Assembly: GCF_913063105.1 (NCBI RefSeq)
Contig: NZ_CAJXYQ010000020.1
Span: 1 to 64,000, forward strand
DNA from: an uncultured Draconibacterium sp.
GTDB taxonomy: Bacteria > Bacteroidota > Bacteroidia > Bacteroidales > Prolixibacteraceae
DNA length: 64,000 nt
Reading direction: 5' to 3'
Of this stretch, positions 1 through 64,000 are shown in pieces; positions within the stretch are counted from its first letter, which is position 1, and each line of letters opens with the position of its first letter. The notes below the pieces were generated by a model. That model searched no databases. It was not told where the DNA came from and saw nothing but the letters and a program-made list of their open reading frames with translations. The position numbers and the translations under genes were made by a program.

Positions 1-26
1 AGCAAAATATTTATCAATTAAACATA

Positions 27-482
27 TTAATATTTTGCCGAATCCTCAAATTTAGAGATGTCCAGTTTTTCGGGGGGGACGTCACCTAAAAAGTTTGAAA
101 AATCATTTTCATGTAATCCAAATTTGTAGTTGCAATTATCACATTCGAAATCAGAAAAGTGAACTTTGTTTCCAAGTGACTCAGGGAAAAGATGAGCTTT
201 TTTTGAGAATTTTACTTCAGGGTAGGACTTCCCACAAAACCTACATGTTCTCTCATTTTTAGGTTTCAACTTTTTTCTATTGTCATTAAGCCAAATGAAG
301 TAATTTTCATTATAAAGTTCATGTACAACTCTCAGTGACTCTAATGAGGCTTTTGGCACAATATTATAGTTCCACTTAATGTTTGTTTTGCCATTTTCTT
401 TTACAAGTGAAAATATTGTGTGTGACATATTTATTTTAGTCTGCTCCATATTCAATTGTAGGTTGTGTTTTCTCTTCTTCAA
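27..482 (-). CDS. HNH-like (HNH_5-type) zinc-finger protein, possibly truncated
   Basis: A 151-residue protein. The C-terminal half shows a CxxC pair (CRFCGKS, about residue 80), then AHLFPESLGN, then a second pair CDNCNYKFG followed by HENDF. This order (CxxC, H-x-x-P-x-S-L-G, CxxCN-x-x-F) is that of HNH_5-type HNH endonuclease domains, in which the cysteines hold zinc and the His lies in the active site. Related proteins as I know them usually run on for 100 or more residues, whereas this one stops soon after the domain, so it may be truncated. The gene is visibly more A+T-rich than its neighbours, which hints at horizontal acquisition. It is an orphan at the window edge and its partner genes, if any, lie outside. 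Nuclease activity is inferred from motifs only. Confidence 0.6.
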   Translation of the reverse strand: MKKRKHNLQLNMEQTKINMSHTIFSLVKENGKTNIKWNYNIVPKASLESLRVVHELYNENYFIWLNDNRKKLKPKNERTCRFCGKSYPEVKFSKKAHLFPESLGNKVHFSDFECDNCNYKFGLHENDFSNFLGDVPPEKLDISKFEDSAKY

Positions 483-799
483 ACTTACAGTAACTACTAT
501 ATATCGTCCTCATTGTTATCCCGCTTATAGCACAACCTTAAGCTTTTTTTTGCCAGGGCGCTGCTATTTACGGTTTTATCCGTTTATAAACGTTTATAAG
601 CCTTTACAAACGTTTAGCATCACTTCCCGGGGGTCTCTACTGCACTGTAATCTTCTTGTTGTGACCGGGTAAGGCGCATTAAAAGTAACCATTGTTTACA
701 TAAAATAAAAGTTGGCGGGCGGTAAAAATGTACATCTGCCAAAATTTAGGATTAAAAATGCGAAAACCACCGATTGTAAATGGGAGGTGGCCGGGGTTG
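483..799. other. intergenic region with a 16-bp perfect palindrome
   Basis: No convincing gene is seen in these 317 bases. They hold a perfect palindrome at 584-599 (TTATAAACGTTTATAA), followed by a further partial copy (acaaacgttta) at about 606-616. It could be an operator for a dimeric regulator or simply an A+T-rich inverted repeat. Confidence 0.4.
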
Positions 800-1348
800 T
801 TAAAAATTGGGCAACCCGGTCAGCATTTCCCCACTTGCCAAATAATGATTCATGGCTTTTTCCCACGAATCCATCATGACAGTGTATTCCTTTTGCGTAA
901 ATGCTGCCAAAGCTTTGTCGCCCTTTTCGCTTAGGGCTGTTTTTGAGTAGGTAAGCTTCACTTGTGTGCAACTGGGGTTTACCGCGGTAGCCTGAATTTC
1001 TAATTTGGTAATTAAAACTCCCGGTACGTGATACATCATTTCTACATGCCCGGCTTCCGGGTTGTAATCGTTTACCATCCACACAATATCGGTATCCCCG
1101 TCAGGTGTAATAAAAATACAGTCTTTTTCAACCAGCCCCGATTGGCTGTAAACGGCTTTGGGGTTCCAGTTTTCGCACCAATCCAACTCCCTAACCGGAC
1201 AATACAGGGGCATTATCTCGGCTAATGTTCCGTTAATGGTTTGTACATAAGTATGTGAAATCCGCCTGGGTTTTGCCACTATTCCGGCCCTTTTTTCCTT
1301 TGCATTTAATCGCTTACGCATCATTATAATTTTTTTATTTCTAATCAT
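800..1348 (-). CDS. SRPBCC/START-like family protein
   Basis: The 182-residue protein has the look of the SRPBCC (Bet v1/START-like) fold: a short basic N-terminus, then a pattern of beta strands (ISHTYVQTINGTLAEIMPLYCPVRELDWCENW) and a long C-terminal helix (FTQKEYTVMMDSWEKAMNHY). Members bind hydrophobic ligands; no specific ligand can be named. The first ATG is at 1348; the ATGs at 1324 and 1321 give a shorter, equally plausible start. It lies 32 bases downstream of the Crp/Fnr gene on the same strand, so the two are probably co-transcribed and the regulator may control it. The family call comes from overall sequence character and is moderate. Confidence 0.6.
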   Translation of the reverse strand: MIRNKKIIMMRKRLNAKEKRAGIVAKPRRISHTYVQTINGTLAEIMPLYCPVRELDWCENWNPKAVYSQSGLVEKDCIFITPDGDTDIVWMVNDYNPEAGHVEMMYHVPGVLITKLEIQATAVNPSCTQVKLTYSKTALSEKGDKALAAFTQKEYTVMMDSWEKAMNHYLASGEMLTGLPNF

Positions 1349-1380
1349 GCAAACTAAACAGGCTGCAGCGGGAATTTCAT

Positions 1381-1941
1381 TTACATTTGTTGAGAAAAGG
1401 TTTTTCGTGTGCGGCTCAGTTGGGTGGGTGTCATACCTAAAAAACTGGCAATGTAGTAATGCGGAATGCGGTTCAGTAAATTAGGGTAGGTTTGAAGAAA
1501 CCACTTGTATTTGGTTAAAGTATCGCCTGTAATCAGGGCTTCAATACGTGCATTATTCTGTTTATTTAGCTTTTGGAAATTAGAGAGAACAATAGTAGTA
1601 AGTTCGCTGTCGGTATTCACATACGAAAAAATGGCTTTGTAGTTGGCCACCGAAATAAGGCAATCTTCCAGGGCCTGAATACTTAATGTTGCCGCAGCAT
1701 TCGGGATATAGTTTCCGGAAACCAGGTCGCCTTCCATAAAAAAATGGGTGGTAATTTCTTCGCCTTCATCCGATAAAGTAAACCCTCTGAGAATCCCCTT
1801 TACAACTTTCCCAATCCTGTAATTCTGCTGGCCGTTTTTAACAAAATATTCACCTTTACCCAGCGCCAAATCGGTATGTAACGATTCATTTAACATCTGC
1901 TGTTTTTGCTCCCGCTGTTCGGGTTTGCCAAAAATAACCAC
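1381..1941 (-). CDS. Crp/Fnr family transcriptional regulator
   Basis: A 186-residue protein with a cyclic-nucleotide-binding-like barrel (LALGKGEYFVKNGQ, then GILRGFTLSDEGEEITTHFFMEGDLV, residues ~28-85), a dimerisation helix, and a C-terminal helix-turn-helix (IASFLGMTPTQLSRTRK). This is the form of the short Bacteroidota Crp/Fnr regulators. There is no N-terminal cysteine cluster, so it is not an oxygen-sensing Fe-S Fnr, and I cannot tell what effector it binds. The only start in range is a GTG at 1941, so the N-terminus is uncertain. It is followed on the same strand by the SRPBCC gene, a likely target or partner. Confidence 0.8.
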   Translation of the reverse strand: MVIFGKPEQREQKQQMLNESLHTDLALGKGEYFVKNGQQNYRIGKVVKGILRGFTLSDEGEEITTHFFMEGDLVSGNYIPNAAATLSIQALEDCLISVANYKAIFSYVNTDSELTTIVLSNFQKLNKQNNARIEALITGDTLTKYKWFLQTYPNLLNRIPHYYIASFLGMTPTQLSRTRKTFSQQM

Positions 1942-2020
1942 TGTTAAACTGAAATAAAAGCAATTACCAACAAAAGTTGGCCCTTAGCGCAGGTGTTTTC
2001 GTAAAAGCGGGTTTATAGCT

Positions 2021-2533
2021 TTACAAGCCAAAACCAATGTGCACGCCCAGGCTTAAGTGCACATGCTCGAAATTATAACCCACTTCGGCCATGGGGCCAA
2101 AATGCAGGTCGCCCAACTGAAGATCGTAAGCTGTTTCGAAATGCAGGGCAAAGTTTTTCTCGTCCCAATCGCTGCCCTCAAAAGCAATACCGGGTGTTAG
2201 GGCAAAATGTAGGCGCTCAACCGGTGTGTAACTACCAACAATGCCAAAGGTATTGTGTTTGTGTTCGTCGAAAATACGTTCGTAGGCTAGCCCTACTCCA
2301 AACTTCGAATGGCTGATATTACGCACCACGTGCACATGCAGGCCATAGCTCAGTTCCTTTTCGCCGGTAAAATAAACCAGCGAATTACCAATACCTATTT
2401 CGGTTTTGTGTGTATGCGAATGGTGCTGATGATCGTGATCGTGGGTATGCCCGTGCGAGTCCTGGGCATTACTTTGGTAACTAAAAAATACGGCCACCAG
2501 GGCCAAAAGCATGGTATAAAAACGATATTTCAT
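2021..2533 (-). CDS. small outer-membrane beta-barrel protein with His-rich N-terminus
   Basis: The 170-residue protein starts with a Sec signal peptide (MKYRFYTMLLALVAVFFSYQSNAQ). Directly after it comes a histidine cluster with nine His between residues 27 and 42, alternating with D, S, T and G. The rest is a run of alternating amphipathic strands ending in an aromatic/leucine strand (LSLGVHIGFGL), as in small outer-membrane barrels. The cluster looks like a metal-binding (Zn, Ni or Cu) segment that would face the periplasm or cell surface. More His are scattered through the barrel (HVHVVRN, DEHKHN). A zinc-type transporter gene (ZupT) lies 2.2 kb away, but the two are not in one operon. 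Function unknown; metal binding is inferred. Confidence 0.6.
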   Translation of the reverse strand: MKYRFYTMLLALVAVFFSYQSNAQDSHGHTHDHDHQHHSHTHKTEIGIGNSLVYFTGEKELSYGLHVHVVRNISHSKFGVGLAYERIFDEHKHNTFGIVGSYTPVERLHFALTPGIAFEGSDWDEKNFALHFETAYDLQLGDLHFGPMAEVGYNFEHVHLSLGVHIGFGL

Positions 2534-2693
2534 TTTGTAGCTGTTTTCTGTTCCTTAACAATTTCAACCCAACGTTTAAAACCGGAAATTGTTGAGAAAA
2601 AGTGTAATTCGGGGGGCAAAAATAACGCCTTTCACACATTCTCAAAATCCCTTACTTCACTTTTTATTACCTTAGGCAGCAAAATTCTATTGT

Positions 2694-4289
2694 ATGTTAA
2701 AAAAGGTACCGCATACCTATGTCATTATTTTTTCATTGATTGTGTTTTGTGCGCTTTTAACCTGGATTATTCCGGGGGGCGAATTTGAACGTGAAAGTGT
2801 TGTTGTAAACGGTGTTGAGCGTAGTGTAATTAAAAACGGTTCGTTTCAGCAAACCGACAGCCAGATGCAAAGCTGGCAGGTTTTCTCGTCTTTTTTTGAC
2901 GGTTTTTTACGCACTTCCGATATCATCGCGCTTATTGTGCTTATTGGCGGGGCCTTTTGGATTATGAATGCCAGCAAAGCGGTTGACATCGGCATTTACT
3001 CTTTTCTGCAGTTTTTAAAACGTTTTGAGCGCTCGAAGCTACTGGCCCGGATTGGCGTAAACAACCTGGTTTTGCTGAGCATTATGACCATATTCAGTTT
3101 GTTTGGTGCTGTTTTTGGCATGAGCGAAGAAACCATTGCCTTTACCATTGTTTTTGTTCCGCTGGCTATTTCAATGGGCTACGACTCGATTGTTGGTGTT
3201 TCGCTTTGTTTTATTGCCGCCACAATGGGTTTTGCCGGGGCATTTTTAAATCCATTTACCATTGGTGTGGCACAGGGCTTATCGGATATCCCCCTGTTTT
3301 CTGGCCTTGAATACCGCATTTTTATGTGGGCTGTAATTAACCTTTTTGGCTTTATTTATGTGCTGCGATATGCCCGGCGTATAAAAAAAGACCCAACAAA
3401 ATCGTTTGTGTACACCGACGATAATTACTGGCGAAAACGAAATGAATCCACTTCCGTTACTATCGAAAAAATAAAACCAACAGCTGCGTGGATAGCCATG
3501 GCTGTTCTTAGCACTTTTTTAGTGTTTGTGTCTTTTGCTTTTCCGCAAAGCGCAATAAACATGGGCAACAGTATTTTCAGGGTTCCTGCCATTCCGGTTG
3601 CCACCGCCCTTTTTATAATAATGGGCCTTGTCACCCTGCGCCACTCGGTTCAATATTTTATTTTAACACTACTTACGTTTACCATTGTTTTCCTGGTAAT
3701 CGGCGTGATGGGGCACGGGTGGTACATCAAAGAAATTTCAACGATTTTTCTTGCCATGGGAATTTTTGCCGGCATCGCTGCCAACAACTCGCCCAATACC
3801 CTAACCAAACTTTTTCTTGCCGGTGCCAAAGATATTCTTCCGGCAGCTCTTATTGTTGGATTGGCAAGGGGTATTGTTGTTATTCTCGAAGATGGTAAAA
3901 TCATCGATACCCTGCTTTTTAATGTTTCCGATTCGATGCAAAATTTTGGTGAAGTTGGCACGCTGGGCATCATGTACCTGATTCAAACCCTGCTGAATGT
4001 ATTTATCCCATCCGGCTCGGGACAAGCCGCACTTACCATCCCCATTATGTCGCAAATAGCTGATTTAATAGGCATTTCACGCCAGACAACTGTTGTTATA
4101 TTTCAGCTTGGCGATGGATTTACGAATATGATTACTCCCACAAGTGGCGTGTTAATTGGCGTTTTAGGGGTAGCTCGTATTCCCTACGAAAAGTGGTTTA
4201 AATGGGCTGCGCCTTTTATTCTTATGCTGATAATTATCGGATTTTTATTGATTTTACCCACTGCTTTTATGGAACTGAACGGGTTTTAA
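2694..4289 (+). CDS. YfcC family integral membrane transporter
   Basis: A 531-residue polytopic membrane protein with about 12 hydrophobic segments. It begins with a helix ending in WIIPGGEFER, which is typical of the YfcC/ArcD-like (C4-dicarboxylate anaerobic carrier, DcuC-like) family, and has the conserved segment GAVFGMSEETIAFTIVFVPL near residue 140 and a late segment with FIPSGSGQAALTIPIMSQ. Family members are predicted to move carboxylates, amino acids or short peptides using ion gradients; the substrate here cannot be read from sequence. It is a single-gene unit flanked by divergent and convergent genes. The ATG at 2694 gives an N-terminus starting just before the first membrane helix, as expected. 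Confidence 0.8.
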   Translation: MLKKVPHTYVIIFSLIVFCALLTWIIPGGEFERESVVVNGVERSVIKNGSFQQTDSQMQSWQVFSSFFDGFLRTSDIIALIVLIGGAFWIMNASKAVDIGIYSFLQFLKRFERSKLLARIGVNNLVLLSIMTIFSLFGAVFGMSEETIAFTIVFVPLAISMGYDSIVGVSLCFIAATMGFAGAFLNPFTIGVAQGLSDIPLFSGLEYRIFMWAVINLFGFIYVLRYARRIKKDPTKSFVYTDDNYWRKRNESTSVTIEKIKPTAAWIAMAVLSTFLVFVSFAFPQSAINMGNSIFRVPAIPVATALFIIMGLVTLRHSVQYFILTLLTFTIVFLVIGVMGHGWYIKEISTIFLAMGIFAGIAANNSPNTLTKLFLAGAKDILPAALIVGLARGIVVILEDGKIIDTLLFNVSDSMQNFGEVGTLGIMYLIQTLLNVFIPSGSGQAALTIPIMSQIADLIGISRQTTVVIFQLGDGFTNMITPTSGVLIGVLGVARIPYEKWFKWAAPFILMLIIIGFLLILPTAFMELNGF

Positions 4290-4305
4290 ACGGTAGAAAA
4301 AAAGG

Positions 4306-4332
4306 CAAAAAAAAAGCCCGCATGCGCGAGCT
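4306..4332 (-). terminator. intrinsic terminator of the ferredoxin gene
   Basis: On the minus strand a 7-bp stem with one G-U pair (agctcgc/gcgggct, loop gcat) is followed by a run of nine T. It lies 24 bases past the ferredoxin stop codon. Confidence 0.75.
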
Positions 4333-4355
4333 TCAATGTCTTTATGCTGAGCGAA

Positions 4356-4526
4356 CTATTCTTCAATAGAAATTGCTTCAACCGGACAAACTTCTGCGCA
4401 TGAGCCACAGTCTGTGCAAAGTTCCGCATCAATGGTATAGATATCACCTTCTGCGATAGCGTCAACCGGGCACTCATCGATACAAGTACCGCATGCAATA
4501 CATTCATCTGAAATTTTGTATGCCAT
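4356..4526 (-). CDS. 2[4Fe-4S] ferredoxin
   Basis: A 56-residue protein, MAYKISDECIACG..., with two CxxCxxCxxxCP motifs: Cys 9, 12, 15 and 19, and Cys 37, 40, 43 and 47. This is a bacterial-type 2[4Fe-4S] ferredoxin, a low-potential cytoplasmic electron carrier for anaerobic-type oxidoreductases such as pyruvate:ferredoxin oxidoreductase. Length and spacing are those of the clostridial-type family. It is a single-gene unit: a consensus Bacteroidota promoter lies just upstream and an intrinsic terminator just downstream. A longer reading frame of 81 codons overlaps it on the same strand in another frame, but that product is meaningless. The electron-transfer partners are not in the window. Confidence 0.95.
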   Translation of the reverse strand: MAYKISDECIACGTCIDECPVDAIAEGDIYTIDAELCTDCGSCAEVCPVEAISIEE

Positions 4527-4563
4527 AACAATGATTTTTTTTAGTTAAACATTAACGTTTCAG

Positions 4564-4593
4564 CAAAAGTACAAAGTTTGCCAAAAAATCAAA
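4564..4593 (-). promoter_or_regulatory. Bacteroidota-type promoter of the ferredoxin gene
   Basis: On the minus strand TTTG (4593-4590), an 18-base spacer and TACTTTTG (4571-4564) match the -33/-7 consensus TTTG...TAnnTTTG exactly. The -7 element ends 38 bases before the ATG, leaving a short leader. Confidence 0.7.
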
Positions 4594-4703
4594 GTTCAAA
4601 GTACATTTTATTCCCATGTTTTACAAACACACAACATAGCCCCCTGTAAAGCAACACCTTACAAGCATTTTACATGTTAATATTCAATTAATCTACTTTT
4701 TCT

Positions 4704-4711
4704 TAAATTTG
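4704..4711 (+). promoter_or_regulatory. -7 element upstream of zupT
   Basis: TAAATTTG matches TAnnTTTG and ends 20 bases before the zupT ATG. No good -33 TTTG is seen at the usual spacing, so the call is moderate. Confidence 0.45.
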
Positions 4712-4731
4712 CTAACCATAATTCGCAAAGA

Positions 4732-5556
4732 ATGGAATCATCCAATGTATTATTAGCCCTGTTGCTAACCTTGTTTGCAGGCTTATCAACCGGTATTGGC
4801 AGTGCAATAGCATTTGTTGCCAAACGAACCAATACCAAGTTGCTTACCTTATCGCTGGGCTTTTCAGCCGGTGTTATGATTTATATTTCTTTTGTCGAGA
4901 TTTTTCAGGAAGCAAAAGAAAGCCTGGTGCACCATTTTAACGAATTTGAAGGTACCCTATACACCGTTATTGCCTTTTTTGGGGGGATGCTGCTTATTGC
5001 CTTAATCGACAAATTTATTCCGAGTTTTGAAAACCCGCACGAAATAAGAGGTATTGAGGCCATGGACAATAAAAAAGCTGCCACTAACTTTAACAGGCTT
5101 TACCGCATGGGCTTAATGACTGCGCTGGCAGTTGGGGTGCATAACTTCCCTGAAGGAATTGCTACTTTTATGTCGGCCATTAACGACCCGGCACTTGGTG
5201 TTGCCATTGCCATTGCTATTGCTATTCACAACATACCCGAGGGAATTGCCGTTTCGGTACCTATTTATTATGCCACAGGCAGTCGGAAAAAAGCTTTTTT
5301 CTATTCGTTTTTATCGGGCCTTTCAGAACCTGTTGGAGCACTTATTGCCTACCTGGCACTAATGCCTTTCTTAAACTCCGGAAACAGTGACGTATTTTTT
5401 GGTGTAATTATGGCCGGTGTTGCAGGTATAATGGTTTTTATTTCGCTCGACGAACTTTTGCCGTCGGCAGAAGAATACGGCGAACACCATGTTGCCATTT
5501 ATGGCCTGACAGGTGGAATGGTTGTTATGGCCTTAAGCCTGCTGTTCCTGCTCTAA
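4732..5556 (+). CDS. zupT: ZIP family divalent metal transporter ZupT
   Basis: A 274-residue membrane protein with about eight transmembrane helices. It carries the two ZIP signature metal-site motifs, HNFPEGIATF and HNIPEGIAVS, about 36 residues apart, and a variable loop between helices 3 and 4. ZupT imports Zn2+ and other divalent cations (Fe, Mn, Co) across the cytoplasmic membrane. The length fits bacterial ZupT (about 255-275). It stands alone; its last 24 bases overlap the end of the convergent glycosyltransferase gene. No Zur-type operator was recognised upstream. Confidence 0.9.
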   Translation: MESSNVLLALLLTLFAGLSTGIGSAIAFVAKRTNTKLLTLSLGFSAGVMIYISFVEIFQEAKESLVHHFNEFEGTLYTVIAFFGGMLLIALIDKFIPSFENPHEIRGIEAMDNKKAATNFNRLYRMGLMTALAVGVHNFPEGIATFMSAINDPALGVAIAIAIAIHNIPEGIAVSVPIYYATGSRKKAFFYSFLSGLSEPVGALIAYLALMPFLNSGNSDVFFGVIMAGVAGIMVFISLDELLPSAEEYGEHHVAIYGLTGGMVVMALSLLFLL

Positions 5557-6720
5557 AAGTAAAATCTGCTTGATAAGATCGGCCTTTGGGTAAAATTTTT
5601 CGTGCGCAAAATTCAAAAACCGCAGTATTTTAAAGGCATTAAATTTCTGAAAAAAACGCTGGTGAAATGTTTCTGGTCGCGAACAGTTATTGTTAAGGTC
5701 CTTTAGTTCGGCATAAAAATTATCGACCTCAAGAAAATTTCGCATGGCTTGGCTTAAGCTTTTTATAAAGGCTTCATATTCTTCGGGCTGAATTTTATAC
5801 AGCTTGTTTATTTGCAAAAACAGCTCCCTGATGTTTTTAAAAGCCTCAAAATTATAGGTGCTGCGTAAATCTTCCTCCCCTTTCATCCATTTTTGTAAAA
5901 CGGGTCCGGTACCAAACGGCACCCGATCGGATAAGCGCGACGAGGGGTACACTTTTGTTGAAGTTATTTCGCCAATCGTACCCAACTGCACCAGGTTTTG
6001 TAAAAAATAAAAATCCTCGCCTGCCTGTCTTCGGTTCATTCCACCCCGTTTAACATAGGCATCTGCTTTAACAGCAAAGGCCGAACCAATGGTAAACATG
6101 GCATAAGGGTAAGCAGCAAATTGCAAGGCACGCTTGTAGTAGGCCAGGTATCTCTCGTACAGCTCTATCCCTGTGCGGTGTTTTTCATCCAACGCTATTT
6201 TCTGATGTTCGAAGGCAAGGGTAGCCCCCACATGTTTTGGGTTTTTAATGAAGTGTTTTTCAATTTCAGTCAGGTAATTTTTGGCTACCAGTGTATCGGC
6301 ATCCAACGAAACCAAAATTCCACCGGTATGATTAAAAGAATTAAAACGAGCAATGGCTTCATCCATTCCCTTTTTGCGCGCCAAACCTGCTCCGGCCCAT
6401 TTCTTTTTAAGCACAACCGGGCCAAGGGCATAGAACTGAATACCGGACTTTGTATGTTCGGCAATCCATTTGTCGGCATTGGTTTTGGTGACGGTATTTA
6501 GCTGAATGGTTTCGGGTTCTGCAGTTTCTGAGTGATTAATTAATACCAGTACCTCAACCAAACAATTGGGCAGATTACATGCATAAAGCGAGTTAAGTGT
6601 TTGGTGTAAATCGGGTTCGCGTAAACACGGTATAACAACAATTATTCCCGGAGCCACATCCGGAAGATCATCAATAAGGGACCGGTGTTGATTCTTTTTC
6701 AGGTACTTATCGGCAAACAT
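5533..6720 (-). CDS. family 2 glycosyltransferase
   Basis: A 395-residue protein. An N-terminal nucleotide-sugar-binding fold (APGIIVVIPCLREPDLHQTL, residues ~23-45) is followed by LVSLDADTLVAKNYL near residue 140, where DAD is the metal-binding DxD motif of GT-A glycosyltransferases. Around residue 230 comes GGMNRRQAGEDFYFLQ, an acceptor-site ED motif typical of GT2. There is no membrane helix, so it is probably cytoplasmic or membrane-associated. It is likely an envelope or exopolysaccharide enzyme, but sugar donor and acceptor cannot be told, and no polysaccharide cluster surrounds it. It ends 24 bases inside the convergent zupT gene and begins downstream of the ompH-type gene's terminator. 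Confidence 0.82.
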   Translation of the reverse strand: MFADKYLKKNQHRSLIDDLPDVAPGIIVVIPCLREPDLHQTLNSLYACNLPNCLVEVLVLINHSETAEPETIQLNTVTKTNADKWIAEHTKSGIQFYALGPVVLKKKWAGAGLARKKGMDEAIARFNSFNHTGGILVSLDADTLVAKNYLTEIEKHFIKNPKHVGATLAFEHQKIALDEKHRTGIELYERYLAYYKRALQFAAYPYAMFTIGSAFAVKADAYVKRGGMNRRQAGEDFYFLQNLVQLGTIGEITSTKVYPSSRLSDRVPFGTGPVLQKWMKGEEDLRSTYNFEAFKNIRELFLQINKLYKIQPEEYEAFIKSLSQAMRNFLEVDNFYAELKDLNNNCSRPETFHQRFFQKFNAFKILRFLNFAHEKFYPKADLIKQILLLEQEQQA

Positions 6721-6756
6721 AAAACAAAGCTAAGATAAAAAGCGAACTTTCAGGCC

Positions 6757-6783
6757 AAAAAAAATCCGGGTATTACCCGGATT
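6757..6783 (-). terminator. intrinsic terminator after the OmpH-family gene
   Basis: A 9-bp perfect stem (aatccgggt/acccggatt) with a 3-base loop is followed on the minus strand by about eight T. It separates the OmpH gene from the glycosyltransferase gene. Confidence 0.85.
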
Positions 6784-6804
6784 TCATATCGTAGTTTTTC
6801 TTTT

Positions 6805-7404
6805 TTATTCCGTTTTCTGAGCGGCATATTCTTCGTTTAATGCCTTCAGCACATCTGCCGTAATATTGTTGGCTTCAGGGCCAATTAATACGTTTGTACC
6901 ATTTAATATATAGTCGTAACCGGCCTTTTCGTTGTAACGCTCCAGGTAATCCATAATATTTTCCAGGATTTTGGTGTTGTTGCCCTGCTGAATTTCAGCC
7001 AGTTTAGTCGACAGTTCCTGGTCGAGCTTAACAATCTCCTGTTCTTTACCCACCAAACGATCGCGTTCCTGTACGGCACGTTGCTCAGTTAAAAAGCCTC
7101 CACGCTGCAGTTTTTCCTGAAAAGCAGCTGCTTCTTTTTCAAACGACTGACGTTTTGTTCCGTATTCAGAAGTATACGCTTCCTGCTTTTTGGTAAACTC
7201 ATCATGTAAATCCTCCGACAGGTTGTAGTTTAAAATTACCGAATCGGCTTTGATATAAGCAATTTTTAATCCTCCAGCCGAGGTTTCGGCAGCTGCTTTT
7301 ATGCTAACACCTTCGCCTGCTCCCTGGCCGGTAAAATGTAAAACGTATAAAACGATAACTGCAACAAAAAGTACTACACTTACTACTAACGATGTTCCTT
7401 TCAT
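6805..7404 (-). CDS. OmpH/Skp family periplasmic chaperone
   Basis: A 199-residue protein. An N-terminal hydrophobic helix (about residues 4-24, signal or anchor) leads to the characteristic OmpH/Skp segment LKIAYIKADSVILNYN, then a long Gln/Glu/Lys-rich coiled coil (residues ~70-150), and a C-terminal return strand (AGYDYILNGTNVLIG). This is the tentacle-type Skp architecture, a trimeric holdase for unfolded outer-membrane proteins in the periplasm. It is a single-gene unit, not next to bamA as in many genomes, so this is likely an extra paralogue. The lack of a clear signal-peptidase site suggests the N-terminal helix may remain as an anchor. Confidence 0.85.
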   Translation of the reverse strand: MKGTSLVVSVVLFVAVIVLYVLHFTGQGAGEGVSIKAAAETSAGGLKIAYIKADSVILNYNLSEDLHDEFTKKQEAYTSEYGTKRQSFEKEAAAFQEKLQRGGFLTEQRAVQERDRLVGKEQEIVKLDQELSTKLAEIQQGNNTKILENIMDYLERYNEKAGYDYILNGTNVLIGPEANNITADVLKALNEEYAAQKTE

Positions 7405-7444
7405 CTTTCTTAATTTTTACTTCAACTGTTTTTTTGAAATGTCA

Positions 7445-7507
7445 GGAGAATTCTCCCAATTCTTTCATTCAACATTTAGGTTCAACTTTTAAATCCCGAC
7501 AAAGATA
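7445..7507 (-). promoter_or_regulatory. -7 element and 12-bp palindrome in the leader of the OmpH-family gene
   Basis: TATCTTTG on the minus strand (7507-7500) matches TAnnTTTG. Between it and the ATG lies a perfect palindrome GGAGAATTCTCC at 7445-7456, inside the expected 5' untranslated region about 40 bases before the start. No clear -33 element is seen. Confidence 0.4.
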
Positions 7508-7685
7508 CTTTTTTAGCCGAAAAGCACTACTCTTATTAACACTTTTTTGATGTATTTAATAATCAACAAGTTCTGAAAAAAAGCTGCATTAAATCATGCT
7601 TTGTCACTGATAAACATCATTGCAAAGGACTTGCTCTGCATCGTATTTTTACCAGCAACAAATTCGTATTTACCTAAAATTTGAA

Positions 7686-8597
7686 ATGTTGAATAAGTTA
7701 ATTGCAAATATTATCCCCATCATGCCGAAAAAACTGGTGTGGGTGTTTTCAAAACGTTATATCGCCGGAGAAACGATGGAAGAAGGTTTGCTGGCATCGA
7801 AGCTTTTAAACGAAAAAGGGATTGAAGTAACGGTTGATATTTTGGGTGAATTTATTACAACGCTTGATGAAGCAGAAAAGAACCGTAATGAGTACCTCGA
7901 AGTTATTGAACGTTTCACTACTGAGCATATAAAAGGAAATTTCTCGGTAAAACCAACCATGTTTGGTTTGCTCATTGATAAAGAAGTTTGCTACTCGCAT
8001 TTACGAGATGTAGTACAATTGGCAGCAAAAAAAGATTCGTTTATACGCATTGATATGGAAGACTCGCAATGTGTAGACATGGAGCTGGATATTTTCCGCC
8101 GACTCAGAAATGAGTTTCCAAAACATGTTGGATTGGTGCTGCAAGCTTATTTACGAAGAACAGAAAGCGACCTGCTTGCATTAAACGACTTAAACAACGA
8201 GAAATTCCCAATCAGTTTCAGGCTATGTAAGGGCATTTATGTTGAACCCGAAAACATAGCTTTTAAAGGGTATGACGAAGTAAGACAACATTTTTTGGCC
8301 GATTTGAAGTACATGTTTGATAACAAAATGTATGTAGGTATTGCCACACACGATAAATACCTGGTTGAAGAATCGTTAAAAATGATACGGGAAATGAATA
8401 TTCCGAAAAACATGTACGAATTTCAGATGCTTTATGGTGTAACGCCTGAATTGCGACAATCGATTGTTGATGAGGGACACCTGATGCGCGTATATGTGCC
8501 TTTTGGCGAAAAATGGTTCAATTATTCAACCCGAAGATTAAAAGAAAATCCGAAAATGGCTCAACATATAATTAAGGCACTTTTTATAAGGGGTTAA
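7686..8597 (+). CDS. proline dehydrogenase
   Basis: A 303-residue FAD enzyme that oxidises L-proline to pyrroline-5-carboxylate, passing electrons to the quinone pool. The PRODH motifs appear in order: IRIDMEDSQ, LVLQAYLRRT, FRLCKGIYVEPE, GIATHDKYLVEE, MYEFQMLYG and RVYVPFGEKW followed by YSTRRLKENP. These supply the FAD- and proline-binding residues of the (beta/alpha)8 barrel. Length matches monofunctional PRODH; no P5C dehydrogenase domain is fused and none is adjacent. I chose the ATG at 7686 because it starts a normal N-terminus (MLNKLIANIIPIMPKK); an in-frame TTG 66 bases upstream adds residues unlike the family. A strong terminator follows. Confidence 0.92.
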   Translation: MLNKLIANIIPIMPKKLVWVFSKRYIAGETMEEGLLASKLLNEKGIEVTVDILGEFITTLDEAEKNRNEYLEVIERFTTEHIKGNFSVKPTMFGLLIDKEVCYSHLRDVVQLAAKKDSFIRIDMEDSQCVDMELDIFRRLRNEFPKHVGLVLQAYLRRTESDLLALNDLNNEKFPISFRLCKGIYVEPENIAFKGYDEVRQHFLADLKYMFDNKMYVGIATHDKYLVEESLKMIREMNIPKNMYEFQMLYGVTPELRQSIVDEGHLMRVYVPFGEKWFNYSTRRLKENPKMAQHIIKALFIRG

Positions 8598-8614
8598 TTT
8601 TAGGAGTTAAACAC

Positions 8615-8643
8615 AAAAGGATGGCTAAGCCATCCTTTTTTTA
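8615..8643 (+). terminator. bidirectional terminator between proline dehydrogenase and nitroreductase genes
   Basis: An 11-bp perfect stem (aaaaggatggc/gccatcctttt), loop taa and a T run lie between two convergent genes. Confidence 0.88.
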
Positions 8644-8648
8644 TGCTT

Positions 8649-9221
8649 TTAATCGGTGTATACAAGCACCTCATCCAGTCCTCTTTTTGGCACATGGTGT
8701 ACGCCCTTATCATCGCGCCAGTATTTTATATTACCATTATTTACCGGATCGATAACTACCTGCTCGGCAGGTTTCCCCAATGCAATCATCCACAACAATT
8801 CCTGCTTTTCAGCCAGGCCCAAAAGCCGCGATACTTTTGCCTTGTTTACCGACCCAATCATGCAACCACCAAAACCCTCTTCGGTAGCTCCCAGTAAAAT
8901 ACTCTGCATGGCAATACCATCGTCGCAGTAATGGTTATCCGCTATTTGCCGATCTTTTATTACCGCCACATAGGCTACCGGCCTTTCTCCTTCTACCGGG
9001 CCTTTCCAATCGTTTAAATAACCTGCCCACCCCAGAAAAGGAAATATTTTAGCACACATTTCGGGGTTTGTAATAATAGCATATTTTAATGGTTGTGCAT
9101 TTCGCGCACTTGCCGAAAAATTCGCCAGTTCAATCCATTTACCAATAGTTGCTGCTGAAAGTTTTTCTGATTCATCAAAACGACGATAGCTTCTATTTCG
9201 GATAATAAGTTCTTTTATCAT
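8649..9221 (-). CDS. nitroreductase family FMN protein
   Basis: A 190-residue protein with the nitroreductase opening IKELIIRNRSYRRFDES (the RRSxRxF FMN-phosphate site), then SASARNAQPLKYAII (FMN ribityl site) near residue 37 and a C-terminal EGFGGCMIGSVNKAKV segment near residue 115. The family transfers electrons from NAD(P)H via FMN to nitro-aromatics, quinones, flavins or similar compounds; the physiological substrate is unknown. It is slightly shorter than classic NfsB and resembles the compact group common in anaerobes. TATTTTTG on the minus strand (9250-9243) is a possible -7 element. It stands alone. Confidence 0.85.
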   Translation of the reverse strand: MIKELIIRNRSYRRFDESEKLSAATIGKWIELANFSASARNAQPLKYAIITNPEMCAKIFPFLGWAGYLNDWKGPVEGERPVAYVAVIKDRQIADNHYCDDGIAMQSILLGATEEGFGGCMIGSVNKAKVSRLLGLAEKQELLWMIALGKPAEQVVIDPVNNGNIKYWRDDKGVHHVPKRGLDEVLVYTD

Positions 9222-9451
9222 GATTTGTTGCTGTTTTTAAATCAAAAATAAAAGAAAAAAGGATAAGAAGTGAGGCTAAAAAGAATTGCTGACCAAACTT
9301 AACCACTAGAAAAAAGTAACCTCACCCTACCCTTTTCCTCCAAAACGGGTTTTGTACAAGCCTATTGTTTTTTTGAGCTTAATAAATGTTAAATGCATAA
9401 AACTTGTTGAAAGAACACAAAATAATGAGAATCAGCTTACAGAAATATTAT

Positions 9452-9485
9452 TAGTTTTGTAGAACAGAACAGAATGGGGTTCTAC
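9452..9485 (+). promoter_or_regulatory. -7 element and operator-like site before the GntR regulator gene
   Basis: TAGTTTTG (9452-9459) matches the -7 consensus. It runs into AGAACAGAACAGA (9461-9473), which is repeated exactly in front of xylB. The inverted pair GTAGAAC (9459-9465) and GTTCTAC (9479-9485) flanks the direct repeat. Its position at the expected transcription start suggests repression by the regulator itself. Confidence 0.6.
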
Positions 9486-9500
9486 AATTAAACTAACACC

Positions 9501-10493
9501 ATGAGCGAAATTAAATTTACCATTGAAAAGAACTCAAACGTTTTAAAATTTCAGCAACTCGTTGACGCCATCCTCGACTCCATTAGCCAGAATCAGCTAA
9601 AAGAAGGAGATATGCTGCCTTCGGTAAACCAGATAATGAAGGATTGCCAGCTCTCGAGAGATACCGTGTTTAAAGCTTATGCCGAACTAAAAAAACGCGG
9701 AGTTGTTGAATCGGTGCCCAATCGTGGCTATTTTGTGACCCGTAAAATCACCAAAATTTTTCTTTTCCTCGATACGTTTAAAGCCTATAAAGAGGTGTTG
9801 TACCACTCTATTTTAAACCACTTACCCAATAACATAAGTGTCGATCTTCATTTTCATCATTACAATATCGATCTTTTTGAAAAAATTATTTCGGAAAGTG
9901 TGGGGCGTTACAGCAAATACATTGTTATGAACTTTGACCATAAACGGGTGAAAAAAGTAATCGACACTATTCCCGAGCAACAGTTGCTTATTATCGACTG
10001 GAAAATAAATGGAGAAGGCAAGTCATGCGTCTATCAGAGTTTTGGAGAAGCACTTTATTGTTGCCTGGAAAAAAATAAAGCAGCCATAGCAAAGTATAAA
10101 AGGGTAACTTTCTTCTATCCATCGTTTACCTATCATCCCCGCGAGTCGGTGGAGCACTTCAAACGGTTCTGCCAGGATAATAAAATAAACCACAAGGTAA
10201 TTTCAAGCTACGATGAATTTGACTTACAGGAAGGAGATTTATATTTTTTGGTTAGCGACCGCACCCTGGCAAAGTTTCTCGACAGGTGTGCCGAAAAAGG
10301 TTATGAACCCGGAAAGGAAGTGGGGGTAATTTCATACAACGAAACCCCAATGAAAAAATATGTTAAGAACGGAATATCGGTCATCTCTACCGATTTTGAA
10401 CTCATGGGAAAAAAAGCAGCAGAATTTATTCTTGACGATCAGACAATGAATTTTGAAGTGCCAACGTGCTTAAAACTCAGGTCATCGCTATAA
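9501..10493 (+). CDS. GntR-type transcriptional regulator of the xylose operon
   Basis: A 330-residue protein. Residues ~14-82 form a GntR winged helix-turn-helix (LKEGDMLPSVNQIMKDC, LSRDTVFKAYAELKKRGVVES). The remaining ~240 residues resemble a LacI/periplasmic-binding-type sugar sensor domain (GKEVGVISYNETPMKKYV near the end), the arrangement found in Bacteroidota sugar-operon regulators. It precedes xylB by 115 bases on the same strand, so it most likely senses xylose or xylulose and controls xylB-xylA-transporter. The same 13-base motif AGAACAGAACAGA lies before this gene and before xylB, a probable binding site. Whether it represses or activates is not shown by the sequence. Confidence 0.85.
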   Translation: MSEIKFTIEKNSNVLKFQQLVDAILDSISQNQLKEGDMLPSVNQIMKDCQLSRDTVFKAYAELKKRGVVESVPNRGYFVTRKITKIFLFLDTFKAYKEVLYHSILNHLPNNISVDLHFHHYNIDLFEKIISESVGRYSKYIVMNFDHKRVKKVIDTIPEQQLLIIDWKINGEGKSCVYQSFGEALYCCLEKNKAAIAKYKRVTFFYPSFTYHPRESVEHFKRFCQDNKINHKVISSYDEFDLQEGDLYFLVSDRTLAKFLDRCAEKGYEPGKEVGVISYNETPMKKYVKNGISVISTDFELMGKKAAEFILDDQTMNFEVPTCLKLRSSL

Positions 10494-10520
10494 ATATGTT
10501 TTATAACATATTCATGGCGA

Positions 10521-10574
10521 ATTGAGATGATGCAAATTGCATATATTTTTGCAACCATATCAGAACAGAACAGA
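10521..10574 (+). promoter_or_regulatory. xylB promoter with overlapping operator
   Basis: ATTG (10521-10524), a 19-base spacer and TATTTTTG (10544-10551) fit the Bacteroidota promoter. AGAACAGAACAGA (10562-10574) follows about 10 bases later, covering the likely transcription start, and is identical to the motif before the regulator gene. Confidence 0.65.
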
Positions 10575-10608
10575 TTAAATACAAATTTATATAAAACAGC
10601 TTAAAATC

Positions 10609-12096
10609 ATGCATTTATTAGGTCTCGATATCGGAAGCTCTTCTGTGAAAGTTTCTTTGGTAGAAGCAGACGGTGGCCAGGTGGTTGCCTCATCGTTTTT
10701 CCCCAAACAAGAAATGAAAATAACCGCACACAAAGCGGGATGGGCAGAACAGGAACCCGAATTATGGTGGGCTAACCTTAAACTGGCTCTTGCCGAGGTT
10801 TTGTCTACCGCCAATGTTGATAAAGAAAGTATTGAATCAATAGGTATTTCGTACCAAATGCATGGGCTGGTAATGGTGGATAAAAACCTGGAAGTAATTC
10901 GTCCGTCGATTATCTGGTGCGATAGCCGTGCTGCCGCCTATGGCGACAAAGCCTTCGAAGAAATTGGAGGCCAGCGCTGCCTTACAAACCTGCTCAATTC
11001 ACCGGGTAATTTTACAGCATCAAAATTAAAATGGGTAAAAGAAAACGAGCCTGAACTTTTTGATAAGGTATATAAAATTATGCTTCCGGGCGATTACATT
11101 GCCATGAAGCTAACCGGAGAAACTCAAACCACGGTAAGCGGCTTATCTGAAGGAATTATGTGGGATTTTAAAGAAAATTCCCTGGCCAAAATGTTATTCG
11201 ACAATTACGGATTTCAGCCCGAAATTATTCCCAATATCGTTCCTACTTTTGCGCCTTCAGGACAGGTGAGTGCAAAAGCAGCAGCTGAACTGGGTTTATC
11301 CACCAAAACAAAGGTTAGTTACCGTGCCGGCGATCAGCCGAACAATGCCCTGTCGCTAAATGTGCTAAATCCCGGTGAAATTGCCACAACAGCAGGTACC
11401 TCAGGAGTGGTGTATGGTGTGAGCAACGAAATAAAATACGATCCGCAATCGCGTGTAAACACCTTTGCCCACGTTAACCATGCGCCCGAAGACCCTCGTC
11501 TGGGTGTTTTGCTTTGTATTAACGGTACCGGCATATTAAATGCATGGATGAAACGTATGGTGGCAGAAAACCTGTCGTACGAAGCCATGAATGACCTGGC
11601 ATCGGGAGTTGCCATTGGTTCCGACGGACTTTCAATTCTTCCGTTTGGAAACGGCGCCGAGCGGGTATTGCAAAATAACAATATTGGATCGATGTTTAAC
11701 GGCATTAACTTTAACATACACGGTAAAGGCCATTTATTACGGGCTGCACAGGAAGGGATTGTTTTTTCGTTTAAATACGGAATGGATATCATGAGAAATA
11801 TAGGAATTGATGCTTCGGTAATTAGGGCCGGAAAAGCCAACATGTTCCTGAGTCCGATTTTTAGAGAAACACTGGCAGGTATTACCGGTGCAACCATTGA
11901 ACTGTACAATACCGATGGTTCGGTTGGAGCAGCACGTGGAGCAGGTGTTGGTTCAGGCTATTACAAATCGTTTAACGAGGCTTTTGCAAACCTGAAAAAA
12001 CTGGACATTATTGAGCCAAACACTTCGAAACAAGCAGCCTACGAGGCAGCCTATGAAAACTGGAAAGCTCAGCTTGAAAAAGTAACACTTAGTTAA
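10609..12096 (+). CDS. xylB: xylulokinase
   Basis: A 495-residue FGGY-family kinase that phosphorylates D-xylulose with ATP to xylulose 5-phosphate in the cytoplasm, feeding the pentose phosphate pathway. It starts with the ATP-binding motif LGLDIGSSSVKVSLVE. Next come GISYQMHGLVMVD, a xylulokinase-type substrate segment, and IIWCDSRA. Near residue 245 is AGDQPNNALSLNV, which holds the catalytic Asp, followed by GTSGVVYGV. The length matches XylB (about 490-500). It is the first structural gene of the operon, 44 bases before xylA, and is preceded by a promoter with the putative operator. Confidence 0.93.
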   Translation: MHLLGLDIGSSSVKVSLVEADGGQVVASSFFPKQEMKITAHKAGWAEQEPELWWANLKLALAEVLSTANVDKESIESIGISYQMHGLVMVDKNLEVIRPSIIWCDSRAAAYGDKAFEEIGGQRCLTNLLNSPGNFTASKLKWVKENEPELFDKVYKIMLPGDYIAMKLTGETQTTVSGLSEGIMWDFKENSLAKMLFDNYGFQPEIIPNIVPTFAPSGQVSAKAAAELGLSTKTKVSYRAGDQPNNALSLNVLNPGEIATTAGTSGVVYGVSNEIKYDPQSRVNTFAHVNHAPEDPRLGVLLCINGTGILNAWMKRMVAENLSYEAMNDLASGVAIGSDGLSILPFGNGAERVLQNNNIGSMFNGINFNIHGKGHLLRAAQEGIVFSFKYGMDIMRNIGIDASVIRAGKANMFLSPIFRETLAGITGATIELYNTDGSVGAARGAGVGSGYYKSFNEAFANLKKLDIIEPNTSKQAAYEAAYENWKAQLEKVTLS

Positions 12097-12140
12097 AAAA
12101 TAAAAATCAATATAAATAATAACACATAAAATAAATTAAA

Positions 12141-13466
12141 ATGGAAGTTTTAAAAGGAAACAAAGAGTATTTTAAGGGTATCGATCAGATTAAATACGAA
12201 GGCCCTGAATCAAAAAATCCGTTGGCCTTTAAATGGTACGACGAAAACAAGGTTGTTGCAGGAAAAACAATGAAAGAACATTTGCGTTTTGCAGCTGCCT
12301 ACTGGCATACTTTCTGTGGAACTGGTGGCGATCCTTTCGGTCCGGGTACACAGATTTTCCCATGGATTGGTGCAAGCGATATTATGGATGCTGCGAAAGA
12401 AAAAATGGATGCTGCTTTTGAGTTTATCACAAAAATGAACATCCCTTACTACTGTTTCCACGATACCGACCTGGTAGGCGATGGTTCGGTTTTCGACATT
12501 GAAAAAAGAATGGAACAAATTGTTGCTTTTGCTAAAGAGAAGCAAGCAGCATCGGGTGTTAAACTGCTTTGGGGAACTGCGAATGTATTTTCTGATCCAC
12601 GTTATATGAACGGAGCCTCAACCAATCCTGATTTTAATGTGGTTGCCAATGCTGCCGTACAGGTAAAAAATGCTATTGATGCTACTATTGCACTTGGCGG
12701 TACCGGTTATGTATTCTGGGGCGGACGCGAAGGTTACATGAGCCTGCACAACACCGATACAAAACGCGAATTGGCGCACCTGGGCGAATTCCTTCGTATG
12801 GCTCGCGATTATGGCCGTAAACAAGGATTTGAAGGTACATTCTTTATTGAGCCAAAACCAATGGAGCCAACCAAGCACCAGTACGATTTTGATGCACAAA
12901 CGGTAATCGGATTCCTGAAAGAAAATGGCTTAGCCGACGATTTTAAACTAAATATTGAAGTAAACCACGCTACATTGGCAGGCCATACTTTTGCTCACGA
13001 CCTGAGAATGTCGGCAGATGCCGGAATGCTTGGATCAATTGATGCCAACAAAGGAGATTACCAAAACGGATGGGATACAGATGAATTCCCGACCAGCATT
13101 TACGAAATAACAGAGGCCATGCTTGAAATTCTTCCAACGGGTGGATTTACCCACGGAGGTATCAATTTCGATGCAAAAACCCGCCGTAATTCAACCGACC
13201 TTGAAGATATTTTTATCGCTCACATTGGTGGTATGGATGTTTTTGCCCGTTCGTTGGTTATCGCCGATAAGATTTTGAACGACTCGCAGTACTGCGCTAT
13301 GCGTGCTGCCCGTTATGCTTCGTTTGACGAAGGAAAAGGTGCTGAATTTGAAGCTGGTAAACTGACCATAGAAGATATGTATGCCATTGCCAAAGAAGTT
13401 GGCGAACCTGCACAAATAAGTGGAAAACAAGAGTTAATTGAGCAATTAATTAACTGGTATATTTAA
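12141..13466 (+). CDS. xylA: xylose isomerase
   Basis: A 441-residue enzyme interconverting D-xylose and D-xylulose. Family motifs are all present: [29 protein letters not shown] (catalytic His/Asp pair), [10 protein letters not shown], the metal ligands in [29 protein letters not shown] and [12 protein letters not shown]. This length and N-terminal extension are those of class II isomerases, as in Bacteroides. It sits between xylB and the sugar porter gene, only 5 bases before the latter, so the three are one operon. The reaction precedes that of XylB. Confidence 0.96.
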
Positions 13467-13471
13467 TAGCT

Positions 13472-14851
13472 ATGAAAGGGCGTAATTCGTTTTACATTGT
13501 AGTTATTACATTGGTTGCCACGCTGGGAGGACTGTTGTTTGGTTACGATACAGCTGTTATCTCGGGTGCCGACAAATCAATCCAGGCCTACCTCATTGAG
13601 GGGCTTGGGTTAAATTCGTTGGCGCACGGAGCAACCATATCAAGTGCCTTAATCGGTTGCATTATCGGCGGTAGTATTTCCGGCTTACTTGCATCTAAAC
13701 TAGGTCGAAAAAAGACATTGTTCCTGGCAGCACTTCTTTTCTTTCTATCAGCTCTGGGATCAGGTAATCCTGAGTTCTTGTTCTTTACAAAAGGCGAACC
13801 TACCATGGGATTGTTATACATGTTTAACTTTTACCGGGTAATTGGTGGTATCGGCGTTGGTTTGGCATCGGCAGTTAGCCCAATGTATATTGGAGAAATT
13901 GCACCGGCCGATATTCGTGGACGACTTGTTTCGCTCAACCAGTTTGCCATTATTTTTGGTATGCTGGTGGTATATTTTGTAAACTGGGGAATTGCCAACG
14001 GCCAACCACTAGAGTGGATAAATACTATTGGCTGGAGACGCATGTTTATCTCTGAAGCCATTCCTGCCGGTTTATTTGGAGCATTACTTTTATTTGTTCC
14101 CGAAACACCGCGTTACCTGGCCATTCAAAATAAAGACGACAAAGCACTTAGTATTCTTACAAAAATTAACGGAGCCGAACGCGCCAAAGAAATTTTTAAT
14201 GATATTAAACAAAGTGTTGAGAGCCACTCGGGCAAATTATTCTCCTACGGTAAATTGGTTATCGTTATTGGTATTTTGTTATCAGTGTTCCAGCAATTTG
14301 TTGGTATTAATGTAGCCTTGTACTATGCTCCACGTATTTTTGAAAGTATGGGAGCTGCCAAAGATGCCTCATTAATGCAAACCGTTGTTATGGGTATTGT
14401 AAATGTAATGTTTACTGTAGTTGCCATTTTAACGGTTGACAAATGGGGTAGAAAACCACTGCTGATGATAGGATCTATTGGTATGGCGGTTGGTATGTTT
14501 GCCATTGGCATACTTTCGTTTATGGAAGTTATAGGCATTAGTACACTGGTATTTATTATTATTTACACGGCTTCATTTATGATGTCGTGGGGACCAATTT
14601 GCTGGGTTCTTATTTCGGAATTGTTTCCAAACAGAATCAGGGGAAAGGCCGTTGCAGTTGCAGTAGCAGCTCAATGGGCAGCCAACTACTTTATTTCATC
14701 TACCTATCCGGCAATGATGGAATTTAGCGGAGGATTAACTTACAGCTTTTATGGGCTGATGAGTTTGTTATCGTTTGTATTTGTATGGAGGCTGGTACCC
14801 GAAACCAAAGGGAAAACTTTAGAGGAGATGGAAAGTCTCTGGAAAAAATAA
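13472..14851 (+). CDS. xylE: MFS sugar porter, probable D-xylose:H+ symporter
   Basis: A 459-residue, 12-helix major facilitator of the sugar porter family. Signatures seen: GGLLFGYDTAVISGAD in helix 1, KLGRKKTLF after helix 2, EIAPADIRGRLVSLNQ after helix 4, VPETPRYLAIQ at the end of the first half, QQFVGINVALYYAPRIFE in helix 7, and VPETKGKTLEEME at the C-terminus. It imports its sugar across the inner membrane with protons. The operon context makes xylose the likely substrate. It begins 5 bases after xylA and is followed by a strong terminator. Confidence 0.9.
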   Translation: MKGRNSFYIVVITLVATLGGLLFGYDTAVISGADKSIQAYLIEGLGLNSLAHGATISSALIGCIIGGSISGLLASKLGRKKTLFLAALLFFLSALGSGNPEFLFFTKGEPTMGLLYMFNFYRVIGGIGVGLASAVSPMYIGEIAPADIRGRLVSLNQFAIIFGMLVVYFVNWGIANGQPLEWINTIGWRRMFISEAIPAGLFGALLLFVPETPRYLAIQNKDDKALSILTKINGAERAKEIFNDIKQSVESHSGKLFSYGKLVIVIGILLSVFQQFVGINVALYYAPRIFESMGAAKDASLMQTVVMGIVNVMFTVVAILTVDKWGRKPLLMIGSIGMAVGMFAIGILSFMEVIGISTLVFIIIYTASFMMSWGPICWVLISELFPNRIRGKAVAVAVAAQWAANYFISSTYPAMMEFSGGLTYSFYGLMSLLSFVFVWRLVPETKGKTLEEMESLWKK

Positions 14852-14870
14852 GTTTTTAGTTGAAACGATA

Positions 14871-14907
14871 AAGAGGGGCTTGCCAATGCAAGCCCCTCTT
14901 TTTTTTA
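14871..14907 (+). terminator. terminator of the xylose operon
   Basis: A 13-bp perfect stem (aagaggggcttgc and its complement) with loop caat is followed by a run of about nine T. Confidence 0.93.
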
Positions 14908-14921
14908 TTTGCCTAATCACG

Positions 14922-15095
14922 CTATTTGGGTTCCCAGAAACAGCGTTTTGGCGACACAATCTTTTCTTCTGCTTTTAACACTTTCATCGCCTTATCCACC
15001 TCTTTCTTCTCCAGTCCGGCAGCTTCGGCAATTTCACCTGCTTTTAAAGGCTTTCCGGCAGCTTGCATGGCTGCCAATACTTTTTCTGTACTCAT
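14922..15095 (-). CDS. small winged-helix-like DNA-binding protein
   Basis: A 57-residue protein, [17 protein letters not shown]..., with an internal pattern ([33 protein letters not shown]) that reads as a compact winged helix: helix, turn ([11 protein letters not shown]), recognition helix and wing. Similar short proteins occur in Bacteroidota and archaea and are annotated only as transcriptional-regulator-like. I chose the ATG at 15095; the frame stays open upstream to 15215 but that part overlaps the sodB coding end. It begins 11 bases after the sodB stop codon on the same strand, so the two are likely co-transcribed. Confidence 0.72.
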
Positions 15096-15106
15096 AAATT
15101 TCCTTT

Positions 15107-15688
15107 TTATCCGGCAAAACGTTCTGATATAACTTTCCAGTCTAAAATTTTCCAAAAATCTTCGATGTACTTCGGACGTGCATTTTTCTTGTCGATGTAG
15201 TAAGCATGTTCCCATACATCGCAGGTTAACAATGGTTTTTTACCATCGCGCAACGGGTTGGCAGCGTTACTGGTTTGCACAATTTCCAATTCGCCGCTTT
15301 CGCTTACAACAAGCCAGGCCCAACCCGAGCCAAATAAAGTGGCCGCTGCTTTCGAGAAAGCTTCTTTAAATGCATCAAGCGAACCAAATTTGGCTTCGAT
15401 TGCTGCTTTTAATTCATCTTTCGGTTCTTCGCAACCTTTTGGGCCAAACTGCATAAAGTAAAAGGTATGGTTCCATACCTGGGCTCCATTGTTAAAAATA
15501 CCACCCTCTGCCTTTTTAATAATCTCCTCAAGGTCAGCATTTTCAAACTCGGTACCCGCAACAAGGTTATTTACGTTATTAACATAAGCCTGGTGGTGCT
15601 TGCCGTAATGAAACGCTATAGTTTTTTCGCTAATATAAGGCTCCAGCGCATCAGGAGCATACGGAAGTTTTGGTAAACTAAATGCCAT
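15107..15688 (-). CDS. sodB: iron superoxide dismutase
   Basis: A 193-residue cytoplasmic Fe/Mn-type superoxide dismutase converting superoxide to O2 and H2O2. Metal ligands are visible: His27 ([13 protein letters not shown]), His74 in [11 protein letters not shown], and Asp and His in [13 protein letters not shown]. Gln70 in AQVWNH is at the position characteristic of Fe-SODs, whereas Mn-SODs have Gly there and Gln later. Length is normal for the family. The small wHTH gene follows it. A second, unrelated SOD (Ni type, secreted) is encoded at 42.4 kb, so the cell would have separate cytoplasmic and periplasmic protection. Confidence 0.95.
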
Positions 15689-15876
15689 AATAATACGATT
15701 TAAAGATTTTTAATTGATTTTTTTGATGTTTAAAGGTACAACGTTTTTTATTGAAAAAGGATTAGAAATAAACATAATTTAGAATGATTATAAGCATATC
15801 CCTTCCACACTCAATTCAATTCTCAGTTTTACTTTGCCAGCAACGCTGTGAATTTTACTCAAAATCCAGTCCCTTG

Positions 15877-17541
15877 CTAATACATAAAACTACTGCCTCC
15901 TAAAAACTCGCGCAGTAAGGATGTTGGAGGTATTTCTTCGTCACTAATTAATTTGAAATACGAAAGAAATTCGAGTAAACGTGTTGACTCGGTGTATTCC
16001 GGCTGATATTCGAGTACGGAATTTAGAATGGGTTCGGCATATTTTTTTAGAACTGCCAATTCGTATATGGTTGCCGAATTAAACATTACATCTGCATTTT
16101 CCTGGTACGGGAAGATGTTCTTTTCTTCGCCCTTACGCACTGAAGGCCAACGCTTAATTGTTTCAGCAGCCCGATATCCCCGGTATTTGCTATCGCGAAT
16201 CATTCGCCGGAGCAAGCGATTATCGGCGGTTGAAATGTGTGTTTGTTCATCAACCGAGACCTGTGTGAGTGCTGAAATAAAAATTTTAAACGTATTCTCT
16301 TCGCGCACATCAGTTAGCAGTCCGGGGTTCATTCCGTGTATTCCTTCCACAATCAATATGTCATCTTTTCCCAGTTGAAGTGTTTTGCCATTCGAAGTGC
16401 GTTTTCCGCTATGGAAATCGAATCGGGGCAGGCGAATTTCCTTACCCTCGAAAAGCTCGATAAGTTGCTGATTAAAAAACTGTACATCAATGGCCTCAAG
16501 TGCCTCAAAATCATACTCGCCATGTTCATCTTTTGGGGTCAGTTCGCGATCTACAAAATAATCGTCGAGCGAAATTTGATAAGGATGTAAACCATTTACC
16601 GCCAACTGAACACCGAGTCGTTTACTAAATGTTGTTTTGCCTGATGCTGAAGGACCAGCCACTAAAACAACCTTTGTACCGTTTCCGCGTGCCGAAATCT
16701 GGTTGGCAATTTCAGCTATTTTCTTTTCGTGCAATGCCTCTGATATTTTTATAATATCGCCGCTGCGGTTTTGCAGGGTAAAATTATTCAGGCTTCCAAT
16801 TGTTGAGACATTCAGAATCTCAGCCCAGTCTTTTTGTTCCTGAAAGATTTCAAACAACTTGGCATTGTAATGAACTTTACGTAGTTTTTTGAAATTTTTT
16901 CGTCGCGGAATTTGCAGGAGTATACCGTCAAAATAAGGTACTAATCCATAATTGGTAATGTATCCGGTTGATGGCAACAAGTTACCATAGAAGTAATTTC
17001 CCAGGTCGTTTAAAAAATATAAAAACGAATACATGTGGCCCTGCTGCTCAAACAACTGTGCTTTATCTTCAAGGCCTTGTCTATTCAACAAATCAACCGC
17101 ATGCGATGTTATTAATCCTTTTTTTACGAAAGGAATATTGGCATCAATTATTGCCTTCATTTCCTGTTTTATGGCAAAAATATCCGATTCCGAAATCTCT
17201 CGTTCCAGGCCTTGAAGCTCGCAAAAATAACCATTGCTAATTCCGTTCTGTACTTTAAAGGCAACATGCGGAAACACCTCTTTTATTGCGGCATACAATA
17301 CAAAAATTAAACTCCGTATGTACATTCTCACCCCATCGGGATGCGAAAAATCGATGAACTCGATGTGCTTGGGCTTTACCACACAAAACGATAGTTCTTT
17401 TACCTGGTGGTTTACAATTGCTCCGCAAACCTGATGCTCGAGTTGTATATTTAAATCCTCGCTAATTTCCAATAAGGAAGTGCCCATGGGGTACACATGC
17501 GAAGTATGGGTATTTCTGCAATAGATTTCCACGTCTTTCAT
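15877..17541 (-). CDS. nucleoside (uridine-like) kinase with N-terminal TGS/threonyl-tRNA-synthetase-like region
   Basis: A 554-residue protein of the Bacteroidota/Firmicutes nucleoside kinase group. The N-terminal ~60 residues are TGS-like. They are followed by a region similar to the threonyl-tRNA synthetase editing domain (residues ~65-230, HYPDGV-like FSHPDGVRMYI). The C-terminal half is a phosphoribulokinase/uridine kinase domain with Walker A VVLVAGPSASGKTTFSKRL near residue 290, ISLDDYFVDRE, LIVEGIHGMNP and RRMIRDSKYRGYRA. It presumably phosphorylates a nucleoside with ATP; the real substrate and the role of the N-terminal part are not known from sequence. It is a single-gene unit downstream of uvrA. 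Confidence 0.85.
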   Translation of the reverse strand: MKDVEIYCRNTHTSHVYPMGTSLLEISEDLNIQLEHQVCGAIVNHQVKELSFCVVKPKHIEFIDFSHPDGVRMYIRSLIFVLYAAIKEVFPHVAFKVQNGISNGYFCELQGLEREISESDIFAIKQEMKAIIDANIPFVKKGLITSHAVDLLNRQGLEDKAQLFEQQGHMYSFLYFLNDLGNYFYGNLLPSTGYITNYGLVPYFDGILLQIPRRKNFKKLRKVHYNAKLFEIFQEQKDWAEILNVSTIGSLNNFTLQNRSGDIIKISEALHEKKIAEIANQISARGNGTKVVLVAGPSASGKTTFSKRLGVQLAVNGLHPYQISLDDYFVDRELTPKDEHGEYDFEALEAIDVQFFNQQLIELFEGKEIRLPRFDFHSGKRTSNGKTLQLGKDDILIVEGIHGMNPGLLTDVREENTFKIFISALTQVSVDEQTHISTADNRLLRRMIRDSKYRGYRAAETIKRWPSVRKGEEKNIFPYQENADVMFNSATIYELAVLKKYAEPILNSVLEYQPEYTESTRLLEFLSYFKLISDEEIPPTSLLREFLGGSSFMY

Positions 17542-17652
17542 AGCCTGCTGTTTTCAGTTTTAGGCTTAAATGTATGAAATTGATATGAGCTATCGGCTAC
17601 ATTTTTTAGGTTTTGGCACCTATTTTGACTTTTTTATGAAAAACAGGATTTA

Positions 17653-20529
17653 TTACGCTTGCTGTAACTCTTGCTTTAAATAACGGGCAGTGTGCGATTT
17701 TTTATTTTTACAAACCTCTTCGGGTGTACCTGCACATAAAATTTTCCCGCCATGCTTTCCACCTTCCGGTCCAATATCGATAATGTGGTCGGCTACTTTT
17801 ATTACATCCATATTGTGTTCGATTACAATAACCGTATTTCCTTTATCAACCAGTTTATTTAACACCTCAAGCAGTACCCTCACATCTTCAAAATGTAGTC
17901 CTGTTGTAGGCTCATCAAGAATATAAACTGTTTTTCCGGTGTCGCGTTTTGCCAATTCGGCTGCCAATTTTACCCGTTGCGATTCGCCGCCTGATAGTGT
18001 TGTTGATGATTGCCCAAGTGTAATATACCCCAGGCCAACATCTTGCAAAGTTGTTAGTTTATTGGCGATTGAAGGAATGTGTTCAAAAAACTCAACACCC
18101 TGGTTAATGGTCATATTCAGCACATCGCTGATTGACTTTCCTTTGTAACGCACCTCCAGTGTTTCGCGGTTATACCGCTTACCGTTACACTTATCACAAT
18201 GCACATACACATCGGGCAGAAAGTTCATTTCAATAAGCTTTAATCCCCCGCCCTGGCATTCCTCGCAGCGTCCGCCTTTAACGTTAAACGAAAAGCGCCC
18301 CGGTTTGTAGCCCCGTATTTTTGCTTCGGGCAACTGGGCAAATAAACTTCTTATATCGCCAAAAACATTGGTATAAGTAACCGGATTTGAGCGTGGAGTC
18401 CGGCCAATGGGCGACTGGTCGACCCGAATTACTTTGTCGATATGTTCCAGTCCTTCAACTTTTTTATAGGGTAACGGATCTTTTAATGATTTATAAAAAT
18501 GCTGACTTAAGATGGGTTGCAGCGTTTCGTTAATTAAAGTTGATTTACCGGAACCGGAAACACCTGTAACACAAATAAATTTGCCCAATGGAATTTCTGC
18601 TGTAACATTATTAAGGTTATTTCCGGAACAGCCGGTAATTTTTAAGATATCCGATTTTCCGTTTCGTCGCTTCGCCGGTACTTCAATCTTTTTCCGGTTA
18701 TTTAGGTAATCGGCTGTTAAGGTTGGCGCTTTTAGCACCTCTTGGGGTAATCCGGCAGCTACCACCTCTCCGCCATGCCGCCCGGCGTGTGGCCCCATGT
18801 CAATTAAATGGTCGGCGTGTAACATGGTATCGCGGTCGTGCTCAACCACAATTACCGAATTGCCCGAATCGCGCAATTGCTCCAGTGCCTGAATTAGTTT
18901 CAGGTTATCGCGATGGTGCAGTCCAATGCTGGGTTCGTCGAGAATATACAGCACATTAACCAGTTGCGAACCAATTTGTGTTGCCAGGCGAATTCGTTGC
19001 GATTCTCCTCCCGAGAGACTTTGGGCAGTGCGGTCGAGTGCCAGGTAATTTAATCCAACACCCAGCATAAATCCCAGCCGGTCGCGAATTTCCTTGATTA
19101 CCTCGCTGCCGATTTTTCGTTGCCGATCGGAGATCCGGTTTTCTAATCCATCCAACCAAAGTCCCAATTCATCGAGGTCCATTTTTGCCAATTCCGAAAT
19201 ATTCTTCCCATCAATTTTAAAGTGAAGCGATTCTTTTTTCAAGCGCATACTTTTACATTCGGGACACTCGATCGTTTTTACAAATTGGTTGGCCCATTTC
19301 TGAGCGGTTTTGGAAGTATGTTCTTCCCGTTGGCTGTCAATATATTTTATCACACCGTCGTAGCTCATCATGTAGTTCATGCTGTTGCCAAGGGGTGTAT
19401 TTTTTAGCTGAATACGTTCGTTGGTGCCAAACAATACTTCATTTAATCCCTCTTCCGGAATATCTTTAACCGGCGTTTTTAGCGTAAACCCATGCTTTTC
19501 GCCCAAGGCTTCAATTTGCCAAAAAATTAAGGTGTTTTTATAGGCTCCAAGCGGAGCAATCCCTCCTTTGGCAATGCTCTTGTTTTTTTCGGGCATAATT
19601 TTATCGAGGTCGATCTCGGTAACCCGGCCCAGACCATTGCATTTTGGGCATGCCCCCTGTGGCGAGTTAAACGAGAAATTATGCGGTGCCGGCTCGTTGT
19701 AGGAGATTCCGGTGGTGGGACACATTAACAAACGGCTGTAATATTTTGCTTCGTTCGTGTCGTGGTCGAGAATCATTAAAATTCCGTGGCCGTGCTTCAT
19801 GGCTGTTTGCACGCTCTCTTTCAGGCGTTTGGTACTGGCTTCGTCAACCACCAGTTTATCAATCAAAATTTCGATAAAGTGGTTTTTATAGCGGTCTACC
19901 TTATGGTTATGCATTAACTCGGTTAGCTCTCCATCAATCCGGGCGGTTAAAAAGCCTTTTCGTCTAATCTGCTCAAATAATTCGCGGTAATGGCCTTTAC
20001 GGCCTTTTACCACCGGTGCCAGAATATTAATTCGTTTACCGGCAAAATCAGTCTTAATCAGCTGAATAATTTTTTCTTCAGTATACTTTACCATTTTTTC
20101 GCCGGTATTGTACGAAAAAGCTTCGCCGGCACGTGCATAAAGCAAACGCAAAAAATCGTAAATTTCAGTTACGGTCCCCACCGTTGAGCGCGGATTTCGG
20201 GTGGTAACCTTTTGCTCTATTGAAATAACGGGGCTTAAGCCTGTAATCTTATCCACATCAGGGCGTTCCATATTGCCTAAAAACGAGCGGGCATAAGCCG
20301 AAAACGTTTCAATATACCTCCGCTGCCCTTCGGCATATATTGTATCAAAAGCCAGCGATGACTTACCACTGCCACTTAAACCGGTGATTACAGTCAGCTT
20401 ATTTCGCGGTATTTCAACATCAATATTTCGAAGATTATGAACCCTTGCCCCCTGCACCACAATTTTCTCTTCTGAATCGAGCTCGGTAAGTTCAATTTCT
20501 GTATCTGTATCGAATTTCGTTTTCGTCAT
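17653..20529 (-). CDS. uvrA: excinuclease ABC subunit A
   Basis: A 958-residue DNA-damage-recognition ATPase of nucleotide excision repair, acting as a dimer with UvrB. Both ABC modules are complete. The first has Walker [15 protein letters not shown] (~50-63) and signature [12 protein letters not shown]; the second has [17 protein letters not shown] near residue 650 and [17 protein letters not shown]. Zinc fingers are seen at CPKCNGLGR and at CEECQGGG with [10 protein letters not shown]. Length is standard. The C-terminal Gly-rich tail of proteobacterial UvrA is short here. It is followed on the same strand by the nucleoside kinase gene about 110 bases away and preceded by the lytic transglycosylase gene. 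No LexA-like site was recognised. Confidence 0.98.
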
Positions 20530-20605
20530 TTTTTATCTCTTTCTTTCAACTGAAGAACCTTTAAAAAGGCTGCAATACTTCTTTTCGGTGTTGCTCCGGC
20601 GGCTA

Positions 20606-21523
20606 TTACTTTTCAGGAATTTCAACCCAATACCTTTTTCTTCCGGAGTAGGTTAAATTGTTTTCCCTTAGCCAGGGGTTAAAATCTTTCAACACTTTAT
20701 AACTAACTCCTTGTTTGTGGGCAAATTCGGCAAAGTTGTCTACCGAGCCTTTTATTTCAACTTTCTTAGTTTTAATTACGGGGTATTTTTCGTTTTCGGC
20801 CACATAAAAATTATAACGCTCCGGATTTTCCAGAATAAGTTTTAAGGCAACAATCCGATACACGTAACGCGCCGTTTCTGTGGTAATCAGCAAATCGTAG
20901 TAATCCTCTTCCATTTGGCGGTCCATTTGGCGGTTTATACCATTCATTCCTCTATTATAGGCTGCGGCTACCATAGTCCAGTTACCAAATTTTTTGTAGG
21001 CATCTTTTAAGTATTCGCAAGCCACGTGTGTAGCTTTTTCAATGTGGTAGCGTTCGTCAACTTCGCTATTTATCTCAAGGCCATAATCTTTTGCAGTTCC
21101 TTCCATCAGCTGCCAAAACCCAACTGCCCTTGCCGGCGAAACAGCCCGCGGATCTAACCCGCTTTCGGCCACTGCCAGGTATTTAAAATCATCAGGAATA
21201 CCATGTTCCTTTAAAATGGGTTCGATAACATGGAAATACCTTGGCACCAGTTTTATGTAACGAATGGTTTGCGAGTGAAAATAGGCGTTGGATAACAGTT
21301 CGCGGTCAAGTGATTCTTTTACATAGAACCGATCGAGCGGCATGGGCTCGCCGGCAAAACTTACTGCCTCAGGCAATTCTACTGCCCGGTGCTTTACCTC
21401 TTTTTTTACTGCAACTTCGTTACTTGCCGGCCTTGCCGACAGTAAAATACTTAGTACCACCACCACATTAGCCAACATCAGAAATGGCCAAATAATTCTT
21501 CTCCAGTTTTTTGTCTTCATCAC
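20606..21523 (-). CDS. membrane-anchored lytic transglycosylase (MltD-like SLT domain)
   Basis: A 305-residue protein. An N-terminal membrane helix (about 8-30) is followed by an SLT transglycosylase domain: GIPDDFKYLAVAESGLD (catalytic Glu in ESG), PARAVGFWQLMEGTAKDYGL, and AAAYNRGMNGINRQ. It cleaves peptidoglycan glycan strands to 1,6-anhydromuramic ends in the periplasm. The C-terminal 50 residues (VDNFAEFAHKQGVSYKVLKDFNPWLR...) look like a degenerate LysM-type wall-binding module, as in MltD. The gene is 76 bases upstream of uvrA on the same strand. The exact family number is not certain. Confidence 0.9.
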   Translation of the reverse strand: MMKTKNWRRIIWPFLMLANVVVVLSILLSARPASNEVAVKKEVKHRAVELPEAVSFAGEPMPLDRFYVKESLDRELLSNAYFHSQTIRYIKLVPRYFHVIEPILKEHGIPDDFKYLAVAESGLDPRAVSPARAVGFWQLMEGTAKDYGLEINSEVDERYHIEKATHVACEYLKDAYKKFGNWTMVAAAYNRGMNGINRQMDRQMEEDYYDLLITTETARYVYRIVALKLILENPERYNFYVAENEKYPVIKTKKVEIKGSVDNFAEFAHKQGVSYKVLKDFNPWLRENNLTYSGRKRYWVEIPEK

Positions 21524-21589
21524 TACAACCTTCCTTTCATTTTACCAATTTGCAAAAATATAATTTTACAACGATTACCGGTTGAATAA

Positions 21590-21626
21590 CAAGCAAAAAG
21601 GCCCGACAGTTTGCCGAGCCTTAAGA
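21590..21626 (-). terminator. terminator of the TonB-receptor/LVIVD operon
   Basis: An imperfect 9-bp stem (aaggctcgg with cgggcctt on the minus strand) is followed by CTTTTTG. It lies 40 bases after the stop codon of the last operon gene. Confidence 0.6.
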
Positions 21627-21665
21627 TATCTTTTCAAATCTTAGTCAATAATGAATTAAGAATTG

Positions 21666-22946
21666 TTAATCTTCCTGAAAAACAGGAATATGGCTTACCT
21701 GTGAAATATTTTGCAAGTCGGAATAATCGTACTGATAAAAGCCGTCATCGCCAATCATAAACAAGTATCCACCAAGTGGAATTACATCATAGGTATTGAT
21801 GCCGGCAAAATGTGAAATCATATGATCATCAATGGCGGTTTTATCGCTTACGTCATACACTTTTAAGCCGGCATCGCCATCGCAAACAAAAAGCACTTCA
21901 TCGTCGATGCCCAATCCGTAGGGTCCTTCCATCGGATAAGAACCTACCAGTTGGTTGTCAACATAATCATCGGCAAGTTTCAGCACATCAAGCCGGTTAA
22001 CCGTACTGCCGCATGCCGTTCCGCCACGCAATGTAACGTAGGCATAACCATCGGCAACCACAACAGGATCGCAACTGGTAACGTGCCAAAAATCGCTAAC
22101 ATATTTCGGGTAAGTTGGAATATCAAGATTAAAAATACGCATCCCCGATTGGGTTCCTAAAAACATATGGTCATCGTACATAAACATGGTTTCCACATTC
22201 CATCCAACGTTTTGTTGCCCAATCTCATCGGGGTTTGCAGCAGCTTTCACATCGAAAATATGAAGATTGGCCTCGTCAACCGCATACAAATAATCGTCGT
22301 ACAATCCGAAACGAGCCATTGAACCGCCAACACCAAAGGTACTGGCCATACTTCCGTTGGCTTTAGGTGCGCTACTGTATGCCATATCTTCCATTGCCCC
22401 ACCAAATCGGTAGTAGGGGTAATAATGATACTCCATTTCCTGACGTACTTTTTTAATTTCCCATCCGGTTACAACCCCTTTATCCTCATCTACATCGGCA
22501 ATCCGGTAGTTTTCGTCAACCGGAGGTAAAGTGTAAGGCAACACATCTTCCACACGTTTCACCACAGTAGGATTATTAATATCCGAGATATCAATGGCAA
22601 GCAAATCTACATAACTGTCGGCATAAAGGATATTTTCTTTAATGGCGATATCAACATTTCCGGGAATTTCGATAAATCCGATATTCTGCGGATTCGCAGG
22701 ATTCTGATTATCGATGATGTGCACTCCTGCAAATTCTTCAACTACAAACAAATAGCCGTCTTTAAAATAGATTTTTCCGGGGTTTACCAAATCAGTTGCC
22801 GCTACTGACTTCACGCTTTGGCGAAGCTCGTCGTACGATAGGTAAATGGGGGAGTTTGCTGTAAATTCCTCGGTATATTCATCCATACACGCTGCCAGTG
22901 CTAGCGAAATAAAAAGTAGTAAAAATATCTTTTTCATTGTTTTCAT
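21666..22946 (-). CDS. LVIVD-repeat lipoprotein
   Basis: A 426-residue lipoprotein. The signal peptide ends in the lipobox LALAAC (Cys20). The body contains several LVIVD-type repeats, each a strand with hydrophobic-I-Asp signature: GVHIIDNQNPANPQNIGFIEIPG, LLAIDISDINNPTVV, LHIFDVKAAANPDEIG and LKVYDVSDKTAI. These repeats probably form a beta-propeller, as in choice-of-anchor or surface-scaffold proteins of Bacteroidota. It would sit on the outer membrane. It is the last gene of the six-gene envelope operon, 12 bases after the previous one, and a terminator follows. Ligand and function are unknown. Confidence 0.8.
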   Translation of the reverse strand: MKTMKKIFLLLFISLALAACMDEYTEEFTANSPIYLSYDELRQSVKSVAATDLVNPGKIYFKDGYLFVVEEFAGVHIIDNQNPANPQNIGFIEIPGNVDIAIKENILYADSYVDLLAIDISDINNPTVVKRVEDVLPYTLPPVDENYRIADVDEDKGVVTGWEIKKVRQEMEYHYYPYYRFGGAMEDMAYSSAPKANGSMASTFGVGGSMARFGLYDDYLYAVDEANLHIFDVKAAANPDEIGQQNVGWNVETMFMYDDHMFLGTQSGMRIFNLDIPTYPKYVSDFWHVTSCDPVVVADGYAYVTLRGGTACGSTVNRLDVLKLADDYVDNQLVGSYPMEGPYGLGIDDEVLFVCDGDAGLKVYDVSDKTAIDDHMISHFAGINTYDVIPLGGYLFMIGDDGFYQYDYSDLQNISQVSHIPVFQED

Positions 22947-22958
22947 TTTCTGCGGTTT

Positions 22959-23729
22959 TTAGTTGAAAAGAATACCGATTTTTACGGTAACACGATTGTA
23001 ATCGATGGCTAATGAATAGTCGCTTTCGCCATCGTAATTAAGTCGGTGAAACTGGTAACCAACGGCAAAGTTCATCCCGAAATTTTGCGAGAACATTTGA
23101 TTGAAGCCTACACCCGGGTTAAACAGTACTCCGCCCTTACAATCGAAACCATTTTCGCTAATTTCGCCGGGCCAGGGCCAAAAACTACTCCATACGGGAT
23201 ATACGTCGTAGTAAATATCATTTGAATCTTCAAGCGGCACCTGGTATCCTGCTTTCAGAAAAACATAAGGTGTTGTTAACTGTTTTCTGAAATGATACTC
23301 GAAATTAGCAAATACCGGCATATAGGATTCTTTCAAAAACTCGACACCAAGGCCAAGTCCGGCTGAAAAATTAGGATTAACAAGGTAATTGGCCGATCCG
23401 GATATGGAGAAAGGTGCGGTTTGGCTGTTATCGGCATTGCCGGCCAAAACACCCAACTCGGTTCTGAAAAACCACGTGGAGCTGTCCTGTTCTTCGTTAA
23501 CCATACTGAGGGGTTTTACACCTTTTGTGGCAAGATGGTCAACATCAGCGGCATCAAAAATCCACACATTGCCGGCCGACTCTACCCTTAATTGTTTACC
23601 ATCGTTTATGTAAACATATTTTCCTTTAATTATTGAACCGTTTTTAAGATAAACCTGGCCTTTTTCGGTTTGCGCCAAAACGGAAAACGCCAATACCGAA
23701 GCACAGAGAAGCAAGATGAGTTTCTTCAT
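22959..23729 (-). CDS. outer-membrane beta-barrel protein, function unknown
   Basis: A 256-residue protein with a Sec signal peptide (MKKLILLLCASVLAFSVLAQ). Residues ~25-70 resemble a small SH3-like beta domain (GQVYLKNGSIIKGKYVYIN), a segment often found in Bacteroidota proteins starting with a G-x-I-x-L-x-x-G pattern. The C-terminal 170 residues are alternating amphipathic strands (ANYLVNPNFSAGLGLGVEF, FGMNFAVGYQFHRLNYD) ending in VTVKIGILFN, as in an outer-membrane barrel. It is the fifth gene of the envelope operon. Nothing in the sequence identifies a substrate. Confidence 0.65.
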   Translation of the reverse strand: MKKLILLLCASVLAFSVLAQTEKGQVYLKNGSIIKGKYVYINDGKQLRVESAGNVWIFDAADVDHLATKGVKPLSMVNEEQDSSTWFFRTELGVLAGNADNSQTAPFSISGSANYLVNPNFSAGLGLGVEFLKESYMPVFANFEYHFRKQLTTPYVFLKAGYQVPLEDSNDIYYDVYPVWSSFWPWPGEISENGFDCKGGVLFNPGVGFNQMFSQNFGMNFAVGYQFHRLNYDGESDYSLAIDYNRVTVKIGILFN

Positions 23730-23791
23730 AATGTTTTTTGTTTTTATGAAGATGCCAGCTTGCCTACTTAGGTTGCGTGTTTAACAAAATT

Positions 23792-24517
23792 TTATTCGAT
23801 TATTCCGTTTTCTTTAAGCAGAGAAAGGGCCAAAACCATTGATTGTTCGTTTTGTACCAGCAATTGTCGTTGGCGAAGAATTTTTCTGATTTCTTTTTTG
23901 TTCTCCGGAAACTGAAGGTACAGGGCACGTCGGTTTAATTTTATTTTTTGTAAACCTGCCTGTTTTCCATACAGGTAATATTCCTTTTGCAAACGGTATT
24001 CAACTGCTCGGGTTAGTCCGTTTTTATCAACATAAGGACTAACGGTACGTTCGAAAATATACCAGTTAACCAAAAGGCTTGTGCTTCCGTTATACAACTC
24101 TTCGAGGTACATACTGCTATGTTGATTATTGAGTTTAGTTAAGCGAATAAACTTCCTTGTAATATTCTCATCAACAAACGAAAAGCTTTTTACCTGATCT
24201 TTCTGCACCGAAAACAAAAAATGGCCATTTTCGTTGTACGAGATTAGCTCATCGCTCTTCGCCTGGTATCGGAGTTTAAGCTTATCGTGTACATCGCCAT
24301 TTACCAAAGTTATGGTGCCGGTCACCCAATCGCCGGGGTACAGAAAATAATAATTGGCATCGGAAGTTAAAGTAAATACTTCTCCCATTAACTTGCTTTG
24401 CATGTTGTTTGATGCCTTGTTGAGCTTATAAATGGTTATACCCAAATCCTGTGCCTGCACAGCCAATGCAAAAAGAGCACAAAAAGTTGCTATGGTATAT
24501 TTTCTTATGCTACTCAT
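23792..24517 (-). CDS. secreted protein of unknown function
   Basis: A 241-residue protein that I do not recognise. It starts with a signal peptide (MSSIRKYTIATFCALFALAVQAQ). The mature part is strand-rich in the first half (YYFLYPGDWVTGTITLVNGDVHDKLKLRY) and ends in a basic, charged helix (NKKEIRKILRQRQLLVQNEQSMVLALSLLKENGI). The middle reads like a periplasmic beta-sandwich. Its start overlaps the stop of the preceding gene by 4 bases (ATGA), so translation of the two is probably coupled and they may form a complex. Confidence 0.6.
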   Translation of the reverse strand: MSSIRKYTIATFCALFALAVQAQDLGITIYKLNKASNNMQSKLMGEVFTLTSDANYYFLYPGDWVTGTITLVNGDVHDKLKLRYQAKSDELISYNENGHFLFSVQKDQVKSFSFVDENITRKFIRLTKLNNQHSSMYLEELYNGSTSLLVNWYIFERTVSPYVDKNGLTRAVEYRLQKEYYLYGKQAGLQKIKLNRRALYLQFPENKKEIRKILRQRQLLVQNEQSMVLALSLLKENGIIE

Positions 24518-26157
24518 TGTATGGTAATAATTTTGGAAGTTTTAACCAATTCGCCCGACTTTGTAATTGCCTCAACCTTAATTTCCAGTTGGCCTTTTAC
24601 ATCTGAAAGCATAAATTGAAAAGGCCACACCCCTTTACCTTTTAATTGCTGATTATAAAACTGTTGCCTGGTGTCGGGTTGCATAGTTTTATTTGTGGCT
24701 GCCAAATAGCCGGTTTGTTTCGGAAACTGAATACAGGCAGCGTTAAGCTGAAAAACATTGGGTTGTTGAGCTAACCAGCTGTTTGATTTGTCTTTTAATG
24801 AAACGGCCAATACCCCATTGAAACGTAAATCGCCAAAAACACGTTCGCTTTTTACAATATCAATAGCTGCAATATCAGATGATTTCAGGTTCTGAAAAAA
24901 AGAATTTTTAAAAACAGGAATTCCGTTAATTAAACGTAAAGGCTCGCTGTTAAAAAAGTTATCCAGTCGCGAGTTTATAATCCGAAAAGTGGCCTCATCT
25001 TTTCGGTTTCGATATTGAACGCCAAGCAACAATTCGCGTGAAATTTCTTTAAAATCAGGTAAATCAAAAAACTCATCGGGCACCACATGATTATCTGTAA
25101 TTCCGAAAAATGGTACCGGATAAGGATTTGTCATTTTAAAAGCCTGCCTATTTGTTAATGGTACACCGTAAAACAGCTTTCGCAGAAATGTACCTTTTAA
25201 ACTGTTTGTAATAGCCTCTTGCTGTGGTGGTGTTAGTAATGCTGTATCGATTTTAATTTTTTGAACACCCGAAACAAAATTTGGAATAAGCTCAGCCTCA
25301 TACTCCTGCAACGACGTGGTTAAAGGCTGCAAAATCAGATTGGCATTACCAATAGCATCACGAAGTAAAAAATGAAAGCTCCCACCTGAATCGGGGAAGT
25401 AATAATCGAAATAAGACTCGCTGCCAACAACCGAAAGCAAAACCAATTCCTGTGCCGGCTTGCCCGATTCCTTTTCCCGAAGCTGACCGCTTAACAAAAC
25501 ACCATCTTTTTCTTCAAACGGGGGAATAACCGAATTAATATCGGCCAGTTGAAAATTAAGGAAACCGGTATTTTTTTCCGAAAACGGATCGATAATAGTT
25601 GCACTGGCCACGATGTATGCAAAGTCATCGTTTGCAATTTCAATGGTACCGTCTACTTGCATACGTTGTTGAAAGTTGGAAGCAACATCTATTTCAACAG
25701 CCCCGGTGTTTTGCTCCGGAATAAAATTCCCGGTGTTTTTTAGCACCGGAAGCTCTTCAATGGTCTCTTCAAAACGATTGTACACATAAACGGCACGCCC
25801 TACACATTGCAGATTTTTGTTTTTACGCTGCGCATTTAAAAAAGCATGCGCAAAATACAAACCTGTTTGAAGCGAATCGGGGATGGCAATATATCCTTCG
25901 GCATGGTTTCCTTTGATCTTTACTGCTCCTCCGGCCAAACGAGCTCCGTGCGGCGATTCTAACTGAAGATGAATAATATTTCCGTACAAATGTAAGGTTT
26001 CCGGCACATAAACTTTTAGCCACAACGTATCTCCTGAAATGCAATCGTTACGGTCTGAAAACACCACTAACTTATCGTTTAACGAATGCTGTGCACTACC
26101 TTTCATCCCCGCAATGGCACATACCACAAAAAATACTATTTTTAATATTCTGTTCAT
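24514..26157 (-). CDS. MG2-like/TonB-plug-like envelope protein
   Basis: A 547-residue secreted protein with signal peptide MNRILKIVFFVVCAIAGMKGSAQ. The N-terminal part (KLVVFSDRNDCISGDTLWLKVYVPE, then LYGNIIHLQLESPHGARLAGG, TGLYFAHAFLNAQ) reads like the MG2 beta-sandwich of alpha-2-macroglobulin-type and related Bacteroidota proteins. Near residue 410 the segment RLDNFFNSEPLRLINGIPVFKNSFFQNLKSSDIAAIDIVKS resembles a TonB-receptor plug, yet no barrel follows. It may be a periplasmic or surface partner of the receptor that starts the operon. I chose the ATG at 26157; the frame extends to a TTG at 26184, but that overlaps the preceding gene. It ends overlapping the next gene by 4 bases. Confidence 0.6.
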   Translation of the reverse strand: MNRILKIVFFVVCAIAGMKGSAQHSLNDKLVVFSDRNDCISGDTLWLKVYVPETLHLYGNIIHLQLESPHGARLAGGAVKIKGNHAEGYIAIPDSLQTGLYFAHAFLNAQRKNKNLQCVGRAVYVYNRFEETIEELPVLKNTGNFIPEQNTGAVEIDVASNFQQRMQVDGTIEIANDDFAYIVASATIIDPFSEKNTGFLNFQLADINSVIPPFEEKDGVLLSGQLREKESGKPAQELVLLSVVGSESYFDYYFPDSGGSFHFLLRDAIGNANLILQPLTTSLQEYEAELIPNFVSGVQKIKIDTALLTPPQQEAITNSLKGTFLRKLFYGVPLTNRQAFKMTNPYPVPFFGITDNHVVPDEFFDLPDFKEISRELLLGVQYRNRKDEATFRIINSRLDNFFNSEPLRLINGIPVFKNSFFQNLKSSDIAAIDIVKSERVFGDLRFNGVLAVSLKDKSNSWLAQQPNVFQLNAACIQFPKQTGYLAATNKTMQPDTRQQFYNQQLKGKGVWPFQFMLSDVKGQLEIKVEAITKSGELVKTSKIITIQ

Positions 26158-26168
26158 TCGTTTTTGAT

Positions 26169-27230
26169 TTATGGAAACTGCCAAAACTCCGGAATTTCAA
26201 TTAACTGTTCTCCAGAAAACGGAATTTCGTAAAACTCTTCAATCGGTCTGAATATAAACCCGCTACTTTCGGAAACATACCTTAGAAAATAACGTGTTTC
26301 GTTACTTTTTGAAATTTCAAAATTTCCGAGAATTACCAGCTCTGGGTTGGTTGTACAGCTGATATTACTTCGAGCCTGCACATAAAGTGGATCAAATATT
26401 TTCCCTTCCGAATCCAGTTGCTTATTTAAATCGCTGTAGTAAGCATGCGCGTTAGCAGTAATGCCGTAATGCGACAGAATTATAATCCATCCGGCAAAAT
26501 TGTGCTCTTCCTCGTACTTCATTGTATTGGGAAGAAAAAACAAGGGATGCTTCTTTATTTCTTTTGAAGAGGCGTACTCCGGGGGCGAAGCAATATTAAA
26601 CGAACCTGCCGGATAAGTTGTTTTCCATCCATACATCGTTTCATACGAAGTCGCCCCAAACGGCCCATCAACCTCAACCAGGTAGGTATATTGTACAATG
26701 TGCCGTGCAGTAAACCGATGATAAGGCATATCCTCGTTCTCAGTAATATCGGCATACAGCTGCACCCCTTTGGTTTCTTTAAAATTATCTACATCATTTT
26801 CTCCTCCTACCTCTCGTACCTGGCTTTCCTCAAAGCCATAAACAAAATCGAGGGAGGGTGTTTTTGGTACTTCCTCAAACTCCGATTCATAAACATTACC
26901 GCCGTACTCAATGCGCAGTTTGTATGCCTCGTCCGGGTTAAGTTTTCGATTTAATTTGTATTGCCCATCATCAGAATGTATAAGCTGAAATTCTTCTCCT
27001 GAACTACTGCTAAGGCTTACTTTAGCCGAAACAATTCCAGGCCCTGTACCCGCATTATCGTAATAGGGTACCGACTCGTATATGTGAATAGTATTCGTTT
27101 CACTATCGGCCGAAATACGCGCATCGGCGACAAGAACATTGTCAACCACATCAATATCAGGCTCATAAACATCTTCACAAGCTGTCAGCAGTATAAAAAA
27201 CAACAGGCTATATGTAAAAATACGCTTCAT
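26169..27230 (-). CDS. DUF4249 family lipoprotein
   Basis: A 353-residue lipoprotein with lipobox LLTAC (Cys18), then EDVYEPDIDVVDNVLVADARIS, the opening typical of DUF4249 proteins of Bacteroidota. The rest is beta-rich (AKVSLSSSSGEEFQLIHSDDGQYKLN, KLRIEYGGNVYESEFEEVP). In this phylum DUF4249 genes very often follow a TonB-dependent receptor gene, as here, where only one base separates the two. It is presumably a surface-exposed substrate-binding or accessory lipoprotein of that receptor. Substrate unknown. Confidence 0.82.
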   Translation of the reverse strand: MKRIFTYSLLFFILLTACEDVYEPDIDVVDNVLVADARISADSETNTIHIYESVPYYDNAGTGPGIVSAKVSLSSSSGEEFQLIHSDDGQYKLNRKLNPDEAYKLRIEYGGNVYESEFEEVPKTPSLDFVYGFEESQVREVGGENDVDNFKETKGVQLYADITENEDMPYHRFTARHIVQYTYLVEVDGPFGATSYETMYGWKTTYPAGSFNIASPPEYASSKEIKKHPLFFLPNTMKYEEEHNFAGWIIILSHYGITANAHAYYSDLNKQLDSEGKIFDPLYVQARSNISCTTNPELVILGNFEISKSNETRYFLRYVSESSGFIFRPIEEFYEIPFSGEQLIEIPEFWQFP

Positions 27231-27231
27231 T

Positions 27232-29949
27232 TTAAAACCTAAAATTGTAAGTTAACGAAGGAACCGGAATTCCAATTACAGAAAGTTTAAACAGCGAATA
27301 TCGGGTGTAATTATTGCTTTCGCCCGGTACTGTTTTTTTATAATATACCGAATAGGGATTATTGCGGCCGTATGCATTGTAAACTGAAAAAGTCCAACTG
27401 CCTTTCCACATTCGTTTTTTTCGCAGGTTCTCGTCAAACGTTATTGATAAATCCAATCGATGATAAGGCGGCATTCGGTACTTGTTCCGCTCTGAATAGT
27501 ACACCAGGTTTTCACCGGCAAATTCATACTTAATTTCCGGAAGAGTGGTTGGCCTCCCCGATACGAACACAAAATTTCCAGAAAAACGCCACCGGCGGCT
27601 AATGTTGTAAGTTGCTGTTAGCGAAAAATCGTGTGGTTTATCATAAATCGACGGATAATAGTCGCCATTCCAAAGGTTTTCCTCATCAAACTGACTGTTA
27701 TTTTTACGCATCGTTCTGGAGTAAACATAGCTGGCATATCCGGTTAAGCGGCCCTGGTTTTTTCGTGCACTGAGTTCAATTCCGTACGAGTACCCTTTGG
27801 TTGGCACCAGGGCTGTTTCAACATACTCATTCATAATCAGCTGTGCACCATTTTTATATTCAATCAGGTTCTGCAGATTTTTATAATACACTTCCGTTGT
27901 AAACTCGATGCCTGAGAGTAAGGAATTGTTTTCTACCCCCACAGCAAGCTGGTCTGAAATAAGTGGTTTTAAATGATAATCGGCGGCTTTCCAGGTTTCG
28001 GCAGGAGAGATTACTGCATTGTTACTGAGCTGAAAAATATTTTGGCGGGTTCGCTGGTAGCTAAATTTCAAGGTTGTATTCATGCTAAAATCGAAATTCA
28101 GAGCCAGTCGGGGCTCCAATCCTCCGTAGGATGCTGATACTTCGTTTTTACCAAATTGCAAAGAATCGATCACCGTCTCAGGCGATTTGGGCTCATTAGG
28201 ATCGTAGAGGTAAACCAAAGGAGTACCAATGTTGCTAAAATGATTGTAACGCAATCCGGCAACAATTGAAAAATGGGGTAAAACCTGGAACTCGTCACTA
28301 ACAAAAACCGACCAATCAAGCGTTTTTTCAGCGTTTAGTTTTTGATACTCGATAACTGAGGTATCCTGGTAAGGAGTTATTTCTCCGGGACTTATGCGAT
28401 TGTAAACCGCTTTAAACCCCGCTTCGGAATTATGCCTTTCGGTAGGATGCCATTTAAAACTATAAGCAAACGAACCATATTCTAACTGATTATCAAGAAA
28501 GTAAGCTTCGTAAGGCTTGCTGTTGGCCAAATCGGTTAGTCGGTAATCGTAACGGCTATAGGCGGTTTCAAGTTGCCCGTAAAACTTTTCGCCAAATCGA
28601 TTATTTACCTGCAAATTGCCCAACAAGTTACCATATTCGGTTATGGATTGCGAACTGGTACTAAATTCATCGAAACTGGTGTAGGCCATTGCACTTATTT
28701 TGTTGTGCTGGTTAAATTTATAGGTAACTTTCCCCGACAAATCGTAAAAGTGAGTAACCCCTTCGTTGAGTTCAAGGTTAGGAATTTCCTGTAAAATCCA
28801 GTCGGTGTACGAGCTGCGCCCACCAATAACTGTAGTTAGTTTTTTATTTTTTGTTAATGGCCCGTCAATGGCCAAACGCGAGTTTATTATTCCAATTCCT
28901 CCGTAAACACGCATGGTTTCATCGTTCCCTTCCTTAAAGTCAACCTCCATAACCGAGGCTACGCGCTCGCCGTAGCGAGCCGGCATTCCTCCTTTAAACA
29001 GTCGTACATTTTCCACCACATCGGGATTAATTAACGACATAAAACCAAAAAGATGAGATGAATTAAACACGGGACTTCCGTTAACAAGAATCAGGTTTTG
29101 ATCGGTATTCCCGCCACGCACATTAAATCCCGATGACAGTTCGCTAACGGTTTGCACACCAGCAAGAATAGTTAGGCCTTTTAACACATCTACCTCTCCC
29201 ATAAGGGCAGGCAGTTGTTTAATTTCCTTTCCACTCATTTGCACCATACTCATTTGTGCCCGTGGCAAATCGGCATTGGTACCAAGCACCGTTACCTCAT
29301 CAATATTATGCGATTCTTCAAACAACTGAAAATCAGCCGATCCATCTTCAATTAAACGGATATTTACACTTGCCCCCTCAAAACCAATATAGGTAATATT
29401 TAACTTCACATCGCCGGTGGGCAGGTCTAATTCAAAAGTTCCATCGTTTGCCGTAGTGGTTCCTTTTTGATGTTTATTACAATAAACAACCGCTCCAACC
29501 AAAGGTGCTCCATCTTTACCGTCTACTACCCTCCCCTTTAATAGTGCAGTTTTGTATCGCCCCAAATTCATGGGATTACCAACCACCAGGGTTTGTGTAT
29601 AGTCATCAAATTTCGAACGTGTGTCTGCCGATCTACGAAAAATTACGATACCGTTATCCTGAAAGAATTCATAGGTTAAATCGTGTTCGAAAAAAAGATT
29701 ATTAAGTGCCTGAAGTAATGGGGTATTATTAAACTGCTTATTAATGGTGTAATTAGCAAGCCAGGCTTCTTTATAATAAACTCTAAGATTATAGTTTTTT
29801 TCCAAATCTTTAACAAAGTCTGATAGAGCCTGATTATGGTACGAACCAGAGATTTTTATCTCCCCGAGTTGTTGCGCATGGGACTTTAGTCCAAATCCCG
29901 CAACCAGAGATAAACAGCTAATTATAAAACCAACAAGTGTATTTTTCAA
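27232..29949 (-). CDS. TonB-dependent receptor with STN and carboxypeptidase-regulatory-like domains
   Basis: A 905-residue outer-membrane receptor. In order: a signal peptide (to about residue 25); an STN (secretin/TonB N-terminal) domain (LSDFVKDLEKNYNLRVYYKEA, residues ~43-105); a CarboxypepD_reg-like sandwich (LKGRVVDGKDGAPLVGAVVY, ~135-215); a plug (MGEVDVLKGLTILAGVQTV, SGFNVRGGNTDQNLILVNG, ~245-360); and a 22-strand-type barrel ending in PSLTYNFRF. It would import a ligand into the periplasm using TonB energy. STN domains usually signal to an anti-sigma factor, but no sigma/anti-sigma pair lies in this window. It heads a six-gene operon with DUF4249 and other envelope proteins. The ligand is unknown. 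Confidence 0.9.
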   Translation of the reverse strand: MKNTLVGFIISCLSLVAGFGLKSHAQQLGEIKISGSYHNQALSDFVKDLEKNYNLRVYYKEAWLANYTINKQFNNTPLLQALNNLFFEHDLTYEFFQDNGIVIFRRSADTRSKFDDYTQTLVVGNPMNLGRYKTALLKGRVVDGKDGAPLVGAVVYCNKHQKGTTTANDGTFELDLPTGDVKLNITYIGFEGASVNIRLIEDGSADFQLFEESHNIDEVTVLGTNADLPRAQMSMVQMSGKEIKQLPALMGEVDVLKGLTILAGVQTVSELSSGFNVRGGNTDQNLILVNGSPVFNSSHLFGFMSLINPDVVENVRLFKGGMPARYGERVASVMEVDFKEGNDETMRVYGGIGIINSRLAIDGPLTKNKKLTTVIGGRSSYTDWILQEIPNLELNEGVTHFYDLSGKVTYKFNQHNKISAMAYTSFDEFSTSSQSITEYGNLLGNLQVNNRFGEKFYGQLETAYSRYDYRLTDLANSKPYEAYFLDNQLEYGSFAYSFKWHPTERHNSEAGFKAVYNRISPGEITPYQDTSVIEYQKLNAEKTLDWSVFVSDEFQVLPHFSIVAGLRYNHFSNIGTPLVYLYDPNEPKSPETVIDSLQFGKNEVSASYGGLEPRLALNFDFSMNTTLKFSYQRTRQNIFQLSNNAVISPAETWKAADYHLKPLISDQLAVGVENNSLLSGIEFTTEVYYKNLQNLIEYKNGAQLIMNEYVETALVPTKGYSYGIELSARKNQGRLTGYASYVYSRTMRKNNSQFDEENLWNGDYYPSIYDKPHDFSLTATYNISRRWRFSGNFVFVSGRPTTLPEIKYEFAGENLVYYSERNKYRMPPYHRLDLSITFDENLRKKRMWKGSWTFSVYNAYGRNNPYSVYYKKTVPGESNNYTRYSLFKLSVIGIPVPSLTYNFRF

Positions 29950-30583
29950 TTTTTGATCCCGGGTTTAGTGTTTCTGTTCAACTGCGTTTTTTTAACTGCG
30001 TTTAATTGCTATACAAAGCAACAACAAAATATTTTATGCATTGCTATGCTTGTTATAAAAATTAGTTTATTGTTATGCTATTTTAAATAACTTCTACTAT
30101 GCAGCTGTCGTTTACTTTTTCTGAATTATGCAGCCTATCGTATTTAACAATAGTAATTAAAAGCAACAAAGCATTACAACTTATATATTCAAATTTTTAT
30201 TCTGCCTATTTTTTCTCATTATAAGTTTATCTGATTCTGCAACTTACACACTATTTGTGCGTGTTTCAACAATAACATTTCAAACAAATGCAAACAACAA
30301 ACTACCTGTACTAATTTTTTTTCTTTGACAGGTGGGTTAAAAAAGAGCAAAACGAAGTAAACATAAACACCCCACTTTCCGAAATACCTACCTAAGTTTC
30401 AGTATTTTACGGGGGTTACCTTTTATCCGCTCGCAGTATATTAAGTAAAGGACGTAACTCTTCTCATCAGTAAAAAACGGGTTTATTATAAGATAAACCG
30501 TTAATTGAATTTGTAAGGCACATGCTGGCTTGCTTGTCGACTTTGTATTAAAAATTAGTAATTCAATTTAAATTTTTTGGTGT
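29950..30583. other. divergent intergenic region (634 bases) without a gene
   Basis: No supported reading frame is seen. The stretch is A+T-rich and must hold the promoters of the minus-strand receptor operon and the plus-strand small gene. Notable elements are repeated TATGC words near 30035-30135 (tatgcagc occurs twice, about 30 bases apart) and an inverted repeat ACCTGT-N18-ACAGGT at 30304-30333. No consensus -33/-7 pair was found. Confidence 0.4.
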
Positions 30584-30967
30584 ATGAAAGCATTGGCAAA
30601 ATTAATTCACAGAACCCCGGCATCTTATTTACCAACCGTTTTCCCGGCACACTATTATGGTATGCCAAACGGAAAGATATACCTGGTGTTTTCACGTTTT
30701 TACGAGCTGGCGTTCGGACAATCGGGAATTGAATTTGTTTTTGCCGAACATCAGGATTATTCATACAATTATGAAACAGAAGAGATTATCCCCTCGCGAA
30801 ATTCTACGGCTAAGAATAAGGTTTTTGCCGAACAGGTTGATCATCCCAATTCGCGATTCTATATTTTTAGTACCAAACGCAACCTACAATCGTATGGGCA
30901 AGCTCAAACATTTTTAAACCAGGAAGCGATGAAAATGTATGGCTATGCCCTGCAATGCACCAACTAA
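30584..30967 (+). CDS. hypothetical protein
   Basis: A 127-residue protein that I do not recognise, with no signal peptide and no membrane segment. It is rich in aromatic residues (ASYLPTVFPAHYYGMPNGKIYLVFSRFYELAF) with a beta-rich first half and a C-terminal helix (YGQAQTFLNQEAMKMYGYALQC). Coding character is supported by its uninterrupted frame, codon use like that of neighbours and a downstream hairpin. It stands alone and may be a small lineage-specific cytoplasmic protein. Confidence 0.55.
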   Translation: MKALAKLIHRTPASYLPTVFPAHYYGMPNGKIYLVFSRFYELAFGQSGIEFVFAEHQDYSYNYETEEIIPSRNSTAKNKVFAEQVDHPNSRFYIFSTKRNLQSYGQAQTFLNQEAMKMYGYALQCTN

Positions 30968-30980
30968 TTTTAAAAAGGCG

Positions 30981-31012
30981 TAGGTATTTTTTCTCATACC
31001 CCTATTTTTTTT
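30981..31012 (+). terminator. possible terminator after the small hypothetical gene
   Basis: A short stem (ggtat/atacc, extendable with a bulge) is followed by cctattttttttt. It lies 13 bases after the stop codon. Confidence 0.5.
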
Positions 31013-31047
31013 AAGCACTTCACTCGCTCTTTTTCAGCATTTGATAC

Positions 31048-31079
31048 TTGCTTTTAGCTACGGCGCAACCGTACCTTTA
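31048..31079 (+). promoter_or_regulatory. promoter-like pair before the 65-residue gene
   Basis: TTG (31048-31050), 21 bases and TACCTTTA (31072-31079) match the Bacteroidota promoter with one mismatch in the -7 element. The ATG follows 24 bases later. Confidence 0.4.
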
Positions 31080-31102
31080 TACAACTACTTCAAATAAGAA
31101 AA

Positions 31103-31300
31103 ATGAAAGCGTATTGGAACAATAAAGTGGAGGAGATTAGACACCTTAACCTGGTAAATGCAGCAGACATTTGCAACCGCGGAGCACAACCCTTGTGCAT
31201 TGTTAATAACGAAACTGTTAACCAACAAATATTTACAGAGTTATTTCAGGAAATTGACTACGAACTGCTACTTCGGCAAAAAATTTTTGGGATTAACTAA
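31103..31300 (+). CDS. small hypothetical protein
   Basis: A 65-residue protein of unknown function, MKAYWNNKVEEIRHLNLVN..., predicted mostly helical with two cysteines (ICNRG and LCIVN), so metal or redox binding is conceivable but unproven. It has no signal peptide. A promoter-like pair lies just upstream. The next gene, PEP carboxylase, starts about 200 bases later and is probably transcribed separately. Confidence 0.5.
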   Translation: MKAYWNNKVEEIRHLNLVNAADICNRGAQPLCIVNNETVNQQIFTELFQEIDYELLLRQKIFGIN

Positions 31301-31496
31301 ATTCATCAATCGCCTAATTTTATTGCTGAAATACAACTAAAAATCACTTAATCATCACAAATTAGCCATTAGCAACCAACTTCTTTTTTTTAATATTTGT
31401 ACGGCAATAAGTAGCTTATCGAAACAAAAAAACTGTACCTTAAGCTAACTTTTTACTTTTCAATTGTTATTGTACATAAACAACAATTATATTGTG

Positions 31497-34259
31497 ATGT
31501 CAAATCTGCAAATTTTAATCAACCAATTAGGAAAACCCTACGCCGATCTTGAATTTTTGTTAAGCTGTTTTAGCGAAGTTTTAGTTGAAAACGGAGAAGC
31601 TGAATTAGCTGAAGTGATGCCATGGATAAGCTCAAACAATGCCAGAGATATTGAAAATTTTACTCACCAACATTTTCATATGTTTTCGGTTTGTTTTCAG
31701 TTGCTCAACCTGGCTGAAACAAATGGAGCTGTGCAACAACGACGAAAAACAGAAGAAGGAAACTCCTTAACCGCCATAAACGGGCTTTGGGCAAACAGCT
31801 TAAAAATTCTTAAGGATAAAGAGATTTCACCCGACAACATTATAAAAACATTTAAAGAAATTTCGGTTCAACCCGTTTTAACAGCACACCCTACCGAAGC
31901 AAAACGACCGGTAATTTTAAAAAAATACCGCGAGCTCTACCTACTGCTGGTTAAACGCGAAAACTCGATGTATAACTCGTATGAATTGGAAGAAAACCGT
32001 AACGAGATAAAACGTATCCTATCGACCATTTGGCACATTGATGAATTTTATGTGGAAAAACCAACGGTTGAAACAGAACTGGATAATGCCATTCATTATT
32101 TTGTAAACGTTTTCCCGGAAGTGGTACAGCTGTTAAACCGCCGACTGGCGCAAGCCTGGCAATACTCGGGCTTTGATTTAAATAAACTGCTGAATGATAA
32201 TAATTTTCCACAATTAAAGTTTGGCACCTGGATTGGTGGCGACCGCGACGGACATCCACTTGTAACTGCTGATGTTACCCAAAAAGCATTGCTTAAGCTA
32301 CGGCTAAATGCGCTAATGGTAATTAAAAACGAACTGAATCGACTGGCTGATGACCTGAGTTTTTATTTTGATATTGCAGAGCTGCCAGACCCTATGCTTC
32401 AGCGCTTTAAGCATATGGTAGCAGAAACGGGAAATGAAAATAAAACACTCATTTCTACATCGAAAAACGAAGCCTTTAAGATGTTGGTGCTGTTGTTTGT
32501 CAACAAGCTTCCGGTAAACCCGGAGCATGCTGAGATGCTTGACTTGCACGATAAAAAAGGCACTTATACCTGCTCCAAACAATTGGTTGAAGATTTGGAA
32601 CTATTAAAGGAATCGTTGCTGCAAAAAAAATATAACGACCTTGCCTATCAATCCGTCAACCGGGCTATTTATTTTGTAAAAACCTTTGGTTTTCATTTAG
32701 CCGAACTCGATATCAGGCAAAACAGCCGATACTACCAGCTGGCTCTTGAACAGTTGGTAGAAAAATCAAATCCGGGAAATACACAACAGCCTGACTGGGA
32801 CATCAATGAAAAGAAAAGCTTTCTGACTAAAGAATTAAAGTCGGCACGCCCGTTTGTGCAAGATTACAGCACATTAGCTACCGAATCAAAAAATACACTG
32901 GAGTGTTTTCAATTACTAAACACGCACATCAGAAATTATTCGCACTACTCCATTGGTTCGCTGATTGTTAGCATGACAAAGAATGCCAGCGATCTTCTTA
33001 CCGTTTATATTTTGGCCCGCGAAGCAGGATTAACGCTTTTTAATGAAACAATGATTATTAAGCTTCATGTGGTACCTCTTTTTGAAACCATTCAGGATTT
33101 GATTGACAGCCCGGCCATTTTAGAGGAATATTTTAGCTACCCGGAAGTACAAAACAGCCTTGAGTACCAGCGAAAAGAAAAAAATCTTCCTGTAAAAACA
33201 CAGGAAATTATGATAGGTTACAGCGATAGTAATAAAGATGGAGGAATACTGGCCAGTGCCTGGTTTCTTTATAAGGCACAAAAAGAAATTGCGGAGGTTG
33301 GAAAGAAGTTTGGAATCCACATTAAGTTTTTCCACGGAAAAGGAGGGTCAATCAGCCGCGGTGCCGGACCAATCCACTGGTTCTTACGTTCGCTCCCACA
33401 CGGAACACTATCGGGGCATTTTAAAATTACCGAACAGGGCGAAAGCATTGAAAAGAAATATGCCAATAAAATAAATGCCGTGTATAACCTTGAACTAATG
33501 ATTGCCGGCAATACCTTAAACACGCTTTTACATAAACATTTGCCTGAAGATATTGATGAAATCTCAGACATTATGGAGTTTATGGGGCAGGAAAGTTTTA
33601 CAATTTATACCGGTTTGCTTAATAACAACCATTTTTTAAACTATTACCAGCAAGCTACACCCATTGATATAATTGAGGAAAGTAAAATTGGTTCCCGTCC
33701 GGCGCGACGAACCGGAAAACGCAGTTTTGCCGATTTACGTGCCATCCCCTGGGTATTTAGCTGGGGACAGGCCAGGTACCATATTACCAGTTGGTATGGC
33801 GTTGGCTCTACCCTCGAAAAAATGAAAAACCAATTCCCCGAAAAGTATGATAAGCTGAAAAAATTGATTCCGCGTAACCAGTTTGTACGCTACGTACTTA
33901 CCAATGTTGATACCAGTTTAGCCAGCACCGATAAACAAATAATGGAGCTTTATGCCGGGCTTGTTACAACAGACGAAACAAGATCGGAAATTTTAAATCA
34001 GCTATTGCAAGAGTTTGAGAAAACACAAAATTTAATGAATGAACTTTTGGGGCGTCCGATTAACGAGCGGCGCAAAAACCATTATTTCTCGACTAAATTA
34101 AGAGCAGAAGCCCTTGAGACTCTGCATCGCTACCAGGTGAACTATCTGGAAAAATGGCGTTCTCAAGCGTTCGGCAACGAAAATGAAAAACAAGAAACTT
34201 TGAACAAATTACTGCTATCGGTTAATGCCATTGCCAATGCCATGGGAACAACAGGTTAA
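31497..34259 (+). CDS. ppc: phosphoenolpyruvate carboxylase
   Basis: A 920-residue enzyme that adds bicarbonate to PEP to give oxaloacetate and phosphate, an anaplerotic reaction. Catalytic regions are present: QPVLTAHPTEAKRPVIL (catalytic His in HPTEA, about residue 130), GTWIGGDRDGHPLV, GYSDSNKDGG, the glycine-rich loop FHGKGGSISRGAGP, and RPARRTGKRSFADLRAIPW. The C-terminus AMGTTG keeps the end seen in most PEPCs. Length is normal. I chose the ATG at 31497 (MSNLQILINQLG), since the 11 residues from the upstream TTG are unlike the family. The gene stands alone. Confidence 0.95.
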   Translation: MSNLQILINQLGKPYADLEFLLSCFSEVLVENGEAELAEVMPWISSNNARDIENFTHQHFHMFSVCFQLLNLAETNGAVQQRRKTEEGNSLTAINGLWANSLKILKDKEISPDNIIKTFKEISVQPVLTAHPTEAKRPVILKKYRELYLLLVKRENSMYNSYELEENRNEIKRILSTIWHIDEFYVEKPTVETELDNAIHYFVNVFPEVVQLLNRRLAQAWQYSGFDLNKLLNDNNFPQLKFGTWIGGDRDGHPLVTADVTQKALLKLRLNALMVIKNELNRLADDLSFYFDIAELPDPMLQRFKHMVAETGNENKTLISTSKNEAFKMLVLLFVNKLPVNPEHAEMLDLHDKKGTYTCSKQLVEDLELLKESLLQKKYNDLAYQSVNRAIYFVKTFGFHLAELDIRQNSRYYQLALEQLVEKSNPGNTQQPDWDINEKKSFLTKELKSARPFVQDYSTLATESKNTLECFQLLNTHIRNYSHYSIGSLIVSMTKNASDLLTVYILAREAGLTLFNETMIIKLHVVPLFETIQDLIDSPAILEEYFSYPEVQNSLEYQRKEKNLPVKTQEIMIGYSDSNKDGGILASAWFLYKAQKEIAEVGKKFGIHIKFFHGKGGSISRGAGPIHWFLRSLPHGTLSGHFKITEQGESIEKKYANKINAVYNLELMIAGNTLNTLLHKHLPEDIDEISDIMEFMGQESFTIYTGLLNNNHFLNYYQQATPIDIIEESKIGSRPARRTGKRSFADLRAIPWVFSWGQARYHITSWYGVGSTLEKMKNQFPEKYDKLKKLIPRNQFVRYVLTNVDTSLASTDKQIMELYAGLVTTDETRSEILNQLLQEFEKTQNLMNELLGRPINERRKNHYFSTKLRAEALETLHRYQVNYLEKWRSQAFGNENEKQETLNKLLLSVNAIANAMGTTG

Positions 34260-34482
34260 ATGAGCATTCAATAAAAAAAAGCCCCTAACATCATTAAAAA
34301 AGAAAACAGCCAGGTTAACGGTAAACGATTTCTTTATTTGGTAAATGTTAATCTTCGGCTGATCTCTTTTTTTCAATATTAAGAGGTTTGTTAAAAAAAG
34401 ATTTATTAATCCTTATTCTTCAACTTTTCAATGCCATTCTTGTTATTAAAATTTATTTTGGAGCCCTTATTAGAGCAAAACA

Positions 34483-35103
34483 ATGATAAAAAATTTATTC
34501 TACATATTTTCTCCCCGGCGCTTATCGGTTTTAAACCGATACTACCGGATTACGCGCTTTTATTCTTTCTTAAAAAGCACCGCTTATAAAGGCATTAGTA
34601 TTGCCGTTATTTTTGTGGCATTAATAATTGGCCTTGAAATCTTTTTACTCGACTTTAATTCACTGCTCAAGAATTTAGTTTCCAGCTATCCTCCAAAACT
34701 AATTTACACGTTCTTCCTGGCTTCCGAATCTATTCTAGGCTTAGTACCGCCTGAAATGTTTATTGCCTGGGCTGCAAAACTTGAATCACCGTGGTTGTCC
34801 TTGTTTATTTTAGCATCCTTATCATACCTTGGAGGAATATTTGCGTATGTTGTTGGAAGCACATTATTTATGATACCAACCGTAAAAAATTACATTGAAA
34901 ATAAAATACAAAAACACATTATTAACCTGCGAAAATGGGGAGGTATTTTTGTTTTTCTGGGTGCAGTATCGCCCATTCCACACTCCCTGGTAAGTCTGGC
35001 CTCAGGGCTAATTAAATACAACTTTAAACATTATTTACTCTGGTCCTTATTCAGGTATTTGCGTTTTATTGTTTATGCCCTTGTTATTTTCGGAATATTC
35101 TAA
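34483..35103 (+). CDS. VTT-domain (DedA/YqaA-like) membrane protein
   Basis: A 206-residue integral membrane protein with about five hydrophobic segments. The stretch ASESILGLVPPEMFIAWAAKLES, then LASLSYLGGIFAYVVG and GGIFVFLGAVSPIPHSLVSLASGLIKYN, is the VTT/SNARE-associated (DedA superfamily) pattern: re-entrant loops with PPE and a conserved Pro. DedA proteins act in lipid-carrier (undecaprenyl phosphate) flipping and membrane homeostasis; which role applies here is unknown. The gene is alone, about 220 bases after ppc. Confidence 0.75.
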   Translation: MIKNLFYIFSPRRLSVLNRYYRITRFYSFLKSTAYKGISIAVIFVALIIGLEIFLLDFNSLLKNLVSSYPPKLIYTFFLASESILGLVPPEMFIAWAAKLESPWLSLFILASLSYLGGIFAYVVGSTLFMIPTVKNYIENKIQKHIINLRKWGGIFVFLGAVSPIPHSLVSLASGLIKYNFKHYLLWSLFRYLRFIVYALVIFGIF

Positions 35104-35217
35104 GGTATTTTTTGTAAAAAACAAAGTTGCAGGCAAGGCCACAAGCCCATTACCCAAGTGTGATTTGCAAGGCATTCATTTTTTATTAAATCGGATACTT
35201 ACAATTACTACTCAAAA

Positions 35218-36843
35218 TTATTCTTCCACAAGCCTTACTTCGTTAAACATGTATTCATTATCGCTTAGGCGGAATTTCTTTCCGCTGTGCACATTAACAT
35301 TTTTAAGCTTAAGCACTTTGGTTTTTACGTAGGGGTAAAGCTCTACATAGGAATCGCTGGTATTTTCAGGATTAAAATTGGCAAATATTGCAGGTCCCTT
35401 GTACTCACCAGTGTAGTTTGAATCATCAATCACCAGGTTTTCGATGGTAATTTTTTCGGGCATGTAGCAGGTGTACCCAAAATTGTGTTGCCCCGAGTAA
35501 AATCCATTTATCAGATTAACCTTGCCTGACTCTCCAGTGTTGGGAATAAAAATACAGTCGCGGATGATAAATTCGCCTTCCCAGGTACTGCCATAATCTG
35601 AGCGTAAATTAATTAGGCTGCGTCCTCTTATGGTAGAATTTTCAACGGTGAAAGTTCCGGTGCCAATGGCATTAATTCCCATGTGTCCGAGTTCGCAATT
35701 ACGAATGGAGGCGTTAGCAACCCCTTTATGAGCATCAAAGCGCGAAAAAGAACAATTAACGAGCACCAGATTTTTACAGTAATTTGAGCCCATAAGCCCC
35801 CAATATGTGCGGTCGTTAATATCGTTGGTTTGGCTACAGTTTATAAACTTTATACTTATCGACCGGCCAAGCGAAATATCGTACGTTCCCATTGATACGG
35901 GTTTTCCAGCATTACCAATGGTTTGATAGGTTTTATGCCCGGTAAACAGACAGTTTTTTATGCTTACGTAGGCACACTCGCTGGTGTTGATAAAGCCGCC
36001 ATACGGAGCACCATATTCTCCTTCGCCGGTAACGTGGTGTTCAAGTCCATCAACAATAACATTCGAACGCCTGATGGCAATATTTCGGCTGTGGTAATTA
36101 TACTTCGACTCGGCCTGGTTGGCAATGGTTGTAAACTTGCCTCCTGTAATCTGCAGCACTTCCGCATCAATAGGCAAGGCCTTTATTTCAGTTATCCGGT
36201 CAAAATCCCAGATAATTGGCGCATCCATGTCGATGTTTCCGTTTTTGTCAACAACAAAAATATCGGTTTGACTGGAGCCATTATTTTGGTTTAAACCATA
36301 GCGGATATAATGTTTAACATCGGTATTGGTAACGGTAACCAAACAGGTACCGGGTAAGCTATGGTTAATTTTTTCCTGGTTTCGTTTTAAGGTGGTTATT
36401 CCTTCCAGATTAAAAGGCTCTTTACCCGATTCAACCCGAAAAACGGCGCTTGTTCGATCTTCAAGCTTACGGTCATCGATAATAAATTCAGCCGCACCAA
36501 AATCGGTATTGGTTTTTATTATTGCGCTACGTGTTGTTCCTCCAATGTAGTAGGTTGCATTATTCTCTGCTTTTACCGGAAGGCCAAGCTCGTTGGCAAT
36601 TTTATGTGCAGCAGCTATCGCATCAATATCATCTGTTTTTCCATCGCCGGCAGCCCCAAAATCGGTATAAGTAAGAAAACCTTTGTCCTTAAATTGCTGT
36701 ACATGTTCAGCGGTAACCTGAACTTGCAACTGTCCATTTTTATCGGTTTCAACAGTTATGGATTCCAACGTTTTTTCGGGAGAACACTGTAGACAAATAA
36801 TCACAAAAAATAAATAGAAGAATGCTGTAAGTCTAATTTTCAT
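35218..36843 (-). CDS. pectate-lyase-like parallel beta-helix lipoprotein
   Basis: A 541-residue protein with a lipoprotein signal (MKIRLTAFFYLFFVIICLQC, Cys at residue 20). After a linker comes LTYTDFGAAGDGKTDDIDAI, the diagnostic N-terminus of the Pectate_lyase_3 family. It continues with many short repeated strands (FINCSQTNDINDRTYWG, NLVLVNCSFSRFDAHKG, ASIRNCELGHMGINAIG, TFTVENSTIRGRSLINLRS) that form a right-handed beta-helix. It is probably a surface glycan-active enzyme or binding protein; the catalytic type cannot be assigned. I chose the ATG at 36843 because it gives the lipobox. A terminator separates it from the DUF1080 gene upstream. Confidence 0.8.
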   Translation of the reverse strand: MKIRLTAFFYLFFVIICLQCSPEKTLESITVETDKNGQLQVQVTAEHVQQFKDKGFLTYTDFGAAGDGKTDDIDAIAAAHKIANELGLPVKAENNATYYIGGTTRSAIIKTNTDFGAAEFIIDDRKLEDRTSAVFRVESGKEPFNLEGITTLKRNQEKINHSLPGTCLVTVTNTDVKHYIRYGLNQNNGSSQTDIFVVDKNGNIDMDAPIIWDFDRITEIKALPIDAEVLQITGGKFTTIANQAESKYNYHSRNIAIRRSNVIVDGLEHHVTGEGEYGAPYGGFINTSECAYVSIKNCLFTGHKTYQTIGNAGKPVSMGTYDISLGRSISIKFINCSQTNDINDRTYWGLMGSNYCKNLVLVNCSFSRFDAHKGVANASIRNCELGHMGINAIGTGTFTVENSTIRGRSLINLRSDYGSTWEGEFIIRDCIFIPNTGESGKVNLINGFYSGQHNFGYTCYMPEKITIENLVIDDSNYTGEYKGPAIFANFNPENTSDSYVELYPYVKTKVLKLKNVNVHSGKKFRLSDNEYMFNEVRLVEE

Positions 36844-36904
36844 CTTAAAGGTTTTAGTTGAAAACAAAGAACACCATAAACGTGCAATTTGCAAAATATC
36901 CAAT

Positions 36905-36937
36905 AAAAAAGGTCAATCACTACTGACCGACCTTCTA
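36905..36937 (-). terminator. terminator after the DUF1080 gene
   Basis: On the minus strand the stem ggtca/tgacc (alternatively aaggtc/gacctt) is followed by a run of six T. It separates the DUF1080 gene from the beta-helix gene. Confidence 0.7.
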
Positions 36938-36961
36938 TTCTTTCAATATTTTAAACCGATT

Positions 36962-37948
36962 TTAGTTAACGGCTGGGGTAATTACAAACTTTCGGAACTC
37001 AACAGGACCATGATCGCCCTGAATCATAATTGGTCCTGGCTCGCCTTCTTTGCTATCGAGCGATCCACCGGTAATGCCGGGAATTGGCCGGTTTGAAATA
37101 ACTTCAACACCATTAAGCACAACCGTTACGTGGCGTCCAACAAGAGTAATCTCGTAGCTTTGCCATTCGTCCGGAGGATTTGCAGCATTTACCGATGGCG
37201 CAATAAAACCGTAAATTCCACCAATGCTTACATCATCGACCCGTCCTTTTGAATCTTCAATCTGAAGCTCGTGGCGCCCGCGTAAATAAATACCGCTGTT
37301 ACTTCCTTCAGGATACCTGAATTCAATACTGAGTTTGAAATCGTTAAACTTTTGATTGGTAATCAGGTTTCCACCTTTCTTGATGTTTTTTAATACACCA
37401 TCAACCATTTTAAACTTATTATTTTCCGGAATAATCCAGCGGTCCATATTTTCGGTAAGCAAATTTACAGGATTACCCCACACCGGAGGTTCCGTTCGGG
37501 TTAACGATGGTGCCCGAACGCCAGTAAACTTCAGCTTATTTCCATCAAGCATTTTATACCCTTCAAGTTTGTCGTCTTTTAAACTAAACTCAAAATAAAT
37601 ATCATCAATATCCATCCACTGCGGAGGAATGGTAAAATGGTATTTGTCTTTATCGACGTCGTATTTTACCTCTGCAATTGGCCTTGCACTCCCCTCGTAA
37701 CCAACATAATAGCCAACAAGCGTAGAAAAGCCGGAAAGTTTTACTTCCAGCCATCCCGGAAAACCGTCAGAAGCCATTAACCCGTGTCGGAAGATTCCCA
37801 GGTTCTCCAGCTGTTCTTTTTCCATGGTAATGGTTAAATCCCATTTACCAATTAATTTTGATTCGCTCTCAACGCGCTGGGCTTGTGAAGCCGTTGCAAG
37901 AAACCCTAAATAAATGATAGTTAAATAGATAGTTTTTAATTTGTTCAT
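36962..37948 (-). CDS. DUF1080 (3-keto-disaccharide hydrolase-type) secreted protein
   Basis: A 328-residue protein with a signal peptide (MNKLKTIYLTIIYLGFLATASQAQ). The N-terminal ~110 residues are a lipocalin-like beta domain (KLIGKWDLTITMEKE). The C-terminal half is a DUF1080/concanavalin-like jellyroll: NFKLSIEFRYPEGSNSGIYLRG-type pattern, HELQIEDSKG, EWQSYEITLVGRHVTVVLNG, and IMIQGDHGPVEFRKFVI. Some members of this family hydrolyse 3-keto-glycosides. This protein would act in the periplasm or at the surface. I chose the ATG at 37948 for its signal peptide. A matching promoter lies upstream and a terminator downstream, so it is a single-gene unit. Confidence 0.85.
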   Translation of the reverse strand: MNKLKTIYLTIIYLGFLATASQAQRVESESKLIGKWDLTITMEKEQLENLGIFRHGLMASDGFPGWLEVKLSGFSTLVGYYVGYEGSARPIAEVKYDVDKDKYHFTIPPQWMDIDDIYFEFSLKDDKLEGYKMLDGNKLKFTGVRAPSLTRTEPPVWGNPVNLLTENMDRWIIPENNKFKMVDGVLKNIKKGGNLITNQKFNDFKLSIEFRYPEGSNSGIYLRGRHELQIEDSKGRVDDVSIGGIYGFIAPSVNAANPPDEWQSYEITLVGRHVTVVLNGVEVISNRPIPGITGGSLDSKEGEPGPIMIQGDHGPVEFRKFVITPAVN

Positions 37949-37993
37949 GGTATTTGTATTTATTAAAAGAACTACAATTATTTTTTTAACACA

Positions 37994-38022
37994 CAAATCT
38001 ACTCAAAACTAAAGTAACCAAA
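37994..38022 (-). promoter_or_regulatory. Bacteroidota-type promoter of the DUF1080 gene
   Basis: On the minus strand TTTG (38022-38019), 17 bases and TAGATTTG (38001-37994) match the -33/-7 consensus. The ATG lies 46 bases further on. Confidence 0.6.
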
Positions 38023-38068
38023 TACCACATTTTCAAAATATTTCGACACCCAAGTGTAGGTTTTTAGC

Positions 38069-38096
38069 AAAAAAAAGAGGTCGCTTATGACCTCTT
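38069..38096 (-). terminator. terminator of the PspC/PadR operon
   Basis: An 8-bp perfect stem (aagaggtc/gacctctt) is followed on the minus strand by eight T. It is about 110 bases past the pspC-type stop codon. Confidence 0.85.
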
Positions 38097-38206
38097 AATA
38101 AATGTTTATCCAATAACAGCTATGAGTTTTAGGCTAACTTTTAAGCTTTTTACATCTAACTCACAATAAAAACCGATTAAGAATATTGCTAAAAAGTATT
38201 TCGCTA

Positions 38207-38833
38207 TTACTTGCTTCTTGTAAAAAACCGGGATTTCCTAATCTTTTTATAACTCTCTCTTACTGCATCAACTTCGTCTTTGAGAAATTTCTCAATGTTT
38301 TTAATCGTAACCTCTTCTCCTTTCATTTCCAGCCGTTGTGTTGTTGTTACTGCTTTGGGCACAACTATCCACAGAATTACATAAACCAAAATACCCGCTC
38401 CTGACGTAAGAAGTGCAAGTAAAACAACTATTAATCTTATAACAACCGGATCCATATTGAAATAAACCGACAGGCCACCGCAAACTCCTGCTAAAACAGT
38501 TTGTTCCGGATCGCGATAAAGTTTTCTTTTTCTTGTTTTCTGTCCTGCCAATGGCTCTTCCTCCCCAGCCTCTTCCGAGAAATTTTCAGGAGTACCCAAG
38601 GTTTCGATCAGCTCTTTTACCCACTCAAGAGTAACCGCCTGGTTTTTTCCACTTGTTTTTTCTGTAAAAATTTCTGCAATTCTGGCTTCAATATCAGCAA
38701 AAATTTCGCTGCCTTCTTCATCTTTACCAAAGTAGTTTTTCAATACCACCATGTATTTTTGCAGCTCTTCATAAGCGTCTTCTTCTATATGAAATATAGT
38801 ACCGCTAATATTAATTGTCAATGTCTTTTTCAT
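38207..38833 (-). CDS. PspC domain membrane protein
   Basis: A 208-residue protein. The N-terminal ~70 residues (MKKTLTINISGTIFHIEEDAYEEL) are a cytoplasmic helical region, common in Bacteroidota PspC proteins. Then comes the PspC domain: KLYRDPEQTVLAGVCGGLSVYF (about 105-125), and membrane helices VIRLIVVLLALLTSGAGILVYVILWIVVP. The C-terminal 40 residues are charged. PspC proteins sense or respond to membrane stress. It is the third gene of an operon with PadR 43 bases upstream; the pair padR-pspC recurs in Bacteroidota. Confidence 0.88.
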   Translation of the reverse strand: MKKTLTINISGTIFHIEEDAYEELQKYMVVLKNYFGKDEEGSEIFADIEARIAEIFTEKTSGKNQAVTLEWVKELIETLGTPENFSEEAGEEEPLAGQKTRKRKLYRDPEQTVLAGVCGGLSVYFNMDPVVIRLIVVLLALLTSGAGILVYVILWIVVPKAVTTTQRLEMKGEEVTIKNIEKFLKDEVDAVRESYKKIRKSRFFTRSK

Positions 38834-38876
38834 TTTTATTGAGTTTTAAGTTTTTACGATTTTCTGATTTTAACGA

Positions 38877-39209
38877 TTATGCCCTAATGGTTTTAATTCT
38901 TCTCACTGCACTTGCCAATTCTCCCCATGATTCCTCCAGGTCGGTTAAAAAGACCAAGCCTTTTTCTGTCAATTCATAATATTTTCGTGGCGGTCCCTGA
39001 GTAGACTCTTCCCAGCGATAGGATAATAATCCGTCATTCTTTAACCGGGTTAGCAATGGATAAATTGTACCCTCAACTACTATCAGGTTAGCATCCCGCA
39101 AGCCACCTATAATGTTTACTGCATACACCGGTTCATTCTTGCAAACCAATAAAATACAATACTCCAGTATCCCTTTTCTCATTTGTGCTTTTGTATTCTC
39201 TAATTTCAT
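38877..39209 (-). CDS. PadR family transcriptional regulator
   Basis: A 110-residue regulator, MKLENTKAQMRKGILEYCIL..., with the PadR winged helix: VYAVNIIGGLRDANLIVVEGTIYPLLTRLKNDGLLSYRW and a wing segment GPPRKYYELTEKGLVFL. The C-terminal helix is for dimerisation. I chose the ATG at 39209; an upstream TTG is the only longer option. The gene lies between the repeat protein (45-base gap) and pspC (43-base gap) on the same strand, so it most likely controls its own operon. No operator could be identified with confidence. Confidence 0.9.
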   Translation of the reverse strand: MKLENTKAQMRKGILEYCILLVCKNEPVYAVNIIGGLRDANLIVVEGTIYPLLTRLKNDGLLSYRWEESTQGPPRKYYELTEKGLVFLTDLEESWGELASAVRRIKTIRA

Positions 39210-39254
39210 GATTTCTGACTTTTTAATTGTTGTTGTTTTCAATTTTATATGAAA

Positions 39255-39698
39255 CTAACGATTCCACACTTCGCCTGAAGTCATCCAGTCTTCTGCCACG
39301 AGCGGTGACTCAGTTTCTACTTTAAACTGAAAAGACCAATGAGCAAATGTTTTATCATCAATCATCCAATCTTCAACTTTCATTGCTTCCTCCTGCTCTA
39401 ATTGAGAATACTGTGAATAAACATCAAAGTTGGCCATATCTGTCATCCAGTCCTCCACTGTTAATGCATCTTCTGTATCCACATCAAAATTTGCAAGGTA
39501 AACATCTGCCTTAGTTGATGATGAATTGAATTCGCCAGAGTTATCGACCATCGCAAACGCGATTTCGTTAAAACTAACAGTTCCCGACAATGATTTTCCC
39601 AGATTCTGCGCCTGTACATTTAAACTCAGCTCGACTAAAATTAATGCCAATGCTACTAATCTTGTAGTTGTTTTCTGAACATTGTTTTTTGTTTTCAT
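39255..39698 (-). CDS. secreted protein with three 27-residue EDWM repeats
   Basis: A 147-residue protein that I do not recognise. A signal peptide (to about residue 30, ...LNVQAQ) is followed by three repeats. Each has the core E-x-x-[AP]-[LM]-x-[VA]-E-D-W-M, with Trp at residues 84, 111 and 138, a period of exactly 27. The segment before each core holds F, W or Y (YLANFDVD, FDVYSQY, WSFQFKVE). The mature protein is strongly acidic. Its start has a perfect Shine-Dalgarno sequence, unusual for this phylum. It is the first gene of the operon with padR and pspC, so a role in envelope stress sensing is possible but is inference only. Confidence 0.75.
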   Translation of the reverse strand: MKTKNNVQKTTTRLVALALILVELSLNVQAQNLGKSLSGTVSFNEIAFAMVDNSGEFNSSSTKADVYLANFDVDTEDALTVEDWMTDMANFDVYSQYSQLEQEEAMKVEDWMIDDKTFAHWSFQFKVETESPLVAEDWMTSGEVWNR

Positions 39699-39705
39699 GA
39701 CTTAT

Positions 39706-39711
39706 CCTCCT
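39706..39711 (-). promoter_or_regulatory. strong Shine-Dalgarno AGGAGG before the EDWM-repeat gene
   Basis: AGGAGG on the minus strand lies 7 bases before the ATG at 39698. Most starts in this window lack such a motif, so this gene may be translated unusually strongly. Confidence 0.7.
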
Positions 39712-40462
39712 ATTGTTTTATTGCTATCAGTAAAATGTTTTGTAACGTTTTCAATTATATGACGCACAATTTTTAAAAGCGTTACACCTTGTATAGTACT
39801 TTTTTTAATATGCTTCCTTGTGGTTACTGGTACTTTGTTATACAATATTCTAATTTTAAAGCAACAACACACAAGAAAAACAAGCGTATAATTCTCATAT
39901 ACATTACCTTACACACATTTCTGTCCAAATATTAATGAAAGTAAAAATGTATTTCCAGTAGCAAAAACTGAAGAAAAAATAAAATTGTCTTAACGAGTAA
40001 AATCTATAAATTGAATAATTTAATTCTACCAGATTGACCATATAATGCCACATCTAAGTGTTGTCTTTTCAATTTCTACTTCATCAAAATTTTTAACCGA
40101 AGCTTTAGCTATGCTTTGCAAATTTTAATTGGTTCAAATTGAAAATACAAGAACATCCGATACGACATTTTACAATTAAATTGGCATTCGTTCTTGATGG
40201 AACTTTCCATGAGAATTTGGAGATTCCTTTCACAACTTCAGTAATAAAGAAGACTTCTTTAAATTTGCTGGCTCCTCCCATAATTTAAAGTTGCATGCCA
40301 AACTTTAAAGCTTGGTGTGAATTACTACCAAACGCCATTAAAACTGCACCAATCATTACCTGGCATTCAACATTTAAAGTACATAGATCCTTACATCGAA
40401 ACAGGAACTTCCAGTGCTTAACCCTAGCCAAACCCATTAATACAATCAAATTTGCAGGCTAC
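39712..40462. other. gene-poor stretch between the PadR operon and the serine hydrolase gene
   Basis: About 750 bases without a supported gene. The first 150 must carry the PadR operon promoter (A+T-rich, with ttacaccttgtatagtac), but no consensus element stands out. The rest is A+T-rich with only short broken frames; whether it is a decayed gene cannot be told by eye. Confidence 0.4.
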
Positions 40463-41602
40463 TTATTTGTTTGGAATGGAGGAGATAAACTTACTAACCA
40501 TCTTAATGATTGCCTTTTCATGTTTCCACGACTGATCGTTATGCTCCAACCAAAAGGGGTAGGAAGTAGTTACGATAACCATATCAAGCTCTTCAACAAG
40601 CACAATAAGTTGTCCACCATGTCCCCACGCAATACTAACATAATAATCGTTTGCCTTGGCAGTCCACCAATGATAACCGTATCCAATATCACGAAAATTG
40701 CCAATCCTTTTTACAAAGGCTTCATTTACAGAATAGGTTTGAAGCGAAGCTTTTACCCAGTCTGATGAGATGATCTGTTTCCCCTCCCACATACCATCGT
40801 TAAGATATAATAGTCCGAATTTAGCGGCATCGCGGGCACTAAGATGAAGATCGCCACATCCGTTATTGTGGCCTTCCGAATCCTGCCCCCAATCGCCTGG
40901 CTCAATTCCTAGCGGAGAGAATAATTTTTCTTCTGCGAAAGCTTTCAAATTCATTCCGCACGACCGATCAACAATTATCCCCAACCAATTTGATGAAAGA
41001 TTGCTGTAGTGAAACCTGGTTCCGGGATCATCAACCAAAGGAAAATGTTTAAGAAGAGGTGGATAATTACCTGATAAAAGACCATTCCAAAGAGCTTGGT
41101 CGTCCTCCTCTCTTGGGTATCCCGACCGCATTTCTAACAAATGTCGCAAGCTTATCTGCTCTTTCCTGACATCGATGATATTTTCGGATATTTCCGGAAA
41201 GAAATCCAAAACCTTTTGGTCAACGCCAGAAAGGCAACCTTGCTCCAGAGCAATTCCTACCAAAGCCGAAGTAATACTCTTCGTTACTGACTGAAGTCGA
41301 TCCTTCTGATCAATGACACCTTCGTTAAAATAATCTTCAGCTACTAAATATCCGTTCTTAATCACAAGCAAACTATAAAGGGTGTTTAACTCAGTCGCAT
41401 TAACATACATTTTCGCCACAAGATTAGAATCCAGCCCTTGTTCGACAGGTGTTGATACCGGCCAGTCAGCTCTGTCCAATGGCTTATAGTCGATTGAATT
41501 TATATCAGCTGATGAAGAACTACACGCTACTAAAGTGGTTAGAATAAAAAATGCAGAAGTGATCTCGATGAAGAATAAGTAAACAATCTTTGAAGTCTTC
41601 AT
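40463..41602 (-). CDS. class C beta-lactamase-like serine hydrolase lipoprotein
   Basis: A 379-residue lipoprotein (lipobox LVAC, about Cys27). The serine-hydrolase active site is present: SxxK in LQSVTKSITSALVG, YxN in FHYSNLSSNWLG, and the HxG triad-like WGHGGQLIVLV near the C-terminus. Such proteins (beta-lactamase class C/EstB/penicillin-binding-protein-like) may be esterases, peptidases or lactamases; sequence does not decide. It would be anchored in the periplasm. I chose the ATG at 41602 because it begins a proper lipoprotein signal; the frame extends 16 codons further upstream. It stands alone. Confidence 0.85.
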   Translation of the reverse strand: MKTSKIVYLFFIEITSAFFILTTLVACSSSSADINSIDYKPLDRADWPVSTPVEQGLDSNLVAKMYVNATELNTLYSLLVIKNGYLVAEDYFNEGVIDQKDRLQSVTKSITSALVGIALEQGCLSGVDQKVLDFFPEISENIIDVRKEQISLRHLLEMRSGYPREEDDQALWNGLLSGNYPPLLKHFPLVDDPGTRFHYSNLSSNWLGIIVDRSCGMNLKAFAEEKLFSPLGIEPGDWGQDSEGHNNGCGDLHLSARDAAKFGLLYLNDGMWEGKQIISSDWVKASLQTYSVNEAFVKRIGNFRDIGYGYHWWTAKANDYYVSIAWGHGGQLIVLVEELDMVIVTTSYPFWLEHNDQSWKHEKAIIKMVSKFISSIPNK

Positions 41603-41948
41603 AATGAGTCTTTTATTATGATTTCCGTTAAACGAATAAAAAGCAAGCATTTAACTTTAGGCTGCCAAACATACAATTCAAATACAATTGCAGCAGAACA
41701 ACAAATTTAAGGCATACTACATAAAAAATCAAAAATCTTCAATTAATAAAACAGGCTCAGCTGTAATGCCTTTAAATTAATCTATCAGCATTGCGAATGC
41801 CTTCTACAATAAATATTTGAGCTAAAAGCTATCTGAATGAGTATGTTGTGTTTCCATCATTCTGCTGCTTCGGGGATTAGACAGGCTGCATAAAACAAAA
41901 AAGAGCTGAAAATCAGGTCTCTGCAACCTTAACTTTCAACTCTTAATG
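41603..41948. other. intergenic region before the tRNA genes
   Basis: About 345 bases with no supported gene or strong hairpin. It must carry the promoter of the serine hydrolase gene and the end of the tRNA transcript. Confidence 0.4.
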
Positions 41949-42022
41949 CTCCCCAGGTTGGACTTGAACCAACGACCTACGGATTAACAGTCCGCCGCTC
42001 TAACCAACTGAGCTACTGGGGA
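41949..42022 (-). tRNA. tRNA-Asn (anticodon GTT), copy 2
   Basis: A 74-nucleotide cloverleaf read on the minus strand: acceptor TCCCCAG/CTGGGGA, D-arm AGCTCAGTTGGTTAGAGC, anticodon loop CTGTTAA (GTT), T-arm GGTTCAAGTCC. The last base before CCA is the discriminator G; CCA is not encoded. It is identical to the copy 67 bases upstream. Confidence 0.97.
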
Positions 42023-42089
42023 AAATAATTCCCGTAAATAAAGATAAAAAATAAAGCGCTACATGATTGTTCACATAACGCCTCTTGGG

Positions 42090-42163
42090 CTCCCCAGGTT
42101 GGACTTGAACCAACGACCTACGGATTAACAGTCCGCCGCTCTAACCAACTGAGCTACTGGGGA
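42090..42163 (-). tRNA. tRNA-Asn (anticodon GTT), copy 1
   Basis: Identical to the other copy over all 74 nucleotides, on the same strand and 67 bases away; both are likely cut from one transcript. The anticodon GTT reads AAC and AAT. Confidence 0.97.
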
Positions 42164-42372
42164 AGGTTTTTTTATTCCCTTCTTTTATTTTTAGAGAACG
42201 TTGCTTTTGAAAAGCGATGCAAAAGTAACAGCTTTTCGTGAAACTCAAAACATTTTTCAAAAAAAATATAAGCTTCATCAATCAATTATCCCTACTACAT
42301 CTCAAAACCAATTCAATTTAATATTGTTATACTCTTAATTACTCAACAGAATTACATTTAAATTCATACAAA

Positions 42373-42855
42373 ATGAAAAAAATTACAAAACTTTTATCAG
42401 CATCCCTTGTACTTGGCTTCCTTATTGTCTCAAGCTTTCAGGCAAAAGCCCATTGCGAAATCCCATGTGGAATTTACGGCGACTCTGTTCGCATAGCTTT
42501 GTTATACGAACACATTGAAACAATTGAAAAGTCGATGAACCAGATTAACGAACTTTCAAAAGCAGAAAACCCGGATTACAACCAGCTGGTGCGATGGGTT
42601 ATGAACAAAGAAGAACACGCAAAAAAAATGCAAGACATTGTTAGTCAATATTTTCTTCACCAACGAGTTAAGCCAACCCTGGCAAGCGACGACGAAGCCT
42701 ATCGGAAGTACACCAAACAACTTGAATTACTGCACCATATACTGGTGTTTGCCATGAAGAGCAAACAAAGTACCGATGTGGCTATTACCGAAACACTGCG
42801 CGAAAAAGTACATCTGTTCGAACATGCCTACTTTGGCGACAACCACAAGCATTAG
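42373..42855 (+). CDS. sodN: nickel superoxide dismutase with Sec signal peptide
   Basis: A 160-residue protein. A signal peptide (residues 1-26, ending AKA) is followed at once by HCEIPCGIYGD, the Ni-hook HCxxPCGxY of Ni-SOD. His27, Cys28 and Cys32 are the Ni ligands (His1, Cys2, Cys6 of the mature enzyme). The rest is a four-helix bundle with the helix RIALLYEHIETIEKSMNQI and MNKEEHAKKMQDIVSQYF, as in SodN. Cleavage after AKA by signal peptidase I would expose His27 as the N-terminus, so no dedicated SodX protease is needed, and none is nearby. The mature enzyme would be periplasmic. A terminator follows. Confidence 0.93.
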   Translation: MKKITKLLSASLVLGFLIVSSFQAKAHCEIPCGIYGDSVRIALLYEHIETIEKSMNQINELSKAENPDYNQLVRWVMNKEEHAKKMQDIVSQYFLHQRVKPTLASDDEAYRKYTKQLELLHHILVFAMKSKQSTDVAITETLREKVHLFEHAYFGDNHKH

Positions 42856-42873
42856 AACTTAAAGTATTACCGG

Positions 42874-42903
42874 AAAGGGCCTTACTACAAGGTCCTTTTT
42901 TTA
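42874..42903 (+). terminator. terminator of sodN
   Basis: An 8-bp stem (agggcctt/aaggtcct, one G-U) with loop actac is followed by seven T. Confidence 0.85.
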
Positions 42904-43023
42904 TGCTGTTTTTTGCTTCAAAAAACCACGACCAACCGCAATTAACAGGCAACTGTCAACTGTTTCATTTATTCGGGCAATGTAAAACGTTTTTAATCGT
43001 TATTTTAGCTTAAAATATTATTT

Positions 43024-44451
43024 ATGATCCCAAAAATTTCAATCATAGCAGCAGCAGCTGAAAACATTTCGTCAGCCTGCATAACTGCAACGGTAAATAA
43101 TGCAGAGGCCCTTGCCCTATCGGAACCAGAGAAGGCTTTTCTGGAGCAAAAATTTGAAAAAGAAGATATCTGCAGTATCAACAGGTATCCGCATTTTATC
43201 TTTTTTGGAAAAATTAAAAGCGAAAAACTACCGTATCAAAAATCAGAAATGGCAAGGGTAGCAGGCAATACCCTTTTCGACACGTTGAAAAATACCGGAG
43301 AAAAGACGGTTCAGCTTTTTAATTTCAGCGAACCTAATTTACTCCTTCCTTTTTTAGAAGGCCTCCTGTTGGCTTCGTATCGTTTTGATAAATATAAGAA
43401 AGAGAAAGATGATTTTTTAATTCATGAAATAAGAATTTGCGACACACAGATTACCGAAAAACAAATTACCGAGCTTGCAAACACCACAAAGGCCGTTTTT
43501 GTTGCACGTAGTCTGGTAAACGAACCTCTGTCGTATTTAACCGCACCAAAATTCTCCGAAGAAATTGAAAAACTGAGCAGCGAAGCAAGTTTTACGCTTG
43601 AAGTATTTAACAAGAAAAAGATTGAAGCCCTAAAAATGGGGGGTTTGCTTGCGGTTAACAAAGGTAGTATCGACCCGCCAACGTTTAACATTCTTGAGTG
43701 GAAACCAGAAAATACAACAAGCAGCCAAACCATCGTTCTGGTTGGAAAAGGCATTGTTTACGACACCGGCGGTTTAAGCCTGAAACCCACACCTAATTCG
43801 ATGGATTATATGAAAGCAGACATGGGTGGAGCTGCAGCAGTGGTGTCGGCTATTTATGCCGCTGCGTTAAACAAACTACCAATTCATATTGTAGGATTGG
43901 TGCCGGCAACCGACAATCGACCCGATGGCAACGCTTACGTGCCCGGAGACATTATTACTATGTTTGACGGAACTACCGTTGAAATTAAAAATACAGATGC
44001 AGAAGGCCGGCTCATTCTTGCGGATGCATTGAGTTACGCAAAAAAATACAACCCGCAGCTGGTAATTGATTGCGCAACATTAACCGGAGCGGCCGATATA
44101 GTTGCCGGACCCCACGCAGCCGTTGTTATGGGAAATTCGGAACAACACCTTAGCGCATTAAAAGAAGCGGGACTAAAAACTTTCGAGCGCCTTATCGAGG
44201 TGCCCCTTTGGGAAGAATATGCTGCTCCGTTAAAATCGCCAATTGCCGATTTAAACAACCTTGGCACCCGCGAAGGACAATCTACAATAGCCGGGAAATT
44301 TTTGGAACACTTTACCAGCTACAACTGGATACATGTGGACATGGCCGGTACAGCATTCCGAAAAGAAAAAGATGCCTATCGCCCTTCGGGTGGAACAGGT
44401 TATGGCACCAGACTTTTATACAATTACCTTAAAACGCTCACTATCCAGTAA
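43024..44451 (+). CDS. M17 leucyl aminopeptidase family protein
   Basis: A 475-residue cytoplasmic metallo-aminopeptidase. The C-terminal catalytic domain has the M17 motifs VGKGIVYDTGGLSLKP (metal ligand and Lys), MKADMGGAAAVVSAI, the signature NTDAEGRLILADAL, and DCATLTGAADIV. The N-terminal domain (~160 residues) is variable. It removes N-terminal residues from peptides using two Zn or Mn ions. Length is slightly below E. coli PepA (503). The gene stands between sodN and pdxA, about 95 bases before the latter's promoter region. Confidence 0.93.
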   Translation: MIPKISIIAAAAENISSACITATVNNAEALALSEPEKAFLEQKFEKEDICSINRYPHFIFFGKIKSEKLPYQKSEMARVAGNTLFDTLKNTGEKTVQLFNFSEPNLLLPFLEGLLLASYRFDKYKKEKDDFLIHEIRICDTQITEKQITELANTTKAVFVARSLVNEPLSYLTAPKFSEEIEKLSSEASFTLEVFNKKKIEALKMGGLLAVNKGSIDPPTFNILEWKPENTTSSQTIVLVGKGIVYDTGGLSLKPTPNSMDYMKADMGGAAAVVSAIYAAALNKLPIHIVGLVPATDNRPDGNAYVPGDIITMFDGTTVEIKNTDAEGRLILADALSYAKKYNPQLVIDCATLTGAADIVAGPHAAVVMGNSEQHLSALKEAGLKTFERLIEVPLWEEYAAPLKSPIADLNNLGTREGQSTIAGKFLEHFTSYNWIHVDMAGTAFRKEKDAYRPSGGTGYGTRLLYNYLKTLTIQ

Positions 44452-44512
44452 TTTTAAACAAACAACTACATCGGTGTAGAAACAAGAGCATGCTTGTTTC
44501 AATTAAATAAAT

Positions 44513-44520
44513 TAACTTTG
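44513..44520 (+). promoter_or_regulatory. -7 element before pdxA
   Basis: TAACTTTG matches TAnnTTTG and lies 40 bases before the ATG. A TTG 16 bases upstream gives a slightly short spacing. Confidence 0.45.
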
Positions 44521-44560
44521 CAGCGCTTAAAAAAGAGCAAATTATTTGAAACAAAATACA

Positions 44561-45667
44561 ATGGCAAAACAAGATACAATACGAATAGGAATAACTCACG
44601 GCGACATTAACGGCATTGGATACGAAGTAATTTTAAAAACACTTTCTGATCCGCGTATTTTTGAAATGTGTACACCTGTTGTTTATGGCTCGCCTAAAGT
44701 TGCAGCCTATCATCGTAAGGCGTTAGATATTAACGACGTTAGCTTTAACCATGTTAGAAACACCAAAGAGTTATTGCACAAAAAAGCAAACATTATAAAT
44801 TGTGTTGATGAAAATATCCGTGTAGAATTGGGAAAATCAACACCTGAAGCAGGAACTTCGTCGTTTAATGCACTCGACCGGGCTACAAGCGACCTTCAGA
44901 AAGGATATATCGATGCATTGATTACTGCCCCGATAAACAAAGACAATATTCAAAGCGAAGAGTTCAATTTTCCGGGACATACTGAATTCCTGGCACAAAG
45001 TTTCGACACCAGGGACTATGCCATGTTAATGGTTAGCGAAACCATGAAAATTGGAGTGGTTACAACACACATACCAATATCCAGGGTGGCTGAAAGCTTA
45101 AACAAGGAAACGATACTTTCTAAAATCAGAATAATTTCGAAATCACTTCAACAGGATTTTGCCATTACCAAACCCCGCATTGCCGTTTTTGGTTTAAACC
45201 CACATGCCGGCGATAACGGACTTATTGGTAAAGAAGACAAGGAAATTATTCTTCCGGCAATTATTCAGGCAAAAAAAGAAGGCATTATGGCATTGGGACC
45301 ATACCCTGCTGATGGTTTTTTTGGTTCAGAGGACTACCGGAAATTTGATGCAATACTGGCCATGTACCACGATCAGGGATTAATTCCGTTTAAACTGGCC
45401 TCGTTTGAGCGCGGTGTTAACTACACGGCAGGATTACCGGTAATACGTACATCGCCCGCACATGGAACAGCATATTCAATCGCCGGAGAAGGCAAAGCAT
45501 CGCCCGAATCGTTCCGCCAGGCTTTGTACCTTGCCATCGACATTCATAAAAACCGTAGCATTTACCAGGAAATAAGTAAAAACCCATTACGAAAATACGA
45601 CATCAATCCAAACCAGGTTGATGAGAGTGTTGACATTGAAGCTTCAGAGGAAGAAGAGACTTTATAA
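44561..45667 (+). CDS. pdxA: 4-hydroxythreonine-4-phosphate dehydrogenase
   Basis: A 368-residue enzyme of the DXP-dependent pyridoxal phosphate pathway, oxidising 4-phosphohydroxy-L-threonine with NAD(P). It starts ITHGDINGIGYEVILKTL (family GDPxGIGPE-like site), then ALITAPINKDNI, FPGHTEFLA, MLMVSETMKIGVVTTHIP, GLNPHAGDNGLIGKED, AMYHDQGLIPFK (metal-binding His/Asp) and RTSPAHGTAYSIAG. I chose the ATG at 44561; a TTG 15 bases earlier is less likely. The stop is 10 bases before the ruvA start, so pdxA-ruvA form one unit. Confidence 0.94.
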   Translation: MAKQDTIRIGITHGDINGIGYEVILKTLSDPRIFEMCTPVVYGSPKVAAYHRKALDINDVSFNHVRNTKELLHKKANIINCVDENIRVELGKSTPEAGTSSFNALDRATSDLQKGYIDALITAPINKDNIQSEEFNFPGHTEFLAQSFDTRDYAMLMVSETMKIGVVTTHIPISRVAESLNKETILSKIRIISKSLQQDFAITKPRIAVFGLNPHAGDNGLIGKEDKEIILPAIIQAKKEGIMALGPYPADGFFGSEDYRKFDAILAMYHDQGLIPFKLASFERGVNYTAGLPVIRTSPAHGTAYSIAGEGKASPESFRQALYLAIDIHKNRSIYQEISKNPLRKYDINPNQVDESVDIEASEEEETL

Positions 45668-45677
45668 GCCCCTTGTT

Positions 45678-46259
45678 ATGTACGAATTTATAAAAGGTAA
45701 TATTGTTGAAATAAGTGCTGCAAATGTGGTGATTGAAGCCGGAGGAGTTGGCTATTTTGTAAATATTTCGCTCAACTCTTACAGCGTGCTCAATGGTAAA
45801 AAAGACGCAAAATTATTTCTGCACCAGATTGTGCGCGAAGATGCACACACCTTATATGGTTTTGCCAACACCAGCGAGCGCGAGCTTTTCCGTAACCTGA
45901 TATCGGTAAACGGGGTAGGCGCCAGCACTGCAATTATGATGCTTTCGTCGCTTAGCCCCGATGAATTAAGAGCAGCTGTAACCACTGAAAATGTGGCAGT
46001 TTTAAAGGCCGTAAAAGGAATTGGTGCAAAAACAGCTCAGCGTATTATTATCGACTTAAAAGATAAACTCGGAAAAATACCCGAATCAGGTCAAATTTTA
46101 TCCGTAGCAGACAATACTATCCGAAATGAATCGTTATCAGCATTAGTTATGCTTGGCTTTGTTAAGAAAGATGCTGAAAAGATAGTATCGAAGATACTTC
46201 AGGAGCAACCTGAAGCCACAGTGGAGAGCGTGATAAAACAAGCATTAAAAAGGTTGTAA
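45678..46259 (+). CDS. ruvA: Holliday junction branch migration protein RuvA
   Basis: A 193-residue DNA-binding protein, MYEFIKGNIVEISAANVVIE..., with an N-terminal OB fold, two helix-hairpin-helix motifs (ISVNGVGASTAIMML and AVKGIGAKTAQRIIIDLKDKL) and a C-terminal domain (ALVMLGFVKKDAEKIVSKIL) that binds RuvB. With RuvB it drives branch migration in recombination. Length matches RuvA. I chose the ATG at 45678, since the frame upstream lies inside pdxA. The next gene is sprA, a neighbour pair seen elsewhere in Bacteroidota. Confidence 0.96.
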   Translation: MYEFIKGNIVEISAANVVIEAGGVGYFVNISLNSYSVLNGKKDAKLFLHQIVREDAHTLYGFANTSERELFRNLISVNGVGASTAIMMLSSLSPDELRAAVTTENVAVLKAVKGIGAKTAQRIIIDLKDKLGKIPESGQILSVADNTIRNESLSALVMLGFVKKDAEKIVSKILQEQPEATVESVIKQALKRL

Positions 46260-46332
46260 AATGAAAAAATAAAGGAAAGAGTAAGGAAGTATTCTTTCTT
46301 TAAAAACCTTTTGAAGAAGTAATTTAAGAGCA

Positions 46333-49300
46333 ATGACACTAAGCCGAAGTTTACCAAAAATATTCTTCAATTTTATTCTATTTTTCACCCTGGCGTTTCC
46401 TTTTACAGGAATAGCGCAGGAAGTGCCCGAAATAGATACCACCGGGCCGCTGCCCTACCCGTTTCAAGATCAGCCGGCTTTTGGTTACACCATGCAGGAT
46501 TCGTCGAAATTATACCTGAACAAACCCAGTAATATTCAATACGAAATTGAATACGACCCCGTGTTGGGCCAATATGTTTTTTACGAAAAAGTGGGTTCGT
46601 TAAACTATCGCTTGCCACAAAGTATGTCGCTCGACGATTATATGGAATACGATTTTGACAAATCAATTCGCGACTACTGGCGATCGCGTACCCAACAGGA
46701 ATCGATAGATGCGCGCGGTGGCCTCTTACCAAAACTTACCATTGGCAGCGAGGCATTTAACCGTATTTTTGGTGGAAACACCATAAACATTCAACCACAA
46801 GGCTATGTTGAAGTTAGCTTTGGCTACCAGGTAAACAAAACCGACAACCCATCAATACCGGAGCGCTTACGAAAAGTACCTACCTTCGATTTTGATGAAA
46901 AAATACAAATGAATGTTACCGGCCAAATCGGTACAAAAATGAACATGCGGGTAAACTACAATACCGAGGCAACTTTTGATTACGAAAACAAAATGAACCT
47001 GGAGTATACCGGCGATGAAGATGAAATTTTAAAACGTATTGAAGCCGGAAACGTTTCGCTTCCGCTGAATGGTTCCTTAATAACCGGTGCATCAAACCTG
47101 TTTGGCGTAAAGGCCGAAATGCAGTTTGGAAAGCTTACGCTAACAACACTTTTCTCTCAACACCGTGGCGAATCAAAAACGGTAGAAACCGAAGGCGGAG
47201 CACAGGTAGCCACTTTTGATATTTCGGCAGCCAATTACGATGCTAACCGCCACTTCTTTCTCTCGCAATATTTTCGCGACCATTACAACGAATGGCTTAA
47301 AAGCACCGCCGTTCCACGTTCTCCCATCACCATTAACAAGGTTGAGGTTTGGGTTACCAACAAATCCAATGATTTTGATGATTCAAGAAATATTCTTGCT
47401 TTTCAGGATTTAGCCGAGCACGACCCACACATTTACAACAATATCCCTGAATTTCAGGCAACTCCCGGGCTGCCATACCCTGCCAATCAGTTTCCGACTA
47501 ACGGCGCCAACGGCTTGTACGAGCAAATGAGTACCACCTACAGCGCGGTTCGTCAGGTAGAAAATATAACCAGCGTAATGGCGCAGTTTGGAACCGACTT
47601 TGTTGGCGGAACAGATTTTGAAAAAATTGAGCAAGCCCGAAAACTTAACGAATCAGAATACACTGTAAACAAACAACTCGGTTATATCTCGCTAAACAGC
47701 TCGTTAAACACCGACGAAGTATTGGCGATAGCCTACAATTTTACCTACAACGACCAAACGTATCAAGTAGGTGAATTCTCGACAGATGGTATTGATGCCC
47801 CGAAAACCCTGTTTATGAAAATGCTGAAAGGAACCAACCTTTCGCCGGGCCGCCCCACCTGGGACCTGATGATGAAAAACATTTATAACCTGAATGCCTA
47901 TCAGTTAACCAGCGACGATTTTGAACTTAATGTTGTGTACCAAAACGACTCTACCGGTACCTACATCAACTATTTACCCGATTCGCGTATTGAAGGTCAT
48001 ATCCTGCTTGAGGTTATGCGGCTCGACATGCTAAACTCTCAGCTCGATCCAACTAAAGACGGGGTGTTCGATTATGTTGAAGGCATTACCGTAAATTCAA
48101 ACTCTGGGCGCATAATATTCCCGGTTGTAGAGCCATTTGGCAGCCACCTAGCAGACTCTATTCAGGATCCGAATTATATCGAAAAATTTGTATTTCAATC
48201 CTTATACGACTCTACACAAGTTAAAGCCGAACAAGATGCCGAGCACAACAAATTCAGGTTAACAGGTAGTTACAAAGGCTCCTCCAGTTCCGATATTGCA
48301 TTGGGGGCACTAAACCTTACACAAGGTTCGGTAACGGTAACCGCTGGCGGACAAGTGCTTACCGAAAACGTTGATTACACCGTAGATTATACGTTGGGGC
48401 GTGTAAAAATTATCAACCAGGCCCTGCTCGAAGCCGGAACTCCTATACAGGTTTCTACTGAAAGCGAAGACCTGTTTACCATGCAGCGAAAAACCCTGAT
48501 GGGTACCCACGCCAACTATGCATTTTCAGATAATTTTAACATTGGTGCCACCATGTTGTGGATGAACGAACGCCCTTTAACAGAAAAAGTGGATTACGGT
48601 CAGGACCCTATTTCGAACCTCATGTACGGATTGGATGCCCGCTACAATACCGAAGCACCATTTATTACCAAAGCCCTTGATGCACTGCCATTTTACAGTA
48701 CAACAGCAGCCTCGGCAATTGATGTTGAAGCCGAGTTTGCCCAGTTGGTGCCGGGAAGCTCAAAAGCCATTGATGGTGCGGTATATGTTGACGACTTTGA
48801 ATCCACAAAAACGGCCATCGATATGCGTACGCGCTCATCGTGGATGCTGGCAAGTACACCACAATTCCAAAACGATTTATTTCCTGAGGCCAACTTAAAC
48901 AATTCGCTGGATTACGGCGTAAACCGTGCAAAACTGGCCTGGTATAATATCGATCCTTTATTCCTGAGAAATAATTCGCTCACTCCTGATCATATTAAGA
49001 ACGACCGGGACATGCAATCGAACCACTTTGTGCGCGAGGTATTTGAGCAGGAAATATTCCCCGAGCGGGAGTTTACAACCGGCGAACCAACAAATATTGC
49101 GGTGCTCGACCTCGCCTTCTACCCATCAGAGCGTGGACCGTATAACTTCGATGCCGGAAACTCAAGTTACTCTGCCGGTGTAAATTCCGATGGTAGCCTA
49201 CGCGCACCTGAAACGCGCTGGGGAGGAATTATGCGCGAAATTCAGACCAGCGACTTTGAAAATGCCAACATCGAATACATCGAATTTTGGATGATGGACC

Positions 49301-52300
49301 CCTTTGTTAACGACACCATGGGCGAACACCAGGGTGGTGATCTTTACTTTAACCTGGGGGAAGTATCGGAGGATGTGTTGAAAGATTCGCGAAAAGCGTT
49401 TGAAAACGGGTTGCCAACCAGTGCTGAATTAACCAACATTGATACCACCATTTGGGGTCGGGTTTCTACACAGCAATCATTGGTTAATGCTTTTGACAAT
49501 ACTACCGATTCGCGCCAGTATCAGGATATTGGTTTTGACGGTATTAACGATGAAGATGAACGTTCACATTTCCAAAAATACCTGGACGAGTTGCGACTAA
49601 AAGTAAGCGACGATGTTTACCAGGAAGCTTTAAACGACCCGGCTACGGATAACTTCCATTACTACCGCGGATCGGATTACGATGAGCAGGAACTGGACAT
49701 TTTAGAACGTTACAAAAAATACAATGGCCCCGATGGCAACTCACCAACATCGGAAATGTCGCCGGAAAGCTACCCTACTTCGGCAACTACACTACCTGAT
49801 ATTGAGGATATAAACGACGATAATACACTAAACGAATACGAACGTTATTACCAGTACAGGGTAAGCTTGCGCAAAGAAGACATGGAACTGGGCAATAACT
49901 TTATTTCAGATATTAAACGTAGTCGTGTTGAACTTAAAAATGGCGAAATTGGAGAAGTAGACTGGTACCAGTTTAAAATACCGGTGAACACTCCCGAGTC
50001 GGTAATCGGTAACATCAGCGATTTTAACTCCATTCGGTTTATGCGTATGTTTATGCACGGATTTGCCGATCCAACCGTACTGCGCTTTGCCACACTTGAC
50101 CTGGTGCGTGCCGACTGGCGGCGTTACACCGGAGATATACTGGAAGATGAAGCCATACCTTCTACCAATGCCGAGTTCGACATTTCGGCGGTTAGTATCG
50201 AAGAGAATTCAAGCCGCGAACCGGTAAACTATATTTTACCACCCGATGTTTCACGTGTTATCGACCCGGCAAATCCGCAGTTACGCCAGTTAAACGAGCA
50301 ATCAATAGAATTAAAAGTAACAGAGCTGGAACAAGGCGATGCCCGTGCTGCCTACAAATCGCTTTACATGGACTTCAGAAGATACTCTACTTTGAAAATG
50401 GAAGTACATGCTGAAGAAATTGAAGAATACCCATTGGATGATGATGAACTCTATTTCTTCATCCGCATGGGATCGGATTACAACTACAACTATTATGAAT
50501 ACGAGGTTCCGTTAACCTTAACTCCTGCCGGAAATTACAACGGCGATATTGAGAGCGACCGTTACATTGTTTGGCCCGATGCTAACCGCATTAATATTCC
50601 ACTTGAATTATTTACCGACCTGAAACTGGAACGCAACGATGCCATGCGCATTGAAGGTTCGGGTATTTCATTACTGGATATTTACGAAGGTTCGCACGAT
50701 GGTTGGAACGACGGTAAAAACCGGGTGAAGGTTAAAGGTAGCCCCAACCTGGGTAACGTTGAAGTATTTATGATGGGGGTGCGAAACAAACGCGGACAGG
50801 TAAACACCGGACCAAAATCGGTGATTGTTTGGGCCAACGAGCTGCGCCTGACTGATTTTGACGACGAAGGTGGCTGGGCAGCCAATGCAAGGGTGTCAAC
50901 CCGCCTTGCCGACCTTGGTAGCGTTGTGGTTGCCGGACGAAAACGTACTGCCGGTTTTGGAAGCATCGACGAAAACATTAACAGTCGCTCGATGGACGAC
51001 CTCAATGAAATTGATGTGGCTGCATCAATCGACTGGGGACGCTTCTTCCCTGAAAAAGCAGGTGTTCGTATACCCATGTACTATGGTTACTCCAACAGCA
51101 CCGCTACACCAAAATACGATCCGCTGAACCCTGATATTGAGTTGAAAGAGTCTTTGGATCATGCGCAAAGCAAAACTGAAAAAGATTCAATAAAACAAAT
51201 GTCGCAGGATGTGGTGGAACGCAAAAGCATCAACTTTACCAATGTAAAAGTTGAGCCTCAACGACAAAAAGAAAAAACACATTTGTGGGACCCTGAGAAC
51301 TTTGCGGTTACCTACTCCTACAACGAAACATCAAAACGAAATATTACCACCGAATACAATGTGGATAAAACGCATCGATTGATGTTCTCGTACAACTACA
51401 GCAACCGGCCAAAATTAATTCAACCACTTAGTCAGGTTAAGTTTTTACAAAAGGGACCACTAAAATTAATCGGTGATTTTAACTTCTATCCGCTGCCAAC
51501 CCAAATTTCATATCGAACTGATTTATTCAGGAGATACCACGAAAAACAGTCGCGAAACATTACCAATCCGAACTTAATTTTACCGGCTACCTACGACAAA
51601 GATTTCCTTTGGAACCGGTATCTTGATATCCGTTACGATGTAACCCGCTCCTTAAAATTTGATTTTTCATCGCGCGGAACCTCACGAATTGATGAACCCG
51701 AAGGCCGTATAAATAAAAACGACGATGATTACGAGTGGAAGCGCGACTCCATTCTTACTAATTTATGGAACCTGGGACGCCCAACCGTATACAACCACAG
51801 TTTTAACGCTACCTACCAGGTGCCTCTAAGAAGCATAAAAGCGCTTAACTTCATGAGTGGAACAGTTAGATACTCGGGCTCCTACGAGTGGGCTGCAGGG
51901 TCGTTAACCGATGACGATATTAATGTTGGTAATATTATTACCAACTCACGCAACCTTACCTTAACCGGTAATGCCAATTTCCAGACGTTGTTTAACAAAG
52001 TACCCTATTTTAAAGAGGTAAACCAAAAATTCAGGCGAACAGGACGGGGAAGAAACAGCATGAACCGATCAGCAACCAGAGGGCGTTCTAATCAACAACC
52101 GGAGCCGCTGCAAAAGAAACAGGAAGAAACTTTTACCAGCAGTATGAAATTGACAGCCGACCAGGGCCAGAAAATTGCGCACAAATTAAATACCAAAAAG
52201 GTAAAGGTGCTGGTTACCGATGTAGATGGAAAAGTTGTTCCGGGAAAAACAAATATTGTAGATGCCAACACCATTGAGTTTATTCCTACCACTGATGTGC

Positions 52301-53802
52301 GCCAGGCCATGTTAACCGTTACAGGAAAACGTGGCGATCAACCATTTTTAAAAGACGTGCTTGACATAACCACACGAATGGTGATTGGCGTCCGTACTTT
52401 TTCGGTTACCTACAGCAAAAACGGAGGCTCGGTATTACCGGGGTTCCTGCCCGAGCCAACCTTATTTGGTACAGGCAAATTTAGTGGCGATCCGGATTGG
52501 GGCACACCAACTGCCAGCACCAAACTGGCACCAGGGTTACCATTCCTTTTTGGCTGGCAAGATCGAGACTTTGCTGTAAAAGCCGCTCAAAACGGTTGGT
52601 TAACAATCGACTCTCCCCTTACCCAGCCATACCAGATTATGGAGAATGAGCGCATTAATTTACGCGCCCTGTGGGAACCGCTCCCCGACCTCCGAATTGA
52701 TATTACTGCTAACCGCTCGATATCGAAAAATATTACTGAGTTTTATAATTACGATTATGGCAGTGGTACTTTCGTGCCTAACAGCTATTCTGAAAGCGGA
52801 AACTTTAGCATGTCGACATTTACCCTGGGAACGGCCTTTTTTGCCATTGGCAAAGAAGAAGTAAGCAGCTCTGATGCTTTTGAAAACATGAAAGATTTTC
52901 GCCGTGTTATTGCCAACAGGCTGGCACAACAACGTGGAACCAGTGGTGGATACAATCCCAACACCCCCCACCCTAACTACCCGGGATATCCCGATGGTTA
53001 CGGACCAAACTCGGTTGAGGTTCTTGTTCCGGCATTCCTCGCAGCCTACCAAAATAAGGACCCGGAGAACGTTTCTTTGGGCATGTTCCCCTCGTTAAAA
53101 TATATGCGCCCCAACTGGAGCATACGTTACGAAGGAATGGTTTCACGTATTCCGGGATTAAACCAAATTATGCGTTCGTTGAATTTCCAGCATACTTATC
53201 GCTCGAGCTACAATATTGGTTCGTACGCCACCAACCTCAACTTTATTGCAGCAGAAGATGGCTATACCATGGTTCGCGACCTGGCTGACAACTTTGTTCC
53301 GGCCTACGATTTTAACTCGGTAAGTATTGTTGAAGCATTCAATCCGCTTATTAATATTGATATTATGTGGTTAAGCGATTTAACTACCCGCGGTGAAATA
53401 AAACGATCGCGCAACCTAAACCTATCCTTGTCAAACAATCAGCTTACCGAGATTTTAAGCAGCGAGTATATTTTGGGTGTAGGCTATCGGTTTACACACA
53501 TGGATTTGATAATAAAAACCAAAAACTCGCAACAGGCCTATTCGAACGATTTGAATGTCCGTGCCGATATTTCGTACCGTAAAACAAAAACCATATTACG
53601 CCAGCTTGATGAAGCCAACGACCAGATTACAGCCGGACAAGGTAACTTTACCATTAAAACATATGCCGATTACCGATTGAGTGATAAATTTGAAATGCGC
53701 GTGTATTACGACCGAATTATTAACGATCCGTTTACATCGTTATCGTATCGTACTACCAATGCCAACTTCGGAGTAAGCTTCAGGTTTACCTTATCCAATT
53801 AA
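46333..53802 (+). CDS. sprA: SprA/Sov, outer-membrane translocon of the type IX secretion system
   Basis: A 2489-residue giant outer-membrane protein with an N-terminal signal peptide (MTLSRSLPKIFFNFILFFTLAFPFTGIAQ). Its length and sequence (YDPVLGQYVFYEKVG, IQPQGYVEVSFGYQVNKTDNPS, TGQIGTKMNMRVNYNTEATFDYEN) identify the SprA/Sov family. In this family a 36-strand barrel forms the pore through which T9SS cargo crosses the outer membrane, and in gliding bacteria it is needed for gliding. The C-terminus (TTNANFGVSFRFTLSN) is a final barrel strand. It follows ruvA by 73 bases and precedes the trp leader. No other T9SS gene (porK/L/M/N, porV) is in the window, and neither are T9SS cargo proteins with clear C-terminal signals. 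Confidence 0.97.
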   Translation: MTLSRSLPKIFFNFILFFTLAFPFTGIAQEVPEIDTTGPLPYPFQDQPAFGYTMQDSSKLYLNKPSNIQYEIEYDPVLGQYVFYEKVGSLNYRLPQSMSLDDYMEYDFDKSIRDYWRSRTQQESIDARGGLLPKLTIGSEAFNRIFGGNTINIQPQGYVEVSFGYQVNKTDNPSIPERLRKVPTFDFDEKIQMNVTGQIGTKMNMRVNYNTEATFDYENKMNLEYTGDEDEILKRIEAGNVSLPLNGSLITGASNLFGVKAEMQFGKLTLTTLFSQHRGESKTVETEGGAQVATFDISAANYDANRHFFLSQYFRDHYNEWLKSTAVPRSPITINKVEVWVTNKSNDFDDSRNILAFQDLAEHDPHIYNNIPEFQATPGLPYPANQFPTNGANGLYEQMSTTYSAVRQVENITSVMAQFGTDFVGGTDFEKIEQARKLNESEYTVNKQLGYISLNSSLNTDEVLAIAYNFTYNDQTYQVGEFSTDGIDAPKTLFMKMLKGTNLSPGRPTWDLMMKNIYNLNAYQLTSDDFELNVVYQNDSTGTYINYLPDSRIEGHILLEVMRLDMLNSQLDPTKDGVFDYVEGITVNSNSGRIIFPVVEPFGSHLADSIQDPNYIEKFVFQSLYDSTQVKAEQDAEHNKFRLTGSYKGSSSSDIALGALNLTQGSVTVTAGGQVLTENVDYTVDYTLGRVKIINQALLEAGTPIQVSTESEDLFTMQRKTLMGTHANYAFSDNFNIGATMLWMNERPLTEKVDYGQDPISNLMYGLDARYNTEAPFITKALDALPFYSTTAASAIDVEAEFAQLVPGSSKAIDGAVYVDDFESTKTAIDMRTRSSWMLASTPQFQNDLFPEANLNNSLDYGVNRAKLAWYNIDPLFLRNNSLTPDHIKNDRDMQSNHFVREVFEQEIFPEREFTTGEPTNIAVLDLAFYPSERGPYNFDAGNSSYSAGVNSDGSLRAPETRWGGIMREIQTSDFENANIEYIEFWMMDPFVNDTMGEHQGGDLYFNLGEVSEDVLKDSRKAFENGLPTSAELTNIDTTIWGRVSTQQSLVNAFDNTTDSRQYQDIGFDGINDEDERSHFQKYLDELRLKVSDDVYQEALNDPATDNFHYYRGSDYDEQELDILERYKKYNGPDGNSPTSEMSPESYPTSATTLPDIEDINDDNTLNEYERYYQYRVSLRKEDMELGNNFISDIKRSRVELKNGEIGEVDWYQFKIPVNTPESVIGNISDFNSIRFMRMFMHGFADPTVLRFATLDLVRADWRRYTGDILEDEAIPSTNAEFDISAVSIEENSSREPVNYILPPDVSRVIDPANPQLRQLNEQSIELKVTELEQGDARAAYKSLYMDFRRYSTLKMEVHAEEIEEYPLDDDELYFFIRMGSDYNYNYYEYEVPLTLTPAGNYNGDIESDRYIVWPDANRINIPLELFTDLKLERNDAMRIEGSGISLLDIYEGSHDGWNDGKNRVKVKGSPNLGNVEVFMMGVRNKRGQVNTGPKSVIVWANELRLTDFDDEGGWAANARVSTRLADLGSVVVAGRKRTAGFGSIDENINSRSMDDLNEIDVAASIDWGRFFPEKAGVRIPMYYGYSNSTATPKYDPLNPDIELKESLDHAQSKTEKDSIKQMSQDVVERKSINFTNVKVEPQRQKEKTHLWDPENFAVTYSYNETSKRNITTEYNVDKTHRLMFSYNYSNRPKLIQPLSQVKFLQKGPLKLIGDFNFYPLPTQISYRTDLFRRYHEKQSRNITNPNLILPATYDKDFLWNRYLDIRYDVTRSLKFDFSSRGTSRIDEPEGRINKNDDDYEWKRDSILTNLWNLGRPTVYNHSFNATYQVPLRSIKALNFMSGTVRYSGSYEWAAGSLTDDDINVGNIITNSRNLTLTGNANFQTLFNKVPYFKEVNQKFRRTGRGRNSMNRSATRGRSNQQPEPLQKKQEETFTSSMKLTADQGQKIAHKLNTKKVKVLVTDVDGKVVPGKTNIVDANTIEFIPTTDVRQAMLTVTGKRGDQPFLKDVLDITTRMVIGVRTFSVTYSKNGGSVLPGFLPEPTLFGTGKFSGDPDWGTPTASTKLAPGLPFLFGWQDRDFAVKAAQNGWLTIDSPLTQPYQIMENERINLRALWEPLPDLRIDITANRSISKNITEFYNYDYGSGTFVPNSYSESGNFSMSTFTLGTAFFAIGKEEVSSSDAFENMKDFRRVIANRLAQQRGTSGGYNPNTPHPNYPGYPDGYGPNSVEVLVPAFLAAYQNKDPENVSLGMFPSLKYMRPNWSIRYEGMVSRIPGLNQIMRSLNFQHTYRSSYNIGSYATNLNFIAAEDGYTMVRDLADNFVPAYDFNSVSIVEAFNPLINIDIMWLSDLTTRGEIKRSRNLNLSLSNNQLTEILSSEYILGVGYRFTHMDLIIKTKNSQQAYSNDLNVRADISYRKTKTILRQLDEANDQITAGQGNFTIKTYADYRLSDKFEMRVYYDRIINDPFTSLSYRTTNANFGVSFRFTLSN

Positions 53803-53906
53803 TTGTTAAACCAAGTTTATTTGCGAATCAGATTTTTAAGCTTATGACAACATTATTTTGATTTTTCAAAAAAAACGTTTTTCTTGCAGAAGATTAAATT
53901 TAAAAA

Positions 53907-53957
53907 ATGCAAAAAATAAATACAATATGGCTTCCGTGGTGGGGTCTTCTTACGTAA
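53907..53957 (+). CDS. trp leader peptide 1 (Trp-rich, 16 residues)
   Basis: The reading frame is MQKINTIWLPWWGLLT followed by TAA. Three of 16 residues are Trp, including tandem TGG TGG at 53937-53942. It lies upstream of trpE and just before an intrinsic terminator, as expected of an attenuator leader whose translation senses charged tRNA-Trp. It is too short for usual gene finders. There is no Shine-Dalgarno sequence, as for most genes here. Segment AATATGGCT (53924-53932), covering the first Trp codon, is exactly complementary to AGCCATATT (53972-53980). Confidence 0.8.
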   Translation: MQKINTIWLPWWGLLT

Positions 53958-54002
53958 GTTAGGAGTTAAAGAGCCATATTGCTATTTTTAAAAATATGAC
54001 TG

Positions 54003-54031
54003 ACCTGCTTCTAACAAAAGCAGGTTTTTTT
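54003..54031 (+). terminator. attenuator terminator 1 of the trp operon
   Basis: An 8-bp perfect stem (acctgctt/aagcaggt, loop ctaacaa) is followed by seven T. It comes 45 bases after the stop of leader peptide 1. A segment just after that stop, GTTAGGAG (53958-53965), can pair (one G-U) with CTTCTAAC (54008-54015) and so open this hairpin. Confidence 0.85.
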
Positions 54032-54048
54032 ATGACAGATAAATAATT

Positions 54049-54105
54049 ATGAGAACAAACAATAACATTTGGTGGTGGCGTAGCAACTTTTTACAAATAT
54101 CGTGA
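54049..54105 (+). CDS. trp leader peptide 2 (three consecutive Trp codons, 18 residues)
   Basis: The reading frame is MRTNNNIWWWRSNFLQIS, then TGA. Three TGG codons in a row at 54070-54078 are most unlikely by chance. It starts 18 bases after attenuator terminator 1, so it would be transcribed only when that terminator is passed, unless there is a second promoter (none seen). It precedes attenuator terminator 2. Segment TGGCGTA (54076-54082) pairs with TACGTCA (54114-54120) (one G-U), as segment 1:2 of an attenuator. Confidence 0.85.
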   Translation: MRTNNNIWWWRSNFLQIS

Positions 54106-54134
54106 AGAGAGGATACGTCATTGTACAAATTAAG

Positions 54135-54168
54135 AACGGCTCATCGAAATTCACGATGAGCCGTTTTT
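54135..54168 (+). terminator. attenuator terminator 2 of the trp operon
   Basis: A 12-bp perfect stem (aacggctcatcg and its complement, loop aaattca) is followed by TTTTT. It lies 30 bases after the stop of leader 2 and 73 bases before the trpE ATG. ATCGTGAA (54099-54106), covering the leader stop codon, is exactly complementary to TTCACGAT (54150-54157) in its loop and right arm. Confidence 0.9.
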
Positions 54169-54240
54169 AGTTTAAACGCCTTATATACAGGAATTTTACA
54201 ATTGAAATACAACAAAAAAGAACAAAACAAAAAATACAAA

Positions 54241-55650
54241 ATGGAAAAACTAAATTTTAAACCGGTTGTAAGAAAAATACTTGCCGACACGGTAACGCCC
54301 GTAAGTGTGTACTTACGCTTGCGAACACTTTATCCAAAATCGATTTTGCTCGAAAGCTCTGACTACCACGGCGTTGAAAATGCCTACTCGTTTATCGCTT
54401 TTAAACCTATTGCCGATTTTAAGGTAAACAATGGCGAAGTTAGCATAGACCTGCCGGGAAGAGAAAAGCAAAATTTTTCGCTATCGCCCGACCGGATTTT
54501 ACACGATGAGCTTGACGCTTTTTTCAAACTATTTAATGTTGATTCAGAAGAAATTGAATTGCCGGCCAATGGTTTATTTGGCTACCTGAACTTCGATGCT
54601 ATTCAGCATTTCGAAAGTATTCGTTTTTCGGCCGACAAAAAAGAAGAATACCAAACGCCCGAAGTGAGTTACAGTTTCTATAAATATGTGGTAGCTATCG
54701 ATCACCACAAAAACCAGATTCACATTGTTGAAAATCTGCTGGAAGGCGAAGAATCGCAGATGGATTACATTCACCACTTACTGGTAAACCTTAATTTTGC
54801 AACATCAGCCTTTGAAACCCGGGGCAACGAATCGTCGAACATTACCGACGAAGAGTATATGCACATGGTAACAAAAGGAAAAGAACATTGCTACCGAGGA
54901 GATGTATTCCAGATTGTGCTAAGCCGCCAGTTTTCGCAAGAATTTGTTGGCGACGATTTTAACGTTTACCGGGCTTTACGCTCAATAAATCCTTCGCCTT
55001 ACCTGTTCTATTTCGACTACGGATCGTATTCAATTTTTGGTTCGAGCCCCGAGGCCGAAATCCGGATAAAAGACAATAAGGCCTACATACACCCCATTGC
55101 CGGTACCTTTAAAAGAACGGGGAACGATGAACGCGACCGCGAACTGGCTGAAGAGCTGAGTAAAGACCCAAAAGAAAATGCCGAGCACGTGATGTTGGTA
55201 GATTTGGCCCGTAACGACCTTAGCCGAAATGCAGGCAATGTTATCGTTGAAACCTATCGCGAGGTGCAGTTCTTTTCGCATGTTATTCATTTGGTTTCAC
55301 AGGTTTCGGGCGAGATAAGCAACGACACCAACCTGATAAAGGTTTTAGGCGAAACTTTCCCGGCAGGAACATTATCGGGCGCGCCAAAATATAAAGCCAT
55401 GGAACTTATCGACCATTATGAAAATCAGAACCGGGGATATTACGGCGGCTGCATTGGCTACCTCGGTTTTGATAATTCGGTAAATCATGCCATTATGATT
55501 CGTTCGTTTTTAAGTAAAAACAATAAATTGTTTTACCAGGCAGGTGCCGGTGTTGTAGCCGATTCGAAAGAAGAAAGCGAGCTGCAGGAGGTAAATAACA
55601 AACTGGCTGCATTAAAAAAGGCAATCTTAATGGCAAAAGAAATCAACTAA
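54241..55650 (+). CDS. trpE: anthranilate synthase component I
   Basis: A 469-residue chorismate-utilising enzyme. With TrpG it makes anthranilate from chorismate and glutamine, the first step of tryptophan synthesis. Family segments present: LLESSDYHGVENAYSFI at the N-terminus (LLES is the Trp feedback site), QIVLSRQFSQEF, NPSPYLFYFDYGSYSIFGSSPE, PIAGTFKRTG, ENAEHVMLVDLARNDL, and ETFPAGTLSGAPKYKAMELI. I chose the ATG at 54241; an upstream TTG frame would overlap the leader region. It heads the trpEGDCFBA operon and is preceded by two attenuator units. Confidence 0.97.
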   Translation: MEKLNFKPVVRKILADTVTPVSVYLRLRTLYPKSILLESSDYHGVENAYSFIAFKPIADFKVNNGEVSIDLPGREKQNFSLSPDRILHDELDAFFKLFNVDSEEIELPANGLFGYLNFDAIQHFESIRFSADKKEEYQTPEVSYSFYKYVVAIDHHKNQIHIVENLLEGEESQMDYIHHLLVNLNFATSAFETRGNESSNITDEEYMHMVTKGKEHCYRGDVFQIVLSRQFSQEFVGDDFNVYRALRSINPSPYLFYFDYGSYSIFGSSPEAEIRIKDNKAYIHPIAGTFKRTGNDERDRELAEELSKDPKENAEHVMLVDLARNDLSRNAGNVIVETYREVQFFSHVIHLVSQVSGEISNDTNLIKVLGETFPAGTLSGAPKYKAMELIDHYENQNRGYYGGCIGYLGFDNSVNHAIMIRSFLSKNNKLFYQAGAGVVADSKEESELQEVNNKLAALKKAILMAKEIN

Positions 55651-55662
55651 AAACACAAAACG

Positions 55663-56238
55663 ATGAAAATACTAGTTATTGATAATTACGACTCATTTAC
55701 CTACAACCTGGTGCATGCCATAAAAAAGATCTCGGGCGAACAGGTTGATGTTTTCCGCAATGATGAAATAACCCTGGAAGAGATTGACAAATACGACAAA
55801 ATTGTACTTTCTCCGGGGCCGGGCATACCTGAAGAAGCTGGGTTATTGCTCGACATAATTAAAGCCTACGCTCCAACAAAAAGTATGTTGGGGGTGTGCC
55901 TTGGTCATCAGGCCATAGGCGAAGCTTTTGGCGGCACCTTGCATAATATGAACCGAGTTTTGCACGGTATTGCCACACCGGTAAAACTAACCGCTAAAAA
56001 ATCGCTTCTTTTTACAGATTTACCTGAAAGTTTTGATGTGGGCCGTTATCATTCGTGGATTGTTAAAGACGAACAACTGCCCGAATGTTTTGAAGTTACC
56101 AGCTACGATGAGGACGGGCTTGTAATGTCGATGCAGCACAAAGAATACGATGTACAAAGTGTGCAGTTTCATCCCGAGTCAGTGTTAACTCCGTTGGGAG
56201 AAAAAATGATTGAAAACTGGTTGTATCCGAACAAATAA
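55663..56238 (+). CDS. trpG: anthranilate synthase glutamine amidotransferase component
   Basis: A 191-residue class I glutamine amidotransferase supplying ammonia to TrpE. It starts MKILVIDNYDSFTYNLVH. The catalytic Cys is in LGVCLGHQAIGEAFGG, and His/Glu in VQFHPESVLTP. It lies 12 bases after trpE. Some PabA/TrpG proteins serve both folate and Trp pathways; whether this one is shared is not known, since no pabB is in the window. Confidence 0.96.
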   Translation: MKILVIDNYDSFTYNLVHAIKKISGEQVDVFRNDEITLEEIDKYDKIVLSPGPGIPEEAGLLLDIIKAYAPTKSMLGVCLGHQAIGEAFGGTLHNMNRVLHGIATPVKLTAKKSLLFTDLPESFDVGRYHSWIVKDEQLPECFEVTSYDEDGLVMSMQHKEYDVQSVQFHPESVLTPLGEKMIENWLYPNK

Positions 56239-56284
56239 GCAGGTAACCGGTGTAAAAAACTCAAAAGCTAAAACTCAAAAAAAA

Positions 56285-57280
56285 ATGAAAGATACTTTAG
56301 AATACCTCTTTGCTGGAAATACACTAACACGAAACCAGGCAATGGCAACCTTAACCGAAGTAGGAAAAGGCCAACACTCGGAAGCCGAATTTGCCGCTTT
56401 TCTGACGGTTTTTAAAATGCGCCCGCTGCATTCTGAAGAACTGGCAGGTTTTCGCGATGCGATGGTGAATTTGAGTACAAAAGCAGACCTCAGTGCCTAC
56501 AACGCCATTGATGTGGTTGGAACCGGTGGCGATGGAAAAAATACCTTTAACATTTCAACCCTGGCGTGTTTTGTAGTTGCCGGTGCTGGCGTAAACGTAA
56601 CTAAACACGGTAATTATGCTGCCACTTCAACCAGTGGTTCTTCAAATGTGCTCGAATTTCTGGGCTACGAATTCAGTAACGATACTTCAAAACTTAAAAG
56701 TGATTTGGAAAAAGGTAGCTTTTGTTTTATGCATGCCCCGCTTTTTCACCCGGCAATGAAACATATTGCACCGGTTCGACGGGCTTTAAAGGTACCCACA
56801 TTTTTTAATATCCTGGGGCCAATGATTAATCCGGCAACACCAAAATACCAGGTACTGGGAGTAAATAACAGTGAAAATTTTAACCATTACAAAAATGTTT
56901 ACAGCACACTGGATGTTAACTTTGCCATTGTGCACAGCATGGACGGTTATGATGAAATTTCGCTTACAGCCGACACCCACATTTGCACAAATAACGAAGA
57001 AAAGAAATTACCGCCAAGTGCTTTCGGAATGCAGCAAATTACTCCTGAAAAACTTTTTGGAGGAGAATCGGTAGAAGATGCGGCTAAAATTTTTATTGAA
57101 GTTTTAAGTGGGCACGGAACGCCCGAACAAAAAAATGTGGTAATTGCCAACGCTGCCGTTGCACTGCAGGTTGTTTTTAACGACAAATCCCTCACGGAGT
57201 GTGTTGAAATAGCAAAGGAATCGTTAAACAGCCGAACAGCACTGCAAAAATTAGAAGCAGTTACAAACCGCTCCTTCTAG
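56285..57280 (+). CDS. trpD: anthranilate phosphoribosyltransferase
   Basis: A 331-residue enzyme joining anthranilate to PRPP. Motifs: the PRPP-binding GTGGDGKNTFNIST, KHGNYAATSTSGSSNVLE, and FMHAPLFHPAMKHIAPVRR, then FFNILGPMINPA. I chose the ATG at 56285 (MKDTLEYLFAGNTLT), as the 25 residues of the longer frame overlap trpG's end. It lies third in the operon, 18 bases before trpC. Confidence 0.96.
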   Translation: MKDTLEYLFAGNTLTRNQAMATLTEVGKGQHSEAEFAAFLTVFKMRPLHSEELAGFRDAMVNLSTKADLSAYNAIDVVGTGGDGKNTFNISTLACFVVAGAGVNVTKHGNYAATSTSGSSNVLEFLGYEFSNDTSKLKSDLEKGSFCFMHAPLFHPAMKHIAPVRRALKVPTFFNILGPMINPATPKYQVLGVNNSENFNHYKNVYSTLDVNFAIVHSMDGYDEISLTADTHICTNNEEKKLPPSAFGMQQITPEKLFGGESVEDAAKIFIEVLSGHGTPEQKNVVIANAAVALQVVFNDKSLTECVEIAKESLNSRTALQKLEAVTNRSF

Positions 57281-57298
57281 AGCAACAAACAAAAAACA

Positions 57299-58087
57299 AT
57301 GAATATTCTGGACAAAATAATTGCAACAAAAGAAAACGAAGTAGCTAAGCAAAAACAAAAGGTTAATGTTGAACAGCTGAAGAAATACCCTGGCTTTGCA
57401 CGAAAATGTAACTCACTCAAAGAAAACCTGTTAAGCCCAGGAGCATCGGGAATTATTGCTGAATTTAAGCAAAAATCGCCTTCAAAAGGAGAGATTAATT
57501 TTGCGGTAAAGGTTGAAGAAGTAACTAAGGCCTATACCCAGGCCGGCGCGTCATGTCTTTCGGTATTAACCGATTACGAATACTTTGGAGGCACCCTTGC
57601 CAACCTGGCCAAAGCGCGCGAAGTAAATCCGACAATTCCGATTTTGCGGAAAGACTTTATGATTGACAGCTACCAGATTATTGAGGCCAAAGCCTATGGT
57701 GCTGATGTTATTTTGTTGATTGCTGCCTGTTTGGAAAAAAATCAGGCACTGGAGTTAGCTAAATGCGCCAAAACACTTGGCCTCGATGTGTTAATGGAAA
57801 TACACAACGCCCAGGAACTGGATATTGTTAACGATTACGTTGACATTGTTGGTGTTAACAACCGTAACCTAAAAACCTTTGAGGTAAGTGTGGAAACATC
57901 GGTTGAACTTTCGAAACTTATTCCGGATAATTTTGTAAAAATATCGGAAAGCGGCCTGGTGGGAGCAACTGAAATTAACTACCTGAAAGAACACGGATTT
58001 AAAGGCTTTCTTATTGGCGAAACGTTTATGAAAACGGCTGATCCGGGTGCTGCCTGTAAAAAGTTAATTGAAGAGATTGGCGATTAA
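57299..58087 (+). CDS. trpC: indole-3-glycerol phosphate synthase
   Basis: A 262-residue (beta/alpha)8 barrel that closes the indole ring from carboxyphenylamino-deoxyribulose phosphate. It shows MNILDKIIATKENEVAKQK, IIAEFKQKSPSKGEIN (catalytic Lys and substrate loop), LSVLTDYEYFGGTL, PILRKDFMIDSYQI (catalytic Lys), DVLMEIHNAQEL and VGVNNRNLKTF. Here TrpC and TrpF are separate proteins, unlike the E. coli fusion. Confidence 0.96.
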   Translation: MNILDKIIATKENEVAKQKQKVNVEQLKKYPGFARKCNSLKENLLSPGASGIIAEFKQKSPSKGEINFAVKVEEVTKAYTQAGASCLSVLTDYEYFGGTLANLAKAREVNPTIPILRKDFMIDSYQIIEAKAYGADVILLIAACLEKNQALELAKCAKTLGLDVLMEIHNAQELDIVNDYVDIVGVNNRNLKTFEVSVETSVELSKLIPDNFVKISESGLVGATEINYLKEHGFKGFLIGETFMKTADPGAACKKLIEEIGD

Positions 58088-58136
58088 TAATTATCCCTGG
58101 ATGGGATAAAAGGGATGAAATGTAACAAGAGAATAG

Positions 58137-58763
58137 ATGACAAAAAATCTGAAAATAAAAGTTTGCGGGATGAAATTCACCAAAAACCGCGAACAAGTAG
58201 AAGCACTCGATGTTGATTTGCTGGGCTACATTTTTTATGCTCCATCAAAACGATTTGTTGGCGATTCGCCAGATACAGGTTTGTTCCAGTCGACCAAACC
58301 GAAGGTGGGTGTTTTTGTCAACGAAAATGCATTTGAAATTCTGGGCCTTGCAAAAAACCTGGGATTTAAATACATCCAGCTCCATGGCAAAGAGAACCCG
58401 AAATCCTGTGGAATATTAAGAAATCAAGGTCTGCGTGTACTAAAAGCTTTTCCTATGGATGAGGAGTTTAATTTTGCAGATACCAACGTTTTTGAAGGAG
58501 TTGTTGATTATTTTCTATTCGATACTAAAACGAAACAACATGGCGGATCGGGTAAAAAATTCAACTGGCAACTACTGGAAAACTACTGCGGAAACACACC
58601 CTTTTTCCTAAGTGGAGGAATTGGGCCGGATGACGCAGCAGAAATTAAAACGCTAAATCATCCGATGCTGGCCGGGGTTGATTTAAACAGTGGATTTGAA
58701 GTTGAACCCGGGCTAAAAAACATTGATGAACTAAAACGATTTATAACTGAATTAAAAAAATAA
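58137..58763 (+). CDS. trpF: phosphoribosylanthranilate isomerase
   Basis: A 208-residue barrel enzyme, isomerising phosphoribosylanthranilate. It shows KIKVCGMKFTKN (catalytic Cys in VCGM), LGYIFYAPSKRFVG, YIQLHGKENPKSCG, DYFLFDTKTKQHGGSGKKFNW (catalytic Asp) and PFFLSGGIGPDDA. It lies 50 bases after trpC. An unusually long gap of 212 bases follows before trpB. Confidence 0.94.
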   Translation: MTKNLKIKVCGMKFTKNREQVEALDVDLLGYIFYAPSKRFVGDSPDTGLFQSTKPKVGVFVNENAFEILGLAKNLGFKYIQLHGKENPKSCGILRNQGLRVLKAFPMDEEFNFADTNVFEGVVDYFLFDTKTKQHGGSGKKFNWQLLENYCGNTPFFLSGGIGPDDAAEIKTLNHPMLAGVDLNSGFEVEPGLKNIDELKRFITELKK

Positions 58764-58975
58764 TGTACGAAAAATGATCGTACCGGATTATAAAAGGCAT
58801 CTTCCGGCTTCGGTCTTCCTGCTACCAACTTTAATAGTATGAAAGGAGCATGGCCTAAGGAACACAAAAGGATATAAATAAATTAATCATGCGAGTTCCA
58901 CGGGTATCGACCATCAAATATTTAACAGAGATCATATATGTTTGAAATACAAGATATTAACTAAATTATATTCAA
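58764..58975 (+). promoter_or_regulatory. trpF-trpB gap with hairpin and internal -7 element
   Basis: The 212-base gap is much longer than the others in the operon (12-86 bases). It opens with a 6-bp inverted repeat GTACGA/TCGTAC (58765-58783, no T run) two bases after the trpF stop, and contains TATGTTTG (58937-58944), matching TAnnTTTG, 31 bases before the trpB start. No good -33 TTTG is seen. It may hold an internal promoter for trpBA or an RNA processing site. Confidence 0.45.
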
Positions 58976-60157
58976 GTGAAATACCAAGTAAACGATAAAG
59001 GATATTACGGAGAATTCGGCGGGGCATGGATTCCGGAAATGATGTTCACCAATATTGATGAACTAAAACGCCGGTACCTCGAAATTATTGAAGCCGACGA
59101 TTTTAAAAAAGAGTTCGACCTTCTGTTAAAAGACTACGTGGGGCGTCCATCGCCATTGTATTATGCCAGTCGCCTTTCGGAACATTATGGCAGCAAAATT
59201 TACCTCAAACGCGAAGACCTTAACCATACCGGTTCGCACAAACTAAACAATACCATCGGGCAAATTTTGTTGGCACAAAAACTGGGAAAAACACGCATAA
59301 TTGCTGAAACTGGTGCCGGCCAGCATGGTGTGGCTACTGCCACTGTTTGTGCACTAAAAGGCATAAAATGCATTGTATACATGGGGGCTTTAGATGTGTC
59401 GCGCCAGGCCCCAAATGTAAAGAAAATGAAAATGCTTGGAGCTGAGGTTATTCCCGTTCACAGTGGCAATAAAACACTAAAAGACGCCACCAACGAAGCC
59501 ATGCGCGATTGGATTAACAACCCGGTAGATACCCACTACATTATCGGGTCGGTGGTAGGGCCACATCCCTACCCCGATATGGTTGCACGTTTTCAGTCGG
59601 TAATTAGTGCCGAAATGAAACAGCAATTACTACAAAAAACCGGATCAGAATTACCTACGCGAATTCTGGCATGTGTTGGTGGGGGAAGCAATGCTGCCGG
59701 TGCTTTTTACCACTACCTCGATAACAAAGAGGTGGAACTGGTAGGCGTTGAGGCAGCCGGAAAAGGAATTAATACCGACGAAACTGCAGCAACTTTGGCT
59801 GTTGGCACACCGGGTGTTTTACATTCAAGCAAAACAATGCTGATGCAAAATACCGACGGACAAATTACCGAACCCTATTCAATCTCTGCCGGCTTAGATT
59901 ATCCGGGAATAGGCCCTTTACATGCGCATTTGCATAGAAGTGGACGCGCTAAATTTTTAGCCGCAACCGACGAAGAAGTGCTACAGGCCGTATTGCTGTT
60001 AACTCAAAAAGAAGGAATTATTCCGGCATTGGAATCAGCTCATGCATTGGCAGCTCTGGAGAAAATAAAAATGAATCCTGATGATGTAAATGTGATTAAC
60101 CTATCGGGTAGCGGTAATAAAGACATGGAAACCTACCTGAATTATTTTGGCTATTAA
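58976..60157 (+). CDS. trpB: tryptophan synthase beta chain
   Basis: A 393-residue PLP enzyme that condenses indole with L-serine. It shows YYGEFGGAWIPEMMF at the N-terminus, KREDLNHTGSHKLNNTIGQ (PLP-binding Lys in HTGSHK), ETGAGQHGVATAT (catalytic Glu), and CVGGGSNAAGAFYHY (phosphate-binding loop). The start is GTG at 58976, since the family N-terminus MKYxV begins there. It is the standard TrpB1 class and pairs with TrpA encoded 86 bases further on. Confidence 0.96.
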   Translation: MKYQVNDKGYYGEFGGAWIPEMMFTNIDELKRRYLEIIEADDFKKEFDLLLKDYVGRPSPLYYASRLSEHYGSKIYLKREDLNHTGSHKLNNTIGQILLAQKLGKTRIIAETGAGQHGVATATVCALKGIKCIVYMGALDVSRQAPNVKKMKMLGAEVIPVHSGNKTLKDATNEAMRDWINNPVDTHYIIGSVVGPHPYPDMVARFQSVISAEMKQQLLQKTGSELPTRILACVGGGSNAAGAFYHYLDNKEVELVGVEAAGKGINTDETAATLAVGTPGVLHSSKTMLMQNTDGQITEPYSISAGLDYPGIGPLHAHLHRSGRAKFLAATDEEVLQAVLLLTQKEGIIPALESAHALAALEKIKMNPDDVNVINLSGSGNKDMETYLNYFGY

Positions 60158-60243
60158 AACAGTACCTGGCTTCAAAAATACAGCAAGTTAAAATACTAAT
60201 TGTCTAATGCTTTGAGCTGCCAACCTAAAAAAAACAAAATAAA

Positions 60244-61026
60244 ATGAGTAACAGAATTAATCAGCTTTTCGAGAGAAAAAAAGAAAATATATTCTCGGTG
60301 TATTTTACCGCCGGATACCCTAATCTTAACGATACCGTTGAAATTATTCAGCAACTGGAAAAAAATGGTGCCGATTTAATAGAAATTGGAATGCCTTTTT
60401 CGGACCCTACCGCCGACGGACCAACCATACAACGCACCAGCGAAATAGCCTTGCAAAACGGCATGAACATAAAATTACTTTTCGAGCAACTAAAAGGTAT
60501 TCGAAAGTCGGTTTCAATTCCATTGGTTTTAATGGGTTATTTTAATCCTGTGTACCAATTTGGAGTAGAGGCGTTTTGCAAAGAATGTGTAGAGATAGGA
60601 ATAGACGGCACCATATTACCCGATTTGCCACTTGATGAATTCGAAAACGACTACAAAACAATTTTTGAGCAAAATAACCTGCACAATATTTTACTGATTA
60701 CGCCCCAAACTTCAGAACAACGTATCACACAAATTGATAACGCCAGCAACGGTTTTATATACATGGTTTCATCATCATCAACCACCGGTGCAAGTAAAAA
60801 AGTAGAAGATTTTCACCAGGATTATTTTGAACGGGTAAAAAACATGAAGCTTAAAAATCCGCGCCTCATCGGCTTTGGTATATCCGATCATGCAACTTTT
60901 AAAAACGCCTGCAAATATGCCAACGGAGCAATTATTGGCAGTGCTTTTGTCAGCTCGTTCAGAAAAGAGGTAAAACCGGCCGATTCTATTTCAAAATTTG
61001 TTAAGCATATGCTTACTCCTGTATAA
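60244..61026 (+). CDS. trpA: tryptophan synthase alpha chain
   Basis: A 260-residue (beta/alpha)8 protein that cleaves indole-glycerol phosphate and channels indole to TrpB. It shows FSVYFTAGYPNLNDTVEI, LIEIGMPFSDPTADGPTIQ (catalytic Glu and Asp), PLVLMGYFNPVYQFG, GTILPDLPLDEF and GFIYMVSSSSTTGASK. It is the last gene of the trp operon. No strong terminator follows; a weak hairpin gtata/tatac lies at 61021-61040. Confidence 0.96.
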   Translation: MSNRINQLFERKKENIFSVYFTAGYPNLNDTVEIIQQLEKNGADLIEIGMPFSDPTADGPTIQRTSEIALQNGMNIKLLFEQLKGIRKSVSIPLVLMGYFNPVYQFGVEAFCKECVEIGIDGTILPDLPLDEFENDYKTIFEQNNLHNILLITPQTSEQRITQIDNASNGFIYMVSSSSTTGASKKVEDFHQDYFERVKNMKLKNPRLIGFGISDHATFKNACKYANGAIIGSAFVSSFRKEVKPADSISKFVKHMLTPV

Positions 61027-61238
61027 AACATATCGTATACTTTTGGGCAGTTAAAAACAGTGTTAAGGAATGTTATGAAACACAAATGGGGTTGAATCGG
61101 CATAACTTTCAATCCATCAACCAAATAAATGAAAAGACACAAAAATGCCTGCGTTAATTAGTGTTAAAGAATATTTTGCAACATACTTTATTTGAATTTT
61201 GCTTGTTAAATTGATAACGAACAATAAAAGAAAAAGCC

Positions 61239-61430
61239 ATGTTAGAATACGCAAAAGTAATTCTGCCCAAAGTAAGTTTTAGCAAAGAATTGTTCAGTAA
61301 AGAGTTAGCCAAATGCATTAATTGGGTAGAACCTGTTCAGGTACAGGAATTATATACCTGGTGTTACAAAAATTTTAATCACATGTACCCCGATGTTTTG
61401 GCAGATGCCTTTTCGAACATCGCGGCTTAA
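61239..61430 (+). CDS. small conserved-type protein, paralogue A of a tandem pair
   Basis: A 63-residue protein, MLEYAKVILPKVSFSKELF..., without signal peptide, predicted helical. Conserved features shared with paralogue B are KVSFSK, KCINWVE, ELYTWC, NFNH and YPDVLA. I know no function for this type, though similar short proteins opening with EYAK-x-IL-x-KVSF seem to recur in Bacteroidota. The two copies share 51 of 63 residues, so they arose by duplication and are both kept under selection. An intrinsic terminator follows each. Confidence 0.72.
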   Translation: MLEYAKVILPKVSFSKELFSKELAKCINWVEPVQVQELYTWCYKNFNHMYPDVLADAFSNIAA

Positions 61431-61442
61431 AAGTATGAACCG

Positions 61443-61467
61443 GGCGGGAAATTTTCCCGCCTTTTTT
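61443..61467 (+). terminator. terminator of paralogue A
   Basis: A GC-rich stem (ggcggga/tcccgcc) is followed by six T, 12 bases after the stop codon. The same sequence type follows paralogue B. Confidence 0.88.
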
Positions 61468-61726
61468 ATGGTTAATAAACCAAGGGTAATCTCAACCAAT
61501 TGCTTAACCAACAACCGGCAAATCCTTTATATTTACGCTACGTTTTCCTAAATATCACTTCACTTTTTCTGAAGACGAAAATCCAAACCTGGGCTTTACC
61601 ACTCATTTTCAGGCATTTTACAAAAACCAGAAAATTTGCCCCCTGGGTTACAGTTTTTACACTATTCTATAACATAAAATTTCTTATCGAATCATCTTAA
61701 ATTCATACATCATTAAATCGGTAAGT

Positions 61727-61918
61727 ATGTTTGAATACGCAAAAGTAATTCTGCCCAAAGTAAGTTTTAGCAAACAATTATTCAGGAAAGAATTAAGCAA
61801 ATGTATTAACTGGGTAGAGCAAAACCAGGTAGAAGAATTGTATACCTGGTGTTGTAACAATTTTAATCACCAGTACCCCGATGTTTTAGCTGAGGCTTTT
61901 TCCGACATCGCGGCGTAA
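61727..61918 (+). CDS. small conserved-type protein, paralogue B of a tandem pair
   Basis: A 63-residue protein, MFEYAKVILPKVSFSKQLF..., matching paralogue A in length and at 51 of 63 positions. Changes are mostly conservative in the helices; the second Cys of the CC pair (residue 43) replaces a Tyr. The region between the two copies (about 260 bases) holds no supported gene. Both may bind a common partner; this is inference. It is followed by a terminator of the same type. Confidence 0.72.
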   Translation: MFEYAKVILPKVSFSKQLFRKELSKCINWVEQNQVEELYTWCCNNFNHQYPDVLAEAFSDIAA

Positions 61919-61939
61919 GTTAAATTCAGTTTCTAACCG

Positions 61940-61963
61940 GGCGGGATTAACCCCGCCTTTTTT
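61940..61963 (+). terminator. terminator of paralogue B
   Basis: Stem ggcggg/cccgcc with loop attaac is followed by six T. Both it and the A-copy terminator continue into cttttttatgg, so the terminator was duplicated with the gene. Confidence 0.88.
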
Positions 61964-62495
61964 ATGGGTAAACTTCAGGCTGCCATCTGCAAAAGCCTCC
62001 TTTTTGTCAGCAAACAACATTCAAGCCCCCAACTAACCTTATATCAATACTTTCTGTGCTTTTGTGTGCTGTATTATGTAGTTGGTTGATAAAAAAACCG
62101 GCGTATTTCTCCATTCCTTAAGTTTGAACAAAAAGCTAAAATGTTCGGAAATCGTTCAACAACAATTTCCAACAGGTAAACAACATTAAACAGGGGGTTC
62201 GGGGAATTAGAGAACGTTAACAGCGGCACTCCATTTTTTTACATAGAAACAGAATTAAACAGCATTTAAAATGTAAAAAGTGCAAGTATCTGACCGGCTG
62301 GCAGATAAACAGACTCCCGTTTCCCCGACGGGAGTTTTCTTCTTTTTTGAAGGCAAGAACAAAAGCGAAGGGTTTAAACGCTTGAGTATTAACATAAACT
62401 TTATCAATTAATCGAGCACAGAAAATCATTTAACAAAAAACTATGACCGCAGTGCAGGTATTAGGCGATAAATTTTAATCAACAAATTGAATCAT
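61964..62495 (+). other. 532-base upstream region of the susC-type gene with consecutive hairpins
   Basis: No gene is supported here. A weak hairpin (tatctg/cagata, 62287-62307) is directly followed by a strong one (actcccgt/acgggagt, 62313-62335) and a T-rich run (ttttcttctttttt). This may be the 3' end of a small RNA or a transcription attenuator in the receptor gene's leader; the gene starts 149 bases later. Confidence 0.45.
62313..62347 (+). terminator. terminator-like hairpin upstream of susC
   Basis: An 8-bp perfect stem (actcccgt/acgggagt, loop ttccccg) is followed by TTTCTTCTTTTTT. It lies about 150 bases before the susC-type ATG and ends no visible gene. Confidence 0.7.
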
Positions 62496-64000
62496 ATGAA
62501 AAAACTACTTCTACTAGTTGTGGCTTTGTTTTGCGGGGTGAGTTTAATTTTCGCCCAAACAAAGCAAATCAGGGGTACGGTTACTTCATCACAAGATGGA
62601 ATGCCTATACCCGGTGTTTCGGTTGTAGTAAAAGGTACTACCTCCGGAACCACTACCGATTTGGACGGTAACTTTACGTTCACCGCTCCTGTAAATGAAA
62701 TCCTTGTGTTCTCCTTTGTTGGGATGAAACGCCAGGATGTGCCAATTACCGATGCCTCGGTATATAATGTGGCACTTGATCCCGATATTATTGGTGTTGA
62801 CGAGGTTATGGTTGTTGCTTATGGTACGGCCAAAAAAGAATCGTTTACCGGCTCGGCAGGAGTTGTAGATAACGAAGTGCTCAGAAACCGACCTGTTGCT
62901 GATATATCGAAGGCACTTGAAGGGCAGGTAGCCGGAGTACAAACAACTTCGGGCACCGGACAACCGGGTGAAGGAGCAGAGATTATAATTCGTGGTTTTG
63001 GATCGATCAACTCCAGCAACAATCCCCTGTATGTGGTTGACGGAGTGCCTTTTGATGGCAACCTGAATTCAATAAACCCGGGCGACATCGAGTCGATGAC
63101 CATTCTTAAAGATGCTTCGGCAGGTGCACTTTATGGCTCTCGTGGAGCAAACGGTGTTGTAGTTATTACCACCAAAAAAGGGCAATCAAAAGAACTGTCG
63201 GTTGAGTTAAAAGCAACCTACGGTTTTTCAAGCCGCGCCATAAAACCATACGAAACCCTGAGTACTGCCGACTTTATCGAAGCATCGTTTCAGGGCTACA
63301 AAAATGCCTTAATTTATACTGATGGTGTACACCCCGACCTGGCCGGACCAATGGCAGTAGAAGCAATGAAAGGAAGCACCGGTATATTTGGTTCAAACGA
63401 AATGTATAACCCATACAATATGCCGGTATCTGAACTAATCGATCCACAAACAGGGCAGGTAAATTCTTCAGCCAAATTACTTTACGAATCAGACTGGCTG
63501 GATGAAGTAACCAATGGCGATGCTACCCGCCAGGAATATCAACTGTTTATTAATGGCGGTTCTGAAAACTCGAAAGTATTTACATCGCTGGCTTACCTTA
63601 AAGATGAAGGATTGTTAAAAACTACTGACTTTGAACGTATCTCGGGAAGGATTGGTGCCGAGCTTACACCAAAAAACTGGTTAAAATACGGAGGAAATGT
63701 CAATTTCTCGAAAACCGAAACCAATTATCTGGGTTATGATGGAACCACATCAAACTCGAATGTTTGGTATTCTGCACAATTTATGGCGCCCATTTATCCG
63801 GTTTATGTTCAGGATGAAAACGGAAATCCTATTTTATCTGAAACCGGGACGAAACAATACGACTACGGCTTAACACGTCCGGCAGGGGCCAACCCTAACT
63901 GGAACCCTGTAGCCACGTTGTTTGAAGACTCTTACGAAACCACAGCAGATAACCTATCGGGCAGATTTCATCTTGATTTACTGGGTATTGGTATTGGCAA
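62496..64000 (+). CDS. SusC/RagA family TonB-linked outer-membrane receptor (partial, cut by window end)
   Basis: An open frame of about 501 codons from ATG 62496 that runs past the window edge. It starts with a signal peptide (MKKLLLLVVALFCGVSLIFAQ), then a carboxypeptidase-regulatory-like domain (IRGTVTSSQDGMPIPGVSVV, residues ~25-100), then the SusC plug (ALEGQVAGVQTTSGTGQPGE, IIIRGFGSINSSNNPLYVVD, ~130-235) including LKDASAGALYGSRGANGVVV. The family typically spans about 1000 residues and forms the transporter half of a SusCD pair, importing oligosaccharides or peptides. The SusD partner gene should lie just beyond the edge. No ECF sigma or anti-sigma gene is visible upstream. Confidence 0.96.
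   Translation, partial: MKKLLLLVVALFCGVSLIFAQTKQIRGTVTSSQDGMPIPGVSVVVKGTTSGTTTDLDGNFTFTAPVNEILVFSFVGMKRQDVPITDASVYNVALDPDIIGVDEVMVVAYGTAKKESFTGSAGVVDNEVLRNRPVADISKALEGQVAGVQTTSGTGQPGEGAEIIIRGFGSINSSNNPLYVVDGVPFDGNLNSINPGDIESMTILKDASAGALYGSRGANGVVVITTKKGQSKELSVELKATYGFSSRAIKPYETLSTADFIEASFQGYKNALIYTDGVHPDLAGPMAVEAMKGSTGIFGSNEMYNPYNMPVSELIDPQTGQVNSSAKLLYESDWLDEVTNGDATRQEYQLFINGGSENSKVFTSLAYLKDEGLLKTTDFERISGRIGAELTPKNWLKYGGNVNFSKTETNYLGYDGTTSNSNVWYSAQFMAPIYPVYVQDENGNPILSETGTKQYDYGLTRPAGANPNWNPVATLFEDSYETTADNLSGRFHLDLLGIGIG

Follow-up and report, generated by a model that had tools for sequence, protein, structure and literature searches.

The trp operon of an uncultured Draconibacterium sp. is probably controlled by attenuation in series, with a first gate that would be threaded through an uncharacterised, conserved RNA and a second gate that would be an ordinary trp attenuator. 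This reading comes from the comparison of one window (the whole stretch of DNA analysed, 64,000 nucleotides, to which all positions below refer) with the corresponding regions of relatives.

In the window, the upstream gene is sprA (TIGR04189, 2720.9 bits) and the downstream operon is trpE-G-D-C-F-B-A; the best model for TrpE was TIGR00564 with 434 bits, below the cutoff of 517.7. The nearest named relatives include Draconibacterium orientale, whose TrpE is 91% identical over the best segment. The interval between sprA and trpE contains two short ORFs with Trp codons, each followed by a terminator-like hairpin. The following features were assigned, all on the + strand.

53907..53957, + strand: leader ORF 1, MQKINTIWLPWWGLLT, with three Trp codons
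53918..53988, + strand: structured RNA core, a predicted three-way junction
53918-53931/53973-53987 (P1), 53934-53943 (P2, CC-GUGGUG-GG) and 53946-53953/53958-53965 (P3), + strand: predicted helices of the core
53958..53965, + strand: GTTAGGAG, the 3' arm of P3 and putative antiterminator strand, complementary to 54008-54015 (CTTCTAAC) by duplex energies
54002..54031, + strand: terminator 1 (hairpin 54002-54026), a 9-pair stem with a 7-nt loop and a T-run
54049..54105, + strand: leader ORF 2, MRTNNNIWWWRSNFLQIS, Trp codons at 54070-54078 and stop at 54103-54105
54099..54105, + strand: ATCGTGA, putative antiterminator strand for attenuator 2; it overlaps the stop codon and is complementary to 54151-54157 (TCACGAT)
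54135..54168, + strand: terminator 2, a 12-pair stem (54135-54165) with a 7-nt loop and TTTTT to 54168, then AGTTT
54241..55650, + strand: trpE, first gene of trpEGDCFBA

The original prediction had placed two Trp-codon leaders between sprA and trpE, each with an intrinsic terminator behind it. Both leaders are read directly in the sequence and have counterparts at the same position in dozens of relatives, and both hairpins are present, with stems at 54002-54026 and 54135-54165 and T-runs reaching 54031 and 54168. The second leader does lie close behind the first terminator, as had been said, with 17 nt, and not 18 bases, between the first T-run and the ATG of leader 2. Two side observations concern the remainder of the window: a tandem pair of tRNA-Asn genes is found at 41948-42164, and a gap of 212 nt (58764-58975) separates trpF from the first listed start of trpB.

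To compare these elements, TrpE was searched for at E up to 1e-60 and was found in 127 of 140 genomes of the same family, the source genome included. Upstream DNA was taken from 124 of the 127, G048, G079 and G123 being excluded as their trpE was partial or at a contig edge. Six genomes counted within the 124 (G017, G018, G034, G056, G060 and G086) have less than 500 nt upstream, and the absence of leader 1 from them is therefore uninformative. Named loci were also collected, with 80 of 287 kept; because many of these duplicate the same genomes, counts are restricted to the family genomes.

The first element was examined at the level of its ORF and its hairpin. Leader ORF 1 starts with ATG at 53907 and stops at 53955-53957, with Trp codons at 53928-30, 53937-39 and 53940-42. 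By eye, a promoter-like box, T-rich and ending in TTG, precedes the ATG by about 20 nt, and relatives have a similar one; leader 1 is thus probably near the 5' end of the transcript. Terminator 1 was detected by a simple terminator scan and by family comparison, and the fold running from leader 1 to terminator 1 had a RNAfold z of -3.6, equalled by 0 of 200 shuffles. Terminator 1, through its 5' arm and loop, is complementary to the 3' arm of P3, and this fit is genome-specific: duplex energies were -10.0 kcal/mol for native pairs, -7.0 for cross-genus pairs and -5.3 for shuffled ones. This was measured in the 80 genomes in which the element and a terminator were detected, a set that includes three core-less genomes of genus g23 and differs from the 80 genomes with core and ATG described below. 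The native duplex was stronger than the cross-genus one in 75 of the 80 and stronger than the shuffled one in all 80; the five exceptions to the former include, among the rows listed, G114, G002 and G082. The only Rfam match was RF00513 (Trp_leader) at 53931-54033, sub-threshold at 24 bits against a cutoff of 41.

The second element was less unusual. Leader-2-type ORFs are present in most of the family, being absent from genus g3 and a few other members, and W-rich ORFs occupy the same place in the loci of Tenacibaculum, Chitinophaga and Flexithrix, leader-2-type ORFs being found also in other named Bacteroidota. The fold from leader 2 to terminator 2 gave a RNAfold z of -7.8 (0 of 200 shuffles equal). 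The simple terminator scan reported terminator 1 on the + strand and the second hairpin on the - strand only. A stricter T-run rule missed terminator 2 in eight genomes, the source genome included, probably because A/U and G-U pairs lengthen the stem into the T-run; a looser rule detected the source copy. We then surveyed the W-rich ORF nearest to trpE in the family genomes and in the named loci from L060 on, some of which duplicate family genomes and each of which was counted as its own genus. Such an ORF was found in 166 regions and in none of 11 further regions, and with the looser rule 160 of the 166 had a terminator behind it; the six misses correspond to five g3 genomes with unrelated-looking ORFs and to G041. 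In genus g3 (L197-L203, L207), no Trp leader resembling the others was seen upstream of trpE. When the stop-codon region was paired with the 3' arm and loop of the terminator, native combinations were stronger than cross-genus ones in 119 of the 160 regions and not in 41, with means of -8.8 (native), -7.4 (cross-genus) and -6.3 kcal/mol (shuffled). Since this pairing is stronger within a genome than across genera, gate 2 resembles an ordinary trp attenuator of the ribosome-mediated type; it has counterparts elsewhere in the Bacteroidota.

In contrast with a mere leader peptide, the first element overlaps a structured RNA. The core was delimited by its match to covariance model R1 (E 2.6e-18, the sequence being part of the alignment of the model), by covariation and by its fold. 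The codons of leader 1 sit within it and are nearly invariant by nucleotide: the core sequence AATACAATATGGCTTCCGTGGTGGGGTCTTCTT is almost unchanged in most of the genera having it, a shorter form, GGCUUUGGUGGGG, occurs in genera g8, g9 and g17, and the internal loop is near-invariant. Among 61 copies encoding WLPWWGLL, 56 share one identical 24-mer, and the others (four and one) differ from it by one synonymous base. A three-way junction was predicted for nine of ten folded copies, the tenth, G074, giving a single nested stem. Covariation was scored on inputs (A3 and A4) fitted to the structure of the model. With 60 distinct rows, P3 covaries and four of five measures exceed all 500 shuffles, while on the fifth, which counts further pair types, 181 of 500 shuffles do as well; the inner pairs of P1 hardly vary and one pair of P3 fails in 24 of the 60 rows. 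With the 17 rows lacking the leader ATG, all five measures exceed the shuffles, with slides of +1 to +3 equalling or exceeding the structure on some of them. Two other roles for this sequence were considered and set aside. P1 was rejected as a terminator in its own right because the T-run that follows is, by eye, short or broken in some copies (for example in G131 and g17), and compensatory changes in the variable hairpin fit an RNA better than a DNA operator.

The core appears to be specific to the family and to trpE. R1 matched 102 of the 140 family genomes: 97 at trpE, four (G023, G048, G056 and G097) on contigs not joined to trpE, and G119 with a lone, weak match. There is one strong match per genome, at trpE; second rows, among the matches listed (complete to an E of about 0.04), were the opposite strand of the same place, except for one weak row in G083. 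In samples of 393 genomes from the order (E up to 0.05), 395 from the class and 395 from the phylum (both E up to 0.001), the only strong matches were members of the family. Outside it, R1 matched G462 (5e-6), G1188 (9e-5) and a few others more weakly, G739, G404, G513, G519 and G198 among them. Inspected by eye, the match in G462 consists of a stem rich in A/T close to a radical-SAM-like gene, that in G1188 lies near alpha/beta-hydrolase-like genes and a weak one in G192 near a nitric-oxide-reductase-like gene, and all three were discarded. A search of the genome with TGGTGGTGG was uninformative (99 sites, and 90 for the reversed pattern). The two leaders differ in sequence and each is conserved in relatives. 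Leader-2-type ORFs occur in other Bacteroidota and, in these samples, strong matches to the leader 1 RNA are confined to one family, which agrees with the original view that the pair is not a recent duplication.

We next compared how the parts of the first element are distributed. By one script, the core adjoins trpE in 97 of the 124 upstream regions. An in-frame ATG stands 7-10 codons before the first TGG in 80 of these 97 genomes, the source genome included. In all 80 copies the spacing from TGG to TGGTGG is in frame (6 or 9 nt). Terminator 1 was found by script before leader 2 in 79 of the 80, the remaining one, G021, having by eye a degenerate hairpin with an interrupted stem. The leader-2 ORF is likewise present in 79 of the 80 genomes with core and ATG, so the paired leaders that were expected before trpE in relatives do exist. 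The other 17 of the 97 (G016, G072, G073-G076, G100, G103-G106, G125-G128, G130 and G131) have neither ATG nor terminator 1 and yet keep the core, and none of the 97 has terminator 1 without the ATG.

In 15 of the 17 ATG-less genomes, the frame of the first TGG contains no usual start (ATG, GTG or TTG) between that codon and the stop before it; the exceptions are G076, with a TTG 10 codons upstream, and G128, with an ATG 30 codons upstream. All 17 have an in-frame ATA one codon upstream of the first TGG. UGG and UGGUGG are retained in these copies, and in two of the 17 their spacing is out of frame (5 and 11 nt). Through such frame-breaking spacings, the internal ATG of the core is in frame with TGGTGG in G073 and G100; at the G100 locus (L185; L188 is that of G073) the TGGTGG frame continues, by eye, into leader 2. 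In each of the 17, 97-103 nt separate the core from the Trp run of leader 2 downstream. In 12 of them (g2, g7, g15 and g21), mean pairwise identity was 0.98 for the 5' part of the core and 1.00 for its 3' part. By comparison, leader 2 reached 0.83, the spacer 0.67, the sequence upstream 0.56 and the hairpin loop 0.45.

The converse state was found in genus g23, where five of six genomes (G133, G135, G136, G137 and G139) have a Trp-codon ORF and a terminator with no recognisable core, the terminators of G136 and G137 being assigned by eye; the sixth, G138, retains the core. In G139, complementarity resembling P1 was seen by eye, and what is scored as loss of the core may thus be divergence. At the G136 locus (L130), a single Trp leader, MNQLITVWFWWLSCFPGKK, with a terminator-1-like hairpin stands directly before trpE, and leader 2 has apparently been lost. 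A separate observation concerns Tangfeifania, in which a nucleotidyltransferase/HepT-like gene pair (PF18765/PF01909, PF01934) lies between terminator 1 and leader 2 (L042:2104-2728) and would sit inside the attenuated leader; by eye, L114 (G042) has a similar pair in the same place, and there the second gene seems to carry a disrupted frame.

Three changes account for the ATG-less state on a tree built from 85 TrpE rows, and a single ATG-less clade was rejected (p-AU 0.0001, with long branches present). The association of ATG with terminator gave a Fisher p of 5e-18 with relatedness ignored and three independent contrasts on the tree (sign test p 0.25); as the two traits are labelled identically, no genome being mixed, their agreement on the tree arises by construction. 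The three states (RNA and ORF, RNA only, ORF only) indicate that ORF and terminator come and go jointly and the core separately, and these separate losses suggest that the Trp-codon attenuator and the RNA are overlapping modules that evolution has split. The serial attenuation that had been proposed is in keeping with two attenuator-like units of which relatives keep both; the view of element 1 as a leader peptide and nothing more does not hold, since 17 of 97 genomes keep the core although they lack both ATG and terminator. Being conserved where translation would not occur, with the usual start absent in 15 of the 17, the core RNA probably has a translation-independent role of its own.

What this role may be was considered from several angles. 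That gate 1 is a classical leader-peptide attenuator and no more, with codon and hairpin constraints conserving the nucleotides and ATG-less copies being relics or using unusual starts, seems to us very unlikely. The invariable Trp frame of the 80 ATG-bearing copies, the antiterminator complementarity and the five core-less g23 genomes would all suit it, and the ATA codons and the TTG of G076 could serve as odd starts; however, no part of the leader is as conserved as the core in the 12 ATG-less genomes compared (0.98-1.00 against 0.56-0.83), the TrpE tree does not group the 17 as a single clade (p-AU as above, long branches in play), and the Trp frame is broken in two of them. Conservation of the core could also reflect a 5' mRNA stabiliser or a small RNA acting in trans after release by attenuation, as S. 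meliloti rnTrpL does. The promoter-like box, which probably puts the core near the 5' end, and terminator 1, which would free a short RNA, are compatible with this, whereas the terminator is absent from the ATG-less genomes and no target is known: besides the element itself, only two complementary sites with three mismatches occur within the window. The three antisense matches in all (shuffle mean 0.81; at least three in 3 of 100 shuffles) amount to a weak excess, and they were not retained as targets. We regard this explanation as improbable.

Binding of a macromolecule, either uncharged tRNA-Trp or an RNA-binding protein, is unlikely as well, if somewhat less so. In its tRNA version, by our own reasoning, the UGG triplets of P1 and those of the P2 loop would face the CCA anticodon of tRNA-Trp or its 3' CCA, and UGG and UGGUGG are indeed kept where the ATG is lost. 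Against it, Rfam returned no T-box row at E up to 10 in 53800-54260, the core is shorter than known T-box stem I requires, and neither TrpR (PF01371) nor TRAP/mtrB (PF02081) was matched in the genome, whose assembly is about 91% complete. More plausible, though still less likely than not, is that the core serves as a riboswitch aptamer whose ligand would be tryptophan or a pathway metabolite, with the leader ORF as a later overlay or secondary. The three-way junction of nine in ten folded copies, the near-invariant internal loop, the covarying P3 and the one strong match per genome at trpE are what such an aptamer might display, and a putative platform (the 3' arm of P3 against the terminator) is present where terminator 1 is. 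On the other hand, neither a terminator nor another expression platform was identified for the core in the 17 ATG-less genomes, and the RNA has a single gene context and hence gives no independent clue to a ligand. Among roles for the core we thus rank an aptamer for tryptophan or a pathway metabolite first and macromolecule binding second.

In the model that we favour, of serial attenuation with the core within the first gate, the trp operon mRNA would pass two gates, gate 1 being a hybrid. A ribosome stalled at UGG UGG of leader 1 would mask the 5' arm of P3, GUUAGGAG pairing with CUUCUAAC to give antitermination, and a ribosome at UAA would mask GUUAGGAG, giving termination; we infer this covering of the P3 arms from geometry. 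The same bases would double as the conserved, predicted three-way junction, whose conservation is independent of translation from the ATG. At gate 2, a ribosome stalled on UGG UGG UGG would leave the stop-codon region available for pairing with terminator 2 (its loop and 3' arm), giving read-through, and one at the stop would mask that region, giving termination. Tryptophan would be the signal, and the core would act as an aptamer-like sensor rather than, for instance, a stabiliser; it is possibly an aptamer for Trp or tRNA-Trp. In the strongest form of the model, which we advance as speculation, the core naturally senses tryptophan or uncharged tRNA-Trp and has the leader ORF threaded through it, so combining an aptamer with a ribosome-read attenuator, with a second attenuator after it and the sensor alone in ATG-less lineages.

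Features of this arrangement are found separately in known systems. We know of no structured core of this kind in S. meliloti peTrpL. As in this leader region, E. coli trpL (RF00513) has a Trp-codon ORF and competing antiterminator and terminator upstream of trpE; here there are two such units in series, and the first overlaps a conserved RNA that persists without the ATG. Salmonella mgtCBR has two short ORFs in one leader, an attenuator with each (PMC3641672); its ORFs answer different signals (ATP and proline), for which its abstract terms it a singular example, whereas here both carry Trp codons. Serial gates on tryptophan biosynthesis also exist as tandem T-box riboswitches before trp operons, given as exclusive to Bacillota (PMC12452182), but these are tRNA-binding RNAs and not translated leaders. 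A translated short ORF overlaps a structured regulatory RNA in the B12 switch of M. tuberculosis metE (PMC11260477), which has a known ligand and controls translation, whereas transcription attenuation would operate here and the ligand role of the core is putative. In S. meliloti peTrpL, also a trp attenuator, the leader product acts beyond attenuation in cis (PMC7298713). A survey of leader genes that includes Bacteroidetes (PMC4833913) contains no trp leader in its available parts. In open-access PMC literature, among the matches listed and judged by title and the start of the abstract, neither tandem trp leaders in Bacteroidota nor the core RNA is described; for a tryptophan riboswitch, nearly all titles concern synthetic biology or engineering, and an excerpt reports none predicted in S. 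meliloti or related alpha-proteobacteria. On the distinction between riboswitch and attenuator, as drawn in PMC11207198, the leader 1 element blurs the two classes.

Serial Trp-codon attenuators are a natural setting in which to ask whether stacking gates makes a response sharper or wider. The occurrence in one family of RNA with ORF, RNA only and ORF only represents an evolutionary dissection of an overlapping, separately lost module, and gives a way to test whether the same bases can serve both a leader-peptide attenuator and a sensing RNA.
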